In this document: one piece after another, positions 1-64,000 of the stretch | How positions within the stretch are numbered: position 1 is the first letter of the stretch | Layout of the letters: each line of letters opens with the position of its first letter | Assembly: GCA_028753945.1 (NCBI GenBank) | Contig: JAPNXP010000014.1 | Span: forward strand, 434,001-498,000 | Reading direction: 5' to 3' | Source: Hexactinellida sp. DTS-2022 | Lineage: Eukaryota > Porifera > Hexactinellida | Length of the DNA: 64,000 nt | The notes under the pieces: model-generated | Seen by the model: the letters and a program-made list of their open reading frames with translations, nothing else | Database searches by the model: none | Told to the model about the DNA's origin: nothing | Program-made: the position numbers and the translations under genes

Positions 1-19
1 TTATCATAAGAGCTTGGGA

Positions 20-175
20 AGTACTTGTACTTGTACTTAAGTACTTTCGTAAATTTTTCATTGTACTTGTACTTGTACTTAAGTACTTTAAGTTTACCTG
101 TACTTGTACTTGCATTGTACTTAAATATCTGAAAAGTAGTAGTACTTGTACTAAAGTACTTTCAAATGTACTTGA
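20..175. repeat. GTACTT-word repeat cluster
   Basis: The hexamer GTACTT and its reverse complement AAGTAC recur about a dozen times and form imperfect palindromes. The layout (a short word repeated directly and inverted) resembles the TIR elements elsewhere in the window, but no clean ends are visible. Confidence 0.6.
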
Positions 176-401
176 ACCCAACCCTGCTACTAACAGAGTC
201 TACTGTATACGAACTAATTAATAGTTAATAGAACTGTACTAATTATAGAATTGTACAATATTATTTGTTGTTGTTTACTTTATACGAATGTTTGTATAGG
301 ATATGTGCAGTGTCTCGATATTTATTCCTTACATGAGTCAGTTCGGGAGACAGTTAGGTTCTACACCCAAATGGACTGGATTAGCAGGTTGTATAAGAAT
401 G

Positions 402-562
402 TACAGTAGAACCTCGTTAGTAGGAACACCAGGGGACCGTCAAATGTGTTCGCTTTATCCGGAATTCGTATTAACTGGTGTTATTTGTATTGAAAAGGCT
501 TTGAAGGGGACTGAAATAGTGTTCGTATTAACTGTGTTCTTATTAACGAGGTTATACTGTAC
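402..562. mobile_element. MITE family A
   Basis: Starts TACAGTAGAACCTCGTTAG and ends AACGAGGTTATACTGTA, so it has terminal inverted repeats within TA. The interior holds the family words (rearrangements of GTTAATACGAAC) and the core CAGGGGACCGTC. The ORF across it is not a gene. Confidence 0.85.
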
Positions 563-612
563 TTTCATAAATACAGTGGAAAAAGTCAAAATATATTTTT
601 TTGAAATTTAGG

Positions 613-720
613 TGTACAGTGGAGCCTCCCATAACGGACACTCCAAATAGCGGACAACCTCTAAATAACGGACAACGGTTCCGGTCCCAAGGTGTCCGTT
701 GTTCAGAGGCTCTACTGTAT
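613..720. mobile_element. MITE family I
   Basis: About 107 bp with ends CAGTGGAGCCTCC and GAGGCTCTACTG. The word AATAACGGACAA repeats inside and the core reads CCGGTCCCAAGG. Only copy of this family in the window. Confidence 0.75.
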
Positions 721-730
721 TTATTTACTA

Positions 731-880
731 ATTATATGTAGTATCATTTGTCAAATGGGGTTAATTAACCAATGTGTGACAGATAATCCTTTTTGTATTT
801 ACAAACAGGTCAAATAATCGTGGGATTTTCCTAGAATTATGTGATAAATAACGTTTGAAAGGCACCTAACAATATTTTTT
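731..880. repeat. Degenerate family P element
   Basis: Shares 'aatgtgtgacaga' and following blocks with the better copy at 6722-6862, but its ends are eroded. No gene. Confidence 0.45.
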
Positions 881-939
881 TATGTTTAGGTTCTTTCTAT
901 GGATTATTTCAAGTGATATCTTCTCCAATTGTAGTGAGT

Positions 940-941
<2 letters not shown>

Positions 942-970
<29 letters not shown>

Positions 971-994
971 TAATAATAATAATAACAACACAAC
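942..994. repeat. (AAC)n(AAT)n microsatellite
   Basis: An uninterrupted AAC run grades into AAT. It produces poly-Asn and poly-Leu reading frames that are artefacts. Confidence 0.9.
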
Positions 995-1126
995 AGTTAT
1001 CATATATACTTTGTCAGTTTTGGGAGTCTTGGATATAAATATTTGTTTGTTTATTACCCCATACACTTATAGAAATTATGGATTTTAATTTTTAATACTA
1101 ACACCCATTATATAATTACCCAAGGG

Positions 1127-1262
1127 ATTATTTATATATCAACCAACACCTTCAAAAATATAAAAACCCGGCTTCGCAAAGGTGAATTTTGATGTTAAAA
1201 ATTACTTTAAAAGTGCGCCTGAAAATTGCATTTCAAAAGGTGTTGTCCGATATACATTAATT
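1127..1262. mobile_element. MITE family L
   Basis: Foldback element with TIRs close to TATATCGGCCAACACCTTTT and the internal block 'cccggcttcgcaaaggtgaa'. It ends about 54 bp before the DPH6 start codon and so probably lies in its promoter or 5' leader. Confidence 0.7.
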
Positions 1263-1315
1263 CCTATATTAATTAACACATATTATTTACCTAATTAGCT
1301 AATACAAACAGTACC

Positions 1316-3298
1316 ATGAATGTTGTAGCACTGATTAGTGGCGGCAAAGACAGTTGTTATAACATAATGCATTGCATTAACCGTGGACATCGGATTGTCG
1401 CTTTAGCAAATATAAAACCACACACACAAGGCGAAATAGACAGTTATATGTATCAATCAGCTGGTAATGAAGCTATAGGGATAATAGCAAAAGCAATCGA
1501 CATTCCATTGTACCAAATCGAGACACAGGGAATTGCGAAAGTTAAAGATTTATTTTATACACAAACAGAGAATGATGAAATAGAAGATTTATACCAAATT
1601 TTGAAAATTGTTATAAACAAACACCCTTCAATTCGTGGTGTTTCTAGTGGTGCAATTTGGTCAAATTATCAGCGTTTGAGAGTTGAAAACATTTGTTCGC
1701 GTCTCGGTATAATTTCTCTATCATATTTATGGAAATTCGACCAAAGTTTTCTATTACGAAATATGATCGAATCAGGTCTAGATGCTATAACAGTTAAAAT
1801 AGGGTCATTAGGCTTAATACCTGAGAAACATCTAGGGAAACACCTTCATGAATTGGAACTGGAACTAATTCGTTTAGGGAGAGATTGCGGATTGAATGTT
1901 TGTGGGGAAGGAGGTGAATATGAAACTATAACTTTGAACGCTCCTTTTTTTAAAAAGAGAGTTGTAATTGATAAATTCGAGACTGTAATAGCCTCCAAAG
2001 ATCCTTATAGCCCAGTTGCTTTTATAAAAATTATAGAAATGCATTTGGAGGATAAAGTTACAGACGAATTTCCTATAATTGTAACCCCGAATCTTTTGAA
2101 AAACCCGTTTTTAGAATCAAATGGGAAATCTGAATTACTGTTTAATCGGTCTATTAAATGTGTGACAGATTTTGAAGCTAAACATTCAGTGGAAAATGTA
2201 AAAATATGTTTTGGAGAAAAATATTTTTGTTTGAGTGCAATCGCATTTTCAGATACAACAGATATTGAAAAAGGTGTCAAAACAATGTTCCAACAAATAG
2301 AAACCGAATTAACAAACTACAAACTTAATTTCTCACAAATTATAAATACAAACCTACTACTTTCTAATATGAATAACTTCACAATTATTAATACTATATA
2401 CTCAAAATATTTCCAAATAAAACCACCATCAAGAGTATGCATACAAACTATACAAAACCCAAGCATTATTTTAAAACTAGAATTAATCGGTGTATTAAGC
2501 GAAGCGACTTTATATTGTATGCACGTACAATCCTATAGTTATTGGGCTCCAGCAAATATTGGGCCATATGCACAATGTTATACCGTCAACCAATGGGTAT
2601 TCATTGCTGGGCAAATAGGCCTTATTCCGTCACAAATGGAATTAACAGAAATTAATATTCAACCACAGTTAAGTTTGGAGCATTGCCAAACTGTGTTAGC
2701 TGCTAATAATTCTGATGTAACGTGCTATTTAACCGGAATTTGTTATGGAACTAACTGGAATGTTCTAGAACAATCTCACTATATATTTAACACACTGTAT
2801 GGAGTTGAAGTGGCACATCATATGGCGTATATTATTATTCCGGCATTGCCGAAAAATGCGGTTTGCGAGTGGCATTTGACAGCTGTGACAAGTGAAACAT
2901 TTGACACCTTTAAAAAGCAAACTTTCCAAATTGAGAATGAAACTTTAAAATCGAATGTTACTATATTTAGCTCTGCAAATGATGCCGCTTTTACAATTCA
3001 CTTTTGTTCTCAAAAAGAAATTAGCGAATTCCAATTCGAAACTTTAGAGAAAGAAATTCCTTTTGTTTTGCGAGAAATAAAATCTGAAATCGATTTTTCT
3101 AACCACAATTTGGCGGTTATTCGTGTATGGACTGTATTAACACATTCCAATATAGATATTATGTTGTCAAGCTTGCTACAGAAAGTTTGGCTCAAACATA
3201 CATGCACAAAACAAGTGAATGTTAGTGTTTACCAAACAGAAGGAATTGTTTACAAACTACCTTGTTTCCTAATTATGCAAGTGTTGATATTGCCATAA
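1316..3298 (+). CDS. DPH6: Diphthine--ammonia ligase (DPH6 / ATPBD4)
   Basis: Intronless 660-residue protein. In known DPH6 enzymes the last step of diphthamide synthesis on elongation factor 2 is ATP-dependent amidation of diphthine. The N-terminus has the ATP-pyrophosphatase P-loop SGGKDS at residues 8-13, followed by the conserved adenine-binding and CGEGGEYET regions near residues 195-205. The C-terminal half matches the two RidA/YjgF-like domains found in long eukaryotic forms; 'YWAPANIGPYAQC' and 'WVFIAGQIGLIP' mark the first. The length agrees with yeast and plant long forms rather than the short vertebrate form. The first ATG sits beside the P-loop strand, so the start is secure. An L element lies just upstream and an A element follows at 3420. 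Confidence 0.93.
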   Translation: MNVVALISGGKDSCYNIMHCINRGHRIVALANIKPHTQGEIDSYMYQSAGNEAIGIIAKAIDIPLYQIETQGIAKVKDLFYTQTENDEIEDLYQILKIVINKHPSIRGVSSGAIWSNYQRLRVENICSRLGIISLSYLWKFDQSFLLRNMIESGLDAITVKIGSLGLIPEKHLGKHLHELELELIRLGRDCGLNVCGEGGEYETITLNAPFFKKRVVIDKFETVIASKDPYSPVAFIKIIEMHLEDKVTDEFPIIVTPNLLKNPFLESNGKSELLFNRSIKCVTDFEAKHSVENVKICFGEKYFCLSAIAFSDTTDIEKGVKTMFQQIETELTNYKLNFSQIINTNLLLSNMNNFTIINTIYSKYFQIKPPSRVCIQTIQNPSIILKLELIGVLSEATLYCMHVQSYSYWAPANIGPYAQCYTVNQWVFIAGQIGLIPSQMELTEINIQPQLSLEHCQTVLAANNSDVTCYLTGICYGTNWNVLEQSHYIFNTLYGVEVAHHMAYIIIPALPKNAVCEWHLTAVTSETFDTFKKQTFQIENETLKSNVTIFSSANDAAFTIHFCSQKEISEFQFETLEKEIPFVLREIKSEIDFSNHNLAVIRVWTVLTHSNIDIMLSSLLQKVWLKHTCTKQVNVSVYQTEGIVYKLPCFLIMQVLILP

Positions 3299-3419
3299 AA
3301 TATATTCACATATTTAGTTGTATTAAACGAATGTAGTTTTGAATGCTTTTTACTGTTGTTATTAGACAAACCTTGAGGTGTGAAAATATCAGAAATTACT
3401 GGTGAAATATATTTAGACA

Positions 3420-3587
3420 TACAGTAGACTCTGTTAATAGGAACACGGTTAAGGGGAATGAATATACAAGGTTAATTTCCCTAGCCTATACAAATGCATG
3501 CAAGTGACTCCGGTTAATACGAATTCCGGATAATACGAACATATTAAGACGGTCCCCTGGTATTCCTATTAACAGAGTCTATTGTAT
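3420..3587. mobile_element. MITE family A
   Basis: Ends TACAGTAGACTCTGTTAATAG and AACAGAGTCTATTGTA, with the core 'gacggtcccctgg'. It fills most of the 378 bp between the DPH6 stop and the first recognisable exon of the MFSD9-like gene. Confidence 0.85.
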
Positions 3588-3675
3588 ATCAATTAAGATA
3601 CCATTCAATATACTATCCAGATGTTATATTATCTCAAATTCCTATGTGTATATAACGTTGCTATGGGTTCTATAG

Positions 3676-5013
3676 GGGCGACTGAGTGATAAGTATGGAA
3701 GGAAACCCGTAATGATAGTTTGCTATTCGATAACTTCTCTTGGTTATGGGATATTAACTGTTACAGCTAGTTACACTGGGTTTGTGATAGCTAGGATTAT
3801 ATCAGGTAAGGGACATTCATTGGTGATTGGGTTATAATCAGTGTATCATACAGCCATTTGTAATTCTAACTTATCGGTTTATTCTAACTATTAGGAATGC
3901 AATATTTTGTAAGAAATTCCAACTTTACTAGTATTTTTCATCGATTTTTTCTAACTATTTTTATCTGAAAAGAAATGGTTAGAAAAAACCAGTTTCAACT
4001 GTAATAAAAGTCATTTTGTAATATCGGCCAAAGTCATTTTGTAATATAGAAATTATAAATTGAATATATGTATGCCTATATAAAACGCTATAATTTGATT
4101 GGGCCGCTATAACATTCCATGTACCCCTATAGGTAGCTTCAAACAAGGCATACTTCTCTCTAAGGCCTATCTATCAGACGTGACAGCTGCCAATTCATTC
4201 ACAGCAGTTATGGGTAATTTCGCTTCGAGTGTAACCGCAGGTTCTGCCGTTGGCGTTGTTATTGGAGGACATTTGGCAACTTTCGATCCAACATTCCTTA
4301 CTTCTGCTGTTGCTATAACAATCACTTTTCTATTTTTAACAGTTTTCATGTTTTTCATTCCAACATCGCAAACTCATTTATCCGTTGATGTTAAATCGAA
4401 GAATCCTTCATTTCATGACATTCCAAATCTCCTTATTCGTTACTGGGATGTGTTGCTATTGAGATTAGCTCAGCAATTTGCTGAAATAGTATACTACACA
4501 AACTTGATTCTATTTTTAGAAGAAAATTACTCATTTTCTCTAAAGGAAGGTGGCTATATTTTGGCTTTCAACAGTATTTGTGCGATTTTTGCCGCGCGTT
4601 CAACAAATATGATTCTTACGAAAATATACAACAACAATAATATAACTCTCATTTTACATTTCACATTTTTATGCGCCTTTGGTTATTTAATGATACTATT
4701 ATTAGACGTCTCAATTCTATTTTTATCCTTGTTCTTTATTGAAACTTCTTCTATGATTTTCCGTTTAGCCCATTTGAATTTGTTAATGGAGAGAGTATCA
4801 AATGATGACAAAGGAGTTTCTATTGGTCTTATTACGGCGGTTGGTTCTATTGCTAAAATAATCGCACCTGGTTTATCCGGATATTTATATGAATTAGATT
4901 ATAAATATCCTATGATTGTGTCTTGTTGTTGTTGTTTATCTTCTTTGTTTGTGTTGTTTATTGTCGCGAAAAATAAAATTACAAATACAGAAGAATCACA
5001 AGTAACGAATTGA
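3676..5013 (+). CDS. MFSD9-like major facilitator transporter, 5' end not found
   Basis: Two exons can be joined. Exon 3676-3805 encodes the MFS motif A (GRLSDKYGRKP) and transmembrane helix 3. After a GTAAGG donor the frame continues at 4133 (acceptor 'ctatag') through SFKQGILLSKAYLSDV to the stop at 5013. The C-terminal half (YWDVLLLRLAQQFAEIVYYTNLI region, GSIAKIIAPGLSGYLYE) resembles animal MFSD9, an orphan solute carrier. Motif A lies between helices 2 and 3, so helices 1 and 2 should lie upstream. Only 378 bp separate it from DPH6, nearly half of it a MITE, and a stop precedes the first exon in frame. Either an exon is unrecognised or the gene is 5'-truncated. Substrate unknown. Confidence 0.7.
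3868..4003. mobile_element. MITE family O (intronic, uninterrupted copy)
   Basis: Lies in the MFSD9-like intron. The ends carry inverted forms of 'ggttagaaaaaaccagtttc'. It is the empty-site reference for the B insertion at 53232-53333. Confidence 0.8.
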
Positions 5014-5213
5014 TACTTTTATTTATTGTTGTTGTTGTTGTTATTGTTGTTTTAAATCTGTAAATATAAACATATTATTTTATAAGAATTACTTATATAT
5101 CGGCCAACACTTTTACTATTGTAATTTTACACTTAACACAATTGACAAAAGTTACAAACACTTATTTTATTATTTTAAAAAGTTAGATTTGTTACAAATT
5201 TACAGATTCCAAG

Positions 5214-6206
5214 ATGGTACAAGGCATGTACATAGTTACACTATGTGTATTTTGGTATGCATTCGCTACTGGCACAAACTTATTTTCAAAACAAGTCCTT
5301 GATTTATTCCCTTATCCCTTCACAATTTCCTTAACTCACTTCACAGCTATAATACTGTGTGTTCGTCCCATCCTATTAGTAACTGGAACTAACGGGTTTA
5401 ATGGTTCCGGTGCACAAAAGAGAGTTTATTACAGACGATTAACCGGACTTTCTATTGGCAAAATATTCTCGAGTGTTTCATCACATATTTCAATACTTCA
5501 TATCCCAGTTTCTTATTCACATACGGTTAAAGCTACTATGCCAGTTTTCACAGTATTCTTTTCAAAATGTTTGCTAAACGAAAGTCATTCATTATTAGTG
5601 TACCTAACTCTAGTTCCTATTATTGGTGGTGTTTTAATGGCAACTGTGTCTGATATTATAATTGACACTTTGGGTATTGTAAATGCACTTTTGTCAACTG
5701 GTGCCTTCACACTACAAAATATATATTCTAAAAAGGTAATGCGTGATATTGAAATACATCAATTACAATTATTAGAACATATGACTATTATTGCATTGGT
5801 ATTTTTCATTCCTGTATGGGCGATTGTTGATGGACAGATTTTTCTATTTGGAAATGCAGATTTTGAGAACGAAAATTTATTCCGAATAATAACCTTACTT
5901 ATTCTAGCCGCCTTATGTAATGTTGGACAAAATATTTTCGCGTTTTTTGTCATATCAACCGTAACACCGCTTAGTTATTCAATTGCAAACGTTTCTAAAA
6001 GAATTGTTATAATTTCAGTTTCTCTATTATTCTTTAAAGATCCATTTACCCTGACAACCGTTTTAGGAATGTGCATTGCTATTACAGGAGTATTTCTTTA
6101 CAACAGAGTTAAGCTAGTTAGAATCAGGGAAATTACAAAACCGATTCTCCCACTTACAAAGGATTTCTCTCCTATTTCTGACAAAGGAAATCTCTTTACT
6201 GCTTAA
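5214..6206 (+). CDS. SLC35E1: SLC35E1-like nucleotide-sugar / triose-phosphate translocator family protein
   Basis: Intronless, 330 residues, about ten hydrophobic segments. The central block VSHISILHIPVSYSHTVKATMP and the downstream LQNIYSKKVMRD and PLSYSIANVSKRIVIISVSL blocks are characteristic of animal SLC35E1 in the drug/metabolite transporter superfamily. Members sit in Golgi/ER membranes; the substrate of SLC35E1 is not firmly known. The length is shorter than vertebrate forms, which have longer tails. The start is the first ATG (AAGATGG context); the 5' leader contains a half L element at about 5096-5150. Confidence 0.88.
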   Translation: MVQGMYIVTLCVFWYAFATGTNLFSKQVLDLFPYPFTISLTHFTAIILCVRPILLVTGTNGFNGSGAQKRVYYRRLTGLSIGKIFSSVSSHISILHIPVSYSHTVKATMPVFTVFFSKCLLNESHSLLVYLTLVPIIGGVLMATVSDIIIDTLGIVNALLSTGAFTLQNIYSKKVMRDIEIHQLQLLEHMTIIALVFFIPVWAIVDGQIFLFGNADFENENLFRIITLLILAALCNVGQNIFAFFVISTVTPLSYSIANVSKRIVIISVSLLFFKDPFTLTTVLGMCIAITGVFLYNRVKLVRIREITKPILPLTKDFSPISDKGNLFTA

Positions 6207-6308
6207 CTGATAATCTAGTTGTTATTTCATACATTGTTGTTGTTGTTGTTGACAAATTAGATCATAATTATACATATCTGTTAGATTAATTTAAATTCAT
6301 ATTTATAT

Positions 6309-6486
6309 ACAGTCAACTCTCGTTATAACGAAGTGCTTGGGACCTGTAAATCCCTTCGTTATATCCGGATATTCGTTATAAGCGGATAATAATTAATGCA
6401 TTTAGTGCTCTGAGGGAAAATATCCATTTCGTTATAAGTGGTTATTTCGTTACATCCGACTTGGTTATAACGGGAGTTCACTATAT
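6309..6486. mobile_element. MITE family C
   Basis: Ends TACAGTCAACTCTCGTTATAAC and GTTATAACGGGAGTTCACTATA, with core 'cttgggacctgt'. The word TTCGTTATAACGAA and its variants recur throughout. Confidence 0.8.
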
Positions 6487-6721
6487 AGGTAAATAATTGA
6501 GTTTAATTAATAAGTTATCTCTCAGTTAGTTATAATTGCTTTTGCTTAGTTAGAAGCTGTATAACTCGTGAACGAATCCATCATTTAATATAGAAGAATA
6601 GAAGTCACATGTTAATCATGATAAGATAGGAATTTGAACAGATAAATTCATTTATGTACATCAAATTATATTTATTTAGTTGATTCATTAATGCCACTAA
6701 TTAAAACCAACATAATACATA

Positions 6722-6862
6722 GGTACCATTCAAACGTTACGTAACGCTTCCAAGGGGGGAGGGGGTCAACTAATGTGTGACAGACCAACCTTTTTGAATT
6801 ACACAATGGTCCAAAAAACGTGTAATTTTCATGGAATTTTGCGGTACGTAACGTTTGCACAG
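6722..6862. mobile_element. MITE family P
   Basis: Ends 'aaacgttacgtaacgcttcc' and 'gcggtacgtaacgtttgca' are inverted. A G-rich block (ggggggaggggg) follows the left end. Related fragments at 731-880 and 14510-14620. Confidence 0.65.
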
Positions 6863-7105
6863 TATGTAAATACTTATGGGAACTGTTAATTGGGATAATA
6901 GGTGTATTTAATAAATGTTATTATAATATTCTTGTAATATTTCCATATTAGCATTCTTAAATTATTTTCGGTCCCCTTCAAAGCCTTTAAACACTTAGTG
7001 ACACCTGTTAATACGAATTCGGATTAGAGGAACAATTTCCCACTCCCTTTGGGTTCCTACTAACAATAATTCTGTTTATTAACCAACTTATTTTCCTATA
7101 GCAAT

Positions 7106-10100
7106 ATGAATATACATTATATTGTATGCATATTTTCCATATTTTGTTTGATTTCTCAATCGGAAACTGGGTTTATTCGCCCAGCGAGAGATGTGCCAGC
7201 TGATGAAAATGCAGATTTGAAAAATGTTTGTGACCGATTTAACACACATAATGACGTCATAACTAATATGCTGAGGGGATTCTCACAAATGGAGTGCGTT
7301 GTAACAAACAAACAAACAAACAAACAAACAACAAACAAATAACAAATAAACGAGCAGAAATACAAACTAAACTAACAAACAAACTAACAAACAAACAAAC
7401 AAACAACACAAATACAGTATACTCCGCTTAATAGAGCCAACGGTTAATAGATTTCTCCGCTTAATCGGGTCAAAGTAACCTGGTCCCGAGGTGACTCTAT
7501 TAAGCTGAGTCGACTGTAGTTGTTTAAGAAAGTGCCTCAAAATAAAAATGCAGTCGGCACAGCTGTAATTTTAGATTTTTTAGTCCTATTCTAATTAATC
7601 CCAACTTTGTATATAATTAACTAGACTAGAGGGACATAGACAATATACACATAATACTAGCAGATTGTATCAATAGCAATAATAATATTACCAGTAGGCA
7701 TATACTGTCGGCACAGCTGTAATTTTAGATTTTTCAGTCCTATTCTAATTATTAATAACTTTTTCACTATACTACCTATCTTAATTAACACACAACCAAA
7801 CAAACAAACAAACAAAGACTGTAGTTGTTTATGAAAGTGCCTCCAAATGAATATACTGTCGGCACAGCTGTAATTTTAGATTTTTCAGTCCTATTCTAAT
7901 TATTCCTAACTTTTTCACTATACTACCTATCTTAACAAACAAACAAACAAACAAACAAACAAACAAACAAACAACAAACAAACAACACAATATATATATA
8001 TATCCTATATAGCACTATACTACCTATCTAATACGCTACATTCCATTAGGGAGGTTATCTTGCTACCAACGGGAGACTCCACAGATCTCTACAGATACAC
8101 TCTTACAATCTGTAACACTCTCGGGACCGTGGATGGTATTCCCCACTGTGCGATTAGGCAGGACAAGAAGTATGCGGACGGGGTGTACCAGAATCTCAAG
8201 TGTCTCGGGACAACTGATGTCATGCAGATTGCCCCTAGTTAGTTATTGGATAGCATAGTTAGTTATAGCATAGCATAGTTAGTTATTGCATAGCATAGTT
8301 AGTTATTGCATAGCATAGTTAGGTATTGCATAGCATAGTTAGTTATTGTACCGTTTGGGAATGGAATAAGTACGTATTATTGACACTACGTACATAGTCA
8401 TAGATATACATATAATTGACAAAATTTGTTTATACAAGTTAGTACGTACTAAGCCGAAGTACGTACTAACCGAGTTTATCCTACATAGAAATACATACTA
8501 CTTTATAAACTTGGTTAAAAATTTAAAAACTTAAATAATTATATAATATAAAAAAGGTTAACTTTTGATATTGAAATTGACCTTGCTAGTGCCTGAAATT
8601 ACAATAGAAAAGTGTTGGCCGATATACAAGTAATTCCTTTTATAAAATCCCAAAATTTACTTATGAACACAGTTCTAATTTGAAAAATTGAATTTCAAAT
8701 CCATGCGAAAACCAGAAAGATTTAAGTATTAGCTTTTGGGGGATTTATTAATTCTACTGTTATTCTAATTTGTTACTATTTAGGTTCTAAACAAGAGGTC
8801 AAGGTTGATTGGGCAGAAATATGGTTCTTTAACGGCAGCAAATACAACACGCATTGCGGTAGCATAAATAGAACGGCCAGGATTGTGTTCGTGTGTGATC
8901 AGAATCAGGGAGAAAATGTTAGTGTACTATTGTATTAGTGGACTATGGATATTAATATACAGTAGAACCTCGTTAGTAGGAACACCAGGGGACCGTTAAA
9001 ATGCTTTATAGAGCTTCCTTATATGTAGACGGTCTATAAAAGCCCATATAAATTAAGCTAAAATTTGTATACCGTCTATACATTTTGTAGATGGTTAATA
9101 CGAAATTCCGATTAATATGAACACTATTTCAGTCCCATTCAAAGCCTTTTGATAGAAATTATATTGGTTAATACGAATGCTTTCGCCTTATCCGGAATTC
9201 TTATTAACCAATATCATTTGTATTAAAAGGCTTTGAAGGGGACTCAAAAATTGTTCGTATTTACTGTGTTCCACTAACGAGGTTCTACTGTATTACGATT
9301 GTCCCCTGGTGTCCCTAGTAACGATATGAGAATAAGGAATTCGGTTACACAGGTGTATTTAGGTTAACTTTCAGTTCGTTGAGGAGGACAATGAGGACGG
9401 AAAGCTATGCAGCTATCTGTTCATAGCAGAGACTGGATTAGTGTGTGTTCCTAAAGTGTACAGCATTAACGGGATATGGATATTCATTATGCTGTGAGTG
9501 GTAGAGTATGATAGTAGTGTGATAAGTAGTATGTATGTTAGTTTGTTAGTTTGTTTGTTTGTTGTTTGGTTGTTTGGTTGTTTGTTTGTTGGTTTGTTTG
9601 TTGTTTGGTTGTTTGTGTTTGTTTGTTTGTTTGTTGGTGTTTGTTTGTGTGGTTGTTTGTGTTTGTTTGTTTGTTTGTGTGGTTGTTTGTGTTTGTTTGT
9701 TTGTTTGTTTGTTTGTTTGTTTGTTTGTTTGTTTGTTTGTTTGTATGTTTGTTTGTTAGTTTGCTTATTTGTTTGTTAGTTAGTTAGTTTGTTTGTTGGT
9801 TGTTTGTGTTTGTTTGTTTGTTTGTTGGTTGTTTGTGTTTGTTTGTTTGTTTGTTTGTTTGTTTGTTTGTTTGTTTGTTTGTTCATTTGTTCATTTGTTT
9901 GTGTGGTTGTTTGTGTTTGTTTGTTTGTTTGTTTGTTGGTTTTTGTTTGTTTGTTGGTTTGTTTGTTTGTTTGTTTGTTTGTTTGTTTGTTTGTTTGTTG
10001 GTTGTTTGTGTTTGTTTGTTTGTTTGTTTGTTGGTGTTTGTTTGTTTGTTGGTTTGTTTGTTTATCTATTTGTTTGTTTATTTATCTGTTTATCTGTTCA

Positions 10101-11464
10101 TTTATTTGTTTATTCATTTGTTTATTTATTTGTTTATTTATTTGTTAGTTTGTTTATCTATTTGTTGGTCTATCTGTTTATCTATCTATCTATCTATCTG
10201 TATGTTTGTGTAGAGTGCTATCAGTGCTTATAATCGGGATACTGGTGTTGCTCGCTGGAATAACAATAAAGAGATTTGCAATGGGAGCGAAAGGTTGGGA
10301 GCAAATTCCCTTCATTGGATTTTGGAGATTTATTGGAAACTATCTATCAGTAAGTATTTATGTAACTCTTTATACATAATATAGTAGATACCTGATTTAT
10401 GAACATCGGATATAAGAACATTATATTGGAAAACGGTTGCCATATACCCTATATAATTTATGTCGGTTATAAGAATATTATATGCAGTTCCCGACGATGT
10501 GCTTATAACCGGCATCCACTGTATTAACATTTTGCTCATTTCTTTATACAGAAATTAGGACAGTATTTCGATGGATATTTTATTTCTTTTAGGACGGTTG
10601 TGATTTTTTTTGTCGTTGCGGAGGTCGTAATCCAACAATGCCATCTTACATGGTGAGTAAACAACAACAAACAAACAAACAAACAAACAAACAAACAAAC
10701 AAACAACAACAAACAAACAAACAAACAAACAAATGAACTACAAACAAACAACAATAAACACTCTAATATAACCTTATAATATAACACAACAAACAAACAA
10801 ACAAGTATATACAAACAAACAAATAAACAAACAAACGAATAAATAAATACAAATATACAAACAAACAAACAAACAAACAAACAATCAATCAACCAAACAC
10901 AGTCACAAACAAACAAACAACCAACCAAACAACAAAAAATAAACAAACAAACACAAACAAACAACAACACAAATAAACAAACAACAAACAAACAATCAAC
11001 CAAACAACAACAAACACAAACAAACAAACATTCACAAACAACCAACAACCAAACAAACAAACAAACAAACATTCACAAACAATCAAACAAACACTCTAAT
11101 AAGTTTTATCTAATATAACCTTATACTATAATTATCAATATAATAAGTTATCACTCTCCTATATATAACCTTATACTATACCAATACTATAACACTATCA
11201 CTCTAATATAACCTTATACTTATTATACCACTATATACCTTTTATACTATAACACTCTACCCTATAGCCCACTAAGACTACTGCTATAACCTTATACTAT
11301 ACTATAATACTCTACCCTATAATACTATACCATCACTATATATAATACCACACTCTACCCTATAGCCCACTAAGACTACTGCTAGCGCAGATAAGTTTGG
11401 CGTAGAGAGCTCCGATGACGACACAGATCGTCCCAAGGAAGACGAACATATTTTGCCGATGTAA
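7106..11464 (+). CDS. M6PR: Cation-dependent mannose-6-phosphate receptor, seven exons
   Basis: Exons joined by phase: 7106-7293 or 7300; 8050 or 8054-8237; 8784-8917; 9375-9493; 10214-10349; 10593-10652; 11366-11464 (about 307 residues; human 277). Signal peptide, then the luminal MRH domain with paired Cys, FNGSKYNTHC (exon 3) and CSYLFIAETGLVCVP (exon 4). Exon 5 is the transmembrane helix plus MGAKGWEQIPFIGFW, matching the vertebrate GAKGMEQFPHLAFW tail segment. Exon 6 gives DGCDFFCRCGGRN. Exon 7 ends DEHILPM, the acidic-dileucine GGA/AP-1 sorting signal. Known role: carries M6P-tagged hydrolases from the trans-Golgi network to endosomes. The gene is easily missed because introns 1, 4 and 6 hold long AAAC/GTTT arrays. 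Confidence 0.92.
7304..7412. repeat. (AAAC)n array, M6PR intron 1
   Basis: Imperfect CAAA/AAAC tetranucleotide repeats start right after the exon 1 donor. More AAAC runs lie at 7791-7816 and 7935-7989. Confidence 0.9.
7412..7519. mobile_element. MITE family B
   Basis: Ends TACAGTATACTCCGCTTAATAG and AAGCTGAGTCGACTGTA; core 'cctggtcccgaggtgac'. Intron 1 of M6PR. Confidence 0.85.
7521..7942. repeat. Family N repeat, three tandem-like copies
   Basis: The block 'gtcggcacagctgtaattt' followed by 'agtcctattctaatta' occurs at about 7552, 7708 and 7858, each with shared flanks ('gactgtagttgttta', 'cactatactacctatc'). Also found at 43207-43312 and 50958-51010. Confidence 0.75.
8238..8347. repeat. 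20-bp tandem repeat copying a splice donor, M6PR intron 2
   Basis: About five copies of a unit like 'atagttagttattgcatagc'. The first unit begins at the exon 2 donor (A|GTTAGT), so every unit carries a copy of that donor. Confidence 0.8.
8958..9293. mobile_element. MITE family A, composite copy with internal insert
   Basis: Ends TACAGTAGAACCTCGTTAG and AACGAGGTTCTACTGTA. The interior is duplicated and carries an extra block, 'tgtagacggtctataaaagc', which recurs near 26725. M6PR intron 3. Confidence 0.7.
9536..10206. repeat. (GTTT)n array, M6PR intron 4
   Basis: About 670 bp of GTTT repeats with GGTT, GTGTTT and GTTTA/TCTA variants. It translates in all + frames to Cys/Leu/Phe/Val strings, which are artefacts. 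The transmembrane exon starts 8 bp after the array. Confidence 0.95.
10383..10524. mobile_element. MITE family E
   Basis: Words 'ggatataagaaca' and 'cggttataagaata', core 'cagttcccgacgatg', end 'ggcatccactgta'. M6PR intron 5. Confidence 0.8.
10661..11096. repeat. (AAAC)n array, M6PR intron 6
   Basis: CAAA/AAAC repeats, complementary in sense to the GTTT array of intron 4 in the same transcript. The Cys/Phe-rich minus-strand ORFs are artefacts. Confidence 0.95.
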
Positions 11465-11682
11465 CTCCTGTCTCCAGCTGTATATATGTTATGTGAGATG
11501 TGTTAGCTAGTTACACAATATGTACTTAGATATGTATTCTATTCTACTCTACTAGTATTGATAGAATGATTGTGTGTACTTGAATAATACACAGTTTAAA
11601 TTATACCGTTTGCGAATTGGTTAAACCTTATTGGAACCATAAACGGTATAGTTCCGATAGGTACATATTTATTAACTATAAA

Positions 11683-11856
11683 TACAGTAGAACCTCGTTA
11701 GTACGAACACTGTTAATACGAAATCCGGTTAATACGAACACTATTTCAGTCCCCTTCAAAGCTTTTCAATACAAATAATATTGGTTAATACGAATTCCGG
11801 ATAAAGCGAACGCATTTTGACGGTCCCCTGGTGTTCGTACTAACGGTACTACATTC
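11683..11856. mobile_element. MITE family A (right end eroded)
   Basis: Begins TACAGTAGAACCTCGTTAG, with core 'gacggtcccctggtgttcg'. The right end departs from consensus. It lies between the M6PR stop and the next gene. Confidence 0.75.
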
Positions 11857-11908
11857 CATCTACACCATTCGGTATCCATGCATTAGAATGGATGGAGTAG
11901 GTTAAAGA

Positions 11909-14891
11909 ATGCCAGAAGATTCAACAAAAAACCCGAAAAAAGAAGATTTAATAAAACTTATAAAAACGTCACCAAAAGACATTACTCCTTTTCTACAAAT
12001 ATACACAGTATGTGGTGGACTATGGATAAAGGAAACTCAACAAGAATCTAATAATAGGAACATACCAGCTAATCAGAAGTTCCTTATAAACACAAATAAC
12101 GGACGGAATAAAGTTGGAAATTTCTATCTTAAAACAAACATTGCATATCCTTCTACACATAAATGCATTGGAATACAATTTGTATTGTTCTCTATTAGTG
12201 TAAGTTTAATTGTGTTAATAATAGAGAGACTTTATAATAAGCGAACTCAACTTGATACAAACCCTATGTAAGTTGTTAATTTGGGACCATAGGGCTTGTT
12301 CATAATAAAAAACTTAGTATTAAGCAGACGAATATTGTTCATAATAAGCAGACCTGACTGTATTATGAACAAGCCCTATGGTCCCAATTTAACAACTTAC
12401 ATAAGGTTTGTATTAAGTTGAGTTCGCTTATTATAAAAGTATCTCTATTATGAACACAATTTGTAGTTCCTTGAATATTCAACATTACTGTATAAATTAA
12501 GCCCTTTATTCTAATACAGTAGACTCGTTAATACGAACACCGTCTTAATATGTTCATATTATCTGGAATTTGTATTAACCGGAGTCACTTGTATGCATTT
12601 GTATAGGCTAGGGGAATTAAACCTTGTACTCCTTAACCGATATTTCCCTTATCCGTGTTCCTATTAACGAGTTTACTTAAGTTACTAATACTCAATCAAA
12701 CTGTATACTGAAATCATTTTACACACACATATTATATTACGAACTAAATTTGTAGGTAAACAATCAGAAACTGAGTGAGAGAGAGAGGGAGGCCTGTACA
12801 CATCTGTATGAGAGAGCTAATGGGATATTGGCACCCTATGCTGGAGTACGAGCCAAGTTCATTATGGACACAATTAAATGTAATACCAATTGATAAATAG
12901 CATAGATAATAGATATATACCAAGCCATTAATGACACAATAAAATGTAATAACAATTGATTAATAGCATAGATAATAGATATATACCAAGCCATTAATGA
13001 CACAATAAAATGTAATAATAATTGATTAATAGCATAGATAATAGATATATACCAAGCCATTAATGACACAATACAATGTAATACCAATTGATTAATAGTA
13101 TAGATAATAGATATATACCAAGCCATTAATGACACAATAAAATGTAATAATAATTGATTAATAGCATAGATAATAGATATATACCAAGCCATTAATGACA
13201 CAATACAATGTAATACCAATTGATTAATAGTATAGATAATAGATATATACCAAGCCATTAATGACACAATAAAATGTAATAGTAATTGATTAATAGCATA
13301 GATAATAGATATATACCAAGCCATTAATGACACAATAAAATGTAATAATAATTGATTAATAGCATAGATAATAGATATATACCAAGCCATTAATGACACA
13401 ATACAATGTAATACCAATTGATTAATAGCATAGATAATAGATATATACCAAGCCATTAATGACACAATAAAATGTAATAATAATTGATTAATAGCATAGA
13501 TAATAGATATATACCAAGCCATTAATGACACAATACAATGTAATACCAATTGATTAATAGTATAGATAATAGATATATACCAAGCCATTAATGACACAAT
13601 AAAATGTAATAATAATTGATTAATAGTATAGATAATAGATATATACCAAGCCATTAATGACACAATAAAATGTAATAGTAATTGATAAATAGCATAGATA
13701 ATAGATATATACCAAGCCATTAATGACACAATAAAATGTAATAATAATTGATTAATAGCATAGATAATAGATATATACCAAGCCATTAATGACACAATAC
13801 AATGTAATACCAATTGATTAATAGTATAGATAATAGATATATACCAAGCCATTAATGACACAATAAAATGTAATAATAATTGATTAATAATGCAATTTGT
13901 TATTAGCTTATTACCCTAACACTACTGTAATTACTTGAATTGTTATCAAATGTGAAATACTTTAGAACCTCGTTAATACGAACACCAACGGACGGTCAAA
14001 ATTTGCATATTTGTTTCATTTATCCTGAGTTCGTATTAACCGGAGTAATACCAATTGAATAGCCATTGTAGGGACCTTATTAAGTGGAACAGTTTGTTCG
14101 TCTTATCCGGAAATTCGTATTAACCGTGTTCCTACTAACGAGGTTCTACTGTACAATTGTTATCAAATGTAAAAATATTTATATTTTGTATTTATAGCAA
14201 GCGAAAATAGAAATTCAGAGGAGAGTATTTTCTCAAAGAAGTTTGATAGAATAACTCATTTAACGACGCCTAACAACAGTTTTCTGTTCAGCAAAATAGG
14301 AGAAATTCTTAAACTTGTCAGGAATTCGTACAGTAACCTAGATTCAAAAGGTGAGTTATTTGTATTGTAAAGAATCATGAATTGTTAACAAAATAATTTG
14401 TTTATAAGGGCTGTTAAAAGGTTGTATAACGCAAAAACTAGGGGAATTATACACACACTCTTAATTAAATCTTGCTTTTGCAATCCAAAAAGGATTCTAG
14501 GGAAATTAGAAAAAAATTAGAAAAAAATTCTAGGGAAATTTGTAAAAGGATGGTTTGTAACACTTTGTTTGAGCCCCCTTTGGAAGCGTTACGTAACGTT
14601 TTAACGGCCCCTTATTATTATTAAAATCCGATTTTAGATTTAATGAGAAGAACTAAAGTTTCCTTTGAAAATCATTTAAATTTCCATTATGAAAACCTGA
14701 AAAATTTTCATCCAATCGATTTAACAAAACAAGTAAGTTAGTTTGTTGTAGTATCTTTATTTGAAATTATTAGACCTAAAAACGAATTTTTTCCAGTTGA
14801 GAAACATTTTAATATTATTAAATTTGTTTTTTTTTAGACTCTAAAATTCATCATAAAGACTATTCAAGATATTGTCAATAAGAAGGAATAA
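11909..14891 (+). CDS. Unrecognised five-exon gene, 174 residues
   Basis: Exons 11909-12007, 12756-12879, 14198-14350, 14638-14732 and 14838-14891 join with consistent phases (525 nt including stop). Donors are GTATGT, GTAATA, GTGAGT and GTAAGT; all acceptors end TAG. The protein is hydrophilic and probably mostly helical, with no signal peptide or membrane segment. Visible landmarks are KLSEREREACTHLYERANG in exon 2 and LFSKIGEILKLVRNSY in exon 3. I do not recognise the family. The consistent splicing over five exons argues that it is a real gene. The frame running past exon 1 to 12271 is intron sequence containing a D element. A 66-bp minisatellite occupies intron 2. Confidence 0.7.
12190..12492. 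mobile_element. Two family D elements, inverted and tail-to-tail
   Basis: The first copy ends 'aagcagacctgactgta' and is followed directly by an inverted copy beginning 'ttatgaacaagccctatgg'. Together they make a palindrome of about 300 bp in intron 1 of the unrecognised gene. Confidence 0.75.
12514..12675. mobile_element. MITE family A
   Basis: Begins TACAGTAGACTCGTTAATACG; the right end is degenerate ('cctattaacgagtttac'). Confidence 0.75.
12845..13890. repeat. 66-bp minisatellite, about 15.5 copies
   Basis: The unit ends each cycle with 'ataccaagccattaatgac'. The period is divisible by three, so an artefactual 341-codon minus-strand ORF with a 22-residue repeat results. The first unit overlaps the 3' end of exon 2 (12756-12879) and its donor AAAT|GTAATA, so each unit repeats a near copy of the donor. 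Confidence 0.95.
13961..14153. mobile_element. MITE family A
   Basis: From 'tttagaacctcgttaatacg' to 'aacgaggttctactgta'; follows the minisatellite in the same intron. Confidence 0.8.
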
Positions 14892-15004
14892 CGATTTTTT
14901 GCATTTCGTATTACAAACCTAATTAAATACGTCCGTAATATAATTTGGTATAAATAGAGTCAATTCATTCATTATTTATTTATTTATAAGAAAACAAATT
15001 AGCA

Positions 15005-16368
15005 ATGAATTCTCCAATCAACAGATATGGTACTATTCATGATGAAAACTTTGATGAAATGGTTAGTTTGTTTGTATATTTTGTTTGTATATTTTGTTTG
15101 TATATTATACAGTAATATAATTCAATTTACTCATGAAATGCAAATAATTCAAATTACTACAGTAGAACCTCGTTAATACGTACACCAAGGGACCGTCAAA
15201 ATGTATATTATCCGGAATTCGTATTAACCAATATCATTTGTATTGAAAAGGCTTTGAAGGGGACTGAAATAGTGTTCGTATTAACCGGATTTCATATTAA
15301 CCGTGTTCGTACTAATGACATTCTACTGTATTATTCACTAAAACTTTCCCAATTTAGGATACAAGTCCAACTGATAAATTACAACACAGAAATCTTACAC
15401 TTACCGATTCTTTCATAAACAACTACAAATCAAGAAGAATGAAAATGTACTTACAAACATCTTTATTATTCCTTCTATATTTCTTCCTTATGATAGTCGC
15501 ATTTGCTTATTCCTACATAACAGTAGCCTCTTTAGTGACGTCATATAGACAGCCAGTTCGCTCAGTTATGTATATTTATAAGAAATCTTATGATCCACCT
15601 GCTATAATAATATATCCTGAAAGTGCTGATACTTTTATTGATTGTTATTTCAGTGTAAAGAAGAATACTAGTAGTGATGAAGTACCGATTTATAATAATA
15701 ATAACTGCTCTAAACAAGAGTATTCGTACTACTCCAATATTCATAATGAAAGTAGGATTGTTTTAGTTTTTAGAGGGCCGGCAAATGTGAGTATTGGTGA
15801 GAAAAATCGATTTCATTTCCGATTGAATTTGGAAAACCGAACTTATTCTAATTTGGATTATAGAGTGTATGATACATTTGATAATTTCATGTCTAAAATC
15901 GGACAAAAAAATATACAGAAATTTCTTTTACAAATAGAATTACTGTATCCACTATATAGGTTAGCCGGTGATTTTGTAAACTTTGTAAAACTCGATAAAA
16001 CCATTGATAGGACTATGAATAACGATATTCATGTTACATTTCAAGTTGAAATTAATCTCGCTAGGCTTATACCAAGGGCTAATGATAGTGAAAATGATGA
16101 TGTGGTCGCATTTTTCGAATGGGGGGACCCAATTTTAGAGGAGAGTCAACAAATACTTTCAACAACAATTTGGAGTACTTTGGGTTCGCTTTGTGCAATG
16201 TTTTTAGCTCTGGCCAAAGTTTGGAGTTTTGGGAAAAATTGGATTTCAAATGTTTGGCGTACGTTTAAAAAAGATGTTAAATACAAACGAATTCATTCTG
16301 AAAGGCAAGAGTTTTTAAAGACAATAGAAGGAAAAGAACCAAATGAAGATAAAAAGGAGGATATGTGA
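15005..16368 (+). CDS. PACC1: Proton-activated chloride channel PACC1 (TMEM206), two exons
   Basis: Exons 15005-15061 and 15358-16368 join in phase (donor ATG|GTTAGT, acceptor 'atttag') to give 355 residues; human PACC1 has 350. Two membrane helices flank a large extracellular domain: TM1 near MYLQTSLLFLLYFFLMIVAF and TM2 near WSTLGSLCAMFLALAKVW. Conserved landmarks are SYDPPAIIIYP, VFRGPANV, FHFRLN..LDY and FFEWGDP, the last two matching human FRLN..IDY and VFEWKDP. In vertebrates the protein forms a trimeric, acid-opened chloride channel at the plasma membrane and endosomes. The short first exon supplies the cytosolic N-terminus, so the ATG at 15439 is not the true start. A family A MITE fills most of the intron. 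Confidence 0.92.
15158..15331. mobile_element. MITE family A in PACC1 intron
   Basis: Ends TACAGTAGAACCTCGTTAATA and 'gacattctactgta'; core 'caagggaccgtc'. Confidence 0.85.
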
Positions 16369-17299
16369 ATTTTCGTTTTTTGAAAAAGTATTTTTGTAAA
16401 TATTTTGTTCTTGCAAATAGTCATTATTTGTAGATATGTAGATAATTTAATCATGTATCAAATTAGAATTAAGGCTTTTAAATGGCTTTTGAATATATTA
16501 TTACATATTAACATTCCACGTGTGCACATACGTAACTATGATATCCGAGCTATCTTTTTTTGCTCCGAATTTGCAACTTAAGCAGAAATATAAATTAACC
16601 ATTTGCAGACATAAGACACTATTTACGTCAATACAATAGTAAGAATTGCTATAAATCATTTTATATTGAACTTTGAATGAGGAGGCAAATTCTATGATTT
16701 ATTAGTATATAATATTACTAATAAGCCAGTATTGTTTAAAATTTATGATTACTCAATTTCTTAATAATTTCAGTTACGTATTTTGTAAGAAAAATGGCGC
16801 ACTAAATTAAAACATGTCAACTAAGTTTCATCAAGGCGCGTGATTTTGAAAAGAATACTTTCATAAGCGAGAAAATCGAGAGATGCTCCCATAGACAAAA
16901 TACAAATTGAGTATTTTAGGCGCTCAAACTAAATCTAGGCGCGCATATAATTTGCCTGTATGAAAGCCAGATGCCAACTGTACAGGGATTTACTCCGTTT
17001 GTACACAGATTATTAGTTGGAACAAACTTACTGTGTTTTAACTTTATAATAACCTAATTAGAGATTATAATATTCATAGCATAATTATACATTTTGTTCG
17101 TGCAAATTGCTGTAATTATTCATGCGATCATACAATTGTATCACAAATAGAAAATTGTCCCGAAAATTACTGTACAAGTTTGTAGTATTGTAAACCGTGT
17201 TAAACTAATGTTATTTAATATTAAAATATATAATGATAGATAAAATACACTTAAAATACCAAACACTGATAAAAAGAAGTTAAAATAAACACAAAAAAA
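16369..17299. other. Intergenic, no gene seen
   Basis: AT-rich 3' flanks of the convergent PACC1 and tensin genes. No ORF above 60 codons and no recognised TIR element. Confidence 0.6.
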
Positions 17300-20200
17300 C
17301 TACACAAAGTTCCTTAAACTAATTAGGTGGGTATTAATATATCCGACAATAGTTTGTGATATATTAGAAGGACTTGGATCGGCGAATATTAAACAAGTCA
17401 GTCCACTTTGAATCGGGATAACAACAAGTAATCCAAAACAATTTACGTTTGAAAACTTTTCAGTTCCACCGGTTTCTACAATATCAACTTCACCACTCCA
17501 TTTAATACCCGGACATAATGCCGCGAGGGTAACTTGTCTCGGCGAAAACTGTCGCGAACCAAAAGACTTCTTATCGATATCTCGAATTGTAATTCCACTT
17601 TTCGCAGACACCTTTATTTCGACTAGAATCGAAAGTGATTTTATAGCAGTGCTTAGTTTAACTGCTACCTCCTCCATTTGTACTTTGGTGCCTTTCCCAG
17701 CTATACTTAGTCCCCCTAAATAAACTGCTTTTGCAGATATTTCAATATTCTTCAATTCACCCCTAGGTGAGGGTTCAGGTGGTTCACCTTTGCCTATTCT
17801 TAATCTACATGGCAACGCCATTGGTTCACTGCTATGCTGAATAACAAACGTAGTTAGGTTGTCAAACGGTGGCTCTTCCCAACCTTGTAGCCGAATTCCG
17901 CGATGATGCGGAGCGATTAAAAAGTGACGAACACAATCTTCTGGGTTCCTTGGAAGAGGTTCACCTGTGTCTTGACTTTTCTGTAGAACGAAACTATCCG
18001 GTACTTTTAGTGATAAAGCATACCCACCCATAACCGTTTGACTGTCTCTTATAACAAATGAACCAACTGGTAAAGGGATTAATTCACGAACGGATGCCTC
18101 TCTTGTTATAGTCGATTTATACCAATCTTCAATTGAATCTGATACGAGACGGGTTTTCTTTTCTTGTAGCTTTCGTAGTAAACTTAATGTTTCTTCATCG
18201 TTTTTATAATCGTTGTCTTTTATTATTCGTTTTTTACCAGATTTTCCTTCCCAATCCATTTGATCAATTTCAAGACATTTCTGAATTCCTTCTAAATTCA
18301 AGCCTTCGAGTGTTGTATCTGTTAAAGTATTGCTACGACCTTTATCAGGGATTTTACAGATAATTATGTCATCGAAATTAATTCGTATTTCTTTCTGTGA
18401 ATTTTCGCGAGACACGGCATCCTCCGCATCGATACTAGAACGGGTTGATGGAATGCGATCGATTTTCTCGACTTTCCTTTTACTTCTACTTCGGTATTCT
18501 TTAACTGTTCTGTTTATAAACGCTACGCTATGTGCTGAGGTTCGAGCCTCGGTATTTGCAAAAACGCTTTTTTCAGGATCACCGGGCAAATCGTCCCCTC
18601 TATAGGGGACAACTTCGGGTGGAGTACCAAATGTGGAATCGGTTTCATTTCGTTTTCTGTGAGGAATCGCGATTTCAACCGGTAAAGACTTCTTGTTATA
18701 ATCAACCGGTGTATAAGTTGACATTTTAAACAATTCTTCTTGGGTAAGTTCGCTGAATTTCCTTAAATCTTCGCTATCAGGAACCAACGGGTTGAAATCC
18801 GGTCTAAAATTACTGTACGTGTCCGATTTTAAGCTAGAAGATACCGCTTCTTCGGTTAGGATTGTTATTGGACTTATGCTTACTGTTCTCCTTGAAGTGA
18901 CTTGGTTTGAAAACAATAATTCTACAATTCCATCATTTGGATAACGTTTGTCTTTCCATGCATCGTCCAATTCGTTTTTATCGAAAACAAGTTGCTCGGT
19001 TTCGATTACGTAACTAGGGAATTGTACGCGAAATATGCAATCTCTTTTACCGGGCACACTTTTCTTGTTATAACATTTGATTAAAACGTCGCCCAATAAT
19101 TGAAGCCCGGGGGAAAGTGGGATTTTTAAAACACCCAAATTATGAGTTGCTTCATAAACAGGTGTTGTGTATAACGGTTTTAAATTCTGATAGAATTTAA
19201 AATATACTTTACAACCACCTTTTCCATCGCAATTCGGAATGCCTTGTAAAGTTATCCGTGTAATTACAACCGGTCGATTATGTGCTATTAACTGTCCGGC
19301 TAATAAATCTGCAAAATAATACACATACCTACGTTGTGAGGGTTGATTAACGCCATGTTTTTGATTGAAGAATCTTTGCATCGCGAATTTATCAAGGGCG
19401 GATTCGGGAGTATTACAAATGCTACTGTAATGCAGATACGCGGCGATAACAACACCAGTTCTACCTTTTCCACCCACGCAATGTACAACTGCTACATGTC
19501 GAGAATCCGAATCCAGCCAAGATGAAATAGATTTACAAATACTACACAAACGGTCTAAAGAAGGTGCCAAATGGTCCGGCCAACCAAAATCTAAAACTTG
19601 ATTATTGAGTTTAGAAATGTCATAACGTCGCTCGCTTAAGTTGAATACTAAGTAGTTTTCGCCGTGTTTGTTCATTAGCATTTTCGCTACATCTCTAAGA
19701 CAATTTCTATAAACGGATTCAACTCCAGTGGCTGGAAAAGACATGGCTATTATTCTCTCGGTTATATAAGTTAGATCTAAATCGAAACCTTCTTCCGTAT
19801 AGCGGTCAGTTCGCTTCGATAAAACACGTTTTATGATTCCTGTTAGTCCTAATTTTTCACGTTTTTCACGGAAACTAAAGTCCTTTCCTTCATACAAACG
19901 CATGTCTTCTTGAATGGTTATTTTCCGCTCGCAATCACCGATTTCAGTTAGGCATTTAGGGTGACAAGCCATATTACACGATACACAAATGTAACAGACA
20001 GAAAATATAATATTTTCACAAACCAGGCACATACCAGGACGATGTAAATTTGCCGGTTCGACTGTATGTCCGTTCGTGTTCTCTAGTACGGCGAAATCAA
20101 CTAATTCAGTTGGATTATAATTCAAATCTATATGAGTTACTTGTTCATCATCACTTTGTGTTCGTTTTTTTTCGGGTGAACGTATCGGTGAACTTGGCAA

Positions 20201-20320
20201 AACGTGTTCTGACATGTAATGTTCTTGTAAAGGGTCTGGGGTAGCGAATTCTTGATGACACTCGGGGCAAATAAAACCCTCCCTTACACTAGTAATATCA
20301 AAATCTTCTAATTGAGCCAT
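17300..20320 (-). CDS. Tensin with N-terminal EEA1-like C2H2 zinc finger, C1, PTP-C2, SH2 and PTB domains
   Basis: Intronless, 1006 residues. Residues 15-39 (EGFICPEC ... LQEHYMSEH; C18, C21, H34, H39) match the EEA1/Rabenosyn-5 Rab5-binding zinc finger. A C1-like domain follows (H93 to C130). The PTEN-like phosphatase domain (about 175-345) has HCVGGKGRTG with Cys281 and Arg287 intact, unlike catalytically dead vertebrate tensins 1 and 3. The C2 domain runs to about 490. After a low-complexity linker come SH2 (about 732-842, FVIRDS with the phosphotyrosine Arg) and the PTB domain (about 862-1000, AVYLGGLS). Known tensins bridge integrin tails, actin and phosphotyrosine proteins at adhesions. 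The C1 domain suggests TNS2-like architecture; the zinc finger is extra. The start is the first ATG, shortly after a stop. Confidence 0.92.
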   Translation of the reverse strand: MAQLEDFDITSVREGFICPECHQEFATPDPLQEHYMSEHVLPSSPIRSPEKKRTQSDDEQVTHIDLNYNPTELVDFAVLENTNGHTVEPANLHRPGMCLVCENIIFSVCYICVSCNMACHPKCLTEIGDCERKITIQEDMRLYEGKDFSFREKREKLGLTGIIKRVLSKRTDRYTEEGFDLDLTYITERIIAMSFPATGVESVYRNCLRDVAKMLMNKHGENYLVFNLSERRYDISKLNNQVLDFGWPDHLAPSLDRLCSICKSISSWLDSDSRHVAVVHCVGGKGRTGVVIAAYLHYSSICNTPESALDKFAMQRFFNQKHGVNQPSQRRYVYYFADLLAGQLIAHNRPVVITRITLQGIPNCDGKGGCKVYFKFYQNLKPLYTTPVYEATHNLGVLKIPLSPGLQLLGDVLIKCYNKKSVPGKRDCIFRVQFPSYVIETEQLVFDKNELDDAWKDKRYPNDGIVELLFSNQVTSRRTVSISPITILTEEAVSSSLKSDTYSNFRPDFNPLVPDSEDLRKFSELTQEELFKMSTYTPVDYNKKSLPVEIAIPHRKRNETDSTFGTPPEVVPYRGDDLPGDPEKSVFANTEARTSAHSVAFINRTVKEYRSRSKRKVEKIDRIPSTRSSIDAEDAVSRENSQKEIRINFDDIIICKIPDKGRSNTLTDTTLEGLNLEGIQKCLEIDQMDWEGKSGKKRIIKDNDYKNDEETLSLLRKLQEKKTRLVSDSIEDWYKSTITREASVRELIPLPVGSFVIRDSQTVMGGYALSLKVPDSFVLQKSQDTGEPLPRNPEDCVRHFLIAPHHRGIRLQGWEEPPFDNLTTFVIQHSSEPMALPCRLRIGKGEPPEPSPRGELKNIEISAKAVYLGGLSIAGKGTKVQMEEVAVKLSTAIKSLSILVEIKVSAKSGITIRDIDKKSFGSRQFSPRQVTLAALCPGIKWSGEVDIVETGGTEKFSNVNCFGLLVVIPIQSGLTCLIFADPSPSNISQTIVGYINTHLISLRNFV

Positions 20321-20574
20321 TTATTTAGATTAATTCAGTGAAAGTTTTGATTGATAATTTCACCTTTTATATTCAAACTTTGCATGTAGGATTTAAGCCT
20401 AATTTAGCCTTGTTAGACTGTCTCGAGATATAATTAACTAGAATTATTCTAGTAATTAATGAGATCAAATATCTCTCTATTAGTCATTAATTAATTCACT
20501 TTTGAACTTTCCTAATTTGGAAGAGTTTAAGTTTGTAATTTAAGATAAATTTATGCGTTATTGATTTATATGAT

Positions 20575-20768
20575 TACAGTCAGGTCTGCTTATTGTGAAC
20601 AATATTCGTCTGCTTAATGAATAACTATTTATGAACAAGCCCTATGGTCCCAAATTAACAACTTACATAGGGTTTGTATTTAGTTGAGTTCGCTTATTAT
20701 AAAGTATCTCTATTATGGACACAATATTTTGTCCCTTGAATGTTCATAATAAAATAACCTGACTGTAA
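20575..20768. mobile_element. MITE family D
   Basis: Ends TACAGTCAGGTCTGCTTATTG and 'aataacctgactgta'; holds 'cctatggtcccaaattaac'. Confidence 0.85.
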
Positions 20769-20774
20769 TCTAAT

Positions 20775-20927
20775 TACAGTGAACTCTCGTTTAATATAAC
20801 GAATTCCAATCGAACTTTGGTTTACTTCGTTAAATAACAAACTTCTTTATCCGTCTGGGGAATATAGTTATAAGCAGGTATTTCGTTTAATATCCGACTT
20901 CGTTATAACGGGAGTTTTACTTGTATA
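20775..20927. mobile_element. MITE family C
   Basis: Begins TACAGTGAACTCTCGTTTAAT, ends 'gttataacgggagttttac'. Separated from the D element by only a few bases. Confidence 0.8.
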
Positions 20928-21125
20928 ATACAATTAGTTTTCACAGGGTTCATTTTAGCAAGTAAATATAATCTTTTGATGAAACAATGGTTTTGCCTAA
21001 TATAATTGCTATAAGATTTCTCAACTTTTTTAAGGCCCATAGAACTTTTGTATTAAATTCGATTTAACAATGGATAGGCTATAACATCTATTTATTGCAG
21101 TTATTATATTTTACAATAGAAATCG

Positions 21126-21269
21126 GTTTTTTGTAACTAACTATTTATTATAATTGTGTAAGAAATCCCAATTTTGTTTTATTTTCAATCGGTTTATTCT
21201 AACTATCGGATTTTCTTACTTTATTTCCATGCAAATAATTGGTTAGAAAAAACCGGTTTCAACTGTATT
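21126..21269. mobile_element. MITE family O abutting COMMD5
   Basis: Ends 'gaaaaaaccggtttcaactg' just before the COMMD5 ATG at 21277, so it must supply the leader or core promoter unless an upstream exon exists. Confidence 0.75.
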
Positions 21270-21276
21270 AGATTTG

Positions 21277-21936
21277 ATGCGGAAACAAACTTCAGTTATT
21301 AGTGGCGGTATAGGAGAACGTACCCCTTTTTATGGGTTCCAAATTCCACAAGAAATAAAGTCATTTTTCACGATTAAAAAGGCGCTAGAATTGGATAAAC
21401 CTGCCTGGAAAAATATTCTAACTTTCGTGAATTTATATTTACAAAATCAAGATTTTGACAATGATAAATTCAACGAACTCCAGTCTACAATTCCTTTAAC
21501 CGAAGACGAATTAAAAGGTGTTATTTCTGCTATAATAATGATAGCTAGATGTGTGTTTAAAAACCCGATTATTAGACAAGAACATTTTGAAGAAGATCTA
21601 AGAAATTTGAAAATTCCAGACAATTGCATCTCGATTCTAAACAAAATGTTATTCGGTCCAAACCGTACAATTATCGACAGTAGTATTGTGAATTCCAGAG
21701 TGTCTCTTCCTAGATACCTAGCCTTTAAATGGCGCGTTGATGTAACTATTTCTAACACCTTTTTACAGCGAGCTCTCACACCAACTGTATTAGGCGAATT
21801 GTTGTTAGCAAACGGAAAATCGGCCTTATTTGAAATGTCGATTGAAAAATTTCACGAATTGAGGTTTAACGTTGCGTTAGTATTAAGGGATATGGGAGAA
21901 ATTGAGAGCCAACATAACGCATTGAAAATTGCATAG
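21277..21936 (+). CDS. COMMD5: COMM domain-containing protein 5
   Basis: Intronless, 219 residues, close to human COMMD5 (224). The C-terminal COMM domain shows AFKWRVDVTISNTFLQRAL, LTPTVLGELLLANG, SALFEMSIEKFHELRF and NVALVLRDM, aligning with human FRWRVDVAIS, LQPSVLMQLKL, FEVPTAKFQELRYSVALVLKEM. The N-terminal part is the helical HN domain. COMMD5 belongs to the Commander complex (with CCDC22/CCDC93 and Retriever), which recycles cargo from endosomes, and it also modulates NF-kB. The ATG follows the end of a family O MITE by about eight bases, so the transcript start probably lies within that element. Confidence 0.92.
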   Translation: MRKQTSVISGGIGERTPFYGFQIPQEIKSFFTIKKALELDKPAWKNILTFVNLYLQNQDFDNDKFNELQSTIPLTEDELKGVISAIIMIARCVFKNPIIRQEHFEEDLRNLKIPDNCISILNKMLFGPNRTIIDSSIVNSRVSLPRYLAFKWRVDVTISNTFLQRALTPTVLGELLLANGKSALFEMSIEKFHELRFNVALVLRDMGEIESQHNALKIA

Positions 21937-22070
21937 TTGCTATTTATATAACAATTTTATTTGTCTATATTATTAGTGTATTGGAATAGTATTGGTATTA
22001 GATTGTAATGGAATATTTGATACTAATATGTTGAATAGTTATTCTATATAGGAATTGCAAATACAGTAGA

Positions 22071-22238
22071 ACTTCGTTAGTAGGAACACCAGGGGACCGT
22101 CAAAATGTATTCTCCTTATCCGGAATTCGTATTAACCAACATTGTTTGTATTGAAGAGGCTTTGAAGGGGACTGAAATAATATTCGTATTAACTCAATTT
22201 CATACCAACCGTGTTTGTACTAACGAGGTTCTACTTAT
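22071..22238. mobile_element. MITE family A
   Basis: Starts TACAGTAGAACTTCGTTAG and ends 'taacgaggttctac', running into an L-element end ('ttggccaacacttttc'). Confidence 0.8.
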
Positions 22239-22274
22239 ATTGGCCAACACTTTTCTTATACAATTGTTGTTATT

Positions 22275-22648
22275 ATAACCGGTGTGCTTATATCCGATAT
22301 GTTCTTATATCCGATATGCTCTTATAACCAGTGTTCTTATATCCGATATGCTCTTATAACCAGTGTGCTTATATCCGATATGCTCTTAAACCAGTGTGCT
22401 TATATCCGATATGCTCTTAAACCAGTGTGCTTATATCCGATATGTTCTTATATCCGATATGCTCTTATAACCAGTGTGCTTATATCCGATATGCTCTTAT
22501 AACCAGTGTGCTTATATCCGACATGTTCTTATAACCAGGTGCTTATATCCGATATGTTCTTATAACCAGGTGCTTATATCCGACATGTTCTTATAACCAG
22601 GTGCTTATATCCGATATGTTCTTATAACCGGTGTGCTTATATCCTACA
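22275..22648. repeat. Tandem array of E-type words upstream of mRPL20
   Basis: About a dozen copies of a roughly 30-bp unit alternating 'gtgcttatatccgatatg' and 'ctcttataaccagt' (Tyr/Ser-rich frames are artefacts). The words match family E elements. The array ends 26 bp before the mRPL20 ATG. Confidence 0.85.
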
Positions 22649-22673
22649 TATAATAGCCTAGGCCTAGGGTACA

Positions 22674-23514
22674 ATGGGTATAAAGGAAATGAGTCGGGGC
22701 ATGAAGCTAGTTCGCTACATGCGCAAGGCCCGCATCAAGGCGCTAGCAAAGGGATTCCGAGGAATGGCTAAGACGAGCTACAGAATAGCTATAAGGAGAG
22801 TGCATAGAGCTCTGACGAAGTCGTATACGGGCAGGAGACTCAAGAAGAGAGACATGAGACAACTCTGGATAACCAGACTGGGTTTGTAGTTGTAGATAGC
22901 TATAGTAGTTAGTAGTTAGTAGGAACACGGTAAATACGGAACTCCGGTCAATTCTGGACAATAATTAATAGCAGAGTAGTATACAGTATAACCTCGTTAG
23001 TAGATATTACGAACACGGTAATACGAACACTTTTCAAAGCTTTTCAATACAAATGATAACTAACTAACTGAATAACGAACTATACAGTAAAACCTAGTTA
23101 GTACGAACACGAGTAATACGAACACTATTTAAAGCCATTTCCTATAAGATATACTATACAGTAGACTCTCGTTAATAGGAACACGGATATTCCCCTAGCC
23201 TATACAAATGCATGCAAGCGACTCCGGTTAATACGAATTCCGGATAATACGAACATATTAAGACGGTCCCCTGGTGTTCCTATTAACGAGGATCTGCTGT
23301 ATATTATATTATTATATTTATAGAAGCTGGCACTTTCCAACACGGACTTCCTTTCTCTCGGTTTATGAATGGAATCTACGAATCTCGAATTCAGCTCGAC
23401 AAGAAGATAATGTCACAGCTGGCAATTCACGAACCTTTTACTTTCCAAGGAATTGTCAAGATTGCTTCTAAGCATTTCGAGTATATAGCAGAGCGATGGA
23501 GGAAAATATACTGA
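22674..23514 (+). CDS. MRPL20: Mitochondrial ribosomal protein bL20m, two exons
   Basis: Exon 1, 22674-22881, encodes RYMRKARIKALAKGFRGMAK, RVHRALTKSYTGRRLKKRDM and LWITRL, matching human [22 protein letters not shown] and KKKNMRTLWINRI. Exon 2 starts at 23324 (acceptor 'ttatag') and gives EAGTFQHGLPFSRFMNGI, IQLDKKIMSQLAIHEPFTF and the stop at 23514, matching human HGLKYPALIGN and LNRKVLADLAIYEPKTF. The join is in phase (G|AA) and gives about 132 residues. It is an RNA-binding protein of the mitochondrial large subunit. Exon 1 is more GC-rich than the intron. Confidence 0.92.
22915..23128. mobile_element. Fragments of MITE family A in MRPL20 intron
   Basis: Broken pieces such as 'gttagtaggaacacgg', 'tacagtataacctcgttag' and 'tacagtaaaacctagttag' without matching right ends. 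Confidence 0.6.
23156..23302. mobile_element. MITE family A
   Basis: Ends TACAGTAGACTCTCGTTAATA and 'aacgaggatctgctgta'. It lies 22 bp before MRPL20 exon 2. Confidence 0.8.
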
Positions 23515-23599
23515 ATTATTCTATTGATTTATAGCGAAATTAGTGTCACTTGTTTCTTATTAATGCGATTTGTTATTAATTTTAATAGTAATTACGGTA

Positions 23600-23730
23600 C
23601 TTATATATCGGCTAACACCTTTTCTAATGTATTTTTTTTTCAAAACATCAAAAATCATTTAAAATTTATTTTCGAAGTCGGGTTTTATATATAATGAAAA
23701 GGTGTTGGCCAATATACAAGTAAGCGATTT
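23600..23730. mobile_element. MITE family L
   Basis: Inverted ends 'tatatcggctaacacctttt' and 'aaaaggtgttggccaatata', between convergent MRPL20 and NDR kinase genes. Confidence 0.75.
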
Positions 23731-23947
23731 CAAAATGGATTTACTAATGTGGGCAAATTTTAAATTAAAAGTTAATTCCTAAATGTAAAAAAAACTAAGA
23801 AAAACTGATAATTTAGCTGTCGCTATATAAGTACATATCTCATTATGATTAAATAATTCCCCAAATATCATAAATAAACAACAACAACAACAACATCAAC
23901 AAGCCTATTAATCACCAATGAATAGCAGTAGGCAATCAACCAATAAA

Positions 23948-26382
<2,435 letters not shown>

Positions 26383-26501
26383 TATTTATAGCTAAGTTGA
26401 ATGATTCATTGAAAATAACAAGCATTATTGTTACATATTTTATGATTGTTTAATGTGCTCACAATCACTATAATTTATAAGAATATCTGTTTAATAGAAG
26501 C

Positions 26502-26698
26502 AAGGAATTATCCAGGAGCGCGAGACGCTCCTTTTGGAGTATATTTTTTGGAAAATTTTAATTTAGGAGCGCAAAAATTTGGAATCCTCTCCTATACCGT
26601 AGCATTAATTTGTGATTTAGGCGTATGAAAATTGGATCAGACCAGGATTAGGAGCGTATTTACAAATGGCTGTATAAATATAATACACTGAATAAAAG
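26502..26698. mobile_element. Family M repeat
   Basis: Same blocks and orientation as 25938-26122, upstream of the NDR kinase start, so the kinase promoter lies between or within two M copies. Confidence 0.8.
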
Positions 26699-26863
26699 CT
26701 AGTATTATAAAGTAAGAACTTCCTGATATGTAGACGATTATAAAAGCCCATAAAAACTAAGATAAAATTAGTAGACCATAATAATGCCCCTGCCGTCTAT
26801 GGGTAATACTATTTAAGTCAATAAAACCTGATCTAGAACTAGACGGTATTCATGAAGTAAACT

Positions 26864-27008
26864 CTCGCTAATACGAATTTGCATAAGGCGAACAAGGTTA
26901 ATTCCCCTAGCCTATAAAAGCCATGCAAGTCACTCCGTTAATAGGAATCCCAGATAATACGAACATATTAAGATGGTCCCCTTTGTTCCTATTAACAGTC
27001 TACTGTAT
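26864..27008. mobile_element. MITE family A (degenerate)
   Basis: Holds the A words 'ccctagcctataaaag', 'gatggtccc' and the end 'aacagtctactgta'. Confidence 0.65.
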
Positions 27009-27077
27009 GTCGTTTCTAATTAACAGGCGAAATATTTTAAACATAATTTTAATTCCTTTACACGAAGCGGTTTTGAT

Positions 27078-27277
27078 ATACAGTCAGGTTCTTTTATTAT
27101 GAACATTCAAGGGACCAAAAATTGTGTTCATAATAGAGATACTTCATAATAAGCGAACTCAACTTAATACAAACCCTATGTAAGTTATTTAATTGGGACC
27201 ATAGGGCTTGTTCATAATAAAAAATCTTCATATTAAGCAGACGAAATCTTGTTCATAATAAAGAGACCTGACTGTAT
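27078..27277. mobile_element. MITE family D
   Basis: Ends TACAGTCAGGTTCTTTTATTA and 'ataaagagacctgactgta'. It preserves 'tcatattaagcagacga', the empty-site sequence for the foldback at 51975-52763. Confidence 0.85.
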
Positions 27278-27416
27278 ATCACACATTAATTCATTCAATA
27301 TTCCAACAAAACTTGCTACATTAAACATCGTTGTTATAAGCTATAAACAATAATAAACTATAAACAATAATAAATCCAAATCCAAATCCTACGTAAATAC
27401 AAAACCATTCCAGCCA

Positions 27417-28472
27417 TCAGTCAGTGGAATATTGTGAATAAAAAGGATCAGTTTCATAAATTGTTTCTCTGCTATGATAATTAATAACAGATTTCTCGAT
27501 AATGTCTTTAGTATGTAAGGCCACACGATGAGTTTCAACCATACGAACACCAGGATGGGATATGTACACAATTCTCGCTATAATGGCTGCAATTAACATT
27601 AGCGATATTGTTATAAAGGAATGGATTTGGTTCGTAACATCAATAGCTGTAAAGGGAGGGTGACATTTGATAATATCAAGCGTGACGAATAAACTTAGAA
27701 TAATTCGTAGGGTAAAGACTGAATTTAAAACACTGTGTAGTAAAAGGAATTTCGAAAGAAAATGTGTTCCACCAAAATATTTCCAATTAGATTGTACCAT
27801 ACGCATTAAGCTTGAATTTCCGATTAAGAATGAAGTTATTCGTACAATATTCAAATATAAATAAGCTGTATCTGGTGAGAAAGGGGCATGGAAATTGTAC
27901 CAACTTTGGTTTTCTGTGAAGATTATTATTCCAAGGAAATCAACTCCAGGTACCACAACAACCATTTGGGCAATTAAAATGTTATAAATGACTAATCGTC
28001 TCTTATTGACACTCCTGTGAATACACCAATTACACCAACAAAGTGGAAATAAACTCACAATTATACCGTCAATGTGAGTAAGCATAGCGGTCTTTCCACC
28101 ATGCATTATAACGATTAAATTCAGAAATTGGTAAACGGCAAAAGCTAGCATCATTTCTGCCATTAACTGACAAACAATGGCCGCGCGTAAGAATACTATC
28201 ATTAGTAAATATACAATTGAAACTGCAAAGAATAGAGATACATTCCAAAAAATAGAATATTTCAATTCATGGTCAAAATTTTTCATGCTTTTTAGAAGTG
28301 TTATGAAGTTTAACACGGCGATTACACCAATAATGAACACCAAACATAATGCTATGGATATTAAGATTATGTATGGTAAAGTAGTATCGAGGGAAATTGG
28401 ATATAAAGTAGTGTTGAAGATCTGATTGAGATCTGGAGTTGTTGATGGACAAACTAAAGAATTGTTAGCCAT
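27417..28472 (-). CDS. Organic solute transporter alpha-like (SLC51A/TMEM184 family) membrane protein
   Basis: Intronless, 351 residues, about seven hydrophobic segments. The order and spacing resemble OST-alpha: helices 1-3, then the conserved MLAFAVYQFLNLIVIMHGGK stretch, where vertebrate OST-alpha has FYLLMLVMVEGFGGK, followed by a Cys/Trp-rich loop (FPLCWCNWC) and four further helices. In vertebrates OST-alpha pairs with OST-beta to move bile acids and steroids across basolateral membranes; the family also includes TMEM184 and fungal/plant relatives of unclear role. No OST-beta is visible here, so the substrate is inference. The start is the ATG immediately before NNSLVC; an A element begins 28 bp upstream. 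Confidence 0.78.
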   Translation of the reverse strand: MANNSLVCPSTTPDLNQIFNTTLYPISLDTTLPYIILISIALCLVFIIGVIAVLNFITLLKSMKNFDHELKYSIFWNVSLFFAVSIVYLLMIVFLRAAIVCQLMAEMMLAFAVYQFLNLIVIMHGGKTAMLTHIDGIIVSLFPLCWCNWCIHRSVNKRRLVIYNILIAQMVVVVPGVDFLGIIIFTENQSWYNFHAPFSPDTAYLYLNIVRITSFLIGNSSLMRMVQSNWKYFGGTHFLSKFLLLHSVLNSVFTLRIILSLFVTLDIIKCHPPFTAIDVTNQIHSFITISLMLIAAIIARIVYISHPGVRMVETHRVALHTKDIIEKSVINYHSRETIYETDPFYSQYSTD

Positions 28473-28499
28473 CTCTTCAGAATTATCTAATTACTTTAA

Positions 28500-28671
28500 T
28501 TACAGTAGAACCTAGTTAATACGAACACCAACGGATGGTAAAATTTGTTCGCTTTATCCGGAGTAATACCCATTGAATAGCCATTGTAGGGACCTGATTT
28601 TGTGGAACTGTTTGTTCGTATATCCGGAAATTCGTATTAACTGTGTTCGTACTAACGAGGTTCTACTGTAT
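28500..28671. mobile_element. MITE family A upstream of the OST-alpha-like gene
   Basis: Ends TACAGTAGAACCTAGTTAATA and 'aacgaggttctactgta'. Confidence 0.85.
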
Positions 28672-28674
28672 AAG

Positions 28675-28797
28675 GAATTAGTATATATCGGCATTACCTT
28701 TTCTATTGTAATTTTAGGAAATTTCCTAAGATCAATAATTCATCAATAATTCAAGTGGAGTTTTATATTGAGGTGTTGGTTGATATAATAAGTAAGT
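28675..28797. mobile_element. MITE family L
   Basis: Inverted ends 'tatatatcggcattacctttt' and 'aggtgttggttgatata', directly after the A element. Confidence 0.65.
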
Positions 28798-30158
28798 CTT
28801 ATTTTAAATCTCTTTCAGTTTTGAGCGGGAAAGAAATGTTTTACAAGTTAGTAACGGAATTATAACTTTGGAATCTTTAATTATTATTTGAAGTTTAAAT
28901 AGAAAATTCCAGTTTGCCTAATAATTTTAAGTTGGTTATGAAACTTGTATATAGTAATGTTATAGACATTATGCTTATATTTCTATTTATTCATTTTACG
29001 AAGTATTCAATTTATGAGTTTACTTATACAGCGATCATCGGTATCACCGATCATCGGCGTTTGTATTAAAAAACCTGGCTACTTTCTACCGATTGTTTTT
29101 TAATGTTTAAAAAACACCATCGGTACAAACTAGCCAGGTTATTTAAAACAAACGCCGATGATCGCTGTATAAGTAAATTCTCAATTTATTAATTTCAAAA
29201 ATACTCATACGTATAATTTAATTTTCTTTTTACAATCTTTCTATATTTTTGTATCTTTAGGAATGTTTTGAAGATAACAACAACTACATTTCGCAAAAAG
29301 GTACGTATATATTATATTTGTATAATCAATAGGTTATATTTCGGCTTGAAATTATCCTTGTAAGTAATAAATTGATACAAACGGGTTTGTTACATCAAGT
29401 TACATAAAGTATTAAATTCGTTCACAATAAGAGGCCTTAAATTTTATATGGGATAGTAAACTTAATCTGTGGCTATTAAATTATAATAATATTCAATATA
29501 CTACGTATATAAATGATTAACCAGTTGGCTCATAATATAATATCATATTCATATTATACTCAGCAAAACTTATTTTATAAATATGTAATTGAGGAGCAGT
29601 AATTTGAACCTTTGCATTGCACAATCACTTACTTACCTCTCGATAGTAGTACACTTGTATTACTTAATTACATAGGGATAGATTATATTTAATTACAAAC
29701 CTAATTTAACCTTGTTATAATTACCCGTATGAAGGTAACAGCGTACATAAATAACAAATTACGTATATTTTGTCACTCTATAATTTATAGTTTAATTTAT
29801 CAGCTCACACTAGTATAATACACCAAATGATCCAATTTTGCAGATAATTACTGACAAATCAGTGATTTAAACAATTTCAAAACTAAGAGTGGGTAGCAAA
29901 CTAGCAATAGTTATGCAAATTAATTTTCAACCACATATGAAAAGTATAATCGAAGACATTGATTCAATCTAGCCTATACTAAACCTATACAATTCACAAC
30001 TATGTTAATCTCTACTTTTTTGGTTAGAGTTAACTCAAACGAAAGACTAATTTCAAAATAGATCGATTATCTAAGTGAATATATAGTATGATATCAAGCA
30101 AAAAGCTCTGTGATTTTAAACTGGAAGGGGTAATTGTATAAAATAATATCAGTTCAAA
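28798..30158. other. Intergenic region with one hairpin element
   Basis: No ORF supported. It holds the Q hairpin (29022-29177) and one 40-bp exon-like segment (29261-29300, acceptor 'ctttag', donor GTACGT) that could be a 5' untranslated exon of the following gene. Otherwise AT-rich. Confidence 0.5.
29022..29177. mobile_element. Hairpin element Q
   Basis: Two arms of about 60 bp are near-perfect inverted repeats ('acttataca gcgatcatcgg' outer, 'aacctggctac' inner). The left arm has an extra 16-bp duplication around 'ggtatcaccgatcatc'. No other copy in the window. Confidence 0.8.
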
Positions 30159-33100
30159 ATGAAGACCTTAATAATTGTATTAATTTCAACCTTGTTTGTT
30201 TTGACTAATTGTGTTGGACCAGAAAACTTTGTTATTGAAGGAAATGATAACTTTGTTGAAACTGAAGTTCTAGCCTATGCGTTCAATTTCGGTTCAAACT
30301 GGCGTGGCCCGTCTGCTAGTACAGTGTGTATAACGTACGAATATAATAGGACTGAAGTCGAACAGTTTGGAGAACCATCTGAAACCTTCAATTATATTCC
30401 ACCCGGCGAAATCAACCCTTTAGACCTCATTTTTAGCAACAGCTTTGAGAAATTTGAAAATGGAGAATTCACTTTCGGGATAATGGATGGTCTTGATCCG
30501 CGTATTTGCCAAAATATAAAGAAAATAATTCCAACGAATATCATTTGCATTACTGAAGGTGACCCGAGTTGTAACGGGATATACAGATACACTGTAACAG
30601 TAGGAGACAGGGTTGATTATGCTAATTCGGAAATCATCTTTATTGGCGGTCAGGCACCTCTACTCCGTGTCCTGGACCAAGTCACTTCGATAGATGCCAA
30701 CACCTACGAAGGGTACCTCGGTACCACATTCCAATCTACCGTAGACGGCACTAAGACAATCAGGATTAACGCTATGGACACCCAAGGGGAGCCTCTCGGT
30801 GACATAGTCTGGACCTTCAAGGCAGAAGGCAGCAGCACCGAGATTCCGCTCCCGGGCTCGCTAGCTGGAATCACGATAACGAGTGGGGCCGCGGGCCAGA
30901 GTCAGCTTGAGATAAGCGGAGTCACGCAGGTGCACATAGGGGAGTACATAGCGGTAGCGACTAACGAGCATGGGAGCCATAGAGCCTCCGCATTCGTGAC
31001 TCGAGGCGTGGCTCCCTTTATAACAGAGGGGTCGGGACAGTCAGGTTCTACCTCGTTTCGAGTTGGAGCGAGCAGAGCTGTTAACTTGGGAGAGACGATC
31101 TTAATTCGAGCGGAAGACGCACAGTCCGATCCCAGCTCCACGATAGCCTGGTTTTATTCACGAAGCCAATCGGGACCGTTTTCTGCCATCAGCTCCGGGG
31201 GTCCCTACTCTATCTCCGCTTCCGGCGGCGCTGGCAATGTCGGGACGGACTCCACGCTCACAATATCGAGTGTGCAGGCAGGGCAACTCGGGTATTACTC
31301 CGCAGTAGCAACTAACGAGTTTGGGACGCACACCAGTGGAACATCCTTAGTGGGTCGAGCTCCCCAACTGCTCAGAGGGTCAGGGATCGCGACCAGTGGC
31401 TCTGATAATATAGGAGCTTCGTTCAACGGCGTTATAGGATCCACGGTTGTTATTCGCGCTTTCGACGTAGTAGGGTTCCCAGACAGCAGCTACAGGTGGC
31501 AGAGAATTCTCGCGAATGGCGCGCTTCAAGACATCACCAGCAGTGGGAGGTTTATAATCACGAATTCTTTCTCAGCTGGCCGACCGGTATCGACACTAAC
31601 CATAACCGGCGTGACACAGAGCGATCTAGGCACGTACAGGGTGACTGCCGCGAATGGACTGACGTCAGATGATATCGCGGAATCGCTAGTAGGATCCGTA
31701 AGTACATGTGGCAGCGGCTCTTCGGTTACCATAGTGACTAGCGGTCAGCAGGTAGAAAGCGCAGGCAGGTTTGACACAAGGAATGCGAATAGTTTCAGTA
31801 TCATAGCGCGAGATTTGCTTGGTGTCCCTCACGGTACCGTATCATGGTCCTATTCTCGAATTCAAAATGGAGCTGTATCTCTCCCAAACAGTGCGTTTAC
31901 CAGCACAAATACGCCCGCCAATAGTCCAGGTACAATTTCCTTTAACAACTTAGCTGATGCTGCTTATGGGTATTATTACGCTCGGATAACAAATCAATTC
32001 GGGAGTTCCCAATGTGAGAATTTGGTAGGCAGACAACTGGCATTTCAAACTGGAGTTGGACAAGTCGGATCGGTTACTCTCATAGATGCTGGGAGCAGTT
32101 TAACTATTACTGCTCAGTTTAGCGATGGGTTTCCAATCGGGCAAATAACATGGACCGGACCAAATGGCCAAGTTATAACACCATCTACTCCTGGGTATAC
32201 GATTGCGTTAGGAAATGGTGTGAGCTCGCTTACAATAAACTCAGCAAGAGTTGGTACAGATTTCGGTAATTACATAGCATCTTCTAGCAATGTGTTCGGA
32301 CCAGTAACAAGCACTTCCATAGTTGGTCAAAATTCGGTTCTCATTGCACCTACAATCGATAAGGGTGACAGTAACGTTACTAATGGCATTGGAATAATCG
32401 GGGATTCCTTTCAGGCGCCTCCAGGACAAGTTGTTAGGATATGTGCCAATGATCTCACAGGTGTTGAAGCTAGTACAATACAGTTTTCCCGAATTCCGCC
32501 TGGAGGGGGTACATTTGTATCTGTGTCAGACAGTCCACCCTTTTCGATTACCACGGAACTAAATGCAAATGGGCAAACAGAGAGTTGTTTAACTTTCACG
32601 GTGGAACCAAACACATACGGTAGTTACAGGGCCCAGGCTTCAAATAGCGCAGGTTCAGATGCCGCGATATCTGTTGTCGGCCAGCCGCCCCTTCTCGACA
32701 GTCGGTTCACTGTAAGGAAGATTACGGCGGGTCAGAGCTCTACTATTGAGGTTGGGGGTCAGGTGGACATTGAGGAGGGTGGTACCTTAACTCTGACAGC
32801 AACAGACCTTGAAGGGCAGCCGGGAAGAAGATTCGTTTGGACATACAGGAACAGTCCAACTGGCCCTTTCGTCCCCCTGCCTACTACAAGCAATATACAA
32901 GAATTCGCCAATGGAAACGTGGGGTCCTTACAGATCACGAATATCGACATGTCTTTGTACGGGGAATACAGAGTGACTGCTACCAACGAGTTTGGTGTAA
33001 GCAATGCAGTGACAACAGTAGTGGGAGCACCGCCCGTCATACGATTCTCCACCGGAACTGAAACCGACGGGGAGGGAGAAATCGGACAGAATTTCGAGAT

Positions 33101-34295
33101 TCCCACGGACCGGCGTCTGCGGATAACTGCCTGTGTTATCGGAGGGTACCCCCCGGCCCCCGCTTCTAATTTCCAGTTCCGCGAGCTGAATGTCGTGCTA
33201 GAATCCGTGCAACAACCCGCGCCAAATGAGAACTGCTTTATCTACGAGGAAGGCGAGTTTGAGATCACCTGCGGCACCACCATCACTGCTACAACCCGAA
33301 ACTTATTCGGAGATAGCAATGAGCCTAGCTCTTCCATTGTGTTCCCGGATCCTACCATAGTTGAAGGCACAGCAACTTGCAGTCAGGGCAGTAGTGTTAA
33401 CAGGGCACAAATCGGGTCACAGCTGTGTTTGACTGGACAGACTTCATTCGAAATCACCTGTTCGGTGGAGAGAACTAATATTCCTAATTTCGCATTTGAG
33501 TGGCAGTTCAACGGGAATGCCATAACTGATGGTGGTAAGTATGCTATTAACAATGCAGATATAGGTAGCCAGGTACTAACTGTGTCAGGTATCAGTGTGA
33601 GTGATACTGGTAGGTATACGTGTACTGTACGTAGCACCTGTGGGGAAGTAGATGTAGCATCAACAAATGTAGATCAATATGAGTACGAGTATGTTTGTAA
33701 TGAGAATGTTGGAAGGGTTGTTTGTTTCGAGAGCTTGAATGGGGGCCCACAAAGAACTGTTGCAGACAGCGTTTGTGATGGAATGGGATTAACAAGACCA
33801 GCCTGCACTACATGTGATTGGGTTATTACTCAATGGACAGTTTGTTCTGATACAACTTGTCATAGAGGAAGAAGGAATCGAGAAGTTAACTGTGAATGCA
33901 ATGGAATTAATCAAGATGATGATCAATGTGATAGTAGAACAAAACCAGTTGGAATGGACAGATGTGGCCCTCTTGGCATAAGATGTAACCGTCCGTATGA
34001 ATGGAAAGTATATAGTTTGACCGCTTGTTCTGCGACCTGTGGAAATTCATTTCGTTCCCGTAGAGTTGAATGTGTATCTTCTATAACTGGCAACAGGGTT
34101 AGTGATGTTGAATGCAATGAACTATTTAAACCAGATGTAAATGTGCAATGTAACGTGCCAAGTTGTACTCAATGTTCTGATCTAATGTCAGCTTCACTAT
34201 GCGAGACTTTCATTGGAATTGTCGGGAACTGTAATCAACACCCTTTTTACGTCAGGAGTCAGTGTTGTGACACCTGTATTCGACTTGGGTTTTAA
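30159..34295 (+). CDS. Secreted Ig-repeat protein with TSP1 and PLAC domains (papilin/ADAMTSL-like)
   Basis: Intronless, 1378 residues. Signal peptide 1-18. A unique N-terminal region to about 165 is followed by about nine Ig-like repeats of roughly 110 residues with the periodic signatures 'LTI..V', 'G.Y.A.ATNE.G' and a closing VVG or LVG. In repeats 1-7 the two Cys of a canonical Ig fold are replaced by Ala, Ile or Val; only the last has the pair (ITCSVE ... GRYTCTV). The C-terminus holds two thrombospondin type-1 repeats (VITQWTVCSDTTCHRGRRNR and SLTACSATCGNSFRSRRVEC) and a PLAC domain (CSDLMSASLCE ... YVRSQCCDTC). Such proteins are extracellular-matrix components; no protease domain is present. 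The role is inferred from domains only. Confidence 0.82.
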   Translation: MKTLIIVLISTLFVLTNCVGPENFVIEGNDNFVETEVLAYAFNFGSNWRGPSASTVCITYEYNRTEVEQFGEPSETFNYIPPGEINPLDLIFSNSFEKFENGEFTFGIMDGLDPRICQNIKKIIPTNIICITEGDPSCNGIYRYTVTVGDRVDYANSEIIFIGGQAPLLRVLDQVTSIDANTYEGYLGTTFQSTVDGTKTIRINAMDTQGEPLGDIVWTFKAEGSSTEIPLPGSLAGITITSGAAGQSQLEISGVTQVHIGEYIAVATNEHGSHRASAFVTRGVAPFITEGSGQSGSTSFRVGASRAVNLGETILIRAEDAQSDPSSTIAWFYSRSQSGPFSAISSGGPYSISASGGAGNVGTDSTLTISSVQAGQLGYYSAVATNEFGTHTSGTSLVGRAPQLLRGSGIATSGSDNIGASFNGVIGSTVVIRAFDVVGFPDSSYRWQRILANGALQDITSSGRFIITNSFSAGRPVSTLTITGVTQSDLGTYRVTAANGLTSDDIAESLVGSVSTCGSGSSVTIVTSGQQVESAGRFDTRNANSFSIIARDLLGVPHGTVSWSYSRIQNGAVSLPNSAFTSTNTPANSPGTISFNNLADAAYGYYYARITNQFGSSQCENLVGRQLAFQTGVGQVGSVTLIDAGSSLTITAQFSDGFPIGQITWTGPNGQVITPSTPGYTIALGNGVSSLTINSARVGTDFGNYIASSSNVFGPVTSTSIVGQNSVLIAPTIDKGDSNVTNGIGIIGDSFQAPPGQVVRICANDLTGVEASTIQFSRIPPGGGTFVSVSDSPPFSITTELNANGQTESCLTFTVEPNTYGSYRAQASNSAGSDAAISVVGQPPLLDSRFTVRKITAGQSSTIEVGGQVDIEEGGTLTLTATDLEGQPGRRFVWTYRNSPTGPFVPLPTTSNIQEFANGNVGSLQITNIDMSLYGEYRVTATNEFGVSNAVTTVVGAPPVIRFSTGTETDGEGEIGQNFEIPTDRRLRITACVIGGYPPAPASNFQFRELNVVLESVQQPAPNENCFIYEEGEFEITCGTTITATTRNLFGDSNEPSSSIVFPDPTIVEGTATCSQGSSVNRAQIGSQLCLTGQTSFEITCSVERTNIPNFAFEWQFNGNAITDGGKYAINNADIGSQVLTVSGISVSDTGRYTCTVRSTCGEVDVASTNVDQYEYEYVCNENVGRVVCFESLNGGPQRTVADSVCDGMGLTRPACTTCDWVITQWTVCSDTTCHRGRRNREVNCECNGINQDDDQCDSRTKPVGMDRCGPLGIRCNRPYEWKVYSLTACSATCGNSFRSRRVECVSSITGNRVSDVECNELFKPDVNVQCNVPSCTQCSDLMSASLCETFIGIVGNCNQHPFYVRSQCCDTCIRLGF

Positions 34296-34840
34296 AAGTT
34301 GTATATTTGTGTGTTTAACTTTACTTTTTACTGTACAAGGCCCTTATGGTCAATGACACCACAGTATTATCTCTCTCTCTTTCTGTCTCTCACGTATTTA
34401 ATCTCTCATTGTAATGTAACAAACAAGTTATTACTTTGTGTATACTCATAATATTGTGACTTAATTCATACTTATTGGTATTGGGGGTAGATACAAATGG
34501 TTTTAAGAACCATTGAAAAGGGGTTTGGGTATAATATTATGGTATAAGGTTAAGGCACTAACCAAAATGTTAGTTATATATAAAGTACCATCTAGATAAA
34601 ATCAATTTTTTTTTTTTTTTAATTTATTAAAAAAAATTATTGTTAACCCTCGTCTGGCTAGGAATGTAAAATTGAAACTGAAAGTTAATTGAATTTCAAT
34701 TTAAAGTGAAAGTGAAAGTGGGGTTTTTCTATTTATACCTTTTACCCCAAGCCAGCCGAGGGTAATCACCCGATTTTCTTAAGAATACAAATTTTATTAT
34801 TTATAATTAATATTGACTAACGCTACAGTTTACAGAAAAA
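34296..34840. other. Intergenic with foldback at 34648-34770
   Basis: A poly-A/T tract at 34605-34640 precedes an inverted pair 'ttaaccctcgtctggct' and 'aagccagccgagggtaa' about 125 bp apart, a possible small TIR element. The interior has a short GAAAGT repeat. No gene. Confidence 0.5.
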
Positions 34841-36688
34841 TTACTCGGTGTTGACTTCCCAAAATAATTTTCGTTTTCGGATAACTAAATCGTAGCATTC
34901 AACTTTATCTGTTAATTCATACACAGCTGTATAAGGAAACCGAACTTCGAATTCTGTGTTTTTACCAATTTCCGTCTGTTTACACTCAAACTCTTTTGGT
35001 TGGCCATCATACTTGGTATTTCCGTTTGGAGTGAAAACGCGAAATTTAAAATTTTTGTTAAATGTACCTTCAATTACTTTACATTTCAAAGGCAATCTAA
35101 AATCAAGACTAGAGGGTGTTGATATTATTTCTGCCAAACCAATTCTTTCTTCTAAGTAATCAGGTGGCAGCATTTTGTCTAATTGTTCACTGACATAGTC
35201 AATAATCCTATACACCACATTATGTGTGAAAACTGGTATTGAATAGTGTTGTACCAATGGTTGGGCATCTCTATGTATTCCAACGTTAAAACCTAAAATG
35301 TGAGAATTTATAGCTTGTGCAAGTCTCACGTCTGAAATATTTATATTTCCAATTTTTGAATTTATTATTTCAATTGTTAAATATTCTGGAGAAGTCGAAG
35401 TAAGTATTTTTTCAATCGCTTCTTTGGAGCCTTCTGTATCCGATTTTAAAATCAGGCAGAGTGTTCTACTATCCCCTTTTATTTGGCGAACTTTTGGGAC
35501 ATTGTTTTCTACAGGTATTTCCTTTAGAGCTATTTGTTTCATTTTTTTACGTTTACTTTTATTTTCTTCCAACAACCATAAACTGTCTAAATCTTTTATC
35601 ATTCTTTTGGCATCCTTTACCTTTCTGATGCTAATGAATTTCAACCCCGGATTTGGAAGTCCCTTTTTCCACCCAGCAATTGTACAAGGATATCCAGGAG
35701 CTATTTCTTCAACTCTAAGCCCAGATGGTAATTCTATATTTTTGACTCTACAGAAAGTTTTTCCCGATGAGATGATTAAACCTCGAGTTACAGTTCCACG
35801 TAAGGGAAGTATGGTAGCTAAATCTCCCAAATGTCTGCTTTTACTTGTTTCTAATACAAAACCGAAAGCATTCCCATTTGTATCTGCCTCCAAAGATATT
35901 TTGTCCGATTCTAAAAGTAAAATACGCATTAATTTATCTAAGTTATAGCGTTTTAAAGCGGATATTTCAATTGAAGGAATATTCCCATTAAATTTAATTA
36001 ATTCCAATCCATTTTCGTGAATTTCTTCCTCAGTTTTCGCAATATTTGCCTCTTCTTTATCAATTTTATTCAACGCAACAACACAAGGCAAATTGTAATT
36101 ATGTATTAACTGAATCACTTCTCTCGTTTGTGGTTGTACCCCCTCACAACAATCAACAACTAACACAGTGATGTCATTAATTTTAGCACCCCTTCCCCTA
36201 ATACCTGCAAAAGCGGCATGGCCAGGTGTATCAATAAATGTTACGTCACGACCTTCGAAATTAACAACAAAAGAAGAGACATGTTGTGTTATCATTCCTG
36301 GTTCGTTTTCAGCTACATTTGTGTTGCGAAGTGAATCGAGAAGTGTGGTTTTCCCATGGTCAACATGACCCATGACTGAAATAATCGGTGGTCGTTTGTT
36401 TGTTATAATAGGGGGAATGGTAGGGTATATGCCTAATTCTTCAGTTACCATTTGTATTTCAGAATGAAATACTTTTGTAGCTAAATTGTATTCACGAATT
36501 TCATTGTTTATGAGGATGGTTAAAACTTTCTTGGGTGAAACGCCGAGTTTTTCTGCTAAATGCAAAACTCTTATGCAAGGTTTGTCGTATAAATCTTTTG
36601 GTTGAGAAACTGGTGTATTGTGGATAGATTTATAAATCCGTTTTTTAAGGAAGTTTCGTGAAATTATCAGAAATGATTTGCGATACAT
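34841..36688 (-). CDS. MTIF2: Mitochondrial translation initiation factor 2, copy 1
   Basis: Intronless, 615 residues. A basic, Ser/Arg/Lys-rich N-terminus looks like a mitochondrial presequence. Residues about 40-90 (VLHLAEKLGVSPKKVLTILI) match the IF2 N-domain. The G domain has GHVDHGKT (107-114), DTPGHAAF, NKID and a later G5 region, followed by domains II, C1 (KSDTEGSKEAIEKIL, HRDAQPLVQHY) and C2. Bacterial-type IF2 is a GTPase that places formyl-Met-tRNA on the small subunit and promotes subunit joining. A paralogue lies 97 bp upstream on the same strand. The roughly 220 bp covering G1-G3 is almost identical to copy 2 while the rest has diverged strongly. Confidence 0.92.
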   Translation of the reverse strand: MYRKSFLIISRNFLKKRIYKSIHNTPVSQPKDLYDKPCIRVLHLAEKLGVSPKKVLTILINNEIREYNLATKVFHSEIQMVTEELGIYPTIPPIITNKRPPIISVMGHVDHGKTTLLDSLRNTNVAENEPGMITQHVSSFVVNFEGRDVTFIDTPGHAAFAGIRGRGAKINDITVLVVDCCEGVQPQTREVIQLIHNYNLPCVVALNKIDKEEANIAKTEEEIHENGLELIKFNGNIPSIEISALKRYNLDKLMRILLLESDKISLEADTNGNAFGFVLETSKSRHLGDLATILPLRGTVTRGLIISSGKTFCRVKNIELPSGLRVEEIAPGYPCTIAGWKKGLPNPGLKFISIRKVKDAKRMIKDLDSLWLLEENKSKRKKMKQIALKEIPVENNVPKVRQIKGDSRTLCLILKSDTEGSKEAIEKILTSTSPEYLTIEIINSKIGNINISDVRLAQAINSHILGFNVGIHRDAQPLVQHYSIPVFTHNVVYRIIDYVSEQLDKMLPPDYLEERIGLAEIISTPSSLDFRLPLKCKVIEGTFNKNFKFRVFTPNGNTKYDGQPKEFECKQTEIGKNTEFEVRFPYTAVYELTDKVECYDLVIRKRKLFWEVNTE

Positions 36689-36785
36689 AAATCTATATTT
36701 TGGGAGAAATAATAAAGGGTAAGAATATTCTATGTGTAAAAAGGCATATTTTAACGCATTTTAATCATTTAATACAATTTAGATA

Positions 36786-38525
36786 CTACACTGTTTCTAT
36801 TTTATCTGGAGTTGAACTGATATTCCATTCCAAAGATTTCTTTACAGGAAAAGGCTTGTAACAATAAATCTTGTCATCTTCAAAACAATTATCGAAATCT
36901 TCAAAAGAAATCCCAAATTCGTTTCCTTTATCAATTGTTTTAATTTTAGTTTTTTTATGCTGCAATACCCTCGCTTTTCCTTCGAAAACCAAATTGTTTT
37001 TGCGAAAAATCTTGAATTTTCCAGATTTCTCAACTCGACCCGTGGTCACAACGCATCCAGATGCCTGCAATTTATTTGGAATCGCGAATAATTTCAACAC
37101 ATTGGCCTCACCAACTATCCTTTCTTCATAATTCGGATCAAGCTTTGATTCTAACTCTTCTTTCACATAATCTATAATACTATAGACAATATTATGTGTG
37201 AAAACTGGGAGTTTTAAGTTGGTTTTTAAGGTTTTTAATTCCCCTCCTAACTCAATGTTATATCCTATAACATGTGCTCCAATAAAATCAGCATAGATTA
37301 AATCGGATTGTATAATATTTCCAATTCCAGAACGGATTATGGATATATTAACTTCTTTAGGATTCCCACTGTTTAATAGATTTATTAAAGCTTCAAGCGT
37401 CCCAGCCGTGTCAGCTTTGATGATGAGATACAAAGTTTTAGTATCATCAGCGAATTTCCGAATAATATTCATTTTGTCTACTTTTTCTGGATTTTTTCTT
37501 GATCGTGGACTTTGATCGAAATTATCAAATAACTTCATTTGTTGAATATTACGTTTTGCTAGTTTTTCAGAAGAGATTTGTTTGAATATGATACCAGGTT
37601 CAGGTGATTGTTTCCATCCGATTACTTTGAATGGATAGCCAGGTTTTCCTCCGTTTTCGAAAATAGATTTATCAACACCCTCAGTTGGTTGGAAATGTTT
37701 CACTCTACACCATGTTTGTCCAGCTTGTAAAATACTCCCTACTTTTAATAATCCTCTTTCAACAAGAACAGTAGCCACAGTACCCCTGCTAAATTGAGTA
37801 TTAACTTCCAAAATTCGACCTTTCAATTCCAGATCTTCCATAGAGTAAAGTTCAAGCTGATTTGCTAGTTTTAAAATGCAACTTACAAGTTCATCTAAAT
37901 TCAATCGTTTTAGACCGGAAATAGGAACTGACATTGTGTTGCCCCCATACTTTTCCAATTCAATTCCAGCGTCCACCAATTGTTCTTCTGTTTCTTCCAA
38001 TTTTGAGGTATTTCGATCGATTTTATTTAACGCTACAATAGTTGGGATATCGTTTCTCAAAATTAAATCGATTACTTCTTGTGTTTGTGGTTTAATGCCT
38101 TCATTTGTGTCAACAACTAACACTGTGATGTCATTAATTTTAGCACCCCTTCCTCTAATACCTGCAAACGCGGCATGGCCAGGCGTATCAATAAATGTTA
38201 CGTCACGACCTTCGAAATTAACAACAAAAGATGAGACATGTTGTGTTATCATTCCTGGTTCGTTTTCAGCTACATTTGTGTTGCGAAGTGAATCGAGAAG
38301 TGTGGTTTTCCCATGGTCAACATGCCCCATGATTGTGACAATAGGTGGACGTAAGGGATATGAATGTAATTGTATTTTTTCACTTTTTTTGGTAATTTTT
38401 TCGTTAATGTTAATGTCCGTATTTTCTTGTTTAAGTATTGAGTAGTAAATAGGCCGTTTGAAAATATTAATTGGAAATAAATGTAGTTGAGCGAACTTCG
38501 TTGTTTGTATCATTTTGCTAAACAT
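36786..38525 (-). CDS. Mitochondrial translation initiation factor 2, copy 2
   Basis: Intronless, 579 residues. It lacks the IF2 N-domain seen in copy 1: the presequence-like N-terminus leads almost directly to the G domain (GHVDHGKT at 67-74, DTPGHAAF, NKID). The rest follows IF2 order: domain II (FSRGTVATVLVERGLLKVGS), linker, C1 (KADTAGTLEALINLL) and C2. Motifs look intact, so it should be an active GTPase. Animals usually have one MTIF2, so this pair suggests duplication with divergence and later homogenisation of the G-domain core. Which copy keeps the ancestral function is unclear; copy 1 has the fuller domain set. Confidence 0.88.
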   Translation of the reverse strand: MFSKMIQTTKFAQLHLFPINIFKRPIYYSILKQENTDININEKITKKSEKIQLHSYPLRPPIVTIMGHVDHGKTTLLDSLRNTNVAENEPGMITQHVSSFVVNFEGRDVTFIDTPGHAAFAGIRGRGAKINDITVLVVDTNEGIKPQTQEVIDLILRNDIPTIVALNKIDRNTSKLEETEEQLVDAGIELEKYGGNTMSVPISGLKRLNLDELVSCILKLANQLELYSMEDLELKGRILEVNTQFSRGTVATVLVERGLLKVGSILQAGQTWCRVKHFQPTEGVDKSIFENGGKPGYPFKVIGWKQSPEPGIIFKQISSEKLAKRNIQQMKLFDNFDQSPRSRKNPEKVDKMNIIRKFADDTKTLYLIIKADTAGTLEALINLLNSGNPKEVNISIIRSGIGNIIQSDLIYADFIGAHVIGYNIELGGELKTLKTNLKLPVFTHNIVYSIIDYVKEELESKLDPNYEERIVGEANVLKLFAIPNKLQASGCVVTTGRVEKSGKFKIFRKNNLVFEGKARVLQHKKTKIKTIDKGNEFGISFEDFDNCFEDDKIYCYKPFPVKKSLEWNISSTPDKIETV

Positions 38526-38842
38526 AAATGAACAAACATTATTTATGAGTTAGTTAAGAAAATTGTATCTGTTTACTAATTCTTATAAAAACTAAAGATT
38601 TACTAAAATTGGAATCGATACGAAATAATTTCCATTCACTTTGTACGGAATCTTAACAACTGGATATATCTTCACAGAATTACTTTTTCTCAGCACACAA
38701 ATTCTTCTCGGTAGTAATCAATACACTTTCATTTACTATTAAAATCCGTATACTACATAATTTAAACCTTGGCTTCAATCGGTTTCGCTACTATATATGC
38801 CTGTCGATTATACGTTATAGAGGCAACTATTGAATATACTGA

Positions 38843-41800
38843 ATGGAACAATTACATAATAAACAACATTTTTTGCATTTTAGTGTGGGGTCGCCTCAAG
38901 GACAAGTTATTACACCACCAACGACTTTACCGATATATTACAATAGTATTGGACTTGGTATTGAGTTTAGTCCGAAAAGTTATACCAATTTAATTGGATT
39001 TGAGAGTAGTAAAGTTCATTATATGACTTGTGGTATTTGTAATAATGAACTGGATGACCCTGTTTTGTTAAATTGTTTCCATTCCTTTTGCTCAAATTGT
39101 GTTGCTACGCGTATCCTTGACAACGAAGTGGCATGTTATACCTGCAAGTGAGTTAATAATTATTTAATAATTTATTTTATGGGATTAAGTAAGAAAAAGA
39201 GTGCTAATTAGTACAAATATATTTGTTAATTTAACTTATTATTAGAGTAATATTATATTATTGTTAGTTGTGTTTAATGTTTAATGTTTAATCGCTTGTA
39301 ATTCATTTTACCCAAAAATAGATCTTATTAAAGGTAAAAATATTTAATTTATTTAAGTTCCTCTAATTACAAATATTTTTTAATTCAAACACGAACGTTT
39401 TATCGGGAATTTTACCATAAAATTTCCAGCCATTTGCCCCAATATTAATTGCTAGACAACCCTTACTAAAATTAAATTGAGATTTAATCTGTTTAAGATG
39501 GTCATATTTCACAGTTTATAATACTTTCTAACTAATTAATAATCACATTCCATTTAGATAGAATACTAATTACGTACCGTATTGTACACAAAGTGTCTCT
39601 ATCGAGATCTAATTAAGGAGGCCAAATAAGGAGTTTTTCAGAAGCTTCTTATTAGATTGTCTATTTTTCTAAAAATTGGAGAAGTTACTCTAATCGAGAA
39701 TTTGATAAATTCCCATTTAATCGAATTGTGAACATCTTCTGATTAAGATAACGAATTTAGATAATCTTCAACGAAATAGTCGGGTAAGTGCAAAGTTCAA
39801 ATCAAATAATTTCAAAGAAATTATCTTATAAATAAAACACTTGGAAGTCAAAAAATTATAATTTCTAAGAGAGCCCCAGTTAATAGATCTTTCATTCTAT
39901 AATTAACAAATTAATCAAATTAAATACAAGCCTAGAAAGTGTCAAACAAACAAATGCAGTAGACTCTGTTAATACGAACACCAGGGGACCAATCGAAATA
40001 TCTTCGTATTATCCGGAAATTCGTATTAACCGGAGTCACTCACATGCATTTGTATAGGCTAGGGGAATTAAAACTTGTACTCCTTAATCGTGTACGTATT
40101 AACGAGAGTATGTATACTGTGTAAAGTTAATAGAATCACCTAAAGAATAATAATTAGTTTAATGAGAGTTTACACGTGCAATTTGACTCTCATTACCTTC
40201 TGTGTTTATAACAAAGTACAATAAAAGATAAGTTAATTGCAAATCTGTTTGCCTTGCTATGAAACAATTGGCATATGCCTGTAATTAAGGCTTTACATTG
40301 ATGAAACTATTAGACCTGATTAGGGCATTCATACATTATACTTCCTCGCCATTTGCTATTAATTCGATACGATTTATCTAATTAGACACCTGGATGTATT
40401 GGTGAACTTTATTCGTAAACAATGCATTAGGATTCTTCTCATAGCAATTGCCATAATAACAAGTGATGTTTGACCCAACAAAATTTTGTACACATTCCGA
40501 TTAGTGCAGTGTAATTTTAATCAGTAGAACCTTAACACGAAGTTAATACGAATACGTTAAATACAAATTTCCGGTTAATACGAACACTATTTCAGTCCCC
40601 TTCAAATCGTTTTTAATACAAATGATATTGGTTAATACGAATTCTGGATAAGGCGAACACATTTTGACGGTCCCCTGGTGTTCCTACTAACGAGGTTCTA
40701 CTGTAATTTAAGAGGCGAAGTTTATTACAGTAGATGTCGGATATAAGCACACCGGTTATAAAACATATCGGATATAAGAACACTATGTTGGAAAACGGTT
40801 GCCATATACCCGATATAATTTATGTCGGTTATAAGCACATTAAGTGCAGTTCCCGACGATGTGCTTATAACCGACATCCACTGTATAATTTAGTTCTGTG
40901 ACAAGATTGAATGACTCTCAATCACAAAACGATTTGACAGCAGTTGAAAGTAGACCAGATCTATTGTTACAATACCTGGTCTCTAGCAACAAACCGGAGT
41001 TAATGGAATGTGCAAATTGCGAAGAAGTAAGTTCTGTTGTTTACTACGTAGAAGGAATTACGTACTTATACGTATATCGGCCAAAAATACCACTAATGTA
41101 ATGTTAATGCAGCAATGACATATTATAACATCACCTTTGCGAAGGCAGGTTTTATATTGAAAAGGTGTTGGCCGCATCTAAATCAAAACGTTATCGAAAA
41201 TTCCTCGCCTGTTTGGATATAAAATATATTCCTAATCAGTGTATTATACAGCCATTTGTAAATATGCTCCTAATCCTGGTCTGATCCAATTTTCATCGTC
41301 CAAATCACAAATTAATGTTACGGTATAGGAGAGGATTCCAAAATTTCGCTTTCCTAAATTCAAAAATCCAAAAAGAGCATCTCGCGGTCCTATATAATTC
41401 CTTGTTCCTAACTTACATATTATATTATATTTCAGATGAACGCAGTAGTGTTCTGCAACACGTGTGACCAAGCTTTGTGTAACGAATGTCGTCGGTTAAT
41501 CCATTCAGCTAAGATGTTCGCAAAACATGATGTTGTCCCAGTGGAGAAGCGAGCGCAAAAACAAAAGAAATTGTGTGGTAAACTCACCTTTTGTATAAAT
41601 TTATTTATATACACAATCGATTCAGCTTAATTTGGTAACTTTGGTCCGAGGGTAGTTTGACCCAATTAACCAACAATATATATACAGTCAGGTTCTTTTA
41701 TTATGAACATTCAAGGGGCCAAAATTGTGTTCATAATAGAGAGACTTTATAATAAGCGAACTCTACTTAATACAAATCCTATGTAAGTTGTTAAATTGTG

Positions 41801-44800
41801 GCCATATGGCTTGTTCATAATAAAAAGTTTTCATATTAAGCAGACGAAATCTTGTTCATAATAAACAGACCTGACTGTATTTGCTTCTACGTATTGCAGC
41901 GATTCCCAACCTTTTTAACCCGTGTACCCCCCCTATAGCAAATCCCAAACATTATTGGACCCCTTCCCATTGCCCGTAATACAAATTTGAGATCCACTGT
42001 CCTTTTGGCATGATTCTGTTCATGGGAAAAACTGATTTAATTAATCAGTGACCGAATTTAGCGGAGTCTACTGTGTATCTAAATATATTATTTTGTTAGA
42101 AAAACACGGAGAGGAGTACATAATGTATTCTTCAAACCAGAAGTACATGCTCTGTATAAACTGCTTTAGAGAATTGGAAAAGTAAGTTGAACATATAATT
42201 TTATAATTATATAAATGAACTGAAACTTGGGTTTCTATGGATAATTTCCTGTTGTAGAATAATATAAATCTGTGTGAAAATATAATTATATAAATGAACT
42301 AAAACTTGGGTTTTTCTGGATAATTTCCGGTAGGCTAGCATATTATATAATCTGTGTTAGTGAAAAGAGGGTCGAATGTACAGATTTGAAGACTGCTTAT
42401 TCACAGACCAGTTCTAGTCTTATTGAAGCAATGACTGTAAGTTGATAACGTTAAATTATACAGAATTATACAAACACAATAATTGTTTGTGTGTTTGTGT
42501 GTTTGTCCGGAATTAATTGGAAACCATATACCTTAAAGAGCAAAAAAAGGTTTAGTTTGGCATAGCGACAAGGGTATATTGTTTTTAAGCGAGTAACCAC
42601 TTAGAGACACATTTTAACACAATTTGAAATCTGTCTGGTATATTTAATATTGATATAATAACCATGTTCACTTTATAATTAATGAACCCCATTGGTTCGA
42701 AAAAGTAATCCTTGTTCAAATTTAGAGGTTCATCTTATAACGTCATGAAAGTTCGACTGGAAATTTTTGTTCACTCAATCGATGTGTTCACTAATCAGAG
42801 TGTTAACTAGTATATAGAGGTTTGACTATATAGCTCTATTTATATAATTTCGCTACTTAGTCATTAGAGGATCTCCAACAGAGAACCAATGAATCAATAG
42901 CCTCTATATCTGCTATGAGACAGGAAGCAATCAATAAGGCAGACATTGAAGAATCAGTAGTCCTAGATATGTATGAAAAACTAAAGGTTAGAATTTATAA
43001 ATTTTGTAATTACAGTCGACTCCGCTTAATAGAGTCACCTCGGGACCAGGTTGTTTTGACCCGATTAAGCGGAGAAATCTATTAACCGAAAATATTTTAA
43101 GCCAAACTGTAATTCTGTCCTATAAATTGTGTGAATTTTGACCCGATTAAGCAGTGAAATCTATTAACCGGTGGCTCTATTAAGCGGAGTCGACTGTAAA
43201 TAAATCTAGTTTTTACTGTGCCGACTATACTTTAGTATAGTGGCCCAGTATATCACTAAATATGTTTTCATCAAAATAAAATGCTGTCGGCACAGCTGTA
43301 ATTTTAGATTTTCTTTGTTTATTTTAGACTGCTCTTGAAACGAGAAAAAATATGATAATCGACCAAATACAACAGTAAGTTTGTTATTAAATATAGGATC
43401 ATTGATTATTATTGTTGTATGCGTAACATTTAATATCGGTATACACCTTTTCAAAATTCTCAGGCATAGGCAAAGTCATTTTTTACAAAATTCACATTTG
43501 CGAAGCCAGGTTTTATATTGAAAAGGTGTTGGCCGATATATAAGTATGTAAGCCCTTATATTATAATTATTTTCTTTCACAGACAAAAAGAGGAAAAGGA
43601 ACAATTGCTAGCCCACCAATTAATCTCTCTTCAGTGCTCTCTTCCAATCTTAGAAGTAAGAATAGATTCCAATGCCTTATACAACAGTATATACTATACC
43701 GTGGTACTTGTATTGTACGAACCATGTGTCACGAGTTACACAACAATATTTCTAGCTCGGATAGTACTGTACAATAATTTTTAACCTGCGATGAGTGACT
43801 ACTTGTCTTTATGACCATTTTTTTGAGAACGTCGGATGGTCGTAAATTCAGGTTTTTATTGTATCCAAATAAAATATTTTTTCAAAATTAGGCAATAATT
43901 ATTAATAGATAAACGGCAAAATTTAATTTGAAATCCTTTAGACGAGATTGCTAGCAAGCTCTGAATTCGCGAAAGAAGCGAGCGTATTCGATCTCCTCAA
44001 CCTCGGACATGTGAGTTCTTAAAGCGCCTTTATTTAAGCGCAGTTTATATATAGACTTACTTACAGTAGAACTTCGCTAATATACTACGTAATTTCCGGT
44101 TAAGGTGTACAAATGATGGTCCTTTGGTGTACGTATTAACAAAGTTCAAACCCCTTTTCAATATACAAACCCGGCTTCGCAAAGGTGAATTTTAAGATGT
44201 TAAAAAGATTTGTCAGTGCCTGAAATTAAGGTATTGGCCATTATATCAATACTAATTCATATTACAAAGTAGATTATTTGAAATATAAATCGCCATTTGA
44301 AGAATATAAAAGCCGCTTTAAAAAGTTATAATCGGGATTTTCAGACACACTAACTTATAAGATTTCTCACTGCTATTAACCTCAATTCAATTATTATGTA
44401 TTTTTCCGGATTCACTCACCAAATACGACTACTTACAAGAATCGATTAAAAGCTTTAAATATTTTACTGTTGTAACGATAATTAATTTTTCTAATAATTT
44501 CCATTTAGCATGTGACTTCTCAAATATTACAATTATTGGACGGTCCATTTCAGTTACAGCCATACAACACAACTCAGGTTTGTAACGACACACGTGAATT
44601 ATAGAAATTTAGATAATTGTCTGAAACAAAGTGACAAAATTAACGGAGTCAATTGTCTATTCAAATTATAATTTATAGATTTCAAGAGATCTTACAAGGG
44701 AATTCAAAGAGTAAGTCATTATTAATATTAAAGGTTTATTTATACAGTAGAACTCGGTTATAACGTACCTCCTTGGGAATGGAATAAGTACGTATTATCC

Positions 44801-47800
44801 GAGTGTACGTACTAACCGAGTTTACCCTACATAGAAATACATACTGCTTTATAAACTTTGTTAATTAAATTAGTACACATATATACTATACCGAGTCTAT
44901 TGTAAATTGGCGAACACCTTTAAAATAAAAACTTTTAACATAAAAAAATGTACATTTTGATGTTAAAAAATGTCCTTAAAATTACATTAGAAAAGCAGTT
45001 GCCCGATATATATAACTAATTATTTATTATAATTATCCCATTTAATATGTTTATGAGGATCGATTATACATAAATTGGTGTTGTTGGGTATAGTTAATAG
45101 TTATAACAGAGTACGCATTAATATGCAACTGAGAAAAGTGAGATAAATATGTTAAATCAAAAGTGTCAGATAACGAATAAAACCATCAGCTATTTTCTGT
45201 GTTTTAATTTCATCTGGAAAGTGGTCGGTTTTCGGCATACTTTGAGGTGTTAAAACATTTGTGTCGTTATTTCCAGAACAGAGAATCGAACGCATTCTTG
45301 AAGGCGAAGGCGTTGCTATGGGTAATGTCTGTATTGAATTTCTGTTTGCTACCAAAACACGGGAAATATCAAAAATCAAATTTTCGCGTTCAGAATTGTC
45401 TTTAACTGTTGAAAGAAAATAAGTTAAATAATCCAATAAATTAAATGAATTTTCATTTTTAATACCCTCCCAAGGGAGTTTTTCAGTTTCACTCAAAATT
45501 CGTTTTATCGAAAATATCTCAAAATTAGTCAAAACAGGGTTTTTTAAACTAAACAACCAATCTAACAAAAGTCCCCAAATAGTGACTCCTTCCAATGGAC
45601 TAATAAATACCCAATCCAATGTACTGTTAAACTCTGATTTAATTAATTGTAGTTCTTTTGTATTAAATTCAAGCGAATTTGATAGAAAATTCTTGTCTTT
45701 AATTTCAGTTTTATTGACTTTCCTTTTGTTTGAAATTAATGTTAAGTTGCTAACATCTTTCATTAATAGTTCGCAAAGATATTTCACTACTCTAGGTACA
45801 TATTTATGTTCTTTCCAATCATTGCCATGCAAAAGCTGACTTTGGTTTAAAATACATTCATCGAGAGAAAATAAATCTTCTTCTGTCACTGAAAATACTT
45901 TCCATAGACAATCCATATAACTTTTATACTCCATAACAAGTTCAACTTGTTTTTCAGTTTGTAAAGCACCGGGTCTTTTTGCCCTAATAAGTGTAATAGC
46001 TCTATGTCCTTCCCATCTTCGCGAAAATACGATATAGCAAGCTATAAGTACACCTGTACGGCCTAAACCGGCGTGACAATGAATCGCAACTTTCCCCCGA
46101 GAAATCGCGAAATCTACAACTCGCACCATATCAAGTAACATCGGCATTGATGGAACCCCAAAGTCATCCCATCCGTAATTATAAAAATAAACACCAGAAT
46201 CCATTATAACCTGTGGATCATAAGAAAAACCACTTAATTCAAGTTTACGTCCACAATTTGAATGTTCGCCCGGTTTTTGTACACAGAATATTGAACTAAT
46301 ACCATTGGCCTTGAGTTGACCAATAAAATCGTATTCCTGTATCAACTGTGTAGTTGGTCTAGACATAGCCATTACGTCATCGGTGACCCAATGTGAAAAC
46401 GAACCGTTTAACACCATTTGGTCTGGTCGCCAAAAGGTCGGATCTTCGTATTTACAATTGGGACCTTTACAAAATATAGCGCAATGGTTTTCACCAACAG
46501 TAACCTTTCTTATTGCCATGACAGTATTTGAATGGTACCATTTGGAGGCGAGCGAATTCATTGTTTGTTTGTGTTTAATTCTGTTTCTAATTTCGTGATA
46601 AATGAACAGAAATAATAGCTATAGATTGTGACTTGTTAATTGAACACAAATACAATGACAGTCGACTCCGCTTAATCGGGTCAAAATATCACAGGATTTA
46701 TAGGACGGAATGACAGTTTGGCTTAAAATGTTTTCAGTTAATAGATTTCTCCGCTTAATCGGGTCAAAGCAACCTGGTCCTGAGGTGACTCTATTAAGCG
46801 GAGTCAACTGTATTTGAGCATTAGTTCCTATAACAGTTCCCATCTTATACACAAGTTATTATTGCTGTATTATGTATTTAGTTGCATTAACTCAGTACTG
46901 AGAGAATACGGATGCGAGTATAATACTTGTGATGCGGAAACACAATCTGAAATTAAGAATATTTGGTAAGTTAATATTTCAACTAACTATCTAACTAACT
47001 ATTATATCTACTAAAGTAAAACCTTTAGAAAGTGAATACCCTGGGGACGAGCCAAAATGTTCACTTTTGAGAGGTGTTCACTTTTCATAGTTTACGTAAC
47101 GTATGTCTAAAGTAATGGGAAATTTTGTGACCGAGAAAATCTTCATATTTTGGAGTTATTCATTTCTTGAAGGTAATGCTACAAAATTCGTGCAAATGCG
47201 ACTTTTTATTACACGAACACCACTGTTTATATTTTAACTTTAAATTAATAACATCAAGTGCTACAAACAAGTTACAAAATACAGTTTGTTTATGTTTATA
47301 TCTCTACAGTTTAGATACAACCCCAATACACATAAACTGGCCATCACACACCAACCAAACTCTAATAAACACATCTTTATTTCCCCATTCATTCTCCCCT
47401 ACAACTGGTGTATATGCGTACGCTACTAATCTAGGCACAAGCGATAGTAGAATATCCTACTCTGTTAATAACAGTTCTAATAATACGACCTTACCTGATA
47501 TTGTGCCCAGGCAAGAACTTATTACGTACACGGAGAAAATAAGGGTGAGTTATAATATAATTATATAACATTCCAAACAAAGAATTATACAGGAGCGCGA
47601 AAATTTGGAATCCTTTCCTATACCGTAACATTAATTTGTGATTTAGGCGTATGAAAATTGGATTATATCAGGATTAGGAGCGTATTTACAAATGGTTGTA
47701 TAATACACTGATACCAATTATCCGTGTTCCTATTAACGAGAGTAGTATACTATACAAACTTAATTACTATATTAGATTCTCAAATTAAATCTAAATCTAA

Positions 47801-50800
47801 AACTCAAATATTCACTTAATAACAGACAAAAGTCTTTTGTTGAACATATGACAATATAATTGCTAGAATTATGAAATTGAATGACTAAAAAAGCGAATTT
47901 GATTTATCTAATTAATGCACTATTAACTCGCGAAATTTAACAGTTTAATTTCAACGAATCTTAACTCAGAAATTAGTTGAATACTCGAAATAAAACCTTT
48001 GAAATAATTTCTGAAAAAACTGAGGATAATTACTAATCTTTGTCTGAATAAATTAACGTTTTAGATAGAGTCACAATTTGAATTAAAACTTTTCCTTTGA
48101 ATAAAAGATTATATTTTACGTAGCAAAGGTTTTATCGAAATTTTAAGAAAGTTACATCACACTTTAGTTTGAATAAATTTAAATACAATTTCACTTTTAA
48201 GAGATTTAGAGGTGACAAAGTATTTTGGCTGCAAAAAGGTTGGATTATTAATATATCGGCCAACCTTCAATATAAAAACCCGGCTTTGTAAGGTCAATTT
48301 TTGATTAAAAATTTCCTTACCAGTGCCTGAAATTACATTTAGAAAAAGGTGTTTTTGGTCGAAATACAGTGGTGTTCGCCTAATAGCAATATTGCTCTAT
48401 ATTAGCAAGTTATTTCAGTCCCCAAGCGAGCATTTAATGTTAATTCTGTTCCTCTAATAGCAAGCCTATTAGCAAGCAAATTTCGTGCAAAATGCTACTT
48501 GCTATTAAGGAAACACCACTTATATAGTAAGTAATTCCTTTCCCTAGCAATTATATTCTTATACAAACATTTAACAAATTGTCTCACAATTATTCGGAAT
48601 TATTTACTATTAATATTGTTTCAGGCAATTCAGTCTCGGATCATACACCTGAAGGAAACTGTACAGGAATTGCACGGAGACCTCACTAAGCGGAAATGCC
48701 AACCCAAAGAATCCCTCGTAAGTATTTACAAAAGTCGCATTTTGCACGAAATTTGCTTACAATATTGTTATAAGACGTACACTACAGTAGATTCTCGTTA
48801 GTAGGAATACCAGGGGACCGTCATAATATATATGTACAGTCGACTCTGCTTAATAGAGTCACCTCGGGACCAGGTTACTTTTACCCCATTAAGCAGTGAA
48901 ATCTATTAACCGATGGCTCTATTAAGCGGAGTCGACTGTTATATGTCTTATCCGGAATTCGTATTACCAATATCATTTGTATTGAAAGGCTTTGAAGGGG
49001 ACTGAAATAGTGTTCGTATTAACCGTGTTCCTACTAACGAAGTTCTACTGTAATTAACACAAGTATATAGCTAATATAATAAATATGGACGGATATTTAA
49101 AAAGTAGTTTTAATTGCCAAAATATTTATTTTTTCGTGTACTTATTAAAAATAAATTTAGGCTCAATCAATTAAAGAAGAGAGCAGGAAAGAAGGAATAT
49201 TGATTCAAGAACAAATTAAAATACTACAATCAAATAAAGCTGGATTTGAAAAGGTAAATACAACAAATTTACATTCAATTACCTAACTCAATTTCTCTCA
49301 AATGGAATGTTAAAAATATTTATATATCCATTAAAGATTCATCTGTACTAATATTTGACTTTTTAACTTGACATTCATCGTTTTCACTTATCCTTCTTTT
49401 GCGATTATTCAGACAATTAATTGAATCATCTTTCAATATACTTTCACCAAATTTTTCTTTAATTCTTATTAAAACTTCTTCATCTTGTAACCATGGATGT
49501 GCTATTGCATCTTCAATTGAAATCCTATTTTCCGGATTAACGACCAATAATGATTTTACAAGATTTATCGCTTCACTTGACACCTGTGCCCAATATTCAT
49601 TCGGGAACGAATAAATACCATTCGTAATTTGGTCCGTTAAAGTATTTTCTTTTATATCACTAGAAAAGGGAGGGTAACCAGCTAGAATTATAAATAGAAT
49701 TACTCCTAAACTCCAACAATCGCATTTCGGTCCATAACCTTTAAATTCCGCGCTTAATATCACTTCCGGGGCCAAATATGAAGGTGTTCCGCAAAGAGTT
49801 TTCATTAAACTTCCTTCCCCGACAACACGGCTTAATCCAAAATCAGTTATTTTAACAGTTGAATCATTTTCGTTGGATAAAAGGAGTATATTTTCAGGTT
49901 TTAAATCTCTATGTGTTATACCCCTTGAATGCAAATATTTCATTGCAAGTAGAATTTGGTAAAAAGTAAATTTAGCATCTTTTTCTTGAAACTTACCAAT
50001 TTGAACAATTTTATCAAAAAGTTCACCACCGGCTAAATATTCTAAAAGAATAAAAATATGAGTTTCAGTCTGAAAACAGTCGAATATTTGTATTATCCCT
50101 GGATGATCTAATTTCTGTAAAATCTTTAATTCAGCTAGTGCAGATTTCATAGCAGAGTTGTCTCTTTGAAAACGTTTTATTTCAATTATTTTCAATGCAA
50201 ATCGTTCTCCATTTGTAATCCTAAAAGCCAAACGAACTTCACCACAGGCTCCGCGACCTAATGTTATTGTAAGCGCGTATTTCGAAGTGAATTCAATCGG
50301 GAGATTTGGAATATCACATTTAATAGATTCAATTTTATCATAGAAAATATAAGATTTATTCTTTTTCATACTCAACGATATAACCGAATGGTTTTTCAAA
50401 ATTTGAGATTTATTTTTCCCGATTTTAATTCCATCAACAAATGTCCCATTACTTGATTTATCCGTTAAATATGCTAAATAAGCCATTTCTTGTCCGTCTG
50501 GGAAATATCTGTAAATTTCAAAATGAGTTTTACTAAGTGCTCCGAAATTCGGGATTGGATTTCTCGCCGGAAAATCTGTGAAACAAACAGAACAGTTTTC
50601 ATCTCTTCCAAAAGTATATTTTTCTTCTATCAGCTCGATTAGGTCGAAGGGCTCGCTTAAAGGGAATAAATAAGCCCAAACCTGTCCTTGGAAATCAAAA
50701 TTACATTCTTGATTAACCGTGTCTTCTGATTGAGATCCGGTAGCTAGCTGAGTGACGTCCAATGTCTCTGCCATATAATAACTAAGCTAATATATAATAG

Positions 50801-53436
50801 GATTACATTTTTTAAACATTTTTAGATTTTTATAGATTTAGATTTTTATTTTTAGACTTTTATATAATAACTAAGCTAATATAAATATAGTTACCGTATA
50901 TACTCGAATAATGTACTTCTAGTTAATTATAGAAAAAGTTAGGAATAATTAGAATATGACTGTAAAAAATCTAAAATTACAGCTGTGCCGACTGCATAGT
51001 CATTTTGAGGCACTGTCTTAAAAATAGGATTACTATATACAGTAAACATTTTTAGATAATATTTATACTAATCGAGTCAAATTTGTAAAAGTAATAAGGA
51101 AAAGGTTATCACATTATGTCACGAAAAGACCAAATGTTTTTTTATTATTAATTCCGGACAAACACATACACAAGCGCCCATACAACAATTGTGAATAACA
51201 TATAGATTTTGCCTACTATTTGACAAATAGTATTTGGTCTAACCGAATATTTTCTTTTCGGTTGCAACCTTGGAGTTACAAGTATTATGTTTTATTTGAT
51301 TGTTTGTTGTTTAGGATTGGGAAGAGACGGTTATCAAAGTGAGCTATGAAAGAGAAATATTCTATGGTAAGTATAGAAACCACAATGTAGTTAGTATAAT
51401 AGCAAATTTGATCCATTAACAAGTTATAGTAGAAACTCGTTAGTAGGAACACCCGTCAAATTGTGTTCACTTTATCTGGAATTCGTATTAACAAATATAA
51501 TTTGTATTGAAAAGGCTTTGAAGGGGACTGAATAGTGTTCGTATTAACAGGAAATTCGTATAACCTGTGTTGATATTAACCGGGAATTCGTATAAACCGT
51601 ATTAACAAGGTTCTACTGTACTTAATTAATCATATTTTAACACCTAGGGCATCTACAAGAGTTAGAGAGATTATACAACGAAAACATACAATTAGCTACG
51701 ATTGTATCTTCTCTGGATCCATTCGTTAAATCTCTAAATTCAGTTTCTCAACGTCTTTCACCAATGTAAGCAGTTATTCAATTATAATTGTATTGTATTC
51801 GTAATTGAGATATTGTATTGTATGATTGGAAAAGAATAACAGTCAGGTTATTTTATTATGAACATTCAAGGGACCATAAATTGTGTTCATAATAGAGACT
51901 TAATACAAACCCTATGTAAGTTGTTAAATTGGGACCATAGGGTTTGTTCATAAAATAAAGTTTACATATTAAGCCATGGCCTACTTAATATACGGCTAGA
52001 TATGTCACCGAGAAGGCCATAAAACGAGAAGGCCAGTTTCTAATTTTCATTTTAGGATAAACTATGCCTCCTATTGTTGTTATTTGGGTTGTATATGGGG
52101 TAATCAACCATTGCGAGTCCATTAGAACCACTTTTGAGAATATCAGATTTGTGGTTAAGCTGTTTAGGCGCCATTTAATGATGACGGTAACAATTTATGG
52201 CAAAATGAAAATTTTTTCAAATATCATAAATTTCAGTTTCTTCCTATTTTCTAATAATTTTATAATAGGAATACTAATATAGGGATATATTTCATACCCC
52301 AAAGACTACTAAATCACAAAATGGCGACATTTTAAAAAAATTTAAAAATTATTAAGCAACCACATGCTAAAATACAAGTAGTATCCGAATTAAAACTTAC
52401 TATTTTTGTACATAAAACGTTTATAATTGCTGGTTTATATATATTCATTCTCATTATATATTCGGAAAATGTATTCTAAGTATATTAGCAAATTATTTTC
52501 ATTTTCTCGCAGTTCTTTAGACTCGAATTTTACATTTTTGTATATTTGTGGTGTCATCATTAAATGGCGCCTAAACAGCTTAACCACAAATCTGAGATTC
52601 TCAAAAGTGGTTCTAATGAACTCGCAATGGTTGATTACCCCATATACAACCCAAATAACAACAATAGGAGGCATAGTTTATCCTAAAATGAAAATTTGAA
52701 ACTGGCCTTCTCGTTTTATGGCCTTCTCGGTGACATATCTAGCCGTATATTAAGTAGGCCATGATTAAGCAGACGAAAATTGTTCACAATAAACAGACCT
52801 GACTGTATATTATATAGAATATCGGCCAATACGTTTTCTAGAATAATTTCAGGCACTGGCAATGATTTTTTCAAAATTAAAAATTCACCTTTGCGAAGCC
52901 GGGTTTTTATATTGAAAGGGGTTGGCCGATATATAGATAAGCCCTTAATATTAATAGCTCTTAAAAACTGTTCACAATAAAACCCCAATTTAATTCCCAA
53001 GGTTACAAGCGGCAGCTAAAGATAGAGAGAAATCCCAAATAATGAAAGATTTGATGAGTAAGATTAGCGGAATTGAATCTAATTCAAACAAACGGTTTGT
53101 TACTAGTTATAAAGTGTTAGTTATTGTTATTAATTGTACAGTCGAAACCGGTTTATTCTAACTATTAGTGATACAATCTTTTGTAAGAAATTCCAACTTT
53201 ACTAGTATTTTTCATCGGTTTTTTCTAACTACAGTCAACTCCGCTTAATTGAGCCACCGATTAATAGATTTCTCCGCTTAATCGGGTCAAAACAACCTGG
53301 TCCCGAGGTGACTCTATTAAGCGGAGTCGACTGTATTTTTATCTGAAAAGAAATGGTTAGAAAAACCCGGTTTCAATTGTATATTCTGTATAGATTAGTG
53401 GCAATAGAAGAGTTGGAATACAGATTAAAAACGTGA
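38843..53436 (+). CDS. RNF207: RNF207-like RING/B-box protein, 19 exons, with two genes nested antisense in its introns
   Basis: Exons: 38843-39147, 40906-41026, 41436-41577, 42100-42181, 42361-42436, 42861-42986, 43328-43374, 43583-43655, 43942-44010, 44509-44577, 44679-44710, 46882-46965, 47310-47544, 48625-48717, 49161-49253, 51315-51366, 51648-51765, 53002-53094, 53394-53436. The sum is 1953 nt, 650 residues (human 634), every phase consistent. RING: CGICNNELDDPVLLNCFHSFC; B-box pieces: FCNTCDQALCNECRRLIHSAKMFAKHDV, then CEKHGEEY and LCINCF. A coiled coil follows, then VQELHGDLTKRK and ELERLYNENIQLATI, matching human VQELHRDLTKHH and LLQLRQENAYLTTI. In vertebrates RNF207 is a cardiac E3-ligase-like regulator of hERG. 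Exon 1 start is uncertain (38843 or 39022). Intron 11 holds PTPDC1 and intron 15 holds CHEK2, both on the other strand. Confidence 0.9.
39955..40120. mobile_element. MITE family A (RNF207 intron 1)
   Basis: From 'gcagtagactctgttaata' to 'aacgagagtatgtatactg'; core 'caggggaccaat'. Confidence 0.8.
40525..40706. mobile_element. MITE family A
   Basis: Right end 'aacgaggttctactgta'; left end eroded ('cagtagaaccttaacacg'). Confidence 0.8.
40726..40887. mobile_element. MITE family E
   Basis: Begins TACAGTAGATGTCGGATATAA and ends 'cgacatccactgta'; stops 18 bp before RNF207 exon 2. Confidence 0.85.
41066..41180. mobile_element. MITE family L
   Basis: Contains 'tatatcggccaaaaatacc' and inverted 'gaaaaggtgttggccgcat'. 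Confidence 0.65.
41228..41405. mobile_element. Family M repeat, inverted orientation
   Basis: Reads 'cagtgtattatacagccat', then 'tacggtataggagaggatt', the reverse complement of the 25938 copy. Confidence 0.75.
41682..41880. mobile_element. MITE family D
   Basis: Ends TACAGTCAGGTTCTTTTATTA and 'ataaacagacctgactgta'. Confidence 0.85.
42190..42360. repeat. Tandem duplication covering RNF207 intron 4 and its acceptor
   Basis: The stretch 'ataattatataaatgaact' through 'aatctgtgt' is present twice in a row (about 85 bp each). The duplicate includes the sequence around the exon 5 acceptor. Confidence 0.7.
43011..43199. mobile_element. MITE family B, long form
   Basis: Ends TACAGTCGACTCCGCTTAATA and 'aagcggagtcgactgta', with an extended middle ('aagccaaactgtaattctg') shared with the copies at 46657 and 61455. 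Confidence 0.9.
43207..43312. repeat. Family N repeat with both ends
   Basis: 'actgtgccgactatac' at the left and 'gtcggcacagctgtaatttt' at the right are inverted, suggesting N is itself a TIR element. Confidence 0.6.
43418..43546. mobile_element. MITE family L
   Basis: Ends in 'gaaaaggtgttggccgatat', preceded by 'cacatttgcgaagccaggtt'. RNF207 intron 7. Confidence 0.75.
44750..44904. mobile_element. MITE family H
   Basis: Ends TACAGTAGAACTCGGTTATAA and 'ataccgagtctattgta'; words 'gtacgtactaaccgag' and 'aagtacgtattatccgag', core 'ccttgggaatgg'. A second, end-worn copy lies near 8350-8515. Confidence 0.75.
44905..45030. mobile_element. MITE family L (degenerate)
   Basis: 'ggcgaacacctttaaaata' and 'gaaaagcagttgcccgatat' are inverted partners. 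Confidence 0.6.
45152..46561 (-). CDS. PTPDC1: PTPDC1-like protein tyrosine phosphatase, nested in RNF207 intron 11
   Basis: Intronless, 469 residues. The dual-specificity-type phosphatase domain (about 45-225) has FSHWVTDDVMAMSRP near its start, WDDFGVPS (general-acid loop) at 131-138 and the catalytic loop HCHAGLGRTG with Cys162 and Arg168. RAKRPGALQT follows, matching human RAKRPNSIQT. Human PTPDC1 is linked to centrosome and cilium length control. The C-terminal half is less conserved and contains ILNQSQLLHG. Start: the first ATG of the frame, though M15 is possible. The whole gene sits antisense between RNF207 exons 11 and 12, with a B element in its likely promoter region at 46657. Confidence 0.9.
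   Translation of the reverse strand: MNSLASKWYHSNTVMAIRKVTVGENHCAIFCKGPNCKYEDPTFWRPDQMVLNGSFSHWVTDDVMAMSRPTTQLIQEYDFIGQLKANGISSIFCVQKPGEHSNCGRKLELSGFSYDPQVIMDSGVYFYNYGWDDFGVPSMPMLLDMVRVVDFAISRGKVAIHCHAGLGRTGVLIACYIVFSRRWEGHRAITLIRAKRPGALQTEKQVELVMEYKSYMDCLWKVFSVTEEDLFSLDECILNQSQLLHGNDWKEHKYVPRVVKYLCELLMKDVSNLTLISNKRKVNKTEIKDKNFLSNSLEFNTKELQLIKSEFNSTLDWVFISPLEGVTIWGLLLDWLFSLKNPVLTNFEIFSIKRILSETEKLPWEGIKNENSFNLLDYLTYFLSTVKDNSERENLIFDISRVLVANRNSIQTLPIATPSPSRMRSILCSGNNDTNVLTPQSMPKTDHFPDEIKTQKIADGFIRYLTLLI
46657..46813. mobile_element. MITE family B
   Basis: From 'gacagtcgactccgcttaat' to 'aagcggagtcaactgta'; lies upstream of PTPDC1 and 69 bp before RNF207 exon 12. Confidence 0.85.
47582..47714. 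mobile_element. Family M repeat
   Basis: Same blocks as 25938 but lacks the first GC-rich segment. RNF207 intron 13. Confidence 0.75.
48252..48366. mobile_element. MITE family L
   Basis: 'atatatcggccaacctt' to 'aaaaaggtgtttttggtcg', abutting the J element. Confidence 0.6.
48367..48525. mobile_element. MITE family J
   Basis: Ends 'acagtggtgttcgcctaat' and 'attaaggaaacaccactta'; word CTAATAGCAAG repeated, core 'cagtccccaagcg'. Only copy here. Confidence 0.75.
48783..49053. mobile_element. MITE family A, interrupted by a B element
   Basis: Left part 48783-48836 begins TACAGTAGATTCTCGTTAGTA. Right part 48940-49053 resumes 'tatgtcttatccggaattc' and ends 'aacgaagttctactgta'. Confidence 0.85.
48837..48939. 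mobile_element. MITE family B nested in an A element
   Basis: CAGTCGACTCTGCTTAATAGA to 'aagcggagtcgactg', inserted after TA in the A element; the right TA reads TTA, a small change. Confidence 0.85.
49320..50774 (-). CDS. CHEK2: Checkpoint kinase 2-like FHA kinase, nested in RNF207 intron 15
   Basis: Intronless, 484 residues. The N-terminus has one TQ (8-9) and one SQ (14-15), a small version of the ATM/ATR site cluster. FHA domain about 53-135: FGRDENC, LSKTHF, KSSNGTFVDG. Kinase about 166-430: LGRGACGEV, ALKII, HRDLKPENILL, DFGLSR, LCGTPSYLAPEV, GYGPKCDCWSLGVIL. The C-terminal RKRRISENDECQVKK is a likely nuclear signal. CHEK2 relays DNA-damage signals from ATM through FHA-mediated dimerisation. 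The stop lies 67 bp from RNF207 exon 15, and the gene runs antisense to its host. Confidence 0.92.
   Translation of the reverse strand: MAETLDVTQLATGSQSEDTVNQECNFDFQGQVWAYLFPLSEPFDLIELIEEKYTFGRDENCSVCFTDFPARNPIPNFGALSKTHFEIYRYFPDGQEMAYLAYLTDKSSNGTFVDGIKIGKNKSQILKNHSVISLSMKKNKSYIFYDKIESIKCDIPNLPIEFTSKYALTITLGRGACGEVRLAFRITNGERFALKIIEIKRFQRDNSAMKSALAELKILQKLDHPGIIQIFDCFQTETHIFILLEYLAGGELFDKIVQIGKFQEKDAKFTFYQILLAMKYLHSRGITHRDLKPENILLLSNENDSTVKITDFGLSRVVGEGSLMKTLCGTPSYLAPEVILSAEFKGYGPKCDCWSLGVILFIILAGYPPFSSDIKENTLTDQITNGIYSFPNEYWAQVSSEAINLVKSLLVVNPENRISIEDAIAHPWLQDEEVLIRIKEKFGESILKDDSINCLNNRKRRISENDECQVKKSNISTDESLMDI
50958..51010. repeat. Family N repeat, inverted
   Basis: 'aaaattacagctgtgccgac' plus 'ttttgaggcactgtctta', reverse complement of the 7521 copy. 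Confidence 0.65.
51427..51620. mobile_element. MITE family A
   Basis: Left end 'tatagtagaaactcgttag', right end 'aacaaggttctactgta'. RNF207 intron 16. Confidence 0.8.
51839..52808. mobile_element. MITE family D interrupted by a 789-bp foldback
   Basis: Left part 51839-51974 begins 'acagtcaggttattttatta'; right part 52764-52808 ends 'aaacagacctgactgta'. RNF207 intron 17. Confidence 0.85.
51975..52763. mobile_element. 789-bp foldback element with about 217-bp TIRs
   Basis: Ends CATGGCCTACTTAATATACGG and its exact inverse. Arms 51975-52191 and 52547-52763 differ at only about four positions by eye. Flanked by the 7-bp direct repeat ATTAAGC (51968-51974 and 52764-52770). Subterminal 'gagaaggcca' occurs twice per arm. 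The small ORFs beginning MPPIVVIW in each arm are mirror images and not genes. No transposase inside. Confidence 0.9.
52811..52945. mobile_element. MITE family L
   Basis: 'atatcggccaatacgtttt' to 'gaaaggggttggccgatat', with 'cacctttgcgaagccgggt' inside. It follows the D element and ends 56 bp before RNF207 exon 18. Confidence 0.85.
53141..53385. mobile_element. MITE family O interrupted by a B element
   Basis: Begins 'acagtcgaaaccggttt' and ends 'aacccggtttcaattgta'. Apart from the insert it follows 3868-4003 closely. Confidence 0.85.
53232..53333. mobile_element. MITE family B nested in an O element with exact TA duplication
   Basis: 102 bp from CAGTCAACTCCGC to GCGGAGTCGACTG, with TA at 53230-53231 and 53334-53335. 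The empty site at about 3950-3975 has a single TA. Confidence 0.95.
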
Positions 53437-53799
53437 AATTATAAATTCTCACTTCCTCTTTCTCCCTCAATCAGTATTTGAACTTTTAATTTTGTTTAGT
53501 ATCCTGATATTAGCTCATTAGAACAATTGTAATTCAAATCAATTTATTGTTGTTGTTGTTGTTGTTATTGATTTATTAGCATGCTTATGATCTAATTGTG
53601 ACATTTGTTTACGAATTTCGGAAAAGGCGAATAAATTTCGACGGTCCCCTGGTGTTCCTACTAACGAGAGTCAACTTTTAAAACATATTTTCTCCAACTT
53701 ATGAATGTAAAATATACTTTTTAAGAACACACAACAACAAATAAATAAGTGAATATAAGTGCGAATATATAAATAAATAAATAAATAATCGATCAAATG

Positions 53800-55917
53800 T
53801 TATTTCGGTGAAACTTGATTTCTCTTCAAGATAGAAGGAAATCCTTTAATAATTTGATTCATAATATGTTCTGGTGATAAATAATTTCGGTCATTTACGT
53901 TCCATAAAGCAGTAATTGGACGTAAAGTATTTTCCCTGTTAATTTCAATAAAATCATCTTGATAAGTTGTGACTTTTAATATCGGAGTTTCATTATTATC
54001 ATCAATACAACATTGTTCAATCGGAATTGAACAAGAATTTAGATTTACTCGCGAAATTATATTCGTACTCGAAAAATCGTCGGAAATACTTTCATCACTT
54101 GAATCATCTTTTGTCGCTAATAACTGATAAATATATTTCGCGGTTTGTAATCTATGAAATACTTTTATTAATCGCTTTATGATTACGTCACGCGGTGTAT
54201 CCCATAATTTCGGCCCTGAATTTTGAAAAATTCGCATTCGTTGTACTTGAAAAACTTTATCCATATCATTCACAGTTCTGCGAATTATAATATTATCCTT
54301 TGGTAACTCATCGAGTATTCTATATAACGTTCTTTTATGGAAAACTAACAAATGTGTAAAACCAACTGTTTCGGCATTTCCTGTACGAAATCTCTCATTT
54401 GGATTTTCCGCTAGAACTTCGTGAAATCCGAATAATTGTCCTTGTTTAAGTGTACCCACATTTCTACCTTTTTCAACTAAGTTAACACTGCCCTTTGTTA
54501 TTATAAATAATTCATTTCCAATATCACCTTTGCTGTAAATAACTTCTCTTGGTAAATATACTCTATTTTCAAACACTAATAATAAGCGAATAAAAAAACT
54601 TTGTGAAAGTCCCTTGAATAAATAAACTTTTTTTAGAATCTTGTTATAACATTCTTGAGCTAAATTTACACGTAATTTCTTGGGGAAATAGTTTAATATT
54701 GTATTTTCTTGCAATTCAATATGATTTTCATAACCATAATCGTAATAATCAGTTACTGCATTCTTTACCTGGCAAACATCCGAATTATTTTTATACAAAG
54801 TAAACACCCATTTAGCTCTTTCCGATTTAACGCGAAACAAATTTCTATGCCAATTTCCAACTCTTAAGGAGGATACGAAAACCGCAAATACATACGCCAT
54901 ATGTAGTGAGCCTATAAAGTGGCATACAATCATAAATATAAATTGTCCACTTTCATTTGGTCTAGCTTGGTTATGAATATTCGTAATAATAACAAACCCC
55001 CAGTAAAATGAAAACAATAACGGATGTAAACTACTTTGTTCAACAATAATAAATCCGGAGAAAATTCCTTCTGTTTGTTGTCCCTGTATAATATAGTATA
55101 AGAAGAATACACAACCTAAAGTGTGTGCTATAAATAGAATCTGAAATAAAACGCGAAATCGACGAAAAGCTTGTGCATAATGTAATTTCTGTTGAATCAA
55201 CAAAAATAATTGGTTAAAACGATGGAATTTTAGATAGCGAGTTATACGGAAAATTGAATGATAACTTTTTGTTCCGAAATATTGTAATTCTTGTACCCAA
55301 GGGAAAATAATTGAGACAAAATCTAAATAAAAACCATACGAACAAATGTAGAATTTTATTGTTTGTTTGATATCTGTAATTTTAACACCTTGAGCATGTG
55401 ATATATACTGTTTATGACTTTGTATTAATAATATATCGAAAATGTATATAAAATCCGCGATAATATCAATAGCATAATAAATTGGAGAATTCGGTATTCG
55501 GTTTATTGTATTTGTAAAGTTACCAGTTGGTATTAGTGTCCCATGGATAAAAGCCCATCTTAAAGGTATCATAAATGCATTCCAAAGGAACGCTAGGGTA
55601 ACTAGGCAAATCGCGAGGAAATATGTAAGTCCGTAATCATCAATTGTGTAAGATAGAAAAGTAGTTAGTTTTAAGTCACCTTCGTAATACAAACCTAGTC
55701 TGTCAATTAGGAATAATTTAATACCGGTTTTTTCAGCCTCCATTAGTTTATACTGATTGTATACATATCTAATATTCTTAACCGATTCCAAATCTTCGAG
55801 AATTAAATTCCCTAAATTTGCCTTGATTTGATCGATTGACTCATCAGTTGTTAGTTGATGTTTCAGTATTTTTGGTTTTTCAGGAGTTAGAAAAATCTCA
55901 GGAGAATTAACTGCCAT
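53800..55917 (-). CDS. Cyclic-nucleotide-gated channel-like protein with unusual pore
   Basis: Intronless, 705 residues. Six membrane segments; S4 region SIFRITRYLKFHRFNQ; C-linker resembling CNGB (YYDYGYENHIELQENTILNYFPKKLRVNLAQ, where CNGB1 has [31 protein letters not shown]). The cyclic-nucleotide-binding domain includes EVIYSKGDIGNELFIITKGSV, FGFHEVL and a conserved Arg in RFRTGNAE. The pore loop reads SFYWGFVIITNIHNQARP where CNG channels have W.(L/T)TTIGETP or, in CNGB, ITIGGLP, so the usual filter Gly and Glu are absent. Known CNG channels conduct Na+/Ca2+ on cGMP/cAMP binding, and CNGB subunits need a CNGA partner. This may be a modulatory subunit. Tail-to-tail with RNF207. Confidence 0.85.
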   Translation of the reverse strand: MAVNSPEIFLTPEKPKILKHQLTTDESIDQIKANLGNLILEDLESVKNIRYVYNQYKLMEAEKTGIKLFLIDRLGLYYEGDLKLTTFLSYTIDDYGLTYFLAICLVTLAFLWNAFMIPLRWAFIHGTLIPTGNFTNTINRIPNSPIYYAIDIIADFIYIFDILLIQSHKQYISHAQGVKITDIKQTIKFYICSYGFYLDFVSIIFPWVQELQYFGTKSYHSIFRITRYLKFHRFNQLFLLIQQKLHYAQAFRRFRVLFQILFIAHTLGCVFFLYYIIQGQQTEGIFSGFIIVEQSSLHPLLFSFYWGFVIITNIHNQARPNESGQFIFMIVCHFIGSLHMAYVFAVFVSSLRVGNWHRNLFRVKSERAKWVFTLYKNNSDVCQVKNAVTDYYDYGYENHIELQENTILNYFPKKLRVNLAQECYNKILKKVYLFKGLSQSFFIRLLLVFENRVYLPREVIYSKGDIGNELFIITKGSVNLVEKGRNVGTLKQGQLFGFHEVLAENPNERFRTGNAETVGFTHLLVFHKRTLYRILDELPKDNIIIRRTVNDMDKVFQVQRMRIFQNSGPKLWDTPRDVIIKRLIKVFHRLQTAKYIYQLLATKDDSSDESISDDFSSTNIISRVNLNSCSIPIEQCCIDDNNETPILKVTTYQDDFIEINRENTLRPITALWNVNDRNYLSPEHIMNQIIKGFPSILKRNQVSPK

Positions 55918-55981
55918 TATCGCTAATATGAATAATATTGGAATTGTACGTATTTATAGCTGTGTTTGACGTAATTTAATA

Positions 55982-56129
55982 CTACAGTAAAATCGCGTTA
56001 ATACGAATACTGTTAAAGGAATACAAGGTTTAATTCCCTAGCCTATACAAATGCATTCAAGTGACTCCGGTTAATACGAACATATTAAGACGGTCCCTTG
56101 GCGTTCGTATTAACGAGGTTCTACTGTAT
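55982..56129. mobile_element. MITE family A upstream of the CNG-like gene
   Basis: Ends TACAGTAAAATCGCGTTAATA and 'aacgaggttctactgta'. Confidence 0.8.
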
Positions 56130-56154
56130 TTATAGCTGTATGTTAACTGAATTT

Positions 56155-56292
56155 GATACAGTAGATACCGGATATAAGAACACCGGTTATAAGAACATTC
56201 TACTGGAAAACGGTTGCCATATATACTTTATGCCGGTTATAAGAACATTATATTTAGTTCCCGACGATGTTCTTATAACCGGCATCCACTAA
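56155..56292. mobile_element. MITE family E
   Basis: Begins ATACAGTAGATACCGGATATA, core 'tagttcccgacgatg', ends 'accggcatccacta'. It stops 44 bp before the MRPL41 ATG. Confidence 0.85.
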
Positions 56293-56335
56293 TGAATTCT
56301 AACCCATAAATGAGTTAGATACTGAATTTAGCTAA

Positions 56336-56677
56336 ATGGTATTCCTATCTTTGTTCCGAGGATTTCTACGCAGCAAGGCTAAGCGAGGTCCAATAACGAG
56401 TAAGAAAGGAAATCGGTTTTTCTACAAAGGCAGAGGGGTTGGGTCTAGAGGGGTTTTCACTGCGAAGGGAATATTCCAAATCCAACCTTGGAGAATCTAT
56501 AATTTCATCGTTCCCGATTTGACGGATTGTAAATTCAAGCCTTATGTATCTAGTCGCACCTCGCTAATTAGAACTGGTGACACATATTCTGATGACCTCA
56601 CTCATTTGAGTAAAGTGGAAGTTAGGTTTGAGTTGAAGAAAAGCGAAAATGCGATTGAGGAACAAACAAATAATTAG
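56336..56677 (+). CDS. MRPL41: Mitochondrial ribosomal protein mL41
   Basis: Single exon, 113 residues, basic N-terminus suited to mitochondrial import. KRGPITSKKGNRFFYKGRGVGSRG aligns with human [22 protein letters not shown], and the following FIVPDLTDCKFKPYVS matches human FVVPDLTGFKLKPYVS, the defining block of mL41. Human MRPL41 is 137 residues; here the C-terminus is shorter. It is a structural protein of the mitochondrial large ribosomal subunit. The family E element just upstream leaves little room for any other promoter. Confidence 0.92.
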   Translation: MVFLSLFRGFLRSKAKRGPITSKKGNRFFYKGRGVGSRGVFTAKGIFQIQPWRIYNFIVPDLTDCKFKPYVSSRTSLIRTGDTYSDDLTHLSKVEVRFELKKSENAIEEQTNN

Positions 56678-56818
56678 ATTTGTTTTATAGAATATTAATT
56701 TTATAATTTTGACTTTGTATTACGATTAGGTCACTTATTAATTGAGAGATATTATCATAATAAATTCTGAAAATTCTTATTCTTATATAACGACGAATAT
56801 TCGAATACCAAACACAAT

Positions 56819-56997
56819 AGTACAGTAAATATCCGCTTATAACGAAATGGATATTTTCCCCCAGAGCACTAAATATTATTATCCAGAGCACTAAATATTA
56901 TTATTATTATTATTATTATCCGCTTATAACGAATATCCGGATATAACGAAGGCATTTACAGGTCCCAAGCACTTCGGTATAACGAGAGTATACTGTA
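56819..56997. mobile_element. MITE family C with internal ATT expansion
   Basis: Ends TACAGTAAATATCCGCTTATA and 'aacgagagtatactgta'; an (ATT)n run at about 56895-56919 interrupts it. Confidence 0.85.
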
Positions 56998-57271
56998 GGT
57001 GAATTATAGATTTAAATAAATTGATATTCAATTGTCATAGAATTACATTAAAATATTGAGACTGAAAACTTCAAATGTTTATGCCTCATGCCAACATATT
57101 TTGGATATTATTATAAAACCATCATTTTAAGGTGCATTATTAACCAGGCACTAAACAAATTATTCATAAAATGTAACCGTTTTAAATATTTAAATTCCGA
57201 AAACAATTGTAATGCGATTTTGTTAAGAATTTCTTATAAAATTATCAAAAATTGTTTTCACAGAACAGCAA

Positions 57272-58240
57272 ATGATTGGCTCTAATTTGTTAAAAAGAAC
57301 TCTACAAGTTAACATAACTGCTCACAAATATCTACATTCCTCAAAGCTGTTGGCTGGCAACAAGAAGAAAGTTATTGGAGAATATTTATACGGACTTCAT
57401 CCCTGTTTAAGCGCGATTTCAAACGGACGCCGAATTATCCATAAAATATTTATTCGCAAAGAAATGGAAATCGAGGATGGCCAAGAGGGTACGGAAATTG
57501 ATAAAGAACAGGGAATTAAAAAATATCGTCGTTACGAATTGTATAAGCATGCTGAATCAAATAATATCCCAATTATCGAAATTAGTTCTGCGGAAATAAA
57601 TAAGATTTCTGGTAACAGACCGCATCAAGGTGTGGCAATGGATGTCGCACCGCTTTTGGTTAAAGATTTAAGTTTGAAAGAAATAGAAAATGAAGCGAAT
57701 GAGTCAAAAGGTATTACACCTGTTTGGTTATTTCTTGAAGCAATTCGTGATCCGATGAATTTAGGCGCAATTTTACGTTCGAGTAAATATTTCGGAATAA
57801 ACAGAGTTATTTTGAGTTCACAATGTTCCAGGCTTTCACCAGTTGTTAGCAAAGCGAGTGCTGGTGCAATGGAAACCATGGATATTCGAGGTATTGCAAA
57901 CACAACAAAGTTCTTATGGCATATCGGGAAATACTGGAATATTATAGGGACGTGCTCACCGATTGAAGAAAAAGATTTATACCATACAGTACAAATAACC
58001 GATTTGGAGGATTTGAAAATTGAAAAACCAACGCTTATTCTGTTTGGGAATGAAGGTGAGGGTTTGGGTGAAAAAACAGCAGAATTTTGTCACAGTATGT
58101 TAAGCATTAAACCTTGGGGCGAACTTCCTGAGGGAATTGATTCGCTTAACGTAAGTGTTTCAGCCGGGCTTATTCTACATAAGGTTAGTCGCGTGCGACC
58201 TAACAACGAGGTAATGGAGCAAAGGAATTTAGAATGTTAG
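57272..58240 (+). CDS. MRM1: Mitochondrial rRNA 2'-O-ribose methyltransferase (MRM1-like, SpoU family)
   Basis: Intronless, 322 residues. Presequence-like N-terminus (LLKRTLQVNITAHKYLHSSK). The substrate-binding domain begins YLYGLHPCLSAISNGRR, and RPHQGVAMDV ends the linker. The SPOUT catalytic domain shows motif 1 (RDPMNLGAILRSSKYFG), motif 2 (LFGNEGEGL) and motif 3 (GIDSLNVSVSAGLILH), all intact. MRM1 methylates the peptidyl-transferase-loop guanosine of mitochondrial large rRNA using S-adenosylmethionine. Neighbour MRPL41 is also a large-subunit factor in the same direction. The 3' end, including the stop codon region, has been tandemly copied downstream. Confidence 0.92.
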   Translation: MIGSNLLKRTLQVNITAHKYLHSSKLLAGNKKKVIGEYLYGLHPCLSAISNGRRIIHKIFIRKEMEIEDGQEGTEIDKEQGIKKYRRYELYKHAESNNIPIIEISSAEINKISGNRPHQGVAMDVAPLLVKDLSLKEIENEANESKGITPVWLFLEAIRDPMNLGAILRSSKYFGINRVILSSQCSRLSPVVSKASAGAMETMDIRGIANTTKFLWHIGKYWNIIGTCSPIEEKDLYHTVQITDLEDLKIEKPTLILFGNEGEGLGEKTAEFCHSMLSIKPWGELPEGIDSLNVSVSAGLILHKVSRVRPNNEVMEQRNLEC

Positions 58241-58760
58241 TTAGTAGTATTTTGTTTATTAGTAGTATTTTACGGATTATTAAAACTGTTAAAATCGAGT
58301 TTGCAAAACAAAATCTGAAAATTTATTAGATAATGTACAAAGAAATTTAGAATGTTAGTTAGTAGTATTTTGTGTATTAGTAGTATTTTACGGATTATTA
58401 AAACTGTTAAAATCAAGTTTGCAAAACAAAATCTGAAAATTTATTAGATAATGTACAAAGAAATTTAGAATGTTAGTTAGTAGTATTTTGTGTATTAGTA
58501 GTATTTTACGGATTATTAAACTGTTAAAATAGTATTTGCAAAACAAAATCTGAAAAATACATTATTTTATTAGACAAGAAATTTTGAATGTTAGTTACTA
58601 TTTATTAGTATTTTACGAATTATTAATTAAACTTTAGAAAATAGTATTTTGCAAAAAACAAAATCTTAAAAATTAGTATTTTATTACACACTACAATTGA
58701 TTGAATTTAGAACGTTAGTTAGTAATTATTGTTTAGTATAGTATTTACGATTATCATACT
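58218..58760. repeat. Tandem repeat of about 117 bp seeded by the MRM1 stop region
   Basis: Units begin near 'aatttagaatgttagttag', first as the last MRM1 codons and stop, then at about 58345 and 58463, with worn copies to about 58720. The unit middle is 'ttttacggattattaaaact'. No ORF. Confidence 0.85.
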
Positions 58761-58867
58761 TATAAAAAAACAAAAAATAAATCTGAAAATGAAATATTTG
58801 ATTATACAATGTTACTCAATAAAATCGGTTATCAGCTCAACTACAGTCATACATTCCAACTACCCAC

Positions 58868-60148
58868 TTATGTAACCATGAAAGCATCAATAACATCTCC
58901 ATCCTCTAAGCCATAATCCTGCAACGAATCCGACAATTCCATTGGATCGCCGTCAAATTGTAACCTGAACTTTGAAGGTGTTAGTTCTTTAGATTCACAA
59001 ATTTGCGTTAAAATTCCTTTTAAATCTGCGGTTAATGGTGCCATTATTTGTACTAGCCCGCCTAAATTTTTCGCGAATTGTATTTTAATTTTGATTTTAG
59101 GTTCGTGTGTTTTTACCGGCGAAATAAATCCAGTTGAAAGTACAATTGCATCTAAAATCGCATTTTCGTCTAAATTTAAAATTGTGAGATTATCTGTAGG
59201 AAGTATGGTCTCATCTTGATGAGTTAACAAAATTTGTTTCGGACTAATTTCAAGTTTTTTCGCGAGTTTTTCAATCGTTTCCGAGAATGGTGTATCTTGT
59301 TTCATTTGAAAAGAATACACATTTCTTTCACATTTTATTCTAACTGAATATTCATTTGAAATACTCCGATTTACGATTATTTCGTCACATTCTAACAAAG
59401 ATGTATCTTTCTGTATAAAATCGTATTTTTTAGTTATTTCATCGATTTCGCTTTTTTCAGTTGTATTCTTACCCGAACGAATTCGTTTTGGTGATGTAAG
59501 CAAAACCTCTAAATCGGTGTCCCCAGGTGAAAAGGTGTTGGTTCCATTTAAGAAGTCATTACTCTCAATTGTTCCATCTTCATTTAATATTTCAATTCCC
59601 AAATCATACTTGTCGATAAGTGTATTAATATTTTGTCGCTTTTTACTTCTATAGTAAGTACTTTGGTATGGATTCCTGTCGATTTCAGTCTCAAAATTTG
59701 GTTCGTTATTAATCATTTCTTTATTAATAGGAGAAATGTGTTTGTCTGAAAAGGAATTTGAAGTGTTATTATAAATAAATAAATCTTGTGTGTCAATAGA
59801 AGCAATTTTTGCTAAAGATAAAGCATTTTTTTTTGGTCGTTTCGGTCTGCTATTCGGATTTGGAACTCTTTTTGGGATAATTGTACGGGAAAATATTTCA
59901 TCTTTTTGTGTTTGGGAATTTGATTGTGTTTCTTTCGGTATTTCGATTTCGTTTTTAGTACGAATACTATTTGTAGATTCCTGCTTAACTTTAAGTTGTT
60001 CGATAAGTTCTTGTTTAATTTTTAACTGTTCGTTTGTTATTGTTTGTTCTGAGTTAATTATTTCTTGTTTCACTTTTTCTTGTTTCACTTTCAAAAGGGA
60101 TTGGATTTCTTCCAATTTCACTCTCTTTATTTCGTTATTTTCAGACAT
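58868..60148 (-). CDS. NFATC2IP: NFATC2IP/Rad60-like protein with SUMO-like domains
   Basis: Intronless, 426 residues from the ATG at 60148 (the longer upstream frame reads through a MITE). The C-terminus is a SUMO-like domain (KIKIQFAKNLGGLVQI ... FRLQFDGDPMELSDSLQDYGLEDGDVIDAFMVT), preceded by a second ubiquitin-like domain from about VRIKCERNVYSF, the arrangement of NIP45/Rad60/Esc2 proteins. Known members bind Ubc9 through the last domain and promote genome stability; NIP45 also modulates NFAT. Residues 1-60 hold five psi-K-x-E sumoylation consensus sites (VKLE, VKQE, VKQE, IKQE, VKQE) in a repetitive helical stretch. A Lys/Arg-rich nuclear signal (RPKRPKK) follows. Confidence 0.85.
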   Translation of the reverse strand: MSENNEIKRVKLEEIQSLLKVKQEKVKQEIINSEQTITNEQLKIKQELIEQLKVKQESTNSIRTKNEIEIPKETQSNSQTQKDEIFSRTIIPKRVPNPNSRPKRPKKNALSLAKIASIDTQDLFIYNNTSNSFSDKHISPINKEMINNEPNFETEIDRNPYQSTYYRSKKRQNINTLIDKYDLGIEILNEDGTIESNDFLNGTNTFSPGDTDLEVLLTSPKRIRSGKNTTEKSEIDEITKKYDFIQKDTSLLECDEIIVNRSISNEYSVRIKCERNVYSFQMKQDTPFSETIEKLAKKLEISPKQILLTHQDETILPTDNLTILNLDENAILDAIVLSTGFISPVKTHEPKIKIKIQFAKNLGGLVQIMAPLTADLKGILTQICESKELTPSKFRLQFDGDPMELSDSLQDYGLEDGDVIDAFMVT

Positions 60149-60163
60149 TAAATATACTATTGA

Positions 60164-60339
60164 TATACAGTAGACTCTCGTTAATAGGAACACGAATAAG
60201 GAAATATCGGTTAAGGAGTACAAGTTTTATTCCCCTAGCCTATACAAATGCATGCAAGTGACTCCGGTTAAAACCAATTCCGGATAATACGAACATAATT
60301 CGACGGTCCCCTGGTGTTCCTATTAACAGAGTCTACTAT
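60164..60339. mobile_element. MITE family A abutting the NFATC2IP-like start
   Basis: Ends TACAGTAGACTCTCGTTAATA and 'aacagagtctactata'; it begins about 16 bp upstream of the ATG. Confidence 0.9.
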
Positions 60340-60445
60340 ATATTACAAAAATAAATATTCGATTATTCTCAATTCCTCAAACACAAATACTAATAAGCTT
60401 AAAATACTAATTTTACCTTAAAGCCGATAATCCAAAAATACAAAT

Positions 60446-62953
60446 CTACTGTTGATTACACAGATTAGGAGATTGTGTTATCTGTGATAAATCTGGTAAA
60501 GAAGGATTGTCCACCAAACAAGAGGGGGGGTTTCCCAAACCCTGTAACTCCTGAACTAATCTCAGAACTTTCTCTTGTCTCTGTGACTGTTGCTGTTGTG
60601 AGTCTGTTTCTGAGGTAGATTCGTATTCTTTGCAGATCTCTTGCATTATAACAAACTGACGGGAATATCTAGACAGAAGGAAATATAATAAATACTGTTA
60701 TAACTAGGACATTATCTACTGTATAGTGTATTATACAGCTATTTGTAAATATGCTCCTAATCCTGGTCTGATTTAATTTTCATACGCCTAAATCACTGTA
60801 TAGAAACAATAGATTTGTTCTTATGGCAAATTATTCACTAAACTACTTAGACTAAGTAAAACAAAAGTAAACGAAAATGCGTTCGCCTTATCCTGAATTC
60901 GTATTAACAAATATCATTTGTAATGAAAAGGCTTTGAAGGGGACTGAAATAATGTTCCTATTAACGAGGTTCTACTGTAATTAGTTTTGTTAGTTTAAAT
61001 AAAAGGCCCTGGATGTTACTATTAAATGCAAATATTAACAAATAACTAAAGTAAACAACAACAACAATTAACCTCTTTCTATCTTCCTCACTTAACACCT
61101 CCTCATCTAAATACTTTGGATACTGCAAACACAGATCTCTCATTGGTTCATACAACACTTCTTCTGACAACAAATCCCCCATTAACTCTTTAACCATTCC
61201 CAACATTTGTTGACCTCCTTCCTCCAAGCACATTCCACTTCCCTTTGCCGTTGCTAGGTTCTTATTCAAGTCCTGTATTGTATCATCCATGGTTCTTATA
61301 GTGGCACAGCTGGGAATCTTATTGGTCGGTGGGAATTGAGGATTAAGCATAGCGGATGAACCGAATAAGTCTCCCTATTTAAATAGGAACTATAATATGG
61401 AACTATAAATCCAAATATATGATTAAAACTCTGTTTGTTTCATAAACAAATACAAAGTACAGTCGACTCCGCTTAATAGACTCACCTTGGGACCCGGTTA
61501 CTTTGACCCGATTAAGCGGAGAAATCTATAAACCGAAAATATTTTAAGCCAAAATGTAATTCCGTCCTATAAATCTTGTGAAATTTTGACCCCATTAAGC
61601 GGAGAAATCTATTAACCGGTGCTCTATTAAGCGGAGTTGACTGAAGTTTAATTGATTGCTTTGTGAGAATAAATTTGAGAAGGAATTTAGAGTGTAAGAA
61701 TAAAAAACTAATTCGCTGTTGTAAATTGTATATATACTCTGAGTATGTCACAGGTGTTCACATAAGTGGAACTATAGACTATACAGAGAATAACACCTGC
61801 TACAAACATCTGCTATTCTGTCTGCTGCAACAGTAGCACGAAAAGTATAAATACAGTAAAGTTGTGAGATCTAAAATAGATGCTCTTATTGAAGCGACAG
61901 TGGCTCCAATAAGAGCATTTACTTCTTAACCGTGTTCTCCTATTAACGAGAGTCTATATTTTATAAGAGAATCCTTATATAGAGCTGAGCTCTAGTAGAG
62001 TTCAGATTTTTCCCATACTAAAAGGCCAGGCTTACTTTCTAAAGGTCAATTCCAAACTCTGGGAAAAAATGACCTTTCTCAGTGCCTGAATACACATACT
62101 GAAAAACTGAACTCTACTAGAGCTGAGCTCTATATAAGTTATTTGTTTTTATAAACTTACTTCTATCCCTTGCATGTCAAACATTTCCGGCAGCTTTTGT
62201 TCTAACTCTTTTGAGAATGTTTCGTATTCCTTGATAAGGTCTTTCCCTAGGATTCCTTCCATCATAGAATTCAGCTCTTCGAGGCTGGCGGGATCTAATG
62301 CGTCTGTTAGTAAAGAGTTACATTCCTGGGGGACAGAATCGTCGCTATGCTGTGTATCTGTTTTGGGAATTGGCTTTGATGGAGTGTCATAGTCTAATAA
62401 CGCATCTTCTAAGAGACCGTCTAATTCCGTATCTTCTATCAAGCCTATAATAATATATATACAGTCAGGTCTGCTTATTATGAACATTCAAGGGATCAAC
62501 AAATGTGTTCATAATAGAGATACTTCATAATAAGCGAACTCAACTTAATACAAACACTATATATGTTGTTAAATTGGGACCATAGGGCTTGTTCATAATA
62601 AAAAACTGCATATTTAAGCAGACGAAATCTTGTTCATAATAAGCAGACCTGACTGTATAAATATGTGTGAAAATAATAACCGTATTTACATAGAATAAAC
62701 TTGTTAATTGAACTCTCGTTAATAGGAACACGGATAAGGTAAATATCGGTTAAGGAGTACAAGGTTTAATTCCCATAGCCTATACAAATGCATGCAAGTG
62801 ACTCCGGTTAATACGAATTCCGGATAATACGAACATATTTCGACGGTCCCCTGGTGTTCCTATTAACAGAGTCTACTGTAGATACAACGTTTGACAATTG
62901 GAATGTAATTATTTACCTTCTATTTTGCCTTTCTCTTGATTTCCTTCTGCCAT
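60446..62953 (-). CDS. PEX19: Peroxisomal biogenesis factor 19, four exons
   Basis: Minus-strand exons 62953-62917, 62444-62161, 61374-61073 and 60668-60446 join in phase: 846 nt, 281 residues (human 299). Exon 1-2: MAEGNQEKGKIEG then LIEDTELDGLLEDALLDYD, matching the human LEELLESALDDFD PEX3-binding segment. Exon 3: MVKELMGDLLSEEVLYEPMRDLCLQYPKYL, matching human IMQNLLSKDVLYPSLKEITEKYPEWL. Exon 4: QFVIMQEICKEYES and LRLVQELQGLGNPP, matching SVMCKICEQFE and LDLMQQLQDLGHPP. The protein ends CNQQ, a Cys four residues from the end like the farnesylated CLIM of human PEX19. It is the cytosolic chaperone and receptor for peroxisomal membrane proteins. Introns hold A, B, D, M and R elements. Confidence 0.93.
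60722..60800. mobile_element. Family M fragment, inverted
   Basis: 'agtgtattatacagctattt' to 'catacgcctaaatcac'; PEX19 intron 3. A worn A fragment follows to about 60980. Confidence 0.65.
61455..61648. mobile_element. MITE family B, long form
   Basis: Begins 'gtacagtcgactccgctta', ends 'aagcggagttgactga'. PEX19 intron 2. Confidence 0.85.
61983..62138. mobile_element. Hairpin element R
   Basis: 'gagctgagctctagtagagt' at the left is inverted at the right ('actctactagagctgagctc'), with inner inverted arms. It ends about 23 bp from the PEX19 exon 2 donor. Single copy here. Confidence 0.75.
62459..62658. mobile_element. MITE family D
   Basis: Ends TACAGTCAGGTCTGCTTATTA and 'ataagcagacctgactgta'. 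PEX19 intron 1. Confidence 0.9.
62705..62881. mobile_element. MITE family A
   Basis: From 'ttgaactctcgttaatagg' to 'aacagagtctactgta'; 36 bp from PEX19 exon 1. Confidence 0.85.
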
Positions 62954-63251
62954 AAAAAAACAACTCTAAATTTGTAAATATTTGTCAGTAAATAAGACAT
63001 GTAAACAACTAGAAAGTATCATTATAAACACAAATATTTGCCATTTTATTAACTGAATAGTAATTAATATTTCCAATAATCAATAGTTGAAACCAGTTAT
63101 TTTTATCCAACATAATTTGTGAATTTCTTAATTAAAAGGAAATTATTCCTAAATTAAACAACTTTTTAGCTTACTAAAGGTGATAACTATTTCATTCTCG
63201 AAAGCATATTTTGTTGCCTGTTAATTAACAACAAATAGCTATTAATATTAA

Positions 63252-63427
63252 TACAGTCGACTCCGCTTAATAGAGTCACCTCGGGACCAGGTTGCTTTTA
63301 CCCGATAAAGCGGAGAAATCTATTAACCGAAACTATAATTCCGTCCTATAAATCCTGTGAAATTTTGACCGCATTAAGCGGAGAAATCTAATAACCGGTG
63401 GCTCTATTAAGCGGAGTCGACTGTATA
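63252..63427. mobile_element. MITE family B, long form
   Basis: Ends TACAGTCGACTCCGCTTAATA and 'aagcggagtcgactgta'. It lies between PEX19 and the last gene. Confidence 0.9.
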
Positions 63428-63542
63428 TAACAAATAGTCAAATTTAATACGAAACGAATTCTCCATTAGCTCACAGCTACAGATTCTAAAATGGAATTAA
63501 TTAAAAAAAGCAATTTGTTAAAATTATAATCCGTATACAAAC

Positions 63543-64000
63543 TCAATTATTTTGAGTGAATATTTTCTTTCTTTTCAAACGTTTTAACTTCCGGTCGCGA
63601 GGTTTAACTATTTTATAAGCGGAAGCACTTTCAGTTTGTTCTTCAAACGGGTAACTATTCGGAAGCTGAGGATGATATCGAGATGAACATCCATGGTACA
63701 AAAACTCATTTTGTAACAGTGATACTCTTTCTGTAACTTTTGGTTGAATTCGTTGAGTAATCGATTCGTATTTCGGTGGAATTGGTGATTCAAATGTTTC
63801 GCCATAATTCTGATCATTATTATTGTTATTATTTACAATACTACTGCCATTGATAGGCAACCTCAAATCGATAAATTCTTGTTCAGAATTGAAATATTGT
63901 AATTGTGGCAATTCATGCCCAATTCTTCCAGTGGTGAAATGATTATATTCAACAGGTGACATCGGTTCAATACTAACACCTTTTCCTCGCAATTCATAAA
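63543..64000 (-). CDS. C-terminus of an unrecognised protein (runs off the window)
   Basis: Open from the window edge to a stop at 63543, about 152 residues. Hydrophilic, with an Asn run (NNNNNN), PIPPKYESIT, and a strongly basic end (RDRKLKRLKRKKIF). PPKY could act as a PPxY-type WW-domain ligand, but that is only a motif match. No membrane segment and no recognised domain. The true start and any upstream exons are outside the window; the first Met-like position is not the start because the frame stays open upstream. Confidence 0.6.
   Translation of the reverse strand, partial: YELRGKGVSIEPMSPVEYNHFTTGRIGHELPQLQYFNSEQEFIDLRLPINGSSIVNNNNNNDQNYGETFESPIPPKYESITQRIQPKVTERVSLLQNEFLYHGCSSRYHPQLPNSYPFEEQTESASAYKIVKPRDRKLKRLKRKKIFTQNN

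Follow-up and report, generated by a model that had tools for sequence, protein, structure and literature searches.

The minus-strand open reading frame (ORF) listed in Table 1 is a tensin, and ahead of its C1-like domain it carries a short C2H2 zinc finger resembling the N-terminal finger of EEA1 and Rabenosyn-5. The pairing of finger and tensin is best read as a combination of domains that is new within an already known family. Judged from the residues, we put at roughly 0.55 the probability that this host tensin, with its added EEA1/Rabenosyn-5-type finger, works as an effector of a Rab5-family GTPase.

Within the window (the whole stretch of DNA that was analysed, 64,000 nucleotides), the tensin frame contains no internal stop across 1006 codons, and an in-frame TAA lies immediately 5' of its ATG, so that the frame has no upstream extension within the exon. 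Its first 40 codons gave an in-frame codon-usage score of +10.3 bits, with the two other frames negative, using as a guide eight other ORFs from the window. A random open frame was ruled out by this codon usage together with the domain matches. The nearest upstream gene, a divergent COMM-domain gene, lies at 21277, and the tensin promoter is therefore probably located in the intervening 956 bases. The window also encodes a TMEM206 channel and an Ig-plus-TSP1 protein; together with the tensin and the integrins described below, they are compatible with an animal or a near relative. The fusion of the finger to a full tensin within one open exon, as claimed in the original prediction, was borne out by the ORF itself and by its Pfam and PDB matches.

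Table 1. Location of the tensin ORF and of its domains and motifs in the window.
Feature	Residues	Position	Strand	Remark
Tensin ORF		17300..20320	minus	complete, single exon, 1006 aa, ATG to stop
EEA1/Rabenosyn-type C2H2 finger	14-39	20204..20281	minus	EGFICPECHQEFATPDPLQEHYMSEH; ligands C18, C21, H34, H39
C1-like domain	85-130	19931..20068	minus	H-x12-C-x2-C-x10-C-x2-C-x4-H-x2-C-x6-C pattern
PTEN-like phosphatase domain	~159-346	19283..19846	minus	PTEN match
P-loop HCVGGKGRTG	280-289	19454..19483	minus	catalytic C281 and R287 retained
PTEN_C2 domain	347-471	18908..19282	minus	Pfam 99.2 bits, above cut-off
SH2 domain	727-843	17792..18142	minus	FVIRD with R758 retained; PDB and Pfam
Tensin-type PTB	~886-998	17327..17665	minus	PDB matches

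That the remainder of the protein is a full tensin (PTP-C2, SH2 and PTB) likewise held in the Pfam and PDB comparisons. The C1 pattern is present, with Pfam C1_1 at 18.3 bits, under its cut-off of 26.5, while the same region matched C1 domains in the PDB, headed by that of ARHGEF2 (E 2.5e-4). Residues 159-440 matched PTEN (E 7.5e-52), and Pfam Y_phosphatase reached 27.3 bits, above cut-off. The phosphatase is probably active, as it retains the WPD acid D249, upstream of the P-loop, along with C281 and R287. Searched against the genome, the PTEN_C2 profile matched at the tensin gene and at one other place, on contig C7. The SH2 domain was matched both by the tensin-2 SH2 structure 2kno (E 6.5e-16) and by Pfam SH2 (26.8 bits, above cut-off). 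The PTB found no Pfam match at E <= 10, and all five PDB matches of the C-terminal 166 aa at the same threshold were tensins, each of them weak (E 0.27-0.42); four are named tensin and one KIAA1075, which we take to be TNS2. The FYVE domain was absent among the 16 Pfam families matched by the ORF at E <= 10, which ruled out a FYVE gene merged with the tensin.

When the entire protein was searched against the host genome (112 Mb, 18 contigs), 16 candidates were scored and 11, the gene itself included, passed E <= 0.1. The ORF of Table 1 is the only full-length tensin match detected in a search that might miss a short tensin consisting of SH2 and PTB only. The 10 non-self matches are partial, 36-152 residues long, confined to the PTP-C2 region (residues 208-376) and 26-44% identical, and one of them (C6:480022-480240) falls inside a DSPc-phosphatase ORF of the window. 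The other genome matches being partial, two full-length tensin genes with a shared job were rejected as unlikely. Viral and prokaryotic contigs scanned with the tensin yielded no confirmed relatives.

In the tensin finger the zinc ligands are spaced C-x2-C-x12-H-x4-H, as they are in EEA1. The original prediction of an EEA1-type finger stands with its motif (EGFICPEC, then HYxxxH) in place, the correction being that the finger begins at residue 14 and not 15. EEA1 and Rabenosyn fingers open with (E)GF(I/L)CP and carry an aromatic residue after the first His, and the tensin finger has both features. The PDB chain 3mjh_B, a 34-residue EEA1 chain crystallised with Rab5, was matched at 23.2 bits (E 5.7e-4), ranking fourth of 66 by whole-sequence E-value; the three proteins above it are tandem-finger proteins, placed there because their fingers are summed in that value, and their best single finger gave at most 14.0 bits among the five alignments listed. 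Twelve of the 26 finger residues are identical to human EEA1, with a BLOSUM62 score (zinc ligands masked) of 42; the corresponding scores of the tensin finger to the host proteins are 44 (EEA1) and 29 (Rabenosyn-5). The position of EEA1 Met47, presumably important for Rab5 binding, is occupied by His in the tensin, which speaks against the effector reading. An AlphaFold model of residues 1-137, run on the single sequence without an alignment, had a mean pLDDT of 34.0 and was uninformative on the finger fold.

As controls we took 123 distinct 26-mers found at 30 loci of the host genome that match a generic zinc-finger profile (the best 30 of 150 zf-C2H2_4 matches), using the six-frame pattern C-x2-C-x12-H-x3-5-[HC], so that some of the 26-mers are perhaps not real fingers. 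None of the 123 reached the tensin-finger score to human EEA1, to the host EEA1 or to the host Rabenosyn-5; the highest control values were 16 against the tensin finger and 21 against human EEA1. An aromatic-aliphatic-CP start and an aromatic following the first His each occurred in 0/123, and the x4 His spacing in five. When the 44-residue finger region was searched against the genome at E <= 10, two matches were returned, the tensin itself and the N-terminus of EEA1 (E 0.012), in a search that was not exhaustive, as it missed the Rabenosyn-5 finger (two candidates scored). The expectation that the finger is nearer to EEA1 and Rabenosyn-5 than to a generic C2H2 thus found support in the 3mjh_B bits, the genome search, the 123 controls and the control finger compared below.

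The host's own endosomal proteins provide a second yardstick. A finger at C11:42133-42210 lies on the same strand as a FYVE match 2.5 kb downstream, in an exon whose best PDB match is EEA1 (1joc, E 2.3e-26), and from these sequences we take both to be parts of a single, intron-containing EEA1 gene, the intervening part being coiled-coil-like by eye. This EEA1 finger has diverged: it is C2HC (final His to Cys) and is identical to human EEA1 at 8/26 positions. Rabenosyn-5 (locus L024) has an EGYICPHC...HFEEVH finger identical to human EEA1 at 14/26, with FYVE at 46.8 bits and Rbsn at 25.0 bits, just below the cut-off of 26. It was found in a scan of FYVE matches (25, with a 1.5 kb flank on each side) that could miss more distant fingers, such as that of the host EEA1. 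Against 3mjh_B the order was tensin (23.2 bits), Rabenosyn-5 (21.6), EEA1 (15.7) and one of the two controls nearest to human EEA1 (14.6), small differences here meaning little because the queries differ in length (tensin 60, Rabenosyn-5 503 and control 61 aa). By BLOSUM score to human EEA1, the host Rabenosyn-5 (44) stood slightly above the tensin (42), and both above the host EEA1 (27). The tensin finger very probably belongs to the EEA1 kind on this comparison of residues, the class being a loose one at 26 residues since the host EEA1 and Rabenosyn-5 fingers have a mutual score of just 9, and 24 of the 123 controls reach as much against the host EEA1.

Candidate partner genes, a Rab5-family GTPase and an integrin beta, are encoded in the host genome. 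We took 47 Ras-family stretches (L072-L118), in 24 of which the contact residues were readable by motif, the rest being partial or not fitting, and compared them at nine Rab5 residues that touch EEA1, as given in the excerpted text of PMC6010109. One GTPase (L086) keeps 9/9 of these residues and the other readable stretches at most six, among them the Rab22/21-like L085 (6/9). From its sequence L086 is a Rab5/22-subfamily GTPase, its matches being Rab31 (168.4 bits), Rab22A (168.1) and Rab5B (158.0), and none of the 24 is plainly Rab5. Two degenerate DNA patterns for the canonical Rab5 switch sequences gave no genome match; introns may interrupt the canonical Rab5 gene. Integrin beta was represented by ten exon-level headpiece matches and four tail matches; one of the two tails read (L120) carries NPLF and NPIF motifs, which are of a type that PTB domains bind.

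The finger could instead be a convergent generic C2H2 or UBZ-like finger that binds ubiquitin or another protein, or just structures the N-terminus. Its likeness to EEA1 spans no more than 26 residues, three tandem-finger proteins precede EEA1 by whole-sequence E-value, and on the 60-aa N-terminus Pfam ranks two generic families highest, zf-C2H2 (22.6 bits, cut-off 25.2) and zf-C2H2_4 (21.4), followed by a weaker zf_UBZ (16.3, cut-off 25.6). The original prediction had named a generic C2H2 score combined with no Rab5 binding as evidence against itself; generic families do come first, but all are under cut-off, as is zf-C2H2 on the full ORF (16.5 bits). A generic origin also sits poorly with the controls, none of which equalled the EEA1 scores or showed either the start motif or the post-His aromatic, and with EEA1 being the sole other reported genome match of the finger region in a non-exhaustive search. 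In UBZ fingers the second residue past the first His ligand is an aspartate, which the tensin lacks (HYMSEH). We consider a generic finger unlikely. Descent from an EEA1-type finger that is no longer used, either through a downstream start or promoter that removes it or through loss of Rab binding, appears rather improbable. In its favour, starts at the in-frame Met residues 36, 97 and 140 would lose the finger, the host EEA1 finger has itself drifted, and a human TNS2 isoform is reported to lack the C1 region in the extracts of PMC5122378; against it, the tensin frame shows coding-like codon usage from its very start, and the tensin finger is nearer to human EEA1 than is the host EEA1 finger, which suggests continuing constraint.

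A very unlikely alternative, in our estimate, is that the finger has as its partner not Rab5 but another Rab (Rab22/31 or Rab21), which would tie the tensin to a neighbouring endosomal compartment. The EEA1 finger also binds Rab22, and the stretch with the most EEA1-contact residues matches Rab31 and Rab22A ahead of Rab5B, with L085 being Rab22/21-like. Rab21 moreover binds integrin alpha tails, and integrin endocytosis is driven by Rab5 or Rab21, according to the available portions of PMC4342575. On the other side stand the counts of Rab5 contact residues in L086 and L085, the complete set in L086 implying that a Rab5-like surface is present in the host.

We return to the reading of the tensin as a Rab5-family effector. 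The sequence itself shows the ORF, its domain order, the likeness of the finger to EEA1 and the presence of candidate partner genes; from these we infer that the protein binds a Rab, where it resides, that its phosphatase works and which cargo it holds. Through its finger EEA1 engages a Rab5-family GTPase that carries GTP, as stated in the parts of PMC7036122 and PMC6010109 consulted. The tensin finger would most likely bind GTP-loaded Rab5 or a close relative, e.g. Rab22, which would make the tensin an effector of the Rab5 family. Integrin beta tails (NPxF) and cargo bearing phosphotyrosine would be held by its PTB and SH2 domains, and the finger would pass this cargo to early endosomes or retain it there, while bringing to the same place an apparently intact PTEN-like phosphatase. 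The tensin would thereby serve as a coincidence adaptor, linking adhesion receptors that are engaged with membranes marked by Rab5. More tentatively, and with some doubt, it may combine the role of Rab5 effector with an active phosphatase of the PTEN type, so that one polypeptide reads active integrin or phosphotyrosine receptors, Rab5-GTP and, via C1 and C2, the membrane. On this reading it would deliver the phosphatase to early endosomes, where it might close a feedback loop acting on phosphoinositides, and a direct link from adhesion to endosomes would be hard-wired within one gene.

Should the finger hold on to Rab5, the adhesion machinery would have a direct connection to early endosomes. 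As a natural fusion the protein would be a Rosetta-stone case, predicting that tensin and Rab5 effectors share cargo elsewhere, and it supplies a defined finger to test. Among the open-access matches listed, no title or abstract opening described a tensin with an EEA1-type finger, and the portions of the literature examined contained no direct tensin-Rab5 contact. Human tensins comprise PTP, C2, SH2 and PTB, with C1 in TNS2 only, and the excerpts of PMC10305691 and PMC12383349 do not describe a finger in them, whereas the host tensin has an N-terminal C2H2 finger before its C1-like domain. The C1 domain is viewed as a late TNS2 acquisition in the excerpted PMC12383349; a C1-like domain in the one full-length tensin detected in this small genome bears on that view, to a degree that depends on the host's identity.

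Among known systems, tensin-2 (TNS2, C1-TEN) has the order C1-PTP-C2-SH2-PTB, which the host tensin follows with a C1-like domain in the first place, and the PTP cysteine is common to both. The PTP-C2 pair and the catalytic D, C and R are likewise shared with PTEN, whose P-loop reads HCKAGKGRTG against HCVGGKGRTG in the host protein. EEA1, a long coiled coil with FYVE at its C-terminus, has 12/26 finger residues and the zinc-ligand spacing in common with the host tensin, which, unlike EEA1, is devoid of FYVE and has phosphatase, SH2 and PTB domains instead. Rabenosyn-5 shares the N-terminal EGxICPxC...H(F/Y)xxxH finger, but also has FYVE and Rbsn Rab-binding domains, FYVE again being missing from the host tensin.

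The only full-length tensin detected in the host genome carries a C1-like domain, an arrangement that bears on the suggestion made in PMC12383349 that TNS2 (tensin-2) gained its C1 late.

Coordinates of the features discussed
Feature	Location	Strand	Remarks
C1-like domain of tensin	window 19931-20068	(-)	
Neighbouring ORF pair	window 34841-36688 and 36786-38525	(-)	mitochondrial-IF2-like by eye
66-bp tandem repeat	window 12860-13889		15.6 copies, 95% match
Five clustered Rab ORFs (L112-L116)	C12:4752284-4764562		Rab6-like by eye
Integrin beta headpiece and tail matches	C17:1183375-1291473		same orientation, ~100 kb between
Integrin beta headpiece and tail matches	C6:3578336-3678571		same orientation, ~100 kb between
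Host EEA1 candidate (L030)	C11:42045-44925		finger at N-terminus

Elsewhere in the window, the two IF2-like ORFs share an identical stretch of 74 amino acids, and at the DNA level they are identical over at most 92 bp in a row (36276-36367 and 38233-38324), while their global alignment contains 248 identities and 311 mismatches; the pair looks like a tandem duplication with gene conversion. The tandem repeat gives rise to a 338-aa ORF, probably spurious, built of a 22-aa unit. Within the Rab cluster, on contig C12 of the host genome, the C-terminal halves of four of the five ORFs are nearly identical, and this resemblance suggests recent duplication or conversion.

Given their spacing and shared orientation, the integrin beta headpiece and tail matches on both host contigs (C17 and C6) appear as if joined across giant introns; in contrast, the tensin gene and several others in the window each consist of one long ORF.

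The finger of the host EEA1 candidate is C2HC, with Cys replacing the last zinc-binding His, whereas the tensin finger retains the canonical zinc ligands.
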